In this document: positions 1-36,958 of the stretch, in pieces | Position numbering within the stretch: the first letter of the stretch is position 1 | Layout of the letters: every line of letters starts with the position of its first letter | IMG/VR virus record: IMGVR_UViG_3300009103_001101 | Location: 1 to 36,958 of that record | Reading direction: 5' to 3' (one strand) | Length of the DNA: 36,958 nt | DNA from: a virus | The notes under the pieces: generated by a model | The model's database searches: none | Seen by the model: only the letters and a program-made list of their open reading frames with translations | What the model was told of the DNA's origin: nothing | Made by a program: the position numbers and the translations under genes

Positions 1-48
1 ACTCAGGGATTTGGTAAAGACAAGAAAGATCGTGGTCCCGATAAGTAG
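1..48 (+). CDS. C-terminal end of an upstream gene (partial)
   Basis: The first frame stays open from base 1 to a TAG at 46-48 and encodes a short hydrophilic, Lys/Asp/Gly-rich tail ending in RGPDK. The start lies outside the window and no function can be read. A second frame is open to a TAA at 65-67, but its codons look less like those of the neighbours and it would cover the ribosome binding site of the next gene, so frame 1 is preferred. Confidence 0.4.
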   Translation, partial: TQGFGKDKKDRGPDK

Positions 49-58
49 TATTCTAGCC

Positions 59-62
59 GAGG
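59..62 (+). promoter_or_regulatory. Shine-Dalgarno GAGG that points to an ATT start
   Basis: GAGG lies six bases before ATT at 69-71, the same spacing as in front of the genes starting at 890, 1926 and 17928. No such site precedes the GTG at 99, so this element favours the unusual upstream start for the SET protein. Confidence 0.5.
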
Positions 63-68
63 TGTAAT

Positions 69-407
69 ATTAAAGAATTTGACTTAAAAAAAAGTAGTGT
101 GCATGGAAAAGGGATATTTTCTAATATAGATATAAAAAAAGGACAAAATCTATTTGTCACACATCATGCTTCGTCGTCTTTTGATGTTGAAAAAACGACA
201 ATGTGGACAAATTTATCTCCAAATTTTTTATACAATCATTCCTATGACCCAAACTGTGCGTCTATAACGAAAGGTAAAATAAAATATTTGGTAACTTTAC
301 GGGATATCGCTTCCGGTGAAGAGTTGCTTGTAGATTATACACAAGATCTTGACTTGGAACAGCCCCAGTCCGACTGGGTTGGTAGAAATAGAAAGGTAAA
401 TACATAA
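69..407 (+). CDS. Single-domain SET protein, putative lysine methyltransferase
   Basis: This is a small SET-domain protein of about 112 residues from ATT at 69, or 102 from GTG at 99. Visible motifs run in the usual SET order: KSSVHGKGIFS at the N-terminus, the NHS-Y-DPNC segment (family form NHSCxPN), RDI, and GEELLVDY with the conserved catalytic tyrosine. SET enzymes transfer methyl groups from S-adenosylmethionine to lysine side chains. The K-S-S-V residues before HGKG belong to the normal SET fold and are lost if the GTG is used, which supports the ATT start. It lacks pre-SET and post-SET domains and so resembles the minimal viral vSET type in size. The target is unknown: a host DNA-binding protein or a phage protein are both possible. 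Its stop overlaps the next ATG (TAATG). Confidence 0.75.
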   Translation: MKEFDLKKSSVHGKGIFSNIDIKKGQNLFVTHHASSSFDVEKTTMWTNLSPNFLYNHSYDPNCASITKGKIKYLVTLRDIASGEELLVDYTQDLDLEQPQSDWVGRNRKVNT

Positions 408-721
408 TGTGGAAATTAATTCTAGCTATCGTCTTTGTATTAGCCATTGCGGGAAATTGTAATGCTCAAGATTATTGGCATCATCACAATGGAAATTGGC
501 ATAACCATTATCACAATTACTACCATTATCACCATGGCCCAACTATAGGATATCAACCGCAAGTACAATGGTATTTTCAAGGAAGTAATATTAACTTTGG
601 GCCTGTTGTCGTTTCTCCTTGTCGTAAATATGTGCAATTTGGCACGTATGGTGGCTATTATGTTCCAAAGGGATATACTTTGTTTGATCCAAGAACAGGA
701 CAGTATAGATATTACAGATAG
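407..721 (+). CDS. Secreted histidine/tyrosine-rich protein
   Basis: The 104-residue product begins with a clear Sec signal peptide: Trp-Lys, a hydrophobic core over residues 4-15, then a probable signal peptidase I site after Asn-Cys-Asn-Ala (about residue 21). The mature part opens with a stretch extremely rich in His, Tyr, Asn and Trp (nine His within about 25 residues), then a Tyr/Gly-rich tail ending in YRYYR. The His cluster could bind Zn, Ni or Cu, or be pH-sensitive, but no family is recognised. Export across the inner membrane during infection is inferred. The start is fixed by the TAATG overlap with the SET gene. A lipoprotein is less likely because no proper lipobox surrounds the cysteine. 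Confidence 0.7.
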   Translation: MWKLILAIVFVLAIAGNCNAQDYWHHHNGNWHNHYHNYYHYHHGPTIGYQPQVQWYFQGSNINFGPVVVSPCRKYVQFGTYGGYYVPKGYTLFDPRTGQYRYYR

Positions 722-725
722 TAAA

Positions 726-875
726 ATGAAGATATATCAAAAATTTACAGAAGTAATATCAGACATTATTTTGATGTTTCTTATATTGGCTCCACTGTTA
801 TCAGTGTCCGCTATAGGAGCTTTATGGATGTACTATTTAGGCTATAAAATATTTAGCTTGGAACTTTGGAAATAA
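726..875 (+). CDS. Small membrane protein
   Basis: A 49-residue protein starting at ATG 726, five bases after the preceding stop. Residues 9-43 are almost continuously hydrophobic (DIILMFLILAPLLS, then AIGALWMYYLGY), enough for one long or two short membrane spans. Function is unknown. A longer reading back to 597 would overlap most of the previous gene and is not credible. It lies between a secreted protein and a glycosyltransferase, in a stretch where many products look membrane-associated. Confidence 0.55.
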   Translation: MKIYQKFTEVISDIILMFLILAPLLSVSAIGALWMYYLGYKIFSLELWK

Positions 876-879
876 ATAC

Positions 880-883
880 GAGG
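880..883 (+). promoter_or_regulatory. Shine-Dalgarno GAGG that decides a TTG start
   Basis: GAGG is six bases before TTG at 890-892. This places the glycosyltransferase start after the preceding stop (875), rather than at the TTG at 866, which has no such site and would overlap the previous gene. Confidence 0.6.
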
Positions 884-889
884 ACTAAA

Positions 890-1936
890 TTGTTAAACTT
901 AACTGCGCCCATTAATAGTTTGGGATATGGGGTGGCTGGATATAATATTTATAAAGAGTTATATAAACTTCATCCGTCCGTCGCCCTTTATCCTATTCAT
1001 AAGCCAGAATTTATAGACGAGTATATTGTTGCTGGCCTTAAAAATAGGGGATCTCTTAAAGATGCCCCATCTGTAAAACTGTGGCACCAGAACGATCTTC
1101 ATTTTCATGTTGGTAAAAATCTACATATTGGATTTCCCGTCTTTGAGCTTACGGAGTTTAACGAAGAAGAGATCAGAAGCCTCCACCACTGCGACAAGAT
1201 ATTTGTATGCTCTAGATGGGCTAAAAATGTAGTGGTAGATCAAACTAAATTTACTCCCGAAGATGTGCATGTCGTACCCCTTGGCGTGGATGTGGATATT
1301 TTTCAGCCCGGTCTATCTAAAAGACCAGTTACCATATTCTTTAATTGTGGTAAGTGGGAAAAGAGAAAGGGTCACGATGTTCTTTTAAAGTGTTTTAATG
1401 ACGCTTTTACCCAATCTGATGATGTTGAGCTTTGGATGATGTGCGATAATCCATTCATAGGCGAACAGAACAACGACTGGCAGCAGCTATACAAAAACAG
1501 CCCTCTTGGAGATAAAATAAGGATCATTCCCAGACAGTCCACACATAGAGATGTGTATAGCATTATGTTGCAATCTGATTGTGGGGTTTTTCCAGCCAGA
1601 GCAGAAGGTTGGAATTTAGAGCTTCTCGAAATGATGGCGTGTGGAAAGCAGGTAATAACAACTAACTATTCTGCCCATACTGAATTCTGCAATACAGATA
1701 ATTCTCATTTGATAGATATAGAAAACCTAGAAACAGCTTATGATGGAGTATTTTTTTCTGGATCGCATGGAAAGTGGGCACAACTTTCTGCAAACCAAGA
1801 AGAACAGCTTGTATCACACCTCCGAGCCATTCACGCAAACAAGCAAAGCGGACTCCAATTAAACAGCGCAGGCGTAAAAACCGCAAATCATTTTTCATGG
1901 CACAATTCAGCCCAAGAGGTTATCAATGGACTTTAG
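890..1936 (+). CDS. GT-B glycosyltransferase (GT4-like)
   Basis: Read from TTG 890 (Shine-Dalgarno at 880-883), this 348-residue protein starts MLNLTAPINSLGYGVAGYN, a typical acceptor-domain opening for GT4-like enzymes with a Gly-rich first loop. The middle linker VVPLGVDVDIF and the following FFNCGKWEKRKGHDVLL strand mark entry into the nucleotide-sugar-binding half. The EGWNLELLEMMACGKQVI segment is the E-x7-E donor-binding motif. Such enzymes move a sugar from an activated donor to a glycan, protein or DNA; the substrate is not readable. It is separated by more than 14 kb from the next sugar-related gene, so it may act on its own target. Its 3' end overlaps the peptidase gene by 11 bases. 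Confidence 0.85.
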   Translation: MLNLTAPINSLGYGVAGYNIYKELYKLHPSVALYPIHKPEFIDEYIVAGLKNRGSLKDAPSVKLWHQNDLHFHVGKNLHIGFPVFELTEFNEEEIRSLHHCDKIFVCSRWAKNVVVDQTKFTPEDVHVVPLGVDVDIFQPGLSKRPVTIFFNCGKWEKRKGHDVLLKCFNDAFTQSDDVELWMMCDNPFIGEQNNDWQQLYKNSPLGDKIRIIPRQSTHRDVYSIMLQSDCGVFPARAEGWNLELLEMMACGKQVITTNYSAHTEFCNTDNSHLIDIENLETAYDGVFFSGSHGKWAQLSANQEEQLVSHLRAIHANKQSGLQLNSAGVKTANHFSWHNSAQEVINGL

Positions 1937-2846
1937 TACACCACGCAAAATATTAAACCTATACAGAGACGGATTTGTTGGTAGTATTTGTGATCCTGAA
2001 GACACTGCGACACTTATGGGTGAGCTTCCCATGCCTATATTTGGTGCTGCTGCTTACGATCTTTATGGTGATGGCGAGGGTAAAGTATCTCTCCCTTTTA
2101 AGTCTTTGTTAAAATTTGATCCGGGGTTTGGTCCGCTAGAGAAACAAACAACTGGTGATTGTGTGTCTCACTCGACAAGAAATGCTGTAGATATCACAAG
2201 GGCTGTTGAAATAGATATCAAGGGTGATAGTGAAGAATTTGTAGCGAGGGGCGCAACAGAGGCAATATACCAATCAAGAGGCCATGGTGGTCAAGGCATG
2301 ACATGTACCACTGCGGCCAGATATGTAAATCAAAAGGGCGGTATATTACTGAGAAAAGATTATGGGTCTGTAGATCTATCAAAATATAATTCCAGTCTGG
2401 GTGCTAGGTCTAGAATTCCAAATAGTGTATACATAACAGAAGCAAAAAAACATCAAGTAAAAACAATATCTAATATTAGAACCATAGAAGAGGCTAGGGA
2501 CGCTCTAGCTAATGGTTATGCGTTGTCTGTTTGTTCTGGATATGGGTTTTCCAGTGTAAGAGATAAAAATGGCATAGCCAAAAGATCTGGTGGCTGGAGC
2601 CATGCTATGGCTTGGGTGGCCTGTGATGACAGTCGAGAGATATACAATGAAACATTATTTTTAATAGCTAATAGTTGGGGCAAGTGGAATTCTGGACCCA
2701 AAAGATTAGGGCAACCCGAAGGAAGCTTCTGGATTAGAGAAAAAGATGCCCGTGGGATGCTTTCTTCTGGTACTGCGTGGGTCTTTAGCGATGTAGACGG
2801 TTTTCCCTCTAGAGAAATAGATTGGACAATAGATGAGGTTTTCTAA
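1926..2846 (+). CDS. Papain-like (C1-type) cysteine peptidase
   Basis: The 306-residue protein carries the papain-fold catalytic pattern in order: Gln74 and Cys79 in KQTTGDCVSH, His226 in GGWSHAMAWV, and Asn249 in LIANSWGKW, followed by GSFWI as in papain-family C-termini. The Gln-Cys distance is one residue shorter than in papain. No signal peptide or propeptide is obvious; residues 1-70 may be a short pro- or docking region. A peptidase in a phage may mature virion proteins, degrade host factors or take part in entry or lysis, and nothing here decides among these. GAGG at 1916-1919, six bases before ATG, supports the start inside the end of the glycosyltransferase. Four small membrane-anchored proteins follow. 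Confidence 0.75.
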   Translation: MDFSTPRKILNLYRDGFVGSICDPEDTATLMGELPMPIFGAAAYDLYGDGEGKVSLPFKSLLKFDPGFGPLEKQTTGDCVSHSTRNAVDITRAVEIDIKGDSEEFVARGATEAIYQSRGHGGQGMTCTTAARYVNQKGGILLRKDYGSVDLSKYNSSLGARSRIPNSVYITEAKKHQVKTISNIRTIEEARDALANGYALSVCSGYGFSSVRDKNGIAKRSGGWSHAMAWVACDDSREIYNETLFLIANSWGKWNSGPKRLGQPEGSFWIREKDARGMLSSGTAWVFSDVDGFPSREIDWTIDEVF

Positions 2847-3173
2847 ATGAACACAGAAAAAAAAGAAGATATGACCACTAAAGTAGTGGTAGGTATTATT
2901 TTGGGGATTGTTCTCCTAGCATTTTCTCAAAACTCCAAAACCAATTCAAGTTTTGGGTGGTCAAATGACGAAATACAAACTATAATAAACCAGACAAATG
3001 AAGCTTTTGATTTGGCTGAAGAAAAGATTCTTAAAACAATACCAAATCCAGACGACACACCAAGTGGGCCAGATCCAGATCCTGAGAAGTGTATATGTGG
3101 TGGAACTGGCAAAATAACCCATGGAGACGGCCATCAAACAGATTGCCCATACCATGCTAAAAAAAACGAATAG
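2847..3173 (+). CDS. Membrane-anchored protein with a DnaJ-like Cys half-finger
   Basis: This 108-residue product has a charged N-terminus, one membrane span at about residues 11-27 (TKVVVGIILGIVLLAF), a Ser/Asn-rich stretch, a helix, a Pro/Asp linker, and a C-terminal CICGGTGKITHGDGHQTDCP segment plus YH. The C-x-C-x-G-x-G repeat with later C-P-Y-H resembles half of a DnaJ zinc module and could bind one metal ion. Topology is probably N-in with the metal motif outside, which is inferred. The ATG directly abuts the peptidase stop and has GAGG at 2835-2838. Function is unknown; coupling to the peptidase is suggested only by adjacency. Confidence 0.6.
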   Translation: MNTEKKEDMTTKVVVGIILGIVLLAFSQNSKTNSSFGWSNDEIQTIINQTNEAFDLAEEKILKTIPNPDDTPSGPDPDPEKCICGGTGKITHGDGHQTDCPYHAKKNE

Positions 3174-3288
3174 AAGAAGAGATAACGGAATGCTTTCCTA
3201 ATAACAATGGAAACAGGAGAAGGATTTTTAGTAATTTTTTTAGAAGATGAGATTCTTCTTACATGTTTAACTTTATTGGAGATACAAT

Positions 3289-3471
3289 ATGAACGATGGC
3301 AAATTAAAATCTTTACTGGGGTCACGTAGATTCTGGGTGTCCGCTGTGGGTCTTGCTGCTGTGTGCTCATCCGAGCTTTTTGGTATCCAGCTTGATACTG
3401 AGCAAATTGTCGGAATAGCCACAATTGTGGTAGCTTGGGTTATTGGGGACACTGTTAGAGAAACCACATAA
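3289..3471 (+). CDS. Small holin-like membrane protein
   Basis: A 60-residue protein: basic start (MNDGKLKSLLGSRRF), hydrophobic span FWVSAVGLAAVCSSELFGI, short loop with LDTEQ, second span IVGIATIVVAWVIGD, then a charged tail TVRETT. Two spans, small size and a basic N-terminus fit small phage holins or similar accessory membrane proteins, but holin families vary widely and no endolysin is visible nearby. GGAG about seven bases before ATG 3289 supports the start. The upstream 115-base gap holds no convincing gene. Confidence 0.5.
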   Translation: MNDGKLKSLLGSRRFWVSAVGLAAVCSSELFGIQLDTEQIVGIATIVVAWVIGDTVRETT

Positions 3472-3489
3472 TCTTTAGAGGAAAAATAA

Positions 3490-3822
3490 ATGATTGACTT
3501 TTTTAAAGAATTGACCATGTTTCAATGGGTTCTTCTTGGTGGAGGTGTGTTTTTAATACTTCCCGTTATTAGGGATTTTTTTAAACAAGCTCCTGATACT
3601 CCAGATAACCCTTTACCAACTCCCCCCATTAAGAATATTGAAGTTAACGCCTTAACATCAATTGTATATAAATGGGAGGTTTTATACAACGCCTGCGCAG
3701 AAAAAAACCTGACAAGCGCCCAAGAAAAACTTGAAGAGGTTTTCCCAATGTTTGCCAAACTTAGAAACTATAAACCTCCATCCCCTAAACAAGATGGGAG
3801 TAATCATGAGCAACAGACTTAG
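3490..3822 (+). CDS. Small protein with N-terminal membrane anchor
   Basis: The 110-residue product has one span at about residues 11-28 (FQWVLLGGGVFLILPVI), a basic/aromatic stop-transfer segment (RDFFKQ), a Pro-rich linker, and a helical region with conserved-looking WEVLYNACAEKNL and LEEVFPMFAKL. No family is recognised. GAGG at 3478-3481 lies eight bases before the ATG. It overlaps the next gene by 17 bases and shares with it the layout anchor, Pro/Asp linker, helical outside domain. Confidence 0.55.
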   Translation: MIDFFKELTMFQWVLLGGGVFLILPVIRDFFKQAPDTPDNPLPTPPIKNIEVNALTSIVYKWEVLYNACAEKNLTSAQEKLEEVFPMFAKLRNYKPPSPKQDGSNHEQQT

Positions 3823-4258
3823 ATTGTTAATTGGGTTTTGTATGATATTAGTTGCGTTTTTCTGGAACGATTTGGGAAATATTATACCAACTATACCAAA
3901 CAATGACACAAAGATAACGATTGAAAAACCTGAAGACAATATGATAGAAGAATGGGACTCTGTGTCTGATTCAATCACGGACCCCGTGGACAAGCTAAAA
4001 CTTTGTATTTTTAATAAAACATTTGCTGAGAGGATTAAAAATTATGATGCTTCAGCCCAACAAATAAACGATATTTATGTTGAAGCCGCTAAAAACATTT
4101 TTGGCGAGACACTAAAGGGAAAGTATCAAAAACTTTCACCAGCAACCCAAGGCGCTATGGTTTCAATATTAGGAAATGAAAACCATGACGCCACAACAGA
4201 AGAAAAGCTTGATCTTAGTAAAAAATTTATGGCTTTTGCTTGGTGTTTGAATAATTAG
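3806..4258 (+). CDS. Membrane-anchored helical protein
   Basis: Starting at ATG 3806, five bases after GGGAG, this 150-residue protein has one membrane segment at residues 5-20 (LRLLIGFCMILVAFFW), an acidic/Pro linker, and a mostly helical domain containing KLKLCIFNKTFAERIKNYD and ATTEEKLDLSKKFMAFAW. A reading from 3731 would run a further 25 codons into the previous gene without a ribosome site, so it is rejected. Function is unknown. It is the last of four consecutive small anchored proteins after the papain-like peptidase, and a promoter follows immediately. Confidence 0.55.
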   Translation: MSNRLRLLIGFCMILVAFFWNDLGNIIPTIPNNDTKITIEKPEDNMIEEWDSVSDSITDPVDKLKLCIFNKTFAERIKNYDASAQQINDIYVEAAKNIFGETLKGKYQKLSPATQGAMVSILGNENHDATTEEKLDLSKKFMAFAWCLNN

Positions 4259-4259
4259 C

Positions 4260-4288
4260 TTGATCTTCGTATAGAGTTTTGCTATAAT
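4260..4288 (+). promoter_or_regulatory. Sigma-70-type extended -10 promoter
   Basis: TTGATC at 4260-4265 and a perfect TATAAT at 4283-4288 are 17 bases apart, with TGC directly before the -10 box (extended -10). Transcription would begin a few bases downstream, giving a short leader before the gene at 4310. The same TGCTATAAT block with 17-base spacing occurs at 13281-13309. Confidence 0.75.
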
Positions 4289-4309
4289 AGGGTCACAGAA
4301 AGGAAACAA

Positions 4310-4543
4310 ATGAATTTAATAGAATCAGTAGAAAGTCAAATTAGAGCGACACTAGATAAGTATGCATTTGAAATAAATGTTTGTGTGCAGGATCAGGCAC
4401 AAAACAATCGATATGATCAGTTGATGCTGGCGCTAGAAGAATATGCAAAAGCGGCTTCACGGCTTGAGGTTTTAGAAAAAGTTAAATTACAGATCCAAGA
4501 CGCTCATCGTGAAACAACAGCAAAGGAAACCAATGAGGATTAG
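4310..4543 (+). CDS. Small helical protein of unknown function
   Basis: A 77-residue, mostly helical, Gln/Glu/Ala-rich protein (ESVESQIRATLDKYAFEINV, then ALEEYAKAASRLEVLEKV) that could form a coiled coil. It is the first gene behind the promoter at 4260-4288 and has AAGG upstream of ATG 4310. No family is recognised. Its stop overlaps the start of the next gene by 11 bases. Confidence 0.5.
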   Translation: MNLIESVESQIRATLDKYAFEINVCVQDQAQNNRYDQLMLALEEYAKAASRLEVLEKVKLQIQDAHRETTAKETNED

Positions 4544-4913
4544 ATTAACTTTTATAGTTGTCCAGTCTATTAAAAATTTACACTTTTCTGATCCTAGACA
4601 TTTTCAAATATTTTTTACGGACGATAATAAAATACCCCATGGGTATATGTCTACAAAAGATGAACATGAAACATTAAGAGAAATATCAGATAAATATTTT
4701 CATACCGATTTTGATTGGATGAATAAAAACATACTTGGTTTTAGACGATTAAATCAAGAAGAATGTGAAGTTGTGTATGGAACATATGTTCCCGAAATTT
4801 TGGGATCGAATAAGTCTGGGTTTTTTATACCAGATTGTGATTTAGAAAAATATAACATAGAGATGGACGCCTACTATGAAGAATTACTATCCAAACGATC
4901 TAGAGGATTCTGA
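4533..4913 (+). CDS. Unknown protein, about 126 residues
   Basis: ATG 4533 is chosen because AAAGGA at 4522-4527 is five bases upstream; a start at 4509 has no such site. The product opens with a beta-like segment (MRIRLTFIVVQSIKNLHF) and continues FQIFFTDDNKIPHGYMS, a helix around DEHETLREISDKYF, and FRRLNQEECEVVYGTYVPE. The alternation is faintly reminiscent of a Nudix-type fold, but the catalytic box is absent, so this is only a guess. The next gene overlaps it by 38 bases. Confidence 0.45.
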   Translation: MRIRLTFIVVQSIKNLHFSDPRHFQIFFTDDNKIPHGYMSTKDEHETLREISDKYFHTDFDWMNKNILGFRRLNQEECEVVYGTYVPEILGSNKSGFFIPDCDLEKYNIEMDAYYEELLSKRSRGF

Positions 4914-5229
4914 TGAGGAATTTTTAGCAGAAATAAAGATCTATGTAGATCAAAACGGTGAAATTGGTTTTGATTGTGGCTGGGAGCCAAACGAGGTGGG
5001 AATACATTCCATTGCTTCCATATTTTTTGGCTTGGCGTATAATGATTTGGCGGAACAAATATTGAATAATCTTAAGACACAATGTGTATTAGAGGATAAT
5101 GAGGAAGATTTTTTTAGGATGGTTGAATCAATAAAAGCATTTATAATCAACAGAAATAGTCAAGAGTCAGCCACAAACGAGGCTGATGAATCCTTAGCGG
5201 TTACACCACGAGATATAATAAGACTATAA
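4876..5229 (+). CDS. Unknown acidic protein, 117 residues
   Basis: The product is acidic, with an N-terminal DLEDSDEEFL stretch, a beta-type segment (EIKIYVDQNGEIGFDCGW), a helical region (IHSIASIFFGLAYNDLAEQI) and a polar C-terminus. No family is recognised. There is no clear Shine-Dalgarno before ATG 4876, and the 38-base overlap suggests translational coupling to the previous gene. A TATAAT at 5225-5230 overlaps its stop but lacks a matching -35 box. Confidence 0.45.
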   Translation: MKNYYPNDLEDSDEEFLAEIKIYVDQNGEIGFDCGWEPNEVGIHSIASIFFGLAYNDLAEQILNNLKTQCVLEDNEEDFFRMVESIKAFIINRNSQESATNEADESLAVTPRDIIRL

Positions 5230-5243
5230 TCATATCCTTTAAT

Positions 5244-5248
5244 GGAGG
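5244..5248 (+). promoter_or_regulatory. Shine-Dalgarno GGAGG that decides the start at 5254
   Basis: GGAGG is five bases before ATG 5254. The alternative ATG at 5242 overlaps this element and has nothing suitable upstream, so 5254 is taken as the start. Confidence 0.7.
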
Positions 5249-5253
5249 TTTCC

Positions 5254-5892
5254 ATGTCTAAACCTAAACAAATAGCTTGGGAAAGCTGGAATGCCAGAGT
5301 ACAAGAAATTATGGAAAATTCAAATTTTTCTCCACCAGAAATCGATACCGAGGGCATGACCTACAATGGTTCTGATATTTCACCAGAGCTTATTTCACCA
5401 GAGCTTTTTCTCCAACCCCAAAAAATAATGAATACACCCTTGGGTATCTATTCACAGGAATCTACACTGAAACCATCTGATAGATGGGATTGTTGGCTTG
5501 GGTACACAAGTTTTGATATAACTAAAAACATATCCAATATTATAGAAAAGATTGATGGCGTTGAGGCTTTAAGAATTTTGAGCAGATATTCTTTTTTTAT
5601 TGGCGTCGGCAGGCTTTTTGATATAAAAGACGTAAGAAGAAACATAGAAAAAAAACTGTGTGCTTATACCGAAGAGGAGATATTGTCGAACGAAAATACA
5701 CAAGCTACAGTCAATTTGGTAAAAGAACAGCTTAATACCAAAAAGTATTGGTCTATGTTAGTTTCGCCCGAAGGCAAAGTTGATTATATCGTTTCGGACA
5801 CAATGGATAAAATATATCTTGAAGGTCTGAGCGGTTTGTTAAAGTTAAAACAAGACATTGGTGGTATCATTTTGAGAGGAAATAATGGATAA
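5254..5892 (+). CDS. Unknown protein, 212 residues, with a duplicated ISPEL
   Basis: The product starts MSKPKQIAWESWNARVQEIM. It carries a tandem ISPEL-ISPEL at residues 42-51, then a folded-looking region with WDCWLGYTSFDITKNI, ALRILSRYSFFIGVGRLFD and a helical RNIEKKLCAYTEEEIL segment. No known domain is recognised. The absence of a signal peptide or membrane span suggests a cytoplasmic or virion-associated protein. Its end overlaps the sigma-factor gene by 8 bases, so the two are probably translated together. Confidence 0.5.
   Translation: MSKPKQIAWESWNARVQEIMENSNFSPPEIDTEGMTYNGSDISPELISPELFLQPQKIMNTPLGIYSQESTLKPSDRWDCWLGYTSFDITKNISNIIEKIDGVEALRILSRYSFFIGVGRLFDIKDVRRNIEKKLCAYTEEEILSNENTQATVNLVKEQLNTKKYWSMLVSPEGKVDYIVSDTMDKIYLEGLSGLLKLKQDIGGIILRGNNG
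5377..5406 (+). repeat. Perfect 15-bp tandem duplication inside a gene
   Basis: The unit ATTTCACCAGAGCTT occurs twice without mismatch, at 5377-5391 and 5392-5406. It is in frame and encodes ISPEL twice. Identity at the DNA level suggests a recent replication-slippage event. Confidence 0.9.
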
Positions 5893-6370
5893 TATTGAAA
5901 ACTATTTGAAAAACCCAGACATTGTAAACATAATGAATGCTGTATCTAATAAGTATTCTAAGTCGATAGACCTTGATGAAATAGAGTCTATAAAAATGCT
6001 AACGCTTTGGAAATGTGTTAAAAAATACGACCCCGACAGGGGGGCCAAATTTACTTCATACCTATATCAACAATTATCCTTTGCTTTTAAAAACGAGCTA
6101 AAGAAAAAGAAACAAATGTGGTATAGAGATAATAATCAAATTGATATGTCAAACATCAATGGTGTATCTAAATCCGATCTTTCAATTGAATTTAGTGATA
6201 CTATTTCGGGGCTTCCTGATGACGTTTCTATGATTTTGAAACAAAGATTTCTTGGCAATATGACAATGGTGGAAATAGCCAAAGCTAATGGGTATAGTAG
6301 AGAAACAGCCCGAAGACGATTAAAACGCGCTATAAAAATATGCAAAAAAAGCAATGGTAAATTTGCTTAA
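5885..6370 (+). CDS. Sigma-70-family RNA polymerase sigma factor
   Basis: The 161-residue protein has a region-2-like segment (LDEIESIKMLTLWKCVKKYD followed by PDRGAKFTSYLYQQL), matching the KYDPxRGxKFxTY core that binds RNA polymerase and the -10 element. A C-terminal region-4-like helix-turn-helix (DDVSMILKQRFLGNMTMVEI, then GYSRETARRRLKRAIK) would contact the -35 element. It lacks regions 1 and 3 and has the size of small or phage sigma factors. It would redirect host RNA polymerase to a phage gene class, probably late genes. The gene directly after it is a likely abundant virion protein with an AT-rich leader. Confidence 0.8.
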   Translation: MDNIENYLKNPDIVNIMNAVSNKYSKSIDLDEIESIKMLTLWKCVKKYDPDRGAKFTSYLYQQLSFAFKNELKKKKQMWYRDNNQIDMSNINGVSKSDLSIEFSDTISGLPDDVSMILKQRFLGNMTMVEIAKANGYSRETARRRLKRAIKICKKSNGKFA

Positions 6371-6462
6371 TTTGTGTATATCTGATTGGACATGGATCTT
6401 TTTTTGGATAATTAGGATAATATAATTTTATTACATTATTTTTTTTCTAAAGGAGATCTATT
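6371..6462 (+). promoter_or_regulatory. AT-rich leader, candidate phage-sigma promoter region
   Basis: This 92-base gap contains TATAAT at 6421-6426 within a very AT-rich stretch, TTGGAC at 6386-6391 (too far from that box for a normal promoter) and a strong AAAGGAG Shine-Dalgarno just before 6463. No clean sigma-70 -35/-10 pair is visible, so a promoter read by the adjacent phage sigma factor is possible but unproven. Confidence 0.35.
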
Positions 6463-7140
6463 ATGGCAGTTCCTAGTAATAAGGCCGCCTATCTAGTAAA
6501 TACTACTGGTGGGACTTATATTGCTCAAACTGAGGGTGGTACTGTTCTTGGTAACACTTCCACGAACACTGATCAAATCACAAAGGCTTTGGCATTGAAA
6601 GACAATGCGACCGATTTTGGCTCAGGGCCAAAACCACGAGAGCTTGCTAATGGTTTGGTTGCTAATCATAAGCCTTTGTCTGCTGGTACTTTTGGTTATG
6701 AGGCGGCTGCAAAATACGTAATCGCTTCTAGTAGTGATACTCTTTCTGGTGTTTCTAAGACAAATATCTTGATTACTGGTCGTGGTCAAGAAAACAATTC
6801 TATTCATCAATTTATTCATTCCTTCGGTGCGAAAACTGTTACTGCCTTCCGTTATGGTCGCTTTAGCTGGACATCTACCAAACGTGACGGCACAGCGATT
6901 GGTGCTAGAATTAACTGGTTGGATGTTGCTTCTGGTGGAATGGACACAGCCACAGCTCCAGATGCTCTTAATGAAGATATGGTTAACCCTGTTGGTGGCT
7001 CAACGGCTCGCAAGAGCGACAGCGCTGCTAATCCAACAAGAGCGATTCCGGGTGAATTGGTTATGAAGGTTGACTTCGTAACTCTTAGCGTTTCGTCCGG
7101 CGGAGACTTCTTCGATTACAAAGCCATCACTGGTATGTAA
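6463..7140 (+). CDS. Probable abundant virion structural protein
   Basis: The 225-residue protein is rich in Ala, Gly, Ser and Thr with beta-type segments (for example KAAYLVNTTGGTYIAQTEGG, TVTAFRYGRFSWTST) and no cysteine, membrane span or enzyme motif. It stands alone as a transcription unit: AT-rich leader with strong AAAGGAG, then a strong terminator at 7160-7195. Codon choice is more uniform (many GCT, GGT, ACT) than in neighbouring genes, as expected for high expression. These signs suggest a capsid, decoration or tail protein, but no family is recognised. Its position directly after the sigma factor fits late expression. Confidence 0.5.
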   Translation: MAVPSNKAAYLVNTTGGTYIAQTEGGTVLGNTSTNTDQITKALALKDNATDFGSGPKPRELANGLVANHKPLSAGTFGYEAAAKYVIASSSDTLSGVSKTNILITGRGQENNSIHQFIHSFGAKTVTAFRYGRFSWTSTKRDGTAIGARINWLDVASGGMDTATAPDALNEDMVNPVGGSTARKSDSAANPTRAIPGELVMKVDFVTLSVSSGGDFFDYKAITGM

Positions 7141-7159
7141 TCTTAATTTGTTACGATTT

Positions 7160-7195
7160 GGGGGTGGGATATCCCACCCCTCTTTTTTTTTTTTT
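7160..7195 (+). terminator. Strong rho-independent terminator
   Basis: A perfect GC-rich hairpin (GGGGTGGG, loop ATAT, CCCACCCC, at 7161-7180) is followed by a run of T residues to 7195. It lies 20 bases after the stop of the virion protein gene and is the clearest terminator in the window. Confidence 0.95.
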
Positions 7196-7209
7196 GTGAG
7201 GGTATTCAA

Positions 7210-7509
7210 ATGCCAGAAGCGTGGGAGCTAATTAGTAGTATAATGCAAATGGTCGTACTTCCCCTTATGGGTTGGGTACTATGGACCATTGTAAATCATA
7301 GCAAGCAAATTATTGTTCTGGAGGAGAAAGTGAACGATTCATTAAATAGGCGCATGACATCTATCGAAGAAAAAGTTGTAAGCATGGAAAACAAATTAGA
7401 AGTAAAAATAGATTCTCTGGAAGACAGTGTGGTAGACTGTAAACTCGCCATTAACGACAAGATAAACGAAAAATTTGACACACTGATAGAAAAGATGGAG
7501 AAAAAATAA
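7210..7509 (+). CDS. Membrane-anchored coiled-coil protein
   Basis: The 99-residue product has an N-terminal membrane span (MQMVVLPLMGWVLWTIV, about residues 12-28) and then a long charged helix with heptad character up to the C-terminus (VLEEKVNDSL, SIEEKVVSMENKLEVKIDSL, NDKINEKFDTLIEKMEKK). Such layouts occur in small phage lysis-accessory, spanin-like or membrane-tethering proteins; none is identified. It follows directly after the terminator, and its stop overlaps the next ATG. Confidence 0.55.
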   Translation: MPEAWELISSIMQMVVLPLMGWVLWTIVNHSKQIIVLEEKVNDSLNRRMTSIEEKVVSMENKLEVKIDSLEDSVVDCKLAINDKINEKFDTLIEKMEKK

Positions 7510-7679
7510 TGGGTATAACATCCGTTATTATAGATGCGGTTATGGAAGAATTAGGAATTACGGAAGAAATGGTTGACAAAATCAAGTCTGTGATAGATAA
7601 TATTGATGTACAGAAATATGGTGACAAAACCATCATAGAAATCAAGACGAAAAACATAAGTATTGTCATAGACAAGTAA
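7509..7679 (+). CDS. Small unknown protein (56 residues)
   Basis: A 56-residue frame starting in a TAATG overlap and ending at TAA 7677-7679. The product begins MGITSVIIDAVMEELGITEE and ends in a beta-like, Ile/Lys-rich stretch (KTIIEIKTKNISIVIDK). No family is recognised. Its coupling to the upstream gene and compact use of the space before nrdA argue that it is real. Confidence 0.5.
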   Translation: MGITSVIIDAVMEELGITEEMVDKIKSVIDNIDVQKYGDKTIIEIKTKNISIVIDK

Positions 7680-7704
7680 TTTGTCGCTTTGTTGAAAGAA
7701 GAAA

Positions 7705-9933
7705 ATGCACGTAAAAAAAAGAAGTGGAGAATCGGAAAAATATGACGTAGAAAAAATACACAAAGTAGTGCAATGGGCCACCGAAGGGATTAATGGTGTG
7801 TCATTTTCTGATATTGAAATGAATGCTAATCTTTCTCTTAGAGATGGCATATCAACCGACAACATTCATAAAATTCTTATTAAATCAGCCAACGATCTGA
7901 TATCTGAATCCAACCCCAATTATCAATATGTGGCCGCCCGCCTTTTAAATATGGAATTAAGAAAAGAGGTATGGGGACACGGAAATCATAGTCCAGATCT
8001 TAAACACTTTTTGGAAATAAGAGTGGACAATGGCGTATATGATCCCATGGTTTTAGATAAATGGACACCAGAAGAAATATCCATTTTTAATTCTTACATC
8101 AACCACTCTAGGGATGACCTGTTTACTTATGCTGGATTACAGCAGATGATTGATAAATATCTTGCTAAAAACCGAAGCACGGGCCAAATTTACGAAACAC
8201 CACAATTTGCTTATTTGGCTATCGCTATGTGTTTGTTTGACACTGTGAGCGAAGTCAAGGAAGCATACGACACATATTCTACATTTAAAATAAATCTACC
8301 CACACCCATCATGGCTGGCGTAAGAACCAATATTAAACAATTTGCTAGTTGTGTGCTGGTAGATATCGAGGATGATCTAGATGGTATTTTTTCATCGCTA
8401 CACGCTGTTGGTAAGTATACTGCTCGACGCGCTGGTATTGGCCTCAATATCGGAAGAATGCGTCCAATAAACTCACCTATTCGTGGTGGGGAGGTTATTC
8501 ATACTGGCCTTATTCCATACCTTAAGAACTTTGAATCAGCGGTTAAATCTACTAGCCAGAATGGTCTACGTGGGGGTAGTGCCACGGTGCATATTCCCTT
8601 TTGGCATTACGAAATTGAAGATATTATGGTTCTTAAAAACAACGCTGGAACAGATGATAATCGTGTACGCAAGCTTGATTATTCTGTGCAGTTTTGTAAA
8701 TTGTTCTATGACCGACTTATTGCCAACGAAGATATTACTTTATTTAGCCCGGACGAAGCGAAGGGGTTATATGAAGCTTTTGGCGACAACGAAAAATTCG
8801 AAGAGTTATATATCAAATATGAGAACACAAGGTCTTTTAAGTTTAAAAGAAAAGTTTCCGCTAGAAAAATTGCAGAAATTTTTGCGCGTGAACGACTTGA
8901 AACTGGCCGCATATACTCGATGAATATCGACACCGCTAATGATCATGGCTCTTGGGATGTTCCTATATATATGTCTAATCTGTGTCAAGAAATTATCCAT
9001 CCCACAAAACCAATAAAATCAATCGATGACCCAGATGGTGAAATAGGTATTTGTATTTTGTCTGCGCTAAACCTTTTAGAGCTGGGTTCGGAAAAAGACA
9101 TAGAGCGAGCGTGTAAAATGGCTGTGGGCACATTAGAGTCTATTATAGATTACCAGTCTTATCCTGTGTTGGCTGGCGAAAACTTTACCAAAAACCGTAG
9201 GTCTCTAGGTATCGGAATCACAAATCTAGCGGGATTTCTAGCAAAAAACAAATTACAATATTATGATGATGGTGCGCTTGAGCTTGTACATGAAACAATG
9301 GAGCAAATACAATGGCACCTAATTAATGCCTCTTGTGATTTGGCTATTAAAAAGGGTCCGTGTGAAAAATTTCACGAAACAAAATATGCTAGAGGTCTCT
9401 TGCCAACTGATTGGTATAAAAAAACAGTGGATGAGCTAGTTAAACCAAAATATAATATGGACTGGAAAGCCCTTCGTAAAAAAATAAAAAAACATGGCCT
9501 CAGACATTCTACTCTATCTGCCATCATGCCCTGTGAGTCCTCCAGCGTTATCCAGAATAGCACAAACGGCATTGAGCCAGTCAGAAGCCTGCTTCTATAC
9601 AAGAAGGCTAAAAATGGCGTTCTGAAGCAATTGGTGCCAAATTATCACATGAGAAAAAATTATTACACTATGGCTTGGGACATGACCGATAATAAAGGCA
9701 TGATGAATATAGCTGCGGTTATACAAAAGTTTACAGACATGAGCATGAGCACCAATCTGTATTACAACTATGCACATCATGAAGATGGAAATATACCACT
9801 GAGTACGCTGATCAAGGATCAGATATATGGGTACAAATATGGGCTTAAGAATTTCTATTACGCTAACACCCCGGATGGTGATGGTGATACCGAGAAAGAT
9901 ATGGGATGTGAATCAGGAGCCTGTGCGATATGA
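7705..9933 (+). CDS. nrdA: Class Ia ribonucleoside-diphosphate reductase, alpha subunit
   Basis: This large subunit reduces ribonucleoside diphosphates to deoxy forms for phage DNA synthesis. At 742 residues it is close to E. coli NrdA (761). It has an N-terminal ATP-cone-like region (about residues 1-90). Catalytic features are complete: Cys216 in FASCVLVD and Cys450 in GICILSAL (redox pair), Asn425/Cys427/Glu429 in SNLCQEI (radical cysteine site), Tyr718-Tyr719 in NFYYANT (radical transfer), and the C-terminal GCESGACAI shuttle with Cys735 and Cys740. It overlaps nrdB by ATGA. No intron or inserted endonuclease is seen, unlike some phage nrdA genes. Confidence 0.97.
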   Translation: MHVKKRSGESEKYDVEKIHKVVQWATEGINGVSFSDIEMNANLSLRDGISTDNIHKILIKSANDLISESNPNYQYVAARLLNMELRKEVWGHGNHSPDLKHFLEIRVDNGVYDPMVLDKWTPEEISIFNSYINHSRDDLFTYAGLQQMIDKYLAKNRSTGQIYETPQFAYLAIAMCLFDTVSEVKEAYDTYSTFKINLPTPIMAGVRTNIKQFASCVLVDIEDDLDGIFSSLHAVGKYTARRAGIGLNIGRMRPINSPIRGGEVIHTGLIPYLKNFESAVKSTSQNGLRGGSATVHIPFWHYEIEDIMVLKNNAGTDDNRVRKLDYSVQFCKLFYDRLIANEDITLFSPDEAKGLYEAFGDNEKFEELYIKYENTRSFKFKRKVSARKIAEIFARERLETGRIYSMNIDTANDHGSWDVPIYMSNLCQEIIHPTKPIKSIDDPDGEIGICILSALNLLELGSEKDIERACKMAVGTLESIIDYQSYPVLAGENFTKNRRSLGIGITNLAGFLAKNKLQYYDDGALELVHETMEQIQWHLINASCDLAIKKGPCEKFHETKYARGLLPTDWYKKTVDELVKPKYNMDWKALRKKIKKHGLRHSTLSAIMPCESSSVIQNSTNGIEPVRSLLLYKKAKNGVLKQLVPNYHMRKNYYTMAWDMTDNKGMMNIAAVIQKFTDMSMSTNLYYNYAHHEDGNIPLSTLIKDQIYGYKYGLKNFYYANTPDGDGDTEKDMGCESGACAI

Positions 9934-11003
9934 AAACAATATTTAACACTAAAAACGTAGACCCAATGAGTCAGCCACTTTTTCTAGGAAAAGATTTGGG
10001 GGTTCAGCGATATGATGTTATTAAATATCCGGTATTTAAAAAGCTGGACAGCAGGCAGATGGAAAATTTCTGGAGGCCAGAAGAAATTGAACTGAAGAAG
10101 GATAGGGGCGACTTCAAAGAAATGTCCGATAACGAGAAATTTATTTTCACCTCTAATCTTAAGTATCAAACTATGCTCGATAGCGTTATCTGTCGTGGTG
10201 TACCCACGTTGCTAGAATATGTAACCAACACCGAGCTAGAAGCCTGTATGATGACGTGGCAATTCTTTGAGAAGATCCACAGCCAATCCTACTCATACAT
10301 TATACAAAATGTTTATGCAGATAGCTCAGAAGTTTTTGGCGGCATCTATGAAGATAAAGAGATTATGAAGCGAGCCGACAGCGCTATTGAAGATTATAAT
10401 AATTTGATGGGAATGGCTTCTGGCTCAATCAAAACAGCAGACCTAAAAAAACAAATCTATATGACTATTATGAGCATAAATATTCTGGAAGCGGTTAGAT
10501 TCTACGTTAGTTTTATATGTAGCTTTGCCTTTGCCGAAAATAAAAAAATGGCTGGTAATGCTGACATTATTAAACTAATTAAGCGTGACGAGGCTCTCCA
10601 TCTCGCAAATACTCAAGAAATTTTGAAAATTTTACAAAAAGAAAATAAAGAGGGGTTTGTTAAAACTGCCGAGCAGTGCCAAGAAAGCGCCGTTAAAATG
10701 TTTGAAAATGCTGCAAAAGAAGAAAAAGAATGGGCCTCTTATCTATTTAAAGATGGCTCAATTATAGGATTAAATGAGACCGTACTGCATCAATATGTTG
10801 ATTGGTTGTGTATGTCAAGGAGGAAAGCCATTGGTTTACCATACGAAAATGTTGGAAAGAACCCAATTGGTGGCTGGACTGGGCCTTGGATGAGTAGTGA
10901 ATCTGTACAGGTTGCGCCACAGGAGCACGAAATAACCAGCTACAAAATAGGCGCTAGCAAAAACGATTTAGAAGACATGGATTTTGGAGACATGGAATTA
11001 TGA
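9930..11003 (+). CDS. nrdB: Class Ia ribonucleoside-diphosphate reductase, beta subunit
   Basis: The 357-residue radical-generating subunit carries all di-iron ligands and the radical tyrosine: Asp84 in QTMLDS, Glu114, His117 and Tyr121 in FEKIHSQSY, a glutamate in ILEAVRFY, and Glu/His in KRDEALHL. The text around these ligands closely follows E. coli NrdB (LKYQTxLDS, FYVSFxCSFAFAE). The presence of Tyr121 indicates a stable tyrosyl radical (class Ia). The acidic C-terminus (DLEDMDFGDMEL) resembles the tail that docks to NrdA. Starts inside the nrdA stop (ATGA), consistent with stoichiometric coupled translation. Confidence 0.97.
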   Translation: MKTIFNTKNVDPMSQPLFLGKDLGVQRYDVIKYPVFKKLDSRQMENFWRPEEIELKKDRGDFKEMSDNEKFIFTSNLKYQTMLDSVICRGVPTLLEYVTNTELEACMMTWQFFEKIHSQSYSYIIQNVYADSSEVFGGIYEDKEIMKRADSAIEDYNNLMGMASGSIKTADLKKQIYMTIMSINILEAVRFYVSFICSFAFAENKKMAGNADIIKLIKRDEALHLANTQEILKILQKENKEGFVKTAEQCQESAVKMFENAAKEEKEWASYLFKDGSIIGLNETVLHQYVDWLCMSRRKAIGLPYENVGKNPIGGWTGPWMSSESVQVAPQEHEITSYKIGASKNDLEDMDFGDMEL

Positions 11004-11401
11004 GTAGATGCTCTAATCACGACCAAAACGCAAGAATGATCCAGTTACAAGACATGCGTAAAAAATGGAAAGAAAATAGCTGCCGCAATGAACAGCGCAC
11101 TAAAGACCTACACGAACTTATAAATAGCGTAGTTGGCTGGCATCACGATAGAAATCTTATTGAGGGTAGCACAGATAAAGACCAGACACTGAAGCTGCTT
11201 CAGGAACTTGGAGAGCTATCAGATAGTGTGTGTAAGGGAAATGATATACGCGATGATATAGGCGACATGCTTGTGGTTATGATAAACATAATCGAACGCA
11301 ACAATCTCACATTTGAAGATTGTTTAGAAAAAGCTTGGGATGACATTAAAGACAGAAAAGGTAGGATGATTGATGGTATATTTGTAAAATCTGAGGATTA
11401 A
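11000..11401 (+). CDS. MazG-like nucleotide pyrophosphohydrolase
   Basis: The 133-residue all-helical protein has the MazG/dUTPase-like metal-binding pattern: QELGELSD on one helix and IRDDIGDMLV on the next (ExxE ... ExxD type). Family members hydrolyse (d)NTPs or alarmones such as ppGpp to monophosphate forms. Phage versions are thought to tune nucleotide pools or the host starvation response. The N-terminal 35 residues are basic and less conserved. The gene overlaps nrdB by ATGA, so it is the third cistron of a nucleotide-metabolism operon. Confidence 0.75.
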   Translation: MSRCSNHDQNARMIQLQDMRKKWKENSCRNEQRTKDLHELINSVVGWHHDRNLIEGSTDKDQTLKLLQELGELSDSVCKGNDIRDDIGDMLVVMINIIERNNLTFEDCLEKAWDDIKDRKGRMIDGIFVKSED

Positions 11402-11403
11402 TT

Positions 11404-12570
11404 ATGGCAAATAGTCGCGTATTTTACGCATGTCAAGGCGTACTAGTAAAAGAGAGAAATACTGATGATGGTGATACGCCTCCAGTCGATGGCACATACT
11501 TAAATGGTGTGACCAGCGTAGGTATAAATGGCAGTTTCCCCTCGCAATCATTACCAGATATTGGTAGATTTCAGAGAAAATATCACTACTATTCCCCACA
11601 AGAATTTGAAATTACTATTGAGAGGGTGTTAGATCAGAGTTCTGACTTCTTTTATCACGTAGATCCTAGTGATTACACATCTGGCAAAGTTGGATATGAG
11701 AACACCCATATATTGGCAGACAACAATATAAACAATGGCGGGGACAAGCTAAAAAATTATGATGTTACCGTATTATATGGTGCCGACTCCGTAGACCTTT
11801 TAAGCGACAACACTTCAGACATAAAGTACGTTACGTATAGAAATTGCCTCATAACTAGTATAAATTATAATATAAGCGCTCAAGGGGGCGCTGGCGTAAC
11901 AGAAAGCATCACTCTTATAACCAGAAGCGCAGACTACGATACTGATAGTGCAAGCGGATTCACTCTTCCCAGTAGCGCTGAGTCTGGAGATATTATTAAA
12001 CGAGCAGATGTTAAATGGGACTTACTGTCTGGAAACTTTAGCATCCTTCCCTCGGAGGCTGAAACCATATTTGATACTAGTGAGACCCTAGATGGAAAAA
12101 AAATATTAGGTATAAACAATATTCAAATAACCGCCGCTATAAATTATAGCGAAATTACAGATATTGGTAAGCGTCGTGGTATCCCAGAAACTGGCGGCGC
12201 AACCAAAACAGACCAAGGGGAGCAAAATCTTTGGAGATATGTGATATTGCCGGTTCAGGTAACTTGTTCCTTCACGGGAACCGCTAGGCAACCATTTCCA
12301 TCCGACGTGCTAAACATCGACACAACATTTAGCGCTAATAATAAAATAAGATTAGTAGCTGAAAAATTTCCTTCACCCCCTTCTTCCACATATTTTGTGT
12401 GGGATTTGGGACGAAGAAATTATCTTACAGATATGAGCTATAGTGGGGGAGATACCAGTGGTGGAAATTTGGAAATAACCATGTCGTATCAAAACGATAG
12501 GAGCGACATAGTGCTTGTCAAAGATACCACCGTTAGAGATCTTAGCGCGGGGCGAGATTTTATATATTAA
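11404..12570 (+). CDS. Putative tail tube / structural protein
   Basis: The 388-residue protein is beta-rich without membrane spans or enzyme motifs. It contains YLNGVTSVGINGSFPSQSL, FEITIERVLD, NCLITSINYNISAQGG and ESITLITRSA. The order first strand, ITIER strand, and SINYNI followed by a TESITL strand resembles phage tail-tube proteins with a T4 gp19-like or lambda V-like fold. A TGAGGA site lies seven bases before ATG 11404. It sits unexpectedly between MazG and PhoH. Assignment to the tail tube is inference; another baseplate or neck protein is possible. Confidence 0.45.
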   Translation: MANSRVFYACQGVLVKERNTDDGDTPPVDGTYLNGVTSVGINGSFPSQSLPDIGRFQRKYHYYSPQEFEITIERVLDQSSDFFYHVDPSDYTSGKVGYENTHILADNNINNGGDKLKNYDVTVLYGADSVDLLSDNTSDIKYVTYRNCLITSINYNISAQGGAGVTESITLITRSADYDTDSASGFTLPSSAESGDIIKRADVKWDLLSGNFSILPSEAETIFDTSETLDGKKILGINNIQITAAINYSEITDIGKRRGIPETGGATKTDQGEQNLWRYVILPVQVTCSFTGTARQPFPSDVLNIDTTFSANNKIRLVAEKFPSPPSSTYFVWDLGRRNYLTDMSYSGGDTSGGNLEITMSYQNDRSDIVLVKDTTVRDLSAGRDFIY

Positions 12571-12583
12571 AGCATGTAACACT

Positions 12584-12588
12584 AGGAG
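12584..12588 (+). promoter_or_regulatory. Shine-Dalgarno AGGAG that decides a TTG start
   Basis: AGGAG lies six bases before TTG 12595, and the reading frame has no ATG until within the protein body. This supports TTG as the start of the PhoH-like gene. Confidence 0.65.
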
Positions 12589-12594
12589 CGTAAT

Positions 12595-13272
12595 TTGTCC
12601 AGAAGAAAATCACAAAAATCACAAAAACTACAACACAAACATAGACACAAAAGAAAAAAACTACAACCAAAAACAGAAAACCAAGCAGACTATATTCGAT
12701 GTATGTCTGAAGACGATATAACATTTTGCTCTGGCCCCGCTGGATCTGGTAAAACAGCGGTTGCGGTGGGCTTAGCATGTGAATACTTTTTAGAAAATAG
12801 CGTAGAAAAAATTATAATAACTAGGCCCGTAGTAGAGGCCGGTAGGGGGCTGGGATTTTTACCGGGAAGCTTGACCGAAAAAATAGCACCCTATTTAGTT
12901 CCTGTTATTGAAGAAATAAAATTATATCTTGGTAGGGAAACTTATAACTCTGCAAGATCTGTTAACGCAATTGAAATGTGCCCATTGGAATACATGAGAG
13001 GTAGAAATTTTCACAACACATTTATGATTCTAGATGAGGCGCAAAACGCTACCTACGAACAGATTAAAATGTTTCTAACAAGAATAGGCAGGGGGTCTAA
13101 GGCTGTAATTAATGGAGATATAAGCCAAACGGATTTGAATAATTCTAGCGAGGGTGGATTGGGTGAGTGCATGGACAGACTAGAAGATGTAGAAGGTGTG
13201 TCCATATGCACATTAACATCGGAAGATATCGTTAGAAACAAGATTATATCTAAAATTCTTGCTAGGCTTTAG
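12595..13272 (+). CDS. phoH: PhoH-like P-loop ATPase
   Basis: A 225-residue PhoH-family NTPase: Walker A GPAGSGKT at residues 47-54, the family signature IITRPVVEAGRGLGFLPG, and Walker B FMILDEAQN near residues 143-151. Residues 1-25 are strongly basic (Lys/Arg/His/Gln), an RNA- or DNA-binding-like extension. PhoH proteins are common in large phages and are linked to RNA metabolism or phosphate stress, but their phage role is unsettled. The TTG start is supported by AGGAG at 12584-12588. The next gene has its own promoter. Confidence 0.92.
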   Translation: MSRRKSQKSQKLQHKHRHKRKKLQPKTENQADYIRCMSEDDITFCSGPAGSGKTAVAVGLACEYFLENSVEKIIITRPVVEAGRGLGFLPGSLTEKIAPYLVPVIEEIKLYLGRETYNSARSVNAIEMCPLEYMRGRNFHNTFMILDEAQNATYEQIKMFLTRIGRGSKAVINGDISQTDLNNSSEGGLGECMDRLEDVEGVSICTLTSEDIVRNKIISKILARL

Positions 13273-13280
13273 AATATTTA

Positions 13281-13309
13281 TTGTTTTCTGTTGGTTTACG
13301 TGCTATAAT
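13281..13309 (+). promoter_or_regulatory. Sigma-70-type extended -10 promoter
   Basis: TTGTTT at 13281-13286 and TATAAT at 13304-13309 are 17 bases apart, and TGC precedes the -10 box, exactly as at 4260-4288. It lies in the 72-base gap after phoH and would start the long transcript carrying the replication genes. Confidence 0.75.
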
Positions 13310-13344
13310 TTAGTAACGACTTATCAGATAAGAAAGGATGTAAG

Positions 13345-13686
13345 ATGCCCACATATGATTTTGAGTGTGAAAAATGCGCATATTACACTGAGATAAAACA
13401 AGGAATTAATGATTCTTCAACACATACTTGTCCCCATTGCGAAAAACCCACCCTTGTGAAAGTATTTATTAATGCGCCAGCGATGTTCGTCAGGGGCGAG
13501 CCTACCACAATTGGACATCAGGCAGATAGAAATACTCAGAAAATGGGAAAATATGAATTACAAGACAAACAGCACAAAGATGGCGCTTTTGTTGATAAAC
13601 AACAAGCCGACGCTAGAGAACAACGCAGAAAAATTAATTCCATGACACCAGAACAAAAAATTAAGTGGGTTAGAGACGGAGATTGA
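13345..13686 (+). CDS. FmdB-like zinc-ribbon protein
   Basis: The 113-residue protein begins MPTYDFECEKC, the hallmark of FmdB-type putative regulatory zinc ribbons. Four cysteines (8, 11, 29 and 32) would bind zinc. The rest is Gln/Lys-rich and helical (KQQADAREQRRKINSM, PEQKIKWVRDGD). FmdB-like proteins are suspected transcription regulators, and in phages they are often near replication or nucleotide genes. It is the first gene behind the promoter at 13281-13309, with AAAGGA upstream of its ATG. It may therefore be expressed early. Confidence 0.7.
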   Translation: MPTYDFECEKCAYYTEIKQGINDSSTHTCPHCEKPTLVKVFINAPAMFVRGEPTTIGHQADRNTQKMGKYELQDKQHKDGAFVDKQQADAREQRRKINSMTPEQKIKWVRDGD

Positions 13687-13687
13687 T

Positions 13688-13927
13688 ATGAATCTTGACG
13701 AAGACGAAGATATTCCTAGACGAGATTATCCCCATCACGCAATGGTGACATTGAAAATTGACATAAGAAAAATAAACAGAGACGGAACACTTGATCATCA
13801 GGTCATGGGCAACCACCTATTAAAAAAATATGGTATTTCTAGAAAAGCCCAATGGTCTATTAGTGGCGCATCAGAAGCTGAATGTATTAAAAACCTCATA
13901 GAAAAATTGGAGAAATTAAATGTCTAG
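13688..13927 (+). CDS. Small unknown protein (79 residues)
   Basis: A 79-residue product with an acidic start (MNLDEDEDIPRRDYPHHAMV), a beta segment (VTLKIDIRKIN) and a C-terminal helix (EAECIKNLIEKLEKLNV). No family is recognised. It starts one base after the preceding stop and overlaps the next gene by 8 bases, so it belongs to the promoter-proximal operon. Confidence 0.5.
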   Translation: MNLDEDEDIPRRDYPHHAMVTLKIDIRKINRDGTLDHQVMGNHLLKKYGISRKAQWSISGASEAECIKNLIEKLEKLNV

Positions 13928-14267
13928 ATGGGAAAATGAGGATGTGTCTGATTTGGGAATTCCAGACCCCGCACATGTTGAGACCAAATTCATAGGTTTA
14001 CAAGGAAAAAACACCACTGAGGATCAGGCGATTGCTAAGTCTGTAATATCTTCTGATGGGTCTAGAAGATTTTACGTAAAATATGGTAGAAACGAAATAC
14101 TTGATCCCTATCAAACAGATTCTTCTTATGCTGGATCTCGAAGACAAACACACATCTATAAATTCAAAAAGGTTTCCGAAGAAACTTTTGACAATTATAA
14201 AAAATACTTAGAAACTAAAAACAGAATATTTTTTACCAAAGCTAGAAGATTTTTAATGGAGAATTAA
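13920..14267 (+). CDS. Unknown protein, 115 residues
   Basis: The protein contains a polar N-terminus (MSRWENEDVSDLGIPDPAHV), a beta-rich middle (RRFYVKYGRNEILDP), a basic stretch (SRRQTHIYKFKKVSEETF) and a helical end. No membrane span, cysteine cluster or known enzyme motif is seen. It overlaps the preceding gene by 8 bases and is followed after one base by an HTH-like gene. It may be a virion or replication-accessory protein, but nothing supports a choice. Confidence 0.5.
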   Translation: MSRWENEDVSDLGIPDPAHVETKFIGLQGKNTTEDQAIAKSVISSDGSRRFYVKYGRNEILDPYQTDSSYAGSRRQTHIYKFKKVSEETFDNYKKYLETKNRIFFTKARRFLMEN

Positions 14268-14268
14268 A

Positions 14269-14562
14269 ATGAAAAAAGGCCCACTATCTAAAAAAGAAAA
14301 AGATTTCATTGATAATAATTCATCAATGGAAACAGAAGAAATTGCCAAAGAGCTTAATCGATCAGTCGGTGTTGTTGAAAAGTATACTAAAATCAAAGAA
14401 AAAGATACCTCCACACACGGCCTCTTTGCCAGAAAAGAGGACAGGGGTGTAACAGTGATGACAGAATCAGCATCAAATCAATCTGATGAAAATAAACAGT
14501 CTAGAAAATCCACAACACCCAAAAGATATACGGGGGTAATTCACACAATTAAGGAAAAGTAA
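14269..14562 (+). CDS. Small HTH-like DNA-binding protein
   Basis: Residues 6-42 (LSKKEKDFIDNN, then METEEIAKELNRSVGVVEKY) form a helix-turn-helix-like segment with the typical spacing of a short turn before SVGVVEKY. The remainder is polar and low in hydrophobics (Ser, Lys, Thr), likely disordered, ending KRYTGVIHTIKEK. A transcriptional or recombination-accessory DNA-binding role is inferred from the HTH alone. Its stop overlaps the next ATG (TAATG). Confidence 0.5.
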   Translation: MKKGPLSKKEKDFIDNNSSMETEEIAKELNRSVGVVEKYTKIKEKDTSTHGLFARKEDRGVTVMTESASNQSDENKQSRKSTTPKRYTGVIHTIKEK

Positions 14563-15077
14563 TGATCTGTACAAAATTTGATGGATACATGAAAGATTTT
14601 TGCCATACACAGCTAATGATTAGCTGGAAAATAACACTAACAGATAATACCATAGTTTATGGTGACTATGAAAGAGGCGATCTTGAAAATCCTTGGAATA
14701 GATTAAGGGACTATTGTAAGCAAAATGATGCAGCCATAGCTAAAGTTGAGTTGTATATGTTTGGTGCTCCACACGAAATCTTCTTTGAAGATAAAAATGG
14801 ACTTGATGGAATTTTTATTGTGAGGGGCGCTGCAAAAGATCAAGCTATGGATGGTTCTTTTTCTAGATCTTTTCAGACATTAACGGTTGGATTGTTAAAC
14901 GATGATTGCTCAGAAATATCTGTTCGTAAATTTTGTTGGCCAATGAATGAATTTGAACAATCCCATTCTGTTAGAGGATTGTCTACTGAAAATTTGAATA
15001 AAATGATTTTTAAAAATGGATCAAAAAAAGAACAACACCCGGAAGTACAAAAGTATCTCAACGGGGCAGCCGTGTAG
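14562..15077 (+). CDS. Unknown protein, 171 residues
   Basis: The product contains beta-type stretches (SWKITLTDNTIVYGDYERGD, AIAKVELYMFGAPHEIFFED, DGIFIVRGAAK) and a C-terminal helix (STENLNKMIFKNG). No domain is recognised. It is likely cytoplasmic. The next frame starts 62 bases before its end, which is an unusually long overlap for this window. Confidence 0.5.
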   Translation: MICTKFDGYMKDFCHTQLMISWKITLTDNTIVYGDYERGDLENPWNRLRDYCKQNDAAIAKVELYMFGAPHEIFFEDKNGLDGIFIVRGAAKDQAMDGSFSRSFQTLTVGLLNDDCSEISVRKFCWPMNEFEQSHSVRGLSTENLNKMIFKNGSKKEQHPEVQKYLNGAAV

Positions 15078-15516
15078 CGCCGCCCAGTATGCGGCAGAAT
15101 TAGTTTGCATAAGGAGAAGAGAGAAAGAAAACACAGGAAGCTTGGAATATAAATTTTGGAATAAATCACACAGCGAAGAGTACAAAATTCAAGTACGAGT
15201 AGCTCATAAATTGATAAAAAAATTTGGAGAAAAATCCCTCATAAAATATTTAAATAGCCCTAGTGGAAAAAACGTATATTCACTAGGGTTTCTTCATAAG
15301 TCTAAAAAGTTTGTATTGATATTAAAGTTTGTTGAAGAGGGCGTTGCTAAATCTGCTAAGATATTGGAACAACAAGAAAAAAAACAAACTAAAAAAAGAG
15401 TATTAGACCCACCAGAAAAGCTAGAATATAAAAGTAGAAAACCTCGCAAACAAAAAAACTTATTTTCGCAAATCAGGAATATAGAGCATGGCAAAGACAA
15501 AGACGAAAAAGCCTGA
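15016..15516 (+). CDS. Unknown basic protein upstream of recA
   Basis: The 166-residue product is strongly basic. It contains QPCSAAQYAAELVCIRRREK, SLEYKFWNKSHSEEYKIQVR, VAHKLIKKFGEKSLIKYL, SPSGKNVYSLGFLHKSKKF and a Lys/Arg-rich tail. Its composition suggests nucleic-acid contact. The conserved-looking CSAAQY and NVYSLGF blocks suggest a genuine family, but I do not recognise it. There is no convincing Shine-Dalgarno before ATG 15016, so the start is uncertain; the 62-base overlap with the previous gene would shrink with a later start. It overlaps recA by 29 bases. Confidence 0.55.
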   Translation: MDQKKNNTRKYKSISTGQPCSAAQYAAELVCIRRREKENTGSLEYKFWNKSHSEEYKIQVRVAHKLIKKFGEKSLIKYLNSPSGKNVYSLGFLHKSKKFVLILKFVEEGVAKSAKILEQQEKKQTKKRVLDPPEKLEYKSRKPRKQKNLFSQIRNIEHGKDKDEKA

Positions 15517-16573
15517 GTACTTAGCTCAAATTACTAAACAGTATGGCAATATCATATCTACAGGTCTAGCTGTTTTGGAGGAAAAAAAGAATTATAAAGT
15601 CATTTCTGTTAGTCCCGCCATCGATATCGCGCTTGGAGGCGGCATAAGAGAGGGGTGCTGGTTGACGCTAACCGGAGACCCCAAGAGCGGAAAAACAACT
15701 ACAGCCATGCAGATAGCTGCCAATTGCCAAAAAGAAGGAAGGCCAGTTATTTATCTTGACGTAGAGGGCAGGCTCAAAGATTTAAATTTTGAGGTGCGCG
15801 ATCTAGATCCAGAAAAAATGAAAATCATACATCCTGAAGATAAGCCACTGTCAGCGGAAGAGTTTTTAGATGTGGCCCACAAGCTTATGAGTCATCCAGA
15901 TTATCATGGGGCTGTTCTAATTATTGATTCTATTTCTTCTCTCATGCCAGCAAAAGAACTTGATGGCGATATGACTCCGGGTAGGGCTGGACTTCCTAAG
16001 ATACTTTCTATCTTCACTAAGAAAATGGGACAACTATTACCAAGACAGCGTGGATTAGTTATTGCTGTTACGCACTACATTGCTAATACTGCGGGATTTG
16101 GCAAAGCTAAATTGTCGGACGGAGGAAACAAAATTCAATATCAAGCAGACACCAGAATGGAAATTGCGGGAGGGGGCGAAAGGGTTTCAGCAGTTACCCC
16201 GTGGCTAAATACCAACAAAGAAAGAATAGGCCAAGTTGTCAACTGGAAAATTATCTGCTCATCAATGGGGGCTCCGGGTGGACAAGTGCAAAGCTGGATC
16301 AGATATGGTCATGGGATAGATAAAGCTCAGGAGTTGCTTATGCTTGGCCATGATCTTGGAATGATTAGTAAAGCTGGAGCTTGGTTAGCTTGTGAATTTA
16401 TGTTAGACCATAAAGATCTTGCAAAAGAAATCAAACCAGAACTAGATACCGACGACGAAGATGCTCTACTTAAGGCTTTTAAATTTCAGGGTCAAGACAA
16501 GCTATATAATTTTATGGCGGAAAACCCAAAGATAATGAAAGTATTAGAACAGCAAATTAAGGAAATGCTATGA
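15488..16573 (+). CDS. RecA/UvsX-like recombinase
   Basis: This 361-residue strand-exchange ATPase has Walker A GDPKSGKTT (residues 63-71), the catalytic-glutamate strand YLDVEG (Glu93) and Walker B AVLIIDSISS (142-151). Downstream lie a DNA-binding-loop region with LLPRQRGLVIAVTHYIANTA and a GGNKIQYQADTRMEI segment. It would form filaments on ssDNA for recombination and replication restart. The size is between T4 UvsX (391) and E. coli RecA (353). The neighbours (nuclease, possible mediator, helicase) fit recombination-dependent replication. Its stop overlaps the next gene by ATGA. Confidence 0.92.
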   Translation: MAKTKTKKPEYLAQITKQYGNIISTGLAVLEEKKNYKVISVSPAIDIALGGGIREGCWLTLTGDPKSGKTTTAMQIAANCQKEGRPVIYLDVEGRLKDLNFEVRDLDPEKMKIIHPEDKPLSAEEFLDVAHKLMSHPDYHGAVLIIDSISSLMPAKELDGDMTPGRAGLPKILSIFTKKMGQLLPRQRGLVIAVTHYIANTAGFGKAKLSDGGNKIQYQADTRMEIAGGGERVSAVTPWLNTNKERIGQVVNWKIICSSMGAPGGQVQSWIRYGHGIDKAQELLMLGHDLGMISKAGAWLACEFMLDHKDLAKEIKPELDTDDEDALLKAFKFQGQDKLYNFMAENPKIMKVLEQQIKEML

Positions 16574-17565
16574 AAAATAGTGATGCAATTCTAGATGCTA
16601 GTTCTTTTATGGAAATCTCTAATAATTTGAAGTCTACAAAAGGTCGTATGGTTTTTAACGAAGAATATGACCAAATATGGTGCGATCTTTATTGGTGTTT
16701 AACAAAGTTTTCAAAAAAATTAATCATTCTTGAATCACAAATGGGTATATATCCTTCGTCCAAAGACAGCTTCGCGGCAATGGAATCTGTTTCACATTAT
16801 TACGATTTGGACCACAAATTTAACGAAGACAAATGTGACAACGTAGTAATATATAGCGCGGACTGGGGCCTTGAAAACCACAAAAAATATGGCGCGATAC
16901 TACGTGCTTGTTCGGGTGCGTTTGTTGCTGTTGATTCTAAATCTATATCTGAAAAATTTGATAACTGGTTTCAATTTAATGTTAAAGACAGATTAGAGAA
17001 AAACATATACCCAGTTCCAATTGGCTGCCCTTGGAAAAATAACGACCTTCCAACAATATCTGAATTACGAAACACACCTAAAGAAAATTTATGCTACGCT
17101 AATTTTTCCATGACTTCTCATTATCGTCTAAGGGTTGCTGAATGGGCGCACCAACAATCTTACATAGACTGTTTATTTCCTAAGAGGTTTGAGCATCTTT
17201 ATGATCGCCTATTAAATATGGATATATTGTCTGACTCAGCAATGCCAAGAGAACAATTTTTGAAAACACTATCTTCATATAAATTTGCTATCTGCCCGGA
17301 GGGTAATGGCGTAGACACCCACAGAATATGGGAGTGCATATTAACCAACACAGTACCCATAGTACAAAACAATTATGGCAATAGAATTTTTTCCAAAATC
17401 TGGCCCATGATATTAGTGCCCAGATATGAGATTTCCAACATTCCACAACTAATGGAAGACTTTAGTCAGAAACACAAAAACATAGACTACGACTATAGTC
17501 TACTGTTGAAAGATAATTTTCCAAACCTTTTAGAAAGAATCAAATATGAATGTGAAAGGTCTTGA
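16570..17565 (+). CDS. Exostosin-like glycosyltransferase
   Basis: The 331-residue protein has the exostosin/GT47-like C-terminal signature: YKFAICPEGNGVDTHRIWEC followed by ILTNTVPIVQNN and later MILVPRYEI. That block binds the sugar-nucleotide donor in GT-B enzymes of this group. The N-terminal half (ILESQMGIYPSSKDSFAAME and VVIYSADWG) would hold the acceptor site. No membrane anchor is present, unlike eukaryotic exostosins. The gene is tightly wedged between recA (ATGA overlap) and a nuclease (20-base overlap), so it may be expressed with replication genes. The sugar and acceptor are unknown. Confidence 0.72.
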   Translation: MKNSDAILDASSFMEISNNLKSTKGRMVFNEEYDQIWCDLYWCLTKFSKKLIILESQMGIYPSSKDSFAAMESVSHYYDLDHKFNEDKCDNVVIYSADWGLENHKKYGAILRACSGAFVAVDSKSISEKFDNWFQFNVKDRLEKNIYPVPIGCPWKNNDLPTISELRNTPKENLCYANFSMTSHYRLRVAEWAHQQSYIDCLFPKRFEHLYDRLLNMDILSDSAMPREQFLKTLSSYKFAICPEGNGVDTHRIWECILTNTVPIVQNNYGNRIFSKIWPMILVPRYEISNIPQLMEDFSQKHKNIDYDYSLLLKDNFPNLLERIKYECERS

Positions 17566-17953
17566 TGGTAAAGAATATAGCTGGAATCCGTCTGCTAGTC
17601 AGGCGAATTGTTCTTCAAGATCGTCTCTCCACCTAAAAGCAAAAAAATTACTTGATAAAATTTTTCCACATGATAGAATATTAGAAGAAGTGTCATTGGT
17701 TGGTAGTAAAACGAGCCGCAGACGTGGCACGCTAAAAGCTGATTTTTTTATACCGAACAGAATGCTTTTGATTGAGGTGCATGGCGAGCAGCACCACAAG
17801 TTCAATAATTTCTTTTTTGCTGATAAGCTAAGTTTTTACAAAGCTAAAGCTAGAGATTCAGATAAGCGGGAGTGGTGTGGGCTTAACGACATACGGTTGA
17901 TAGAATTTAACTACAATGAGGATATAGATGAGTGGCGAAGAAAAATTGAATGA
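17546..17953 (+). CDS. DUF559/Vsr-like PD-(D/E)XK endonuclease
   Basis: The 135-residue protein shows a compact restriction-endonuclease-like core: ILEEVSL near residues 45-51, then LKADFFIP with Asp66, then LLIEVHGEQHH with Glu77 and His79, and a C-terminal WCGLNDIRLIEFNY strand. This layout resembles DUF559 and Vsr-type nucleases, where E-V-x-G-x-x-H is typical. It would nick or cut DNA with metal ions. Possible roles are Holliday-junction or host DNA processing, or mismatch-type repair. Its place directly downstream in the RecA operon favours recombination. Start ATG 17546 overlaps the glycosyltransferase end. Confidence 0.7.
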   Translation: MNVKGLDGKEYSWNPSASQANCSSRSSLHLKAKKLLDKIFPHDRILEEVSLVGSKTSRRRGTLKADFFIPNRMLLIEVHGEQHHKFNNFFFADKLSFYKAKARDSDKREWCGLNDIRLIEFNYNEDIDEWRRKIE

Positions 17954-18389
17954 GTTTATGGAGGCGGTAGAAGCTTGGAAATCCTCCAAGAGTATTGCCC
18001 CTATAAAAGAAAATGAAGAAATAGAAATAATATTAAACTTAAAAACACAAGACATTAAGTCTTTGTCGCCAGAAGACAAGGCGTCTTACGCATATGAGCT
18101 TTATGCATACGCAGAATACATAGAAAGCCAGAAAGTCAAAGAAAGTATTGTTTTAGATTGGGCAGAATCCAGTATCTGGTATATAATATCTCAGACAATA
18201 AATCAGTATGGAGACAAGTATACCAAGTGGCAAGAAAAATATTACTCAGCCGTTAGAGAAAACCCACTAGCTAGCGAAATACTAAAAATAAAAAATCATG
18301 CTGAAGCTAGAGTAAAAATACTTGATGGAAAAGCAAACAGAATACAAAACATGGCTCAAATACTTAATAGCTTATTTAGGAGGAGATAA
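17928..18389 (+). CDS. Helical protein, possible UvsY-like recombination mediator
   Basis: This 153-residue, entirely helical, Glu/Lys-rich protein contains KASYAYELYAYAEYIESQKV, SIWYIISQTINQYGDKYTKW and EARVKILDGKANRIQNMAQI, ending in FRRR. There is no enzymatic motif. T4 UvsY, which loads UvsX on gp32-coated ssDNA, is a helical protein of similar size; position near recA/helicase genes makes an analogous mediator role plausible. I see no sequence signature that proves it. GAGG at 17918-17921 is six bases before ATG 17928. Confidence 0.5.
   Translation: MSGEEKLNEFMEAVEAWKSSKSIAPIKENEEIEIILNLKTQDIKSLSPEDKASYAYELYAYAEYIESQKVKESIVLDWAESSIWYIISQTINQYGDKYTKWQEKYYSAVRENPLASEILKIKNHAEARVKILDGKANRIQNMAQILNSLFRRR
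18378..18383 (+). promoter_or_regulatory. Perfect Shine-Dalgarno AGGAGG that decides the start at 18391
   Basis: AGGAGG lies seven bases before ATG 18391. Earlier in-frame starts (such as 18322) lie deep in the previous gene without such a site. Confidence 0.8.
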
Positions 18390-18390
18390 C

Positions 18391-18783
18391 ATGACTAAAT
18401 TTGATGCTGAAAAAATCTTAAGGGATCTGTCAGAAGAAGAAAAACAGAGACTTATAGAAAAGCTGATCGTAAAACCAAAACCAAAATCTAAGGCTAGGAC
18501 ACCCAACACAAAGCAAGACGAATCTGATTTTACTATGAAGCCATCAAATGCCCCATCGTCGGTTGGTGGGACACCCGTAAACGAAACACCGCGAACCAAC
18601 ACATTCGTGGATGATGGCACCGAATCTGTTGATATTACAACACCACCCTTTACTCCAACAGAAAGAAGAAGGGCGCCCTATAAACCAGTTGAGCAAACGT
18701 GTCAAAAATGTAGCAAAACTTTGAAAATAAACCCAACTCACGCTAGAGAAAATTATACTTGCGATAAGTGTTTAGGCAGATGA
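18391..18783 (+). CDS. Disordered protein with C-terminal zinc ribbon
   Basis: From ATG 18391 the product has 130 residues. It has a short N-terminal helix (FDAEKILRDLSEEEKQRLIE), a long Pro/Thr/Ser-rich disordered middle (about residues 28-98), and a four-cysteine ribbon (Cys104, Cys107, Cys124, Cys127; CQKCSKTL and CDKCLGR). The layout of flexible linker plus metal-bound knuckle suggests a scaffold or nucleic-acid-binding accessory factor of the replisome. No family is named. Its TGA stop overlaps the helicase ATG, indicating coupled translation with DnaB. Confidence 0.6.
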   Translation: MTKFDAEKILRDLSEEEKQRLIEKLIVKPKPKSKARTPNTKQDESDFTMKPSNAPSSVGGTPVNETPRTNTFVDDGTESVDITTPPFTPTERRRAPYKPVEQTCQKCSKTLKINPTHARENYTCDKCLGR

Positions 18784-20246
18784 GAGAAGAAAAATTACAA
18801 GATATGGCAGCAGAACGGGCGGTTATGTCCGCTCTTTGTCAATATGGCTTAGATGCATACCTAGAAATAGACTTTATTCAAGCCGCCCATTTTACAAACG
18901 AGATGAATCAGCTAATATTTAGCTGTATAGATAGGTCTATACTGAATATTTCTAAGGTTGAATTATCTTCTATTCTTTCTGCTGCTAATGATCTTGGCGT
19001 CTATGATCAAATAAGCAGCAAAGATGAGATAGCTTTTATTAGATCTTTATTTAATTTTCCAATTTTGAAAGACAATGTTGGAATTTATGCTGCCAAATTA
19101 GCCAAACTAAAGCTGGCAAGAGACCTAAAGAAAACACTTAAAGCCTGTGAAAAACAGCTAAACTCTATTAGCGGCGAAGAAGACATAATGGACCTTATAT
19201 CTAAGGTAGAGGAGCCCATACTGGATGCGACAGGAGAAGTTTATCAGAATTCTGGCAAGAAAACAGAGCTTCTTGGAGATGGGATTGATGATTATGTTCA
19301 GTATTTAACAGAAAACGTTTCAGATTTTGCGGGTATTCCAAGCGGATTTTCAAAATTTGATATGTCTATTGGTGGTGGCCTCCGACGCAAATGTGTTGAT
19401 CTGGTGGCGGCGAGACCAAAAATAGGTAAATCTATGTTTGGTGCTGCTGTTGCCATGCATGTTGCTGGTAATCTAAATATACCAGTGTTGGTCCTTGATA
19501 CAGAGATGTCCAAGGAGGACCACTACAATAGAATTCTCGCCAATTTATCTGGGGTTGAAATCAATAAAATTGCAACTGGAAAATTTTCAGAAAATGAAAT
19601 AGATAAAGAAAAAGTTAACGATGCCAAAAATAAAATTAGTAATATACCATATCACTACATAAGTATTGCGGGGCAGCCATTTGAAAGCGTATTAAGTTAC
19701 ATGAGAAAATGGATATACCAACACGTAGGATTTGATGACAACGGTCAGACAAAAGATTGTTTGATAGTATACGACTATCTTAAGCTTATGGGCTCTGAAA
19801 GTATTAGCTCCGCAATGCAAGAGTATCAGGTTCTTGGATTTCAAATAACGAAACTTCATAACTTTATGGTTAAATATGATGCTCCATGTTTGTCGTTTGT
19901 GCAGCTTAATAGAGACGGAATCACCAAAGAATCAACCGACGTTGTTTCTGGTTCCGATAGGCTCATATGGCTTTGTACAAGCTTTTCCATTTTTAAAATG
20001 AAATCAGATGAAGAAATGGCTGATGATGGATCAGAAAACGGAAATAGAAAACTGGTTCCCGTGGTCGCAAGACATGGAGAAGGACTCGATGATGGTGATT
20101 ATATTAGTATGAAAATGTTTGGTAGATATGGTAGAATCGAAGAGGGAAGGACCAGAAACGAATTACATCATGCGGCTAGGGCTATAAATGAGGGATTTGA
20201 GGTAGATGAAGAGATTGAGCAAGGGTCAGATATATCAAATTTGTGA
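18780..20246 (+). CDS. dnaB: DnaB-like replicative helicase
   Basis: ATG 18780 forms an ATGA overlap with the preceding stop and is preferred to the GTG at 18768. The 488-residue product has an N-terminal helical domain starting AAERAVMSALCQYGL, as in DnaB, then the RecA-like motor: GIPSGFSKFDMSIGGGLRR, Walker A ARPKIGKS (residues 211-218), VLVLDTEMSKEDH, and Walker B CLIVYDYLKLM. It would unwind DNA ahead of the split polymerase III. DnaB, DnaG, SSB and polymerase III alpha all being encoded here makes the phage largely self-sufficient. A loader is not recognised. Confidence 0.9.
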   Translation: MREEKLQDMAAERAVMSALCQYGLDAYLEIDFIQAAHFTNEMNQLIFSCIDRSILNISKVELSSILSAANDLGVYDQISSKDEIAFIRSLFNFPILKDNVGIYAAKLAKLKLARDLKKTLKACEKQLNSISGEEDIMDLISKVEEPILDATGEVYQNSGKKTELLGDGIDDYVQYLTENVSDFAGIPSGFSKFDMSIGGGLRRKCVDLVAARPKIGKSMFGAAVAMHVAGNLNIPVLVLDTEMSKEDHYNRILANLSGVEINKIATGKFSENEIDKEKVNDAKNKISNIPYHYISIAGQPFESVLSYMRKWIYQHVGFDDNGQTKDCLIVYDYLKLMGSESISSAMQEYQVLGFQITKLHNFMVKYDAPCLSFVQLNRDGITKESTDVVSGSDRLIWLCTSFSIFKMKSDEEMADDGSENGNRKLVPVVARHGEGLDDGDYISMKMFGRYGRIEEGRTRNELHHAARAINEGFEVDEEIEQGSDISNL

Positions 20247-21246
20247 AAAACTTTTTGATAGGCTGCCAGAATTATTAATGCGCCTTGATGTACAGTATGT
20301 GGAATATCCCAATAGATATGCCTTTCCGTGTCCCGTACATGGTGGAGATAATCCAGAAGCGTGCTGTATATTTACAGATGGAATGACCCAAAAAGGAAAC
20401 TGGTCATGCTGGACACAACACTGCGAAGAAGAATTTGCAAACAATTTATTTGGGTTTGTTAGGGGTGTTCTATCAGAAAAAGATAATCGAAAAATTTCAT
20501 TAAATGAAACGGCTACATATTGCTCTGGCTTCCTAGATTTGGATATTAACAACATACAAGAAACACAAGCCAGTAAAAATGAAAATGTAAAAATAGTTGA
20601 TATTTTTAATAAAACAATAGAAAGGCCAATGCGAGACATCTCCAGAGAGCAGATAAGATCCAAGATAAGAATTCCAGCAGAATATTATATAAACAGAGGA
20701 TTTCACCCAGAAACACTTGATTTATTTGATGTTGGGTTTTGTTTTGAAGAAAATCGCCCAATGTCGGGAAGAGTTGTTGTTCCCGTTTACGATGAAGACT
20801 ATAATTACATAGGATGTGTTGGTAGATCAACAAACGAATCAATAAAACCAAAATGGTTACACGAGAAAGGATTTAAAAAATCTATACTTTACGGTTTAAA
20901 TATAGCAGCTAAATATATTAAAGAGTCACAAACAGCTATATTGGTAGAAGGTCAGGGCGATGTTTGGAAAATGTGTGAGGCGGGATATAAAAATTGTGTG
21001 GGAATATTCGGATCTAGTATAAATGACGATCAACTATTGCTTCTAGAAAAAAGTGGTGCCCTTAATTTAGTTATACTTACCGACTCTGACGAGGCGGGCC
21101 ATAAAGCTTACAACCAAATACTCAAAAAATGTGGAAGAAGATTCAATTATTTTAGGCCCCACATTTCCCAAAAGGACGTGGGAGATATGACAGTAGAACA
21201 AATACAAAAAGAACTTAATCCCCAATTAAAAGGAATAATTAAATGA
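20206..21246 (+). CDS. dnaG: DnaG-type DNA primase
   Basis: The 346-residue primase has an N-terminal zinc-binding region (CPVHGGD with Cys42 and His45, WSCWTQHCEEE with Cys68 and Cys73), a linker, a short RNA-polymerase-like part (MSGRVVVPVYDEDYNYIGCV), and a TOPRIM core: AILVEGQGD with Glu248 and LTDSDEAG with Asp293 and Asp295. It is shorter than E. coli DnaG (581) and ends after TOPRIM, so a C-terminal DnaB-binding domain is missing. The start at 20206 is uncertain: GAGG is only three bases upstream, and TTG 20215 is an alternative. It overlaps the helicase by 41 bases. Confidence 0.9.
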   Translation: MKRLSKGQIYQICEKLFDRLPELLMRLDVQYVEYPNRYAFPCPVHGGDNPEACCIFTDGMTQKGNWSCWTQHCEEEFANNLFGFVRGVLSEKDNRKISLNETATYCSGFLDLDINNIQETQASKNENVKIVDIFNKTIERPMRDISREQIRSKIRIPAEYYINRGFHPETLDLFDVGFCFEENRPMSGRVVVPVYDEDYNYIGCVGRSTNESIKPKWLHEKGFKKSILYGLNIAAKYIKESQTAILVEGQGDVWKMCEAGYKNCVGIFGSSINDDQLLLLEKSGALNLVILTDSDEAGHKAYNQILKKCGRRFNYFRPHISQKDVGDMTVEQIQKELNPQLKGIIK

Positions 21247-22151
21247 AAAGTAGAATTCTTGGGTTTGCCGGACGAAAACAATCAGGGAAAACAACTTCTG
21301 TAAATTTTTTACACGGATACCAGCTTAGGGCACATGGAACAATAGATAATTTTGCTATATCTACCGATGGACAACTTATCATAGATACAGATGTGATCAT
21401 GGCTGATGGGGAACAACAAAAAGGTCAGGGTGTCCTAGATGTGAATAGGGCAGATTTGGAATTTGCCGAATGGGCAGCATATAGCGTATGGCCATACATA
21501 AAAAAATATTCTTTTTCAGATCCACTTAAGCAAATTGCTATGGGATTATTTGAGATAGGAGAAGACCAAGCATATGGCGGGGACTCTAAGAAAAACTCTA
21601 AGACGATTTTTAGATGGGAAGAAATGCCCGGAGTTATTACGGATGAAACACTACTAAAGAAAAAAGATATAAGATTCTTAATTGATGATGGTAAGCTAAC
21701 TTATCACAAACCGGGAAAAATGACCGCCAGAGAATTTTTGCAATTTTTGGGTACTGATGTATGTAGAAAGATATATGATGATGTGTGGCAGTCTAGACTT
21801 ATAAAAGACATAGAAAGAGAGCAGCCTCTTGTGGCGGCGGTTGATGACTGTCGTTTTCCCAATGAGGTTGATGCTATTCAAAGCGCGGGAGGAAAAGTGA
21901 TTAATCTAACAAGAAACGTATATCAAGATAACCATTTAAGCGAATGCTCTCTTGTCGATTATGAGGGGTTTGATGCGGTGATCGATAACCAAAATTTATC
22001 CATCCATGAGACCAATATTGAAATAATAAAGCTATTAACAGAATGGGGATGGCTTGGGGCCGAGATCAAACCGCAAAAATCAAACAACGATACTACCCCA
22101 CAACCAGAGTTGGTGGGTGGTATACACAAATTTAGACAGGAAGACGAATAA
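21243..22151 (+). CDS. Deoxynucleoside monophosphate kinase (T4 gp1-like)
   Basis: A 302-residue P-loop kinase: GFAGRKQSGKTT (residues 7-18) is the ATP-binding loop. Downstream are TAREFLQFLGTDVCRKIYDD and VAAVDDCRFPNEVDAIQSAG, motifs characteristic of phage dNMP kinases. It would phosphorylate dNMPs to dNDPs, using products of DNA breakdown or of MazG-type hydrolysis, and so complement NrdAB. It is longer than T4 gp1 (241). ATGA overlap with primase and TAATG overlap with the next nuclease gene. Confidence 0.85.
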   Translation: MKSRILGFAGRKQSGKTTSVNFLHGYQLRAHGTIDNFAISTDGQLIIDTDVIMADGEQQKGQGVLDVNRADLEFAEWAAYSVWPYIKKYSFSDPLKQIAMGLFEIGEDQAYGGDSKKNSKTIFRWEEMPGVITDETLLKKKDIRFLIDDGKLTYHKPGKMTAREFLQFLGTDVCRKIYDDVWQSRLIKDIEREQPLVAAVDDCRFPNEVDAIQSAGGKVINLTRNVYQDNHLSECSLVDYEGFDAVIDNQNLSIHETNIEIIKLLTEWGWLGAEIKPQKSNNDTTPQPELVGGIHKFRQEDE

Positions 22152-23170
22152 TGATAGTTACCTATATTCGCAGCTCCTCATATAATAATTATGATTACTG
22201 CCAGATGCAATATTTTATAACATATGTTCTTGGCTATAGATCTATTTCTGGCAAAAAGGCACAGCTTGGGACAATTGTCCATAAGGTTATGGAGTGTTTG
22301 GCTGCTTGTAAAAAAGAGTTACAAGACAATCCAAGCAAGTCTATGTCAATAACGGATGATGCCATTGGTGAAGTAAAATTCACAGAAAGAAAACTGTTTA
22401 CCAAAAAATTTGTAACGGATCTACTTGATAGAAGCTACGAATACTATACGGAAAACTGTACGCACCATTATACTGGCGCAGATATGAAATTTTGTAGAGA
22501 GCTTGTGAACGATGCGCTTAGCTACAATGATGGACAATTCGATCCAAGAAAAAGAAATGTTGTAGCCTCTGAGCCACAGTTTGATATTCTTATCGAAGAA
22601 GATTGGGCCAAATATGAATACAAGATGCCGGATGGAAAAATAGTAGAGGGTCAGCTTGCAATTAAGGGAACAATAGATTTAGTCACTGAGGTGGATGAGG
22701 GCGTTATAGAGGTTATAGATTGGAAAACTGGAAGAAGGCTCAACTGGGCCACAGGAGAAGAAAAAACTTACGAAAAACTTCTTGAAGATCCACAGTTGTT
22801 GTTGTATAATTATGCCATATCAAAGTTATTTCCTGAATACAAACAAGCCATCATGTCGATATATTATATCAGGGATGGTGGCCCATTTAGTATGTGCTTT
22901 GACAAATCTGATGAGAAAAAATTCTTGGAAATGCTAGAGAAAAGATTCAAACAAATACAAAGAAATGATTTTCCGCAACCCATATCAAGAAATAGAACAC
23001 ATTTTAAGTGTACTAAATTATGCCATTTCTATAAGAACAAATGGCCCGGAACCAACATATCGATGTGTGAGCACGTAGAAGAACATCTGAAGGCTTTTGG
23101 AGAAGAGGATACGGTACAAAGATGTACCAGAGATGGACACAATATTGGATACTATGAGGCGCCCGGATAA
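22151..23170 (+). CDS. Cas4/AddB-like PD-(D/E)XK exonuclease with Fe-S cluster
   Basis: The 339-residue protein follows the RecB/Cas4 nuclease pattern: RSSSYNNYDYC and GTIVHKVME (His44) at the N-terminus, KGTIDLV (Asp176), IEVIDWKTG (Asp190, Lys192), and QLLLYNYA (QxxxY). Four cysteines in the right places, Cys17 plus Cys287, Cys291 and Cys306, would hold a 4Fe-4S cluster. Such enzymes resect DNA ends to expose 3' single strands for RecA loading. There is no CRISPR array or cas1 here, so this is a phage recombination nuclease. It starts in a TAATG overlap with the dNMP kinase. Confidence 0.85.
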   Translation: MIVTYIRSSSYNNYDYCQMQYFITYVLGYRSISGKKAQLGTIVHKVMECLAACKKELQDNPSKSMSITDDAIGEVKFTERKLFTKKFVTDLLDRSYEYYTENCTHHYTGADMKFCRELVNDALSYNDGQFDPRKRNVVASEPQFDILIEEDWAKYEYKMPDGKIVEGQLAIKGTIDLVTEVDEGVIEVIDWKTGRRLNWATGEEKTYEKLLEDPQLLLYNYAISKLFPEYKQAIMSIYYIRDGGPFSMCFDKSDEKKFLEMLEKRFKQIQRNDFPQPISRNRTHFKCTKLCHFYKNKWPGTNISMCEHVEEHLKAFGEEDTVQRCTRDGHNIGYYEAPG

Positions 23171-23670
23171 TGATTGAAATTGAAATCACGCAAAAAATGA
23201 AAGAGCGAGCTTGGCGTAAGGCTCGACAAATGGGTGAAATAAATAACTCGATTACAAAAGGCGACGGAAACATTGCTGGGTTTTTAGGGGAAGAAATCGC
23301 TAATAAAATAATTAAAGGTGACATCAACAACACCTATGATTATGATATCATAAAAAATGGTGTAACATACGATGTTAAAACCAAGCGTTGTACTAGCGAG
23401 CCTAAGCCTTACTACGAATGCTCTGTCGCCGCTTTTAACACTAAACAAAAATGTGACTATTATGTTTTTGTGAGAATAGAAAACCTAAAAGGCAAATGGA
23501 CCAGAGCTTGGGTTTTAGGTCTTTACGATAAAGAGAAATATTTTAAGGACGCAAAATTCTTGAAGAAGGGACAAACAGATGGCGACAATTATTTTAAAGT
23601 CAAGGCCAACTGTTATAATATGGAAATTTCAAAATTAAATTCTATGGAGTCACAATGCCCGCAGAATTAA
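23170..23670 (+). CDS. Putative PD-(D/E)XK phage endonuclease
   Basis: The 166-residue protein has a core compatible with a restriction-like fold: YDYDIIKNGVTYDVKTKRC supplies Asp and an Asp-Val-Lys strand (D-x-K), preceded by a helix containing FLGEEIANKII (candidate Glu). Downstream strands are CDYYVFVRIENLKGKW and RAWVLGLYDKEKYF. It resembles single-domain nucleases of large phages, but the target is unknown. It is directly coupled to the Cas4-like gene (TAATG), so the two may process the same DNA ends. A catalytically silent relative cannot be excluded. Confidence 0.6.
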   Translation: MIEIEITQKMKERAWRKARQMGEINNSITKGDGNIAGFLGEEIANKIIKGDINNTYDYDIIKNGVTYDVKTKRCTSEPKPYYECSVAAFNTKQKCDYYVFVRIENLKGKWTRAWVLGLYDKEKYFKDAKFLKKGQTDGDNYFKVKANCYNMEISKLNSMESQCPQN

Positions 23671-24563
23671 TAGACCTAAATCAAGAATTCCATCTTGGTA
23701 ATCGTTTTACACTAGAAACCGCAGAGCATCTGGCGGCAATACTAGATGAGCGATACAGGGTGGTGGTTAAATATGATTCACCCAGTTCACTTCCCTATTA
23801 TAAAGATAACAAACTAAACATTGTATTTGCAACCTCCAAAGAAACGCACGCCATACCAAACGAATTTTATAGAAAAGACGTGTTTGCTATATTTCAACAT
23901 TATTTTATGCTTGACAAATGGGGATATCCAATATTTAATCCACTAGTATATCCTCTACCCCTTGGTACTTTTAGAGATGTCAAAGTTGAAAATATTAAAC
24001 CGTTACCCGAAAGAAAATACGACTTTTGTTTTGTTGGCCAAATACCTCACACGGGAACTAGGGATTATTTTAAAAGAAACCTAGATGATTTAATGGAGAA
24101 AACAGGTGATAAGTTTAAATATTATGTTAAATTTACTGATGGCTTTTCTAGAGGTTTAGATCCAGAGGAGTATATAACAATTCTAGGTGACTCCAAATTG
24201 TCCCTGTGTCCACAGGGCGCAAATAGTCTTGAAACCTTTAGATTTTTTGAATCTATCATGATGGGAGCAATACCAGTCGTAGAAAGGCTTCCAAGGTTGT
24301 GGTATTATGAAACGGCTCCGAATTTTAATGTTAAATGGAGAGATATTGACTCTAACTTATCAAAAATTTTAAATTTTATACAAACGCCACACGTTCGCAA
24401 CGTTCTATATAAAATTGGCTACTATTGCAACGAGATAATGAACCCAATAAAACTAGCCGAACACCTCAAAGAAAAAATTGAAATTAGACTAAACAACATG
24501 CACCTACACCAAAGCGACATTGAAAAATTAAGGAAAGAGCTTAATGACTTGGATACCATTTAA
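23655..24563 (+). CDS. Exostosin-like glycosyltransferase
   Basis: The 302-residue protein has the same donor-site block as the gene at 16570: LSLCPQGANSLETFRFFESI followed by MMGAIPVVERLP. The central YDFCFVGQIPHTGTRDYF strand also fits exostosin-type GT-B enzymes. A C-terminal charged helix (EKIEIRLNNMHL, DIEKLRKELNDL) is added. It lies between a nuclease (16-base overlap) and the polymerase gene (20-base overlap), again inside the replication cluster. The acceptor is unknown: virion, cell-surface glycan and DNA are all possible. Confidence 0.68.
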   Translation: MPAELIDLNQEFHLGNRFTLETAEHLAAILDERYRVVVKYDSPSSLPYYKDNKLNIVFATSKETHAIPNEFYRKDVFAIFQHYFMLDKWGYPIFNPLVYPLPLGTFRDVKVENIKPLPERKYDFCFVGQIPHTGTRDYFKRNLDDLMEKTGDKFKYYVKFTDGFSRGLDPEEYITILGDSKLSLCPQGANSLETFRFFESIMMGAIPVVERLPRLWYYETAPNFNVKWRDIDSNLSKILNFIQTPHVRNVLYKIGYYCNEIMNPIKLAEHLKEKIEIRLNNMHLHQSDIEKLRKELNDLDTI

Positions 24564-26145
24564 TTGTAAAACACATTTTAGCTTGCTTAAGGCTTTCTCA
24601 AAAAGCGATAAACTAGCGCAAAAATGCAAAGAGTATGGTTACTCTTCTTGTGTTATTACGGATATTGAAACTGTTTCTGGCGCTATTAATTTCCACCAAG
24701 CCTGTCGAAAAAATGGTGTTAAGCCAATAATTGGATGCGATTTTGGCTCATACCTGATAATAGCAAAAAACAAAGAAGGCTGGCTTGATTTAATTAAAAC
24801 CGTATCTCATAGCGGGGTAGCAATATTTAAGGATCTGGCACAGAAAGGAAATCTTATATGCATAACAACAGAACCCCAAAAAGGATACAAAAAGATTTTT
24901 GGTAAAAATTATTTTTGTTATAACTATAAAAAACACAGTGTTTTCTACGTAACCCAAGACGAAGCAGAACCCCATAGGGTATTATTGTGTTCGGGCATGA
25001 AAACGACATTACCAAAAATTAGGTCTATGCTTAACAGGGGCGAACCCATAGATAATCAAGAATTTTTTGAATCAGACAATTTCTATTTGCCAAAACCAGA
25101 AGAAATTAAAGATTCTGAAGATGACATAAGGATGCTCAATAAAATCTCTGACATGTGTGAGGATTATGAGGTAACATCTAAACCTATGCTGCCAGAATTT
25201 AAGTGCCCGGAAGGTTTTGATGAGGATGAATATCTAACACAGCTTTGTCGAGATGGTTGGCGAAGTAGGTTGATGTCCTGTGATAAAATTAAAGATGAAA
25301 ACAAGAAAGACGAATATTTGCAAAGAATCAAAAAAGAGCTTGATGTTATTTTCAAAGCAGAGCTTTCTGGGTATTTTTTAATTGTGCAGGATATTGTTAA
25401 CCATGTTAAAAAGCGGGGATGGATTGCTGGGCCGGGGCGCGGTTCAGCCGCTGGATGTTTAGTTTCTTATCTGGTTGGCATAACTGAAGTGGACCCAATT
25501 CAATATGATCTGCTTTTTGAAAGATTTTACAATGAGGGGCGAAACACTGACGATCATGTTTCCCTGCCAGATATTGATGTCGATGTTCCAGCGGAATACC
25601 GAGACGAAGTAATAGACTACATTAAACAAAAATACAACTCAGAAAATGTTGCACAGATGGTCACATTTGGTAGGCTACAGGGTAGAGCAGCCCTAAAAGA
25701 AGTCCTCAGAATTAACGATGCTGTGTCATTTGCAGAAATGAATGAGATAACAAAGAGTATACCAAATGAAGCGGACATATCTGACCAGCTAGAACTTATG
25801 GATCATAGATCTATAATCAAGTGGTCACTGATAAACGACGCGAACTCTCTAAAGGAGTGGTGTACTATGGATAAAAACGATAATTTAGATGGGCCGCTAT
25901 CTTTGTTATTTGATCAGGCAATAAAAATAGAAGGCACAAATAAATCACAAGGCAAACACGCTGCTGGTGTTATTATTGCCAAAGAACCCCTAAAAAACAT
26001 ATGTCCCATGGCACTAGATAAAAATGGACAAACCATAGCGGCTTTTGAAATGAACGATCTAGAAAGTCAGGGTCACGTCAAATTTGACATACTTGGAATT
26101 GATTTACTTAGTAAGATAATGGATATTACAAATGAAGAAACATAA
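24544..26145 (+). CDS. DNA polymerase III alpha, N-terminal half (PHP and palm)
   Basis: The 533-residue protein holds the PHP domain (about residues 4-220), thumb/palm with GPGRGSAAGCLVSYLVG (297-312), catalytic LPDIDVDVP (Asp345, Asp347) and VKFDILGIDLL (Asp515). All three palm metal-binding aspartates are therefore present. The frame ends 18 residues after Asp515 at a point that is an ordinary inter-domain linker in E. coli DnaE, while the fingers and OB parts are encoded at 27417-28964. The PHP motifs are degenerate: where active PHP domains have His-x-His there is FNCKTHFSLL, and ITDIE replaces ITDH. It needs the C-terminal partner to polymerise DNA. Confidence 0.93.
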   Translation: MTWIPFNCKTHFSLLKAFSKSDKLAQKCKEYGYSSCVITDIETVSGAINFHQACRKNGVKPIIGCDFGSYLIIAKNKEGWLDLIKTVSHSGVAIFKDLAQKGNLICITTEPQKGYKKIFGKNYFCYNYKKHSVFYVTQDEAEPHRVLLCSGMKTTLPKIRSMLNRGEPIDNQEFFESDNFYLPKPEEIKDSEDDIRMLNKISDMCEDYEVTSKPMLPEFKCPEGFDEDEYLTQLCRDGWRSRLMSCDKIKDENKKDEYLQRIKKELDVIFKAELSGYFLIVQDIVNHVKKRGWIAGPGRGSAAGCLVSYLVGITEVDPIQYDLLFERFYNEGRNTDDHVSLPDIDVDVPAEYRDEVIDYIKQKYNSENVAQMVTFGRLQGRAALKEVLRINDAVSFAEMNEITKSIPNEADISDQLELMDHRSIIKWSLINDANSLKEWCTMDKNDNLDGPLSLLFDQAIKIEGTNKSQGKHAAGVIIAKEPLKNICPMALDKNGQTIAAFEMNDLESQGHVKFDILGIDLLSKIMDITNEET

Positions 26146-26371
26146 CACAACCACTTCTAAAGAAGACTATAAATCTGTTATATTTGCTGGATGCGCTATT
26201 GAGTCTAATGGTGTTTCTATTTGCAATTTAAATGATTTCAGTAAAGGACTAACCAGATATTCATCCAGATATCAGGTATGGTCAGACAAACACAGATGCT
26301 ATAAAATATATTATAATATAGATGAGGCTGTTAATAAATTTATTGAACTAAAAAATAGAGGCAAAATATGA
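26132..26371 (+). CDS. Small unknown protein between the polymerase halves
   Basis: A 79-residue product with SVIFAGCAIESNGVSICNLN, TRYSSRYQVWSDKHRCYKIY and EAVNKFIELKNRGKI. The last part reads as two or three beta strands followed by a helix. No family is recognised; it might be a DNA-binding fold or a replisome accessory. It overlaps the N-terminal polymerase half by 14 bases and the exonuclease by 4 (ATGA), so it is integrated in the operon rather than left over from an insertion. Confidence 0.5.
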   Translation: MKKHNTTTSKEDYKSVIFAGCAIESNGVSICNLNDFSKGLTRYSSRYQVWSDKHRCYKIYYNIDEAVNKFIELKNRGKI

Positions 26372-27060
26372 ATTATAGAGATATTATAGTATTCGACTTT
26401 GAAACGGGTGGCGCTAATCCGCATACGTGCCAACCAACCCAAATTGCCGCTGTGGCAATTCACGCAAGAAAACTGGAGATTCAACCCGGAGGTACATTTG
26501 ATAGCGAAATTAGACCAATTATAAACGATGATAAGGCCATAGAGGCTGGCGTTGCTCCGCTTGAGGATAAGGCTTTAGAAATCACCAGAAAGAACAGAAA
26601 GGATCTAGCCAAAGCACCACTACCAAAAACAGTATGGAAGAAATTTGCTAAGTTTTGTGACAAGTACAACTGGAAGGGCACAACATTTACAGCGCCTATT
26701 GCTGCTGGGTACAACATCAACGGATACGATATGCCAATTGTCGAGCGCATGTGTCAGCAATACGGACCAGTAGACGAGAAAAAGGGTTGTCAGAAGATAT
26801 TCAATCCCATTTTTACAATTGATATTATGCAACATATTTATTGTTGGTTTGAAAACAATCAGGATGTTAAGGGCTACAGCATGGATTACATGCGAGACTA
26901 TTTTGGAATGGGCCAAGACAGCAAGGATAATGCTCACGACGCACTGCAAGACGTTAAGGATACCGCGAATTTGATGATTAAGTTTATGAAGCTACAAAGA
27001 AGCTTATTGAAAAAAGTAAAATTTGAAAAGGCATTTGCAAATGGCGAATTGTACGTATAA
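26368..27060 (+). CDS. DnaQ-type DEDDh 3'-5' exonuclease
   Basis: The 230-residue exonuclease shows the three Exo motifs: IIVFDFETGG (Asp10, Glu12), AAGYNINGYDMPIV (Asp121) and AHDALQDVKD (His190, Asp195). These five residues are complete, so it should be active, giving a DEDDh proofreading enzyme like the epsilon subunit. It is encoded between the two halves of polymerase III alpha, whose PHP domain looks inactive. It lacks a recognisable beta-clamp peptide. It overlaps the HNH gene by 20 bases. Confidence 0.9.
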   Translation: MNYRDIIVFDFETGGANPHTCQPTQIAAVAIHARKLEIQPGGTFDSEIRPIINDDKAIEAGVAPLEDKALEITRKNRKDLAKAPLPKTVWKKFAKFCDKYNWKGTTFTAPIAAGYNINGYDMPIVERMCQQYGPVDEKKGCQKIFNPIFTIDIMQHIYCWFENNQDVKGYSMDYMRDYFGMGQDSKDNAHDALQDVKDTANLMIKFMKLQRSLLKKVKFEKAFANGELYV

Positions 27061-27424
27061 AACTTGTAGTAAATGCAAAAAAGAACTGCCTACAACATGC
27101 TTTAGTAAAAGGGGCGGGGAAAATTATTTGAGGACGGAATGTAAAGATTGCAATAAGTATTTAAGTAAAAAAAGAAAAGAGCTTCGGACCAAATATGGGC
27201 AACCGCCGGAAGATTACGAGTGTCCAATTTGTAAAAGAACAGCACCGGAAGTCTCTGGCGAGGGCAGCAAAAGAGCAGCACCCTTTGTCGTTGACCATTG
27301 CCACGTAACAGATGTTTTTAGAGGGTGGCTATGTCACAGGTGCAATAGAGGAATTGGGGCATTTGGTGACAGCGTTGAAGGTTTACAAAAAGCTATAAAC
27401 TATTTGAGTAAAAATAATGTTTGA
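27041..27424 (+). CDS. HNH endonuclease VII-family protein
   Basis: ATG 27041 is used; the frame can extend to a TTG at 27023, but that has no better ribosome site. The 127-residue protein has an N-terminal zinc-knuckle (CSKCKKEL ... CKDCNKY), then CPICKRT (Cys61, Cys64), the catalytic DHCH (85-88), GWLCHRCN (Cys98, Cys101, Asn102) and IGAFGDS. This is the T4 endonuclease VII-type HNH fold, which includes Holliday-junction resolvases and free-standing homing endonucleases. It is the last gene before the C-terminal polymerase half, overlapping it by 8 bases. It is a candidate agent of the split, or a junction resolvase. Confidence 0.85.
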   Translation: MANCTYKTCSKCKKELPTTCFSKRGGENYLRTECKDCNKYLSKKRKELRTKYGQPPEDYECPICKRTAPEVSGEGSKRAAPFVVDHCHVTDVFRGWLCHRCNRGIGAFGDSVEGLQKAINYLSKNNV

Positions 27425-28964
27425 TATTAATAATTTTGAAGATGAAGCGGTTTGGGATTTGATTTGTGAGGGGCGCACTAAGGGTGTTTTTCAGCTTGAA
27501 TCCCAACTTGGTAGATCTTGGGCCAAAAAAGTCAAGCCTAGAAATATTAATGATCTCGCCGCGCTTATTTCTTTGATCAGACCGGGGTGCTTGAAGGCTG
27601 TCACAGATGGTAAGTCTATGACGCAACACTATTGCGATAGAAAATCAAACAAAGATCCTGTAACATATCCCGATGAATCTCTTGAAGATATCTTATCTGA
27701 AACATATGGTGTTCTTGTGTACCAAGAACAGTCTATGAAAATAGTCCAGAAATTAGCAGATTTTGATTTGAAGGATGCCGATGCTTTGCGCAAGGCTATT
27801 GGTAAAAAGAAAGCTGGGCTAATGGAGGAAGTCAAAACCGCCTTCTTGTCTGGAACCAAAAAGAAGAATCTTATCACAGTAGAAGTTGCGGAAGAAATTT
27901 TCTCATGGATTGAAAAATCTAATCGGTACGCATTTAATAAATCACACGCCGTGTCTTATGCCATAAACGCATACTGGAGCGCTTATTGTAAATACCACAA
28001 GATGGTTCCTTTCTATGTGTCTTACTTAAATCATTCCGACCGGAAACCAGATTCCCAAAAAGAAATGAAAGAGCTAATTATTGATGCCAAGTTTTCAGAT
28101 ATTGAAGTATATCCTCCGCGATTAAAGAATATATATACAAACTTTACCCACAAGGGTGATAAGATTTATTTTGGAATCAATTATATCAAAAATGTTGGTC
28201 GCAAAGAATGTGAGAAAATAGAAGAAATTTCCTCTCAGGCTGACATTTCTACTTATAATTGGATGGATGTATTAACAAAAATTATCTATAAGGGTAGACT
28301 CAATAAGCGTGCGGTTATAGCTCTTATATCTGTTGGTGCTTTTAACGGGGAAAACAACACAAGAGATAGGGAGGAAATGCTATACGAGTTCGATAGCTGG
28401 AAAGACCTAACGGCTAGAGAGCAGGAGCACATCGCAAACATGGATAACTACGACAAAGATACGACACTCTCCGACTGTATAGAGGAAATGATAAATAATA
28501 TGAAAATTAACAGCCGTAGGCTTACAACTGTGGTTGATATTAAGCAAATACTAGATAATCCACCCCACGAACTAAAAGATAATATACCACTCATAGCCCA
28601 AAACGAAGAGAAATATATGAGCTGTGCGTTAACATGCAACAAAACTGATGGTTTTGATATGAATTTTTCTAGTTCTTTGTGCAAAGACATAGCAAAAGGC
28701 TCTATAACAGGGAAGGTAAGATTAGCGGCGCAAATTAACACTATTAGGTTATATAAAACAAAAAGAGGTAAAAATCCGGGTCAGCTAATGGCCTTTTTGT
28801 CTATCGAAGACAGTAGTGGTTCGTTAGACTCTATAACGATTTTTCCAGATTGCTATGACAAACATAAAGAATTACTTGTTGAAGATAACACCGTTTTATT
28901 GGTTGGCGAAGTTTCTAAAAAAGAAAACACTTCGATAATTGTGAACAAGGTTTCACAAATTTGA
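27417..28964 (+). CDS. DNA polymerase III alpha, C-terminal half (fingers, HhH, OB)
   Basis: The 515-residue protein starts where E. coli DnaE continues after the palm: FDINNFEDEAVWDLI, then GVFQLESQ (23-30), LISLIRPGCLKA, YGVLVYQEQSMKIVQKLADF, ADALRKAIGKKK, and RYAFNKSHAVSYAI (170-183). It goes on to a helix-hairpin-helix-like region (IKNVGRKECEKIEEI) and a C-terminal OB fold (about residues 425-512, GKVRLAAQINTIRLYKTKRG). No catalytic aspartate is needed in this half. It should bind the incoming nucleotide and DNA and assemble with the product of 24544-26145. SSB follows 10 bases later. Confidence 0.93.
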   Translation: MFDINNFEDEAVWDLICEGRTKGVFQLESQLGRSWAKKVKPRNINDLAALISLIRPGCLKAVTDGKSMTQHYCDRKSNKDPVTYPDESLEDILSETYGVLVYQEQSMKIVQKLADFDLKDADALRKAIGKKKAGLMEEVKTAFLSGTKKKNLITVEVAEEIFSWIEKSNRYAFNKSHAVSYAINAYWSAYCKYHKMVPFYVSYLNHSDRKPDSQKEMKELIIDAKFSDIEVYPPRLKNIYTNFTHKGDKIYFGINYIKNVGRKECEKIEEISSQADISTYNWMDVLTKIIYKGRLNKRAVIALISVGAFNGENNTRDREEMLYEFDSWKDLTAREQEHIANMDNYDKDTTLSDCIEEMINNMKINSRRLTTVVDIKQILDNPPHELKDNIPLIAQNEEKYMSCALTCNKTDGFDMNFSSSLCKDIAKGSITGKVRLAAQINTIRLYKTKRGKNPGQLMAFLSIEDSSGSLDSITIFPDCYDKHKELLVEDNTVLLVGEVSKKENTSIIVNKVSQI

Positions 28965-28974
28965 AAGGACTTAA

Positions 28975-29292
28975 ATGAATAGATGCCATTTCTTAGGAAA
29001 GCTGGTAACTGACCCAAATTTGACCACACCCTACTCCACCGATCTTGTAAATTTCACACTAGAGGTTGAAGAATACAGACGAGATAAAGATGGTGTTAAA
29101 AAACGTAGAACAGATCTACTAAATTTTGAAGCTTGGGACAGCGCGGCAACGACCATTCACAAATACGCCTCTAGGAATGATTTTCTGATTGTAGAAGCAA
29201 TAGCTAGAAATCCCCCTAGTAAAAAATGTGGAGAAGTGGTTTTTAGGGTTACTAATTTTAAAATTTTTCCACAAGAGTATAAAAGGTCTTAG
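28975..29292 (+). CDS. ssb: Single-stranded DNA-binding protein
   Basis: The 105-residue protein has the SSB OB-fold order: MNRCHFLGKLVTDPNL, VNFTLEVEEYRRDKDG, RTDLLNFEAWDSAATTIHKY, and VVFRVTNFKIF. Bacterial SSB usually has a disordered tail ending in DDDIPF, which recruits partner enzymes. Here the protein ends right after the OB fold with QEYKRS, so that interaction tail is absent. It lies just behind the polymerase, with AAAGGA upstream of its ATG. It would coat ssDNA at the fork and in recombination. Confidence 0.85.
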   Translation: MNRCHFLGKLVTDPNLTTPYSTDLVNFTLEVEEYRRDKDGVKKRRTDLLNFEAWDSAATTIHKYASRNDFLIVEAIARNPPSKKCGEVVFRVTNFKIFPQEYKRS

Positions 29293-29299
29293 TAGTAGT

Positions 29300-30949
29300 A
29301 TGACAAGAAATAAAAAAGTTCTTTTTTGCTCTGAAGCCTCTTGGTTGAGTACTGGTTATTCTGTATATACTAAAGAAGTATTAAACAGGTTAAATCAGGT
29401 TAACGGCCTAGAGATTGCTGAACTAGCGTGTTATGTCGATAAGAATAATCCACAGATTGCATCTACGCCTTGGAAAGTTTATCCAAATAAACCACTCCCC
29501 GGAGACGCCACACTAAACTCGTATAACGCGAGCCCCAGCGCTCAGTTTGGTGAACAAGCATTTAATCACGTTCTATTGGATTTTCAGCCGGATATTGTGA
29601 TAGACATACGTGATTGGTGGATGATAGAATTTGAACAACGATCTCCTTTTCGTGATTTTTTTCATTGGGCAATTATGCCAACCGTAGATGCGGAGCCCCA
29701 AGACCTTCAATGGATAAACACATATGCTTCCGCAGACGCCGTATTTGCGTATTCAGAATTTGGCAGAGACACATTGCTAAAACAGTGCGATGATATAAAT
29801 TTTGTTAATATCGCCTCTCCTGCTGCCAGCGAAGCCTTTCTGCCCATACCAGATAAAAATCAGCATAAAAACAACATGGGCATCTCTGATGACTCTATGA
29901 TTATTGGCACCGTCATGCGCAACCAGAAGAGAAAACTATATCCCGATCTTTTTAAATCATTTGCAAAATTTTTAAAACAAATCAACAGCAATAATGTTTA
30001 CTTGTATTGCCATACTTATTATCCCGATGTTGGCTGGGATATACCAAGACTTTTAGACGAACACGGGCTTGCAAGTCGTGTGTTATTTACATATAAATGC
30101 AAAAATTGTGGCAAAATTTCTTGTGATTTCTTTCGAGATTCCATAAATGGTTGTTTTGGGTGCGGCGCTCTAACTAATCAGCTTGCTGGAATAAGCAATA
30201 GCGTAAACACAGAAGAGCTATCATCAATATATAATATCTTTGATGTATATGTTCAATATGCTAATAGTGAGGGCTTTGGGATGCCGCAGCTAGAGGCCGC
30301 ATATTGTGGTTTGCCAGTCATATCTACATATTACTCAGCTATGCAGTCCGTGGTCGATAATATAGGAGCGATAGGAATCAAACCGATATCATATTATTTA
30401 GAGTGTGAAACCGGGTGTAACAGAGCTGTTCCAGATAATGAAAAATTTATTAAGGAACTTATAAGATTATACAATAAGAAATCAGAGATAAGATCTATGG
30501 GCATGGAGATTTGTAAAAGGGCAAGAAGTCGTTATACTTGGGACAAGGCCGCCAATGTTTGGCTTTCACACATAAAAAACGTGCCGATACGAGACCATTC
30601 GGAAACTTGGCTATCGCCTCCTAAAATTTTTGAGCCAGCTACCAGCGTCCCATCCCATATAGTATCTATTGTCGATAAAATTAATTTTATATTTACAGAC
30701 ATACTACACAAACCAGAATGGATTGGCAAGTATATATGGAGAAAAGTTTTGAAAGATTGTACTTTTGGATACAGATGTGAAAATATAAATAAAGATTTTT
30801 ACTTTAACGAATCCCACAAGCAATCCTTTACTTCAAATGTTCCATTTTCATTTGAAGATGCGTGCAACGAAATGGCTAATTTTAGAAGACAGCTTAATCA
30901 ATGGGAGCAAGCGAGATCTAACATGGCTCAACAAAGGATATCCAAATGA
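29300..30949 (+). CDS. GT-B glycosyltransferase with inserted zinc ribbon
   Basis: ATG 29300 is chosen because it follows the ssb stop; an upstream reading from 29228 would overlap ssb. The 549-residue protein has KVLFCSEASWLSTGYSVYTK at its start, a donor domain with IIGTVMRNQKRKLYPDLFKS, and the E-x7-E motif in SEGFGMPQLEAAYCGLPVIS (Glu324, Glu332). Between these, residues 265-290 carry KCKNCGK (Cys267, Cys270) and CFGCG (Cys285, Cys288), a likely zinc ribbon. A C-terminal extension of about 130 residues has no recognised fold. It is the first gene of the distal glycan cluster. Confidence 0.82.
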   Translation: MTRNKKVLFCSEASWLSTGYSVYTKEVLNRLNQVNGLEIAELACYVDKNNPQIASTPWKVYPNKPLPGDATLNSYNASPSAQFGEQAFNHVLLDFQPDIVIDIRDWWMIEFEQRSPFRDFFHWAIMPTVDAEPQDLQWINTYASADAVFAYSEFGRDTLLKQCDDINFVNIASPAASEAFLPIPDKNQHKNNMGISDDSMIIGTVMRNQKRKLYPDLFKSFAKFLKQINSNNVYLYCHTYYPDVGWDIPRLLDEHGLASRVLFTYKCKNCGKISCDFFRDSINGCFGCGALTNQLAGISNSVNTEELSSIYNIFDVYVQYANSEGFGMPQLEAAYCGLPVISTYYSAMQSVVDNIGAIGIKPISYYLECETGCNRAVPDNEKFIKELIRLYNKKSEIRSMGMEICKRARSRYTWDKAANVWLSHIKNVPIRDHSETWLSPPKIFEPATSVPSHIVSIVDKINFIFTDILHKPEWIGKYIWRKVLKDCTFGYRCENINKDFYFNESHKQSFTSNVPFSFEDACNEMANFRRQLNQWEQARSNMAQQRISK

Positions 30950-32037
30950 ATAAAGTGCTTTATGTAGGAAATTATAGGGACGGTACAGGATGGGCAAACG
31001 CCTGTATCAACAACATATTGGCATTAGATGCCGCTGGCGTAGACATTGTTCCAAGACCAATAACATTTGAACAACAACAACAAAACTACCCAGAAAGAAT
31101 AAAAGAATTAGAATCAAAACCCACGGACGGTTGTGATATATGTATTCAACACACTTTGCCCCATCTATACTCATACAATGGTAAATACAAGAAAAACATA
31201 GGATATTTAGCGGTCGAAAGTAGTAATTTTAAACAAACAGGATGGCAAAACTTTATAAACCTAATGGATGAAATATGGGTTCCAAGCTTGGCCGCCAAAA
31301 AATCATGTGAAAACAGCGGAGTAAAAAAACCAATTAAAGTAGCACCACACTCCTTAGATATGTCTGCTTACGATCCCAGTAAAGAATCTATACAGATACC
31401 AGAGATAGATTCAACTTTTAACTTTATTTTTGTTGGGGAATTTATAGAAAGAAAAAATATAGAAGCCTTAATCAAGGCTTTCCACATGGAATTTGATTTT
31501 TATGAGCCAGTAAATCTTGTAATAAAAACATCAAAAGTAGATATGGACGCCGCACACCAATATTTACAAGACATTAAAACAAAACTAAAAATAAAAAAGA
31601 CATACAAAAATGAAATTTTTATGATTGGAATGATGGACAAAGATCAATATATATCACTTTTAAATAAGTGCAATTGTTTTGTTATGCCAAGCAGGGGAGA
31701 AGCCTTTTGTATTCCAGCGCTAGAAGCTATGGTATTAGGTCTGCCAGTGATACATACCAAACATACGGGGATGGATGATTTTTGTGTGGGTGAATCTGTA
31801 GACTCTTTGTCTGTTCCATGTTTTGGCGCCATGTCTACAATTTTTAATCTTGACACAGCACAAAGCGACTGGCAAGAAATAGATTTAAAAAAATTATGCT
31901 CGGCTATGAGAGAAGTTTATTTAAAGTGGAACTCTAATGAAGCTATATCGATGTCCTCCGCAGCCAAAAACAATGCGAAAAAATATGACCACAAACCAAT
32001 GGGACAACACCTAAAAGGATTGTTAAATGACGACTAA
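30946..32037 (+). CDS. GT-B glycosyltransferase (GT4-like)
   Basis: The 363-residue protein has a GT-B layout: MNKVLYVGNYRDGTGWANAC, a linker with KVAPHSLDMSAYDP, the donor-domain strand FNFIFVGEFIERKNIEALIK and the E-x7-E block in SRGEAFCIPALEAMVLGLPV followed by HTKHTGMDDF. The start overlaps the previous stop by ATGA. It likely adds one sugar in the same glycan pathway as its neighbours; the donor is unknown. Confidence 0.85.
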   Translation: MNKVLYVGNYRDGTGWANACINNILALDAAGVDIVPRPITFEQQQQNYPERIKELESKPTDGCDICIQHTLPHLYSYNGKYKKNIGYLAVESSNFKQTGWQNFINLMDEIWVPSLAAKKSCENSGVKKPIKVAPHSLDMSAYDPSKESIQIPEIDSTFNFIFVGEFIERKNIEALIKAFHMEFDFYEPVNLVIKTSKVDMDAAHQYLQDIKTKLKIKKTYKNEIFMIGMMDKDQYISLLNKCNCFVMPSRGEAFCIPALEAMVLGLPVIHTKHTGMDDFCVGESVDSLSVPCFGAMSTIFNLDTAQSDWQEIDLKKLCSAMREVYLKWNSNEAISMSSAAKNNAKKYDHKPMGQHLKGLLNDD

Positions 32038-33058
32038 AGCAACACCAGAAGCCATAAGGTCTATAATACGTAGACAAGATATGGATAAGCTAGAAAGGCT
32101 TAATATTCTAACATTTTGCACCCACGAAAGATATGAGCAACAATTATGTAAAACTGGGCACAATTTTTATTCAATCAAACATGGTAAAACTTGGGATACT
32201 GATTATGGTAATGTTCCAAATAATTATCATATTGTAGATAACACACCCCCCTCACATATTGATGTGGATCTGGTGTTATGTCACACCGTATGTGAAAGGA
32301 TAAATATTGCAAAAAGAATTAAAGACGATTTGAATATACCAATCATATTATTGACACATGTGCTCCCCGATATTAGAATGAATGTGCCATTACAAGTGGA
32401 ACAATTTAAACAAATATCTAATAATATTGATCAAAAAGTTTTTATCTCTGATTTTAATAGAAGCGCATGGGGCCACAGTGAATCAAACGCCAAGTATATT
32501 GAACACGGGATAGACTGTGGGTTTTGGATGGAGCCACAAGGCGGCACCAGAAATAATTTGTGCTTATCCGTCGTGAACGATTGGCCGAACAGAGATTGGT
32601 GCTGTGGATGGGAACTATGGAAAGAAACAATTGGACTTGGAGCGCCAAATCAATTACCTGTGAATGTGGTCGGCAAAAGCCCCGGATTATCAGAACCAGC
32701 AAAGTCGATTGAGCATCTGAGAGAAACATACCACAGCTCTAGAATATTCTATAACACATCTATTCATTCTCCAGTTCCTACTGTGTTGATGGAAGCTATG
32801 GCGTGTGGGTGCGCAGTGGTATCTACCGCAACTTGTATGATTCCAGAAATTATTGAACATGGCGTAAATGGTATGATATCAAACGATCCAAAAGAATTAA
32901 GATCTTTTTTAGAACAACTACTATCCGATGAAGACATGGCGAAAGAGATGGGTGAAAACGCACAAAGAACTATATATGAAAGATTTAATTTAAATTCTTT
33001 TGCGGAAAAATGGAACGACATCTTTTATGCCACCATAAAAAACTACAAGGAATACTAA
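32027..33058 (+). CDS. GT-B glycosyltransferase (GT4-like)
   Basis: The 343-residue protein has an N-terminal acceptor domain (LNILTFCTHERYEQQLCKTG), a hinge with KYIEHGIDCGFWME, and a C-terminal donor motif (SIHSPVPTVLMEAMACGCAV, with STATCMIPEIIEHGVNGM). The usual first Glu of E-x7-E is replaced by Ser-Pro-Val, but the second Glu in MEAMACG is kept. The pattern PTVLMEAMACGCAVVST is typical of GT4 enzymes. It overlaps the previous gene by 11 bases and the next by TAATG. Confidence 0.82.
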   Translation: MTTKATPEAIRSIIRRQDMDKLERLNILTFCTHERYEQQLCKTGHNFYSIKHGKTWDTDYGNVPNNYHIVDNTPPSHIDVDLVLCHTVCERINIAKRIKDDLNIPIILLTHVLPDIRMNVPLQVEQFKQISNNIDQKVFISDFNRSAWGHSESNAKYIEHGIDCGFWMEPQGGTRNNLCLSVVNDWPNRDWCCGWELWKETIGLGAPNQLPVNVVGKSPGLSEPAKSIEHLRETYHSSRIFYNTSIHSPVPTVLMEAMACGCAVVSTATCMIPEIIEHGVNGMISNDPKELRSFLEQLLSDEDMAKEMGENAQRTIYERFNLNSFAEKWNDIFYATIKNYKEY

Positions 33059-33486
33059 TGAAAATTTATTTATCTGCAATAGCCCCGCAGTCTTGTGAGC
33101 CTTCATATAAATGGGTCTCTAGCTTAGACGCTTTAGACAAATTAGTTACTGCTAGTGAGGCATCATCAATCATCTGTGATGGTTTTTTATCGATGGTTGA
33201 CTTTAGCCAGATAGAAGCGGCACTAAAAACCATTATTTCTAAAATGAGAATTAATTCAGAATTAGTAATAATCAATCCAGATATTGATATTTTATCCCAA
33301 AGACTTACGAGAGAAGAAATCAATTTAACAGCTATAAACGAGATACTATTTAAAAATGGGCCGATAAAAAGCGTACTTCCTACATCTTTAATAGAGGAAT
33401 TATTGCCCCACAATATTAATATTTTTAATAAACATTTTGATCTATACACTTCTGAAATAATAATAAAAGCTAGGAGGTCTTCATGA
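33058..33486 (+). CDS. Methyltransferase-like half-domain protein
   Basis: ATG 33058 sits in a TAATG overlap, so an earlier start at 33010 is rejected. The 142-residue product reads like the second half of a class I SAM-dependent methyltransferase: SIICDGFLSMVDFSQIEAAL (strand and helix after the motif-I region), MRINSELVIINPDIDILSQR, and a C-terminal HFDLYTSEIIIKARR strand. The Gly-rich SAM-binding loop is not seen. It may be an inactive relative or a domain acting with a partner. Its neighbours suggest a role in glycan modification, but this is uncertain. Confidence 0.4.
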   Translation: MKIYLSAIAPQSCEPSYKWVSSLDALDKLVTASEASSIICDGFLSMVDFSQIEAALKTIISKMRINSELVIINPDIDILSQRLTREEINLTAINEILFKNGPIKSVLPTSLIEELLPHNINIFNKHFDLYTSEIIIKARRSS

Positions 33487-34277
33487 TTCCGCATAGTAAC
33501 TGTAAGGGTTGTGTGTTTGCAGACATGGGGGAGTTTGCACAAAAGTCTTGTAGGCTAGGTAGGGACTCAAAACTAGGCATACAGGACACGGACGATGATG
33601 GTTTTTTTGTTTTGTCTAGATTTTGTAATACCTATAGACCAAAGGAGTGGCTGAAAGAACTTTCTATAATTGAATCTGAAGACACAAAGACCACCGTTAT
33701 GGGGGAAATTTATCCAAGATTGGGTTTCTTTGTTTTGTTACAAACAAATACAGCAGACGAAATAGAAGGTTTCAAAAAAACATTAGAAGATATCAAAAAC
33801 CAAAAAGCCATCAAACCAAGATATATTGTTGTTATTAACGACAAAGTAGAATACAACGAAGAGGTTTTTAAGCTTTTAGAAGATTCATTTGATTTTTCAG
33901 AAACAGAATATCATATAGTTCAGTTGCGACAAATTCCAAAAAATAGAGCCGCCAGAATAGATCAAGCTTTTTCACACGCAAAAAACGGCTGGATTTACGT
34001 AACCTCATCTGGAGAAAAAATCCCCAGAGACCTCATATATAAAATTCACCAAAGAATAAATATAGATATGAAAAAGTTGGTGGTTGTAAAACCATATGAC
34101 GACATAAATGGTCTACTGTTTCAAACTTCTTTGTTTAAATTTGTAAATGGAAACAAAACAAAATTATATCAAGACGAAATAATTGATAGTAGATCTTTTA
34201 TGGAAAAGGTAGAATCCGCCGCGCAAAATAGCGACAGCGAAACTTTTATTACGTGGAGTGAATTTAATGAATCCTAA
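33483..34277 (+). CDS. Degenerate GT-A protein with N-terminal Cys cluster
   Basis: The 264-residue protein begins with a cysteine cluster (CKGCVFADM with Cys7 and Cys10, then Cys23 and Cys48), probably a metal site. Residues 80-240 follow the GT2/GT-A plan: FFVLLQTNTADEIEGFKKTL, KPRYIVVINDKVEYNEEVF, KNRAARIDQAFSHAKNGWIY. Where an active GT2 has a DxD motif, this protein has VTSSGEKIPRDL, so the metal/donor site is missing. It may be a pseudo-glycosyltransferase that binds a sugar donor or another subunit. AGGAGG lies just upstream of ATG 33483, and ATGA overlap couples it to the previous gene. Confidence 0.5.
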   Translation: MIPHSNCKGCVFADMGEFAQKSCRLGRDSKLGIQDTDDDGFFVLSRFCNTYRPKEWLKELSIIESEDTKTTVMGEIYPRLGFFVLLQTNTADEIEGFKKTLEDIKNQKAIKPRYIVVINDKVEYNEEVFKLLEDSFDFSETEYHIVQLRQIPKNRAARIDQAFSHAKNGWIYVTSSGEKIPRDLIYKIHQRINIDMKKLVVVKPYDDINGLLFQTSLFKFVNGNKTKLYQDEIIDSRSFMEKVESAAQNSDSETFITWSEFNES

Positions 34278-35043
34278 AGTCGCCATAATCATAGCCAATT
34301 ATAACTATGAGAATTATGTTATCAAAGCTATTAATAGCGCATTAAATCAAACTTATAAGGGTGAGATCAGGATCTATATTGTAGACGATGGCTCCAATGA
34401 TAGCTCGTGGGAAAAAATATCAGAAGTCACAAAGCCCGTTACGTCCATAGAAATGCTAGATTTATATTATGAAGGTGATATAGAGTTTAGACAGTCGGGT
34501 AATATCTTTGCTTATCGTATAAAGAATTCAGGCGCAAGTGTTGCTAGAAATGTTGCTATGTGGCAAGCAATGGAGTGGGCAGATGTGTTTGGAATATTAG
34601 ATTCTGACGACGAATATTACCCAGAAAAAGTTGAAAAACTTGTTGAAAAGTTGGTCGAATATCCAGAAATTGGTGTTGCGTATGCAGACTATAAAATAAT
34701 TACACCAAATTATTGCAAATTAGAACTAAAAGAATCTTATAGCGCAAATGTTCTTTTTCAGAGGTGTATGGTTCATAGTAATTCGTTGATCAAAAAACAA
34801 TATATAGAACAGGTAATATTACCCAATAGAGAAATATTTGACAGTAGGCTTCATGGTCCAGCAAGCAAGGGTTTTATTGGATGCACAGAAGACTATGATT
34901 TGTGGATAAGACTATCTAAGGTATGTATAATGACACATGTGCCGGAATGCTTAGCCGTGGCAAACGAGCATGGAAATAATCAATCACTAAAAATGACAAA
35001 TGAAATCTTTAATCAACATGCGCAAATTTTGGGGAGTAGGTAA
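34267..35043 (+). CDS. GT2-family glycosyltransferase (GT-A)
   Basis: ATG 34267 is preferred over GTG 34258 because GGAG at 34255-34258 is correctly spaced for it. The 258-residue protein shows the GT2 order: AIIIANYNYENYVIKAINSA, IYIVDDGSNDSSW, NSGASVARNVAMWQAMEWAD and FGILDSDDEYYPEK, whose Asp-Ser-Asp-Asp binds the metal and nucleotide sugar. A later EDYDLWIRL is the catalytic-base region of GT2 enzymes. Unlike the preceding protein, its active site looks complete. It overlaps the next gene by one base. Confidence 0.9.
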   Translation: MNPKVAIIIANYNYENYVIKAINSALNQTYKGEIRIYIVDDGSNDSSWEKISEVTKPVTSIEMLDLYYEGDIEFRQSGNIFAYRIKNSGASVARNVAMWQAMEWADVFGILDSDDEYYPEKVEKLVEKLVEYPEIGVAYADYKIITPNYCKLELKESYSANVLFQRCMVHSNSLIKKQYIEQVILPNREIFDSRLHGPASKGFIGCTEDYDLWIRLSKVCIMTHVPECLAVANEHGNNQSLKMTNEIFNQHAQILGSR

Positions 35044-35756
35044 TGGGTAGGTTTACCACCAATATTACATCCCAAGAAAAAAAATCTCATAACAACATAG
35101 CAGATACCACTGTCGCCATACTATCGGCTGGAACTGGCCCAAGAATAAAATCATATGAGCCTAGAAGCTTAATAAAAATAGGAAATAAAACATTATTAGA
35201 ACATCAGATATCAGCAATATCAGAGTGTTTTGAATCCCCCGAAATTATTACAGTTGTTGGATGTAGGGCGGATAGAATAATAAAAAAGATGAGGGGAAAT
35301 GTTAGAATAGTAGAAAACCAAATACACGAACAAACCAACACGTCTGAAAGTATGAGGCTAGCTTTTAACAATAGTATGAAAAATAATTTTCTGTTTATGC
35401 ATGGTGATTTATATTTTAATGCGTCAACTTTAAAAAACATTAATTATGATAAATCATTTGTCATAATAGACAATAAAAAAATGATTACTGAAAAAGAGGT
35501 GGGGGTAACTATTTTTAATGATAAGGCAACAATATTCTCTTATGGTCTTCCCACAAAATGGTGTCAAATAGCATATATAACAGGTAGGGAACTAAAGATG
35601 CTGAGAAACATATTTAATAAATTTGACACAACACAGAAAAAAATGCTATCGTTTGAAATATTAAATAAAATGATATCAATGGGTGCCATATTCAGATGTT
35701 ATGAGCCATCCAACATGTCTATATTGGAAATTGACCGCATAAAGGATTTAAGCTAA
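35043..35756 (+). CDS. Sugar-phosphate nucleotidyltransferase-like protein
   Basis: The 237-residue protein has the nucleotidyltransferase signature TVAILSAGTGPRIKSYEPRS, then LIKIGNKTLLEHQI (usual form GxGxR ... PK-x-L). FLFMHGDLYF supplies the metal-binding aspartate. Lys is replaced by Arg in EPRSL, where PK is usual. It would make an NDP-sugar or CDP-alcohol from NTP and a phosphorylated substrate, feeding the neighbouring glycosyltransferases. The N-terminal 20 residues are a polar extension. Overlaps the flanking genes by one base each. Confidence 0.75.
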   Translation: MGRFTTNITSQEKKSHNNIADTTVAILSAGTGPRIKSYEPRSLIKIGNKTLLEHQISAISECFESPEIITVVGCRADRIIKKMRGNVRIVENQIHEQTNTSESMRLAFNNSMKNNFLFMHGDLYFNASTLKNINYDKSFVIIDNKKMITEKEVGVTIFNDKATIFSYGLPTKWCQIAYITGRELKMLRNIFNKFDTTQKKMLSFEILNKMISMGAIFRCYEPSNMSILEIDRIKDLS

Positions 35757-36799
35757 TGAAGGTAATGATATCTAGCGACGGTGGACACGCCCATCTTTTT
35801 CAAAGAAAGGCTTGGGCTAATGCTTTTAGTGTGTTTGGAATTGATGTTGCGCTCTGGGATTGTAAAAATACCCCAGCGTTTGACGCCTTTGACAGTTTTG
35901 AACCCGATATTTTTCTGGGTCAATCGTATAATTTGGACGAGCCCACAATAAAATGTATTTACGAAAGACCCCATTTAAGAATAGGTCTTAGGGCTGGAGA
36001 TTGGGGGGTTCATGAAAATATTGTTGATAAAAATAAATTCAATATACTTTATTGTTCAGCCAAAGAGAAAGAAATTCTAAAAAAACTCAAAGAAGAAACT
36101 GGAAAACCAGATTTTGTTCATATACATTATGATGAATCAGCGGTAAATGTTACACATAATCATTTTGAGTCAATAGGAATCAAACCAGTATCACTTATGA
36201 TGTGTGCTGACACGCTTGTGTATTCGGGTGCTAAATTCGATTCAAAGCTCGCATGTGATATTGGGTTTGTGGGTGGATATTGGCCATACAAGGGGCTGGT
36301 TATAGATCGATACCTTTTTCCAATGCTTGATCCGGTTGGTCAGTATAATGTTAAAATATTTGGAAACCAACCATGGTGGAAGGCTAATCAATATTGCGGA
36401 CTAATAGGCGACGAAGAAGTCAAAAATCTTTTTGTATCTGCTAAAATTTGTCCCAACTTGAGTGAGCCACACGCCCAAGAATTTGGAATAGATATTAATG
36501 AAAGAATTTTTAAGATTCTTTATTCTGGTGGCTTTTGCGTCTCAGACAGTGTGTCTTCGTACAAAATGTTTGGGGATGGGCTAGTGATTGCAAAATCTCC
36601 AGAAGATTTTAGAGACAAGATTAATTATTACCTAGAAAACGAAGAAGAAAGAAAATCTATATCCAAAATCGGTCATAATTATGTTAAGAAAAATCATACC
36701 GGATTTCATAGAATTGCAACGATAATGCAAGAATTGGGCTACAGTGATTTGTCTAAAAACATAATCAATCAATATGAGGCATCGATAAATGAGAACTAA
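35756..36799 (+). CDS. CgeB-like glycosyltransferase
   Basis: The 347-residue protein resembles CgeB/spore-maturation-type GT-B proteins: MKVMISSDGGHAHLFQRKAW, IGFVGGYWPYKGLVIDRYLF, VKIFGNQPWW, then LSEPHAQEFGIDINERIFKI followed by LYSGGFCVSD with the donor-binding E-R-x-F-E-like block. The C-terminal SPEDFRDKINYYLENEEERK and HNYVKKNHT are also family-typical. It would transfer a sugar in the same glycan pathway. It overlaps the following gene by 11 bases. Confidence 0.8.
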   Translation: MKVMISSDGGHAHLFQRKAWANAFSVFGIDVALWDCKNTPAFDAFDSFEPDIFLGQSYNLDEPTIKCIYERPHLRIGLRAGDWGVHENIVDKNKFNILYCSAKEKEILKKLKEETGKPDFVHIHYDESAVNVTHNHFESIGIKPVSLMMCADTLVYSGAKFDSKLACDIGFVGGYWPYKGLVIDRYLFPMLDPVGQYNVKIFGNQPWWKANQYCGLIGDEEVKNLFVSAKICPNLSEPHAQEFGIDINERIFKILYSGGFCVSDSVSSYKMFGDGLVIAKSPEDFRDKINYYLENEEERKSISKIGHNYVKKNHTGFHRIATIMQELGYSDLSKNIINQYEASINEN

Positions 36800-36958
36800 A
36801 GTAATGGTTACTGGGGCAAATGGCTTTCTCGGTAAAGCTGTATGTAAAAAAATCAGAGACCAAAACGGTTACAAGCTTTTGCCTTTGAACGGAAGGGCAG
36901 AATGGGATTTAACAAAACAAAAATATGTAGATTACGCACTCCAGCAGTATGAACCGGA
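36789..36958 (+). CDS. NAD-dependent epimerase/reductase (GDP-fucose synthase-like), partial
   Basis: The frame starts at ATG 36789 and runs off the end of the window (56 codons visible). Its start MRTKVMVTGANGFLGKAVCK is a Rossmann-fold nucleotide-binding motif (TGANGFLG) of extended SDR enzymes. The following LNGRAEWDLTKQKYVDYALQ resembles the first loop of GDP-L-fucose synthases, where a D-L motif precedes a helix. It probably makes a nucleotide sugar for the transferases upstream. The catalytic Tyr-x3-Lys lies beyond the window, so activity cannot be judged. Confidence 0.72.
   Translation, partial: MRTKVMVTGANGFLGKAVCKKIRDQNGYKLLPLNGRAEWDLTKQKYVDYALQQYEP

Follow-up and report, generated by a model that had tools for sequence, protein, structure and literature searches.

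At this viral locus the alpha subunit of DNA polymerase III is encoded by two genes with three others lying between them, which raises the question of whether the two halves still constitute a working replicase and of what separated them. The window, meaning the whole stretch of DNA that was analysed, is the 36,958-base virus record IMGVR_UViG_3300009103_001101, positions 1 to 36,958. Five consecutive and overlapping forward genes encode, in order, the N half of alpha (alpha-N), a protein of 79 residues, a DEDDh exonuclease, an endonuclease VII/HNH-type protein and the C half of alpha (alpha-C), after which an SSB-like gene follows (Table 1). The overlaps from alpha-N to alpha-C are 14, 4, 38 and 8 nt, the third being 20 nt if the HNH gene starts at the ATG at 27041, which is likelier than the TTG at 27023. 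Genes for a DnaB-type helicase and a primase are also encoded in the window.

Table 1. Genes of the split polymerase locus, in window coordinates.
Feature	Position	Strand	Matches and length
N half of Pol III alpha (alpha-N)	24544..26145	+	PF02811, PF07733; 533 aa
79-aa gene, no family	26132..26371	+	no Pfam/PHROG match
DEDDh 3'-5' exonuclease (epsilon/DnaQ-like)	26368..27060	+	PF00929 1.3e-13; phrog_192 'DNA polymerase exonuclease subunit'
Endonuclease VII/HNH-type gene	27041..27424 (open from TTG 27023)	+	PF02945, phrog_2633
C half of Pol III alpha (alpha-C)	27417..28964	+	PF17657, PF14579, PF01336; 515 aa
SSB-like gene, directly 3' of alpha-C	28975..29292	+	PF00436 6e-9

Pfam analysis of alpha-N identified PHP (PF02811, 1.5e-15) and DNA_pol3_alpha (PF07733, 2.1e-75) domains, and this half consists of PHP and the whole palm with all three catalytic aspartates present, the last of which (in VKFDILG) is residue 515 and is followed by 18 residues. 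alpha-C begins a few residues ahead of the fingers (PF17657, 8e-46) and continues into HhH (HHH_6, PF14579, 4e-10) and OB (PF01336, 8e-6) domains; the family C features of a three-aspartate palm, fingers, HhH and OB were all found across the two genes, the OB match lying just below the cut-off. The first-pass annotation had described a 533-residue frame stopping 18 residues past Asp515, a 515-residue frame resuming the polymerase, and a small gene, a DEDDh exonuclease and an HNH gene overlapping between them. The ORF coordinates and the PF07733 match agree with the first of these descriptions, the finger domain match (PF17657, 27417-28964) with the second, and the ORFs and their coordinates with the third. 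On solved DnaE structures the halves are complementary, as the N-half profile ends at residue 626 of Taq DnaE and the C-half profile starts at 642 (584 on E. coli DnaE), and since only the linker is missing between the profiles the cut falls at the palm/fingers domain boundary. Modelled alone, alpha-C reached an AlphaFold pLDDT of 90 and matched DnaE structures over its full length, with M. tuberculosis DnaE1 (7pu7, E 9e-24) as the best PDB match. The window and 58 relatives have lost both metal motifs of PHP, HxH and TDH; 61 others retain both.

Relatives were collected from three IMG/VR scans and one scan of bacterial and archaeal genomes. The first set contained 113 loci with both halves, including some overlaps and duplicates; there was no fused gene among them, and all 113 had the exonuclease gene between alpha-N and alpha-C. 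Overall, 146 distinct split loci remained once near-copies were removed, again in each case with the exonuclease in the intervening position (146/146), with an SSB gene directly 3' of the C half in 115, and with a gap between the halves of 802 to 3602 bases (median 862). The break occurred at the identical palm/fingers linker in all loci that were lined up, including the most distant (L124). A break that recurs at one position in 146 distinct loci is neither chance nor read error and rules out an assembly error; a search of phage genomes for the same split point and a possible read-level error had both been raised in the first-pass annotation, and the shared cut supplies the former and excludes the latter. 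DnaE was fused in 81 surveyed loci from cells and from phages outside the clade; most of the phage DnaEs checked beyond the clade were unsplit. In 1,259 of 1,315 matching phage-collection records at least 80% of the junction-spanning query matched in one place, a count that directly adjacent splits of the P1201 kind escape and that carries no claim that cultured phages are all unsplit.

In a tree of both halves all split viral sequences formed one clade (SH-aLRT 100), and in a more careful tree that included Bacillus phage G and Corynebacterium phage P1201 this clade received 100/100 support and appeared in 100% of 200 bootstrap trees. The split is a single event that predates the clade's common ancestor; it is old and fixed across the whole group, within which the halves are down to about 29-36% identical. 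None of 50,697 phage records searched was closer than about 31%, and no cultured member of the clade was found there; the literature searched contained no description of it, the 2011 viral-replicase survey (PMC3201878) standing outside the scope of that search. The lineage of the window (59 of 133 sequences) is without the PHP metal motifs, has lost about 100 alpha-N residues and carries the 79-aa gene. A second lineage mostly keeps the PHP motifs and has another small gene, of about 60 aa, in the corresponding position, and a few loci (L071-L080 and L062) combine intact PHP motifs with a gene of the 79-aa type.

We interpret the locus, with a probability of roughly 0.88, as the replicase operon of a large uncultured phage lineage that makes its family C polymerase as two proteins. 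One gene provides PHP and palm and the second fingers, HhH and OB, with the cut in the linker after the last palm aspartate; translation would be coupled across the gene overlaps, and the two proteins would join non-covalently through the palm-fingers interface to give one active polymerase. Such binding of the halves to each other is what we infer from the domain and conservation evidence together with precedents. Epsilon proofreads for alpha, and the exonuclease of the operon would likewise proofread for the split alpha, while the small protein may aid assembly. In this reading a single split preceded the ancestor of the clade, and the HNH gene was inserted much later, at the junction of the exonuclease and C-half genes.

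The catalytic aspartates (PDIDxD, KFD) were invariant in 133/133 sequences, and the GPGRGS loop and KH motif were kept in essentially all 133. Unsaturated close pairs (L002/L004 and L029/L033) gave dN/dS values of about 0.03-0.06 for both halves, and the identity matrices of the N and C halves correlated with r = 0.95; dN/dS and catalytic conservation together rule out a decaying pseudogene. In each of 20 long records (80-244 kb) the palm and finger domains were found once only, and neither a family A (PolA) nor a family B polymerase (PolB, PF00136) was detected; the records are linear and possibly fragments, so that this absence is not final. As the split polymerase occurs once in these records and neither PolA nor PolB was found beside it, it is very probably, judged from sequence, the working replicase. 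The clamp (PF02767) was not found in the 20 records either, which leaves the holoenzyme incomplete on paper.

Alternatively, the halves may form no replicase, one or both having been repurposed while host Pol III copies the phage. This alternative gains some plausibility from other jumbo phages, whose minimal split Pol III occurs alongside a PolB and is possibly auxiliary (PMC7824862). We nevertheless consider it improbable, as catalytic and DNA-contact motifs are all kept in both halves under equally strong purifying selection, the long records hold no other polymerase, and the genes stand in an operon with an exonuclease and SSB in a window that also encodes helicase and primase. The proposal in the first-pass annotation that the halves assemble into one working replicase has good indirect support from catalytic conservation, purifying selection, the sole polymerase of the long records and the complementary domains, whereas its connection to splitting by a free-standing endonuclease is not supported for this gene, as discussed below.

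The DEDDh catalytic residues of the exonuclease were kept in 132-133 of 133 relatives, and in 19 of the 20 long records the PF00929-detectable DEDD exonuclease was the operon's own. Relatives of the 79-aa gene were found at the same position in 67 cases, the gene being kept in about half of the clade, and its dN lies well below dS, indicating selection on the small gene. The protein matched no Pfam or PHROG family and is predicted to be alpha-beta4-alpha (model pLDDT 79), with no significant structural match or known fold in a comparison to PDB. A theta (HolE)-like helical bundle was considered and rejected, given the predicted mixed alpha/beta structure and the lack of a significant structural match. 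The gene that replaces the 79-aa gene in the second lineage (about 60 aa; L113 8863-9039) has a conserved SCC motif, is found at this position in about 70 loci and seems unrelated to it by sequence. A more far-reaching interpretation, which we offer tentatively, is that the family C replicase of a major uncultured phage lineage is obligatorily composed of several proteins, made in the order alpha-N, small protein, epsilon-like exonuclease and alpha-C, with exonuclease and small protein as assembly partners; the gene order would then never have been lost because these two bridge or seat the alpha subunits. Bacteroides phages DAC16 and relatives were rejected as kin, as their exonuclease is similar (25%) but the neighbouring genes tested in DAC16 are not DnaE.

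The first-pass annotation had linked the divided polymerase to gene splitting by free-standing endonucleases, of the kind in which nrdA of phage Aeh1 was reportedly split by insertion of mobE. An endonuclease gene does lie between the halves in the window, and elsewhere DnaE is cut by HNH-type or homing endonuclease genes (L211; Bacillus phage G gp330). However, HNH relatives were present in only 12 of the 113 loci of the first set, and the relatives lacking them were all equally split. In loci without the HNH gene the exonuclease stop overlaps the alpha-C start, for example TATGTTTGATATT in L014, and the window HNH gene sits exactly at this overlap rather than being the only gene that separates two polymerase parts. 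The exonuclease of the window retains its own stop, and the HNH stop replaces it in the overlap with the alpha-C ATG. The window HNH shares 87% identity with its counterpart in L217, whereas alpha-N and alpha-C of the same two loci are only 53% and 43% identical, indicating that the HNH gene moves independently and came after the split. The combination known from Aeh1, an endonuclease at the break and unsplit related phages, was thus not found in this clade, and it is highly unlikely that insertion of the HNH gene divided the polymerase. From these sequence relationships, the HNH gene is a late mobile passenger at the exonuclease/C-half junction that breaks neither gene. Other loci carried sugar enzymes, a glycosyltransferase, a methyltransferase and other endonucleases in both gaps (functions by eye from sequence), and these gaps are normal operon junctions at which genes can be inserted.

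It is plausible that the polymerase gene was first divided by an ancient mobile element that inserted near the conserved KFDxLG codons and has left no trace. Mobile elements do hit this family, as an HNH gene in L211 and inteins in L124 illustrate. In L211 (1861-4932; Alphaproteobacteria MAG contig, Lake Lanier) a second cut in alpha-N, made by an HNH gene directly ahead of PDIDID, leaves DnaE in three pieces, and the last N piece has an extension of about 100 aa. In L124 (5174-9439 and 13053-15836; a 138 kb viral contig) two inteins were found in alpha-N and one in alpha-C, and three further genes lie on each side of the exonuclease.

It is scarcely credible that the halves end up in a single polypeptide through a self-splicing intron or a split intein: both elements are known in family C genes (the inteins in both halves of L124; a group II intron near the same site in L258), but Rfam detected no group I or group II intron in the window or in seven relatives while the same search recovered the intron of L258 (5.5e-10), the region between the halves consists of overlapping genes under selection and varies in length and content, and neither half contains a Hint/intein domain (Pfam), the 18 residues after the aspartate and the few before the fingers leaving no room for one. 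The spliced intron that the first-pass annotation had weighed against its own reading was accordingly not found in the window or seven relatives. The intron that served as positive control interrupts the KMD|FLG codons of dnaE in L258 (5095-7919; Clostridiales MAG), nearly at the split point of the clade, and this apparently split dnaE falls outside the split clade in the tree. Bacillus phage Jayan (L126 6120-6460) has a DnaE annotated as two genes and broken just before the DID motif (QMDIDTD), with a gap of about 270 nt that resembles an unannotated group I intron by eye and has no Rfam match.

Split replicases have hitherto been viewed as scattered accidents of mobile elements. The fixation of this break across a deep clade suggests that a family C polymerase can function long term as two chains. 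Split phage replicases as such are already known from gene 43 of T4-like phages, the minimal Pol III of jumbo phages and Bacillus phage G. In Aeromonas phages 25 and 44RR the replicase is likewise made from two adjacent genes, and in phage 25 the two parts of the gene 43 polymerase purify together and show activity (PMC2988022), but this is a family B polymerase in few phages, with a seg endonuclease or untranslated sequence in the gap and no proofreading gene between the parts. Group 2.2 jumbo phages have a minimal split Pol III alpha coexisting with PolB (Iyer et al. 2021, PMC7824862), in which the family C catalytic module is also present as two standalone proteins. Those proteins comprise only the NTP-binding and Mg/template-binding subdomains and are encoded by distant genes, whereas the present system has the complete set of PHP, palm, fingers, HhH and OB in neighbouring genes, with no PolB (PF00136) detected in the 20 long records.

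Bacillus phage G (L301 14246-25009, NC_023719) also has DnaE in separate ORFs, namely gp329 (with an intein), gp331 and gp339, with the homing endonuclease gp330 between the first two and therefore beside one break; it differs in having three pieces, other cut points, an intein inside and its last piece 5 kb away, and it falls outside the clade. In Corynebacterium phage P1201 (gp59/gp58) DnaE is cut at almost the same palm/fingers linker, but this is a single case with unsplit near relatives, in which the ORFs overlap directly with nothing between them and which could be a frameshift or sequencing error. Cyanobacterial DnaE is also encoded by two genes, its halves being joined by a split intein (PMC3919608) of a kind not found here. 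What is new in the present clade is a full Pol III alpha domain set in neighbouring genes, always with the exonuclease between them, with no other polymerase found, and fixed over a deep uncultured group. The clade identifies the palm/fingers boundary as a natural and conserved place to cut, which is useful for the design of split or switchable Pol III, and the locus offers a clean case for studying why a proofreading gene remains locked between two alpha genes.

Outside the polymerase genes, Pfam analysis identified many glycosyltransferase and nucleotidyltransferase genes beside the replication genes (window 866-1936, 29300-33058 and 34258-36799). A short protein at window 99-404 corresponds to the C-terminal part of a SET domain (PF00856, 1.4e-10), which is unusual for a phage, and the gene at window 1926-2846 resembles a papain-like cysteine protease by eye (GDCVSHS, WSHAMAW, NSWGKWN), without a Pfam match.

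Follow-up and report, generated by a model that had tools for sequence, protein, structure and literature searches.

Among the 36,958 nucleotides of viral DNA that we analysed (IMG/VR record IMGVR_UViG_3300009103_001101, hereafter the window), the genes for an exonuclease and an HNH endonuclease lie between the two parts of a DNA polymerase gene. Which came first, the split or the endonuclease? A reading made from the sequence alone had offered two answers: either the HNH gene encodes a homing endonuclease whose invasion of the polymerase gene brought the others along, or the gene order was selected so that the exonuclease and both polymerase halves are translated together. It had placed both genes inside the split, where we also find them; in addition to these and the polymerase, a fourth gene, o79, lies inside the split (Table 1).

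Table 1. Features of the split polymerase operon in the window.
Feature	Position	Strand	Description	Evidence and remarks
polN	24544..26145	+	N-terminal polymerase half (PHP and palm), 533 aa	Pfam PF07733 (E=2e-75), PF02811; PDB DnaE match
o79	26132..26371	+	Small conserved protein	Usually between polN and exo; 39-member alignment
exo	26368..27060	+	DEDDh 3'-5' exonuclease (proofreading type), 230 aa	Pfam RNase_T (E=1e-13); PHROG 'DNA polymerase exonuclease subunit' (E=1e-22)
HNH	27041..27424	+	EndoVII-motif HNH endonuclease, putatively of homing type	ATG at 27041 the likelier start, alternative TTG at 27023; Pfam Endonuclease_7 (E=5e-15)
HNH/polC overlap	27417..27424	+	8 nt, ATGTTTGA	Most empty relatives have such an overlap directly between the end of exo and polC
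polC	27417..28964	+	C-terminal polymerase half (fingers, HhH and OB), 515 aa	Pfam PF17657 (E=8e-46), PF14579 (HHH_6), PF01336 (OB); PDB match
SSB-like gene	28975..29292	+	Conserved SSB-like protein, encoded next in the module	Pfam PF00436 (E=6e-9); conserved gene order

Positions 24544-28964 encode a family C (DnaE-type) polymerase as two genes, polN and polC. Their products align to consecutive stretches of one DnaE chain (PDB match), polN up to Taq residue ~626 and polC from ~650 onwards, and thus no domain was lost at the break. Comparison with the unsplit polymerase of a relative, L445 (..GVAILDKLMDIIPHLPEGCDIENLEDKATW..), puts the break in the palm-fingers linker, with almost nothing missing. 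The features of a family C enzyme are all present, as two chains: a palm with three catalytic aspartates (Asp343, Asp345 and Asp515 of polN, invariant among relatives), fingers, HhH and OB. In each of 20 records tested, a single DnaE palm gene was found and PolA was absent, which makes the split enzyme the probable replicase of these phages. Immediately upstream of polN (window 23655-24563) lies a glycosyltransferase-like gene, which some relatives have and which was undetected in others.

Inteins do occur in these genes of relatives, and an intron or an intein could in principle rejoin the halves into a single-chain polymerase. For the window this can almost be dismissed: the break gave no Rfam intron match, the ends of the polymerase halves carry no intein sequence, and the overlapping reading frames leave no room for either element. 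One Rfam match (SCARNA7) scored far under the gathering score and was dismissed as chance. Fractured genes with split inteins, polymerase genes among them, were reportedly described by Dassa et al. in 2009. Likely true cases are present in relatives L146, L191 and L285, whereas the split in the window has no intein halves. In L146:7315-10147 and L191:3530-6443, polC is broken again, with an intein N-half after ..NRYAFNK^C, then a free-standing endonuclease ORF (NUMOD3/DUF559) and then the rest of polC; this is a fractured gene whose split intein is a probable one. In L285:8315-13035, a probable split intein breaks the palm at GRG^C..SAAG and encloses an endonuclease ORF (weak TnsA-like match), and a PDDEXK (Cas4-like) nuclease of the same relative (L285:4044-6029) carries its own intein-like insertion. 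A distant split relative (L124:4165-14392) has three apparent inteins, two of them in polN and the third in polC, and its exo is flanked on either side by gene insertions of kilobase size.

The exonuclease carries all five DEDDh residues, as the sequence-only reading had stated. These residues (D10, E12, D121, H190 and D195, in ExoI-III) are invariant in a 13-member alignment reaching down to about 31% identity. A family C polymerase is also linked to a DEDDh exonuclease in the PolC of Gram-positive bacteria, where PHP contains the exonuclease as an inserted domain; in the window the exonuclease has a gene of its own, located between palm and fingers, and the polymerase is of the DnaE type. 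The sole cultured matches to the exonuclease (25%), in Bacteroides DAC phages, were set aside: exo there adjoins a terminase-like gene, and no polymerase half. The o79 protein, with a predicted a-b-b-b-b-a fold (model pLDDT 80), belongs to no known family, and the fold search returned no confident match (E at least 0.25 in the PDB and at least 0.03 among viral structures). L354, another split relative, lacks o79 and has a polN-exo gap of 17 nt; o79 is therefore not indispensable to the split. In the window, all neighbours overlap: polN and o79 by 14 nt, o79 and exo by 4 nt, exo and HNH by 20 nt (ATG start) or 38 nt (TTG start), and HNH and polC as given in Table 1.

To see how widespread the split is, IMG/VR was scanned with polN, polC and exo, yielding loci with identities as low as about 40%, on contigs of up to 244 kb. 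Removal of duplicates left 199 distinct split loci, a number that counts loci fetched and is no unbiased census. The exonuclease was inside the split in all 199, none having a split without it. Such recurrence places the arrangement far beyond chance, and its persistence at this depth of divergence supports the earlier view, drawn from the tight overlaps, that it is long settled. Exo and polC abut directly in 167 loci; an EndoVII HNH gene lies between them in 15 and another insert of at least 150 nt in 17 (other HNHs, methyltransferases, a sulfotransferase-like gene). The polN-exo gap exceeds 450 nt in 18 split loci. Sugar-modification and methyltransferase genes repeatedly occur at junctions within the split operon (L035:2817-5018; L031:2860-3672; L184:6647-7282; L090:3591-4899). 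Among the best-ranked INPHARED matches, no phage was closer than about 31% in polC, and the best-covering ones were unsplit; the literature gave no description of this split, an absence that is weak evidence. The phages that carry it form a large family, aquatic and uncultured.

What kind of enzyme is the HNH protein? The DHCH/RCN core noted earlier is indeed present, as CPIC-DHCH-R-CHRCN, and the pattern CxxC-DHxH-R-CxxCN is invariant in 16 homologues. The motif occupies residues 61-102 of 127, at the C-terminus, behind a Cys-rich CxxC..CxxC region. By sequence and by fold, the nearest solved structure is Hpy99I (TM 0.51 and E=1e-6 for the predicted model). The best-ranked cultured-phage relative, in Roseobacter phage CRP-738 (MZ892992.1 48000-48347), is 46% identical to the HNH of the window and annotated as endonuclease VII. 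F-CphI of cyanophage S-PM2 is the founding member of the DHHRN homing endonucleases, and homing enzymes with an EndoVII motif exist (PMC6083498). Like the HNH of the window, F-CphI has the CxxC-DHxH-R-CxxCN motif at its C-terminus, is free-standing and adjoins an important phage gene (PMC6083498). However, F-CphI is paired with a group I intron in psbA, whereas the window's gene has no intron, occupies an overlap between genes of a split replicase operon and encodes an enzyme of predicted activity.

The catalytic motif, the PHROG label (endonuclease VII) and a profile match to T4 gp49 would also suit an EndoVII-type Holliday-junction resolvase that reached this place through ordinary gene shuffling, without homing, and EndoVII-type HNH genes do include resolvases. 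Yet the HNH and T4 EndoVII have only the catalytic motif in common, and its position differs: C-terminal in the HNH as in F-CphI, but N-terminal in T4 EndoVII, where it starts at residue 23 of 157 and the catalytic domain is followed by a C-terminal region, a layout that the HNH lacks. Moreover, 11 of the 20 records, most of them 87-171 kb long (possibly fragments), had no EndoVII match, and the gene has repeatedly entered one exact site. A resolvase thus appears improbable.

The placement of the HNH gene is precise. Its start codon lies out of frame within the 3' end of exo and its stop overlaps the polC start, with both neighbours intact; the free-standing homing genes mobA and mobC of T4 likewise overlap their upstream gene, by 23-24 bp (PMC2988022). 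At empty junctions, exo mostly ends in TAYGTTTGA (or TAYGTTTAA), with the polC ATG or frame start inside it. At occupied loci, exo ends in TACGTA-TAA or similar, HNH starts at an ATG already present in the exo 3' end, and the 3' end of HNH recreates the ATGTTTGA overlap with polC. The distance from the exo stop to the HNH stop is 364 nt in 4/4 lineages (window, L358, L359 and L360/L354).

In the other three of these lineages, the HNH at the same junction is 85-89% identical to that of the window, compared with 58-72% for exo and 42-59% for polC. Synonymous divergence from the window (dS) is 0.50-0.67 for HNH and saturated for both flanking genes, and therefore the similarity of the HNH genes is independent of protein conservation; a dN/dS of 0.09-0.15 indicates purifying selection. 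Conversely, a near relative, L083, has an exo 94% identical to that of the window and an HNH of only 49% identity. Between the window and L354, DNA identity climbs sharply at the exo stop, to 83-93%, and drops as sharply to about 50% where polC starts. The HNH tree is too short for well-supported branches and the argument for mobility rests on pairwise identity and dS, which show that the HNH gene has moved horizontally into this one conserved site of otherwise divergent genomes. L354 (VFHP01000007.1, 152,655 bases) has a polymerase identical to that of the IMG/VR phage L360, yet it is binned in a SAR202 MAG, which may hint at the host or reflect a binning error.

Did the HNH gene nevertheless invade an intact polymerase gene, split it and bring in the exonuclease and o79? 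It is located within the split, and splitting of nrdA is documented in phage Aeh1 (PMC2988022). But relatives with the same split that lack this HNH at exo|polC, a case which the sequence-only reading had itself named as evidence against invasion, make up 184 of the 199 loci, mostly with exo abutting polC; the synonymous divergence of HNH is far below that of the split genes; and the gene lies at exo|polC, not at polN|o79. Such an invasion is thus very improbable, although an older, since-lost endonuclease may have been the original splitter. The most plausible reading of the HNH gene is that of a homing-type passenger in a two-piece replicase much older than itself; it neither split the polymerase nor brought the exonuclease. 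Of the invasion proposed earlier, the horizontally moving, homing-type endonuclease survives, and the entry into an intact polymerase gene with the others in tow does not.

A different view of the same junction is that exo|polC is a recombination hotspot for any cassette, with HNH as one cargo whose own nuclease activity is irrelevant. With 17 other inserts found there, such a hotspot could explain part of the pattern. However, polN|o79 and o79|exo hold inserts as well, no single type is as frequent at exo|polC as the EndoVII HNH, which is under purifying selection, and no co-transfer is visible in the flanks. We therefore regard a general hotspot as unlikely.

Unexpectedly, two relatives proved to be unsplit. 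L445 has one 1138-aa polymerase with exo just upstream, and in L285 the palm-fingers junction is unbroken, with exo and a methyltransferase upstream. L406 shows the order o79-exo-methyltransferase-polN, its sequence ending before the palm-fingers junction. The o79-exo block can thus occupy either of two positions. In the polymerase tree, the fused L445 and L285 are nested inside the split clade (branch 99/98; one change in 0/200 bootstrap trees), which, if true, means re-fusion or repeated splitting of the polymerase. In the AU test, a single split clade was not rejected (p=0.21; 0.08 with L285 alone), so that either the split or the fused state may be ancestral in these two. Tentatively, and at somewhat less than even chances, the o79-exo block may shuttle between a place upstream of an intact polymerase and the palm-fingers linker, the replicase having been split and then re-fused, or split repeatedly, with o79 possibly bridging the halves. 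Selection of the gene order for joint translation, the second earlier proposal, fits the conserved overlaps but is no strict rule: exo lies upstream of the unsplit polymerases, and foreign genes are repeatedly found between the parts.

Two known systems resemble the locus in part. Gene 43 of Aeromonas phages 25 and 44RR (43A/43B), with a seg homing endonuclease, also encodes a two-gene polymerase, and in phage 25 the homing gene possibly invaded an already split polymerase, whose halves co-purify and are active (PMC2988022). There, however, a family B polymerase is combined with a GIY-YIG endonuclease, whereas in the window a family C enzyme is split between palm and fingers, the exonuclease gene lies between, and the arrangement is conserved across a very diverse phage group. 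In Aeh1, as in the window, an HNH gene (mobE) lies inside an essential split gene, nrdA, whose parts reassemble (PMC2988022); in contrast to the HNH of the window, mobE made the split.

On this evidence, we consider it likely that the locus combines an older family C replicase in pieces with a later F-CphI-like homing endonuclease at the exo/polC overlap. The palm half, o79, the DEDDh exonuclease and the fingers half would be separate proteins expressed from a single operon with tight overlaps, and the polymerase halves presumably reassemble non-covalently, as their conservation suggests. The split far predates the HNH gene, which would have entered the exo/polC overlap later as a free-standing homing-type endonuclease with an EndoVII catalytic motif. 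To spread, the HNH protein would cut another phage at its conserved empty junction, presumably in a site-specific manner, and repair would copy the HNH gene in.

A main replicase in two pieces, without introns or inteins and conserved across a large and diverse phage group, provides a naturally occurring test of how far a family C polymerase tolerates division, and also of whether gene order recruits proofreading. The HNH gene offers a clear natural case in which a homing-type gene can be separated from an older split by synonymous divergence, and it corrects the intuitive account in which the nuclease produced the split.
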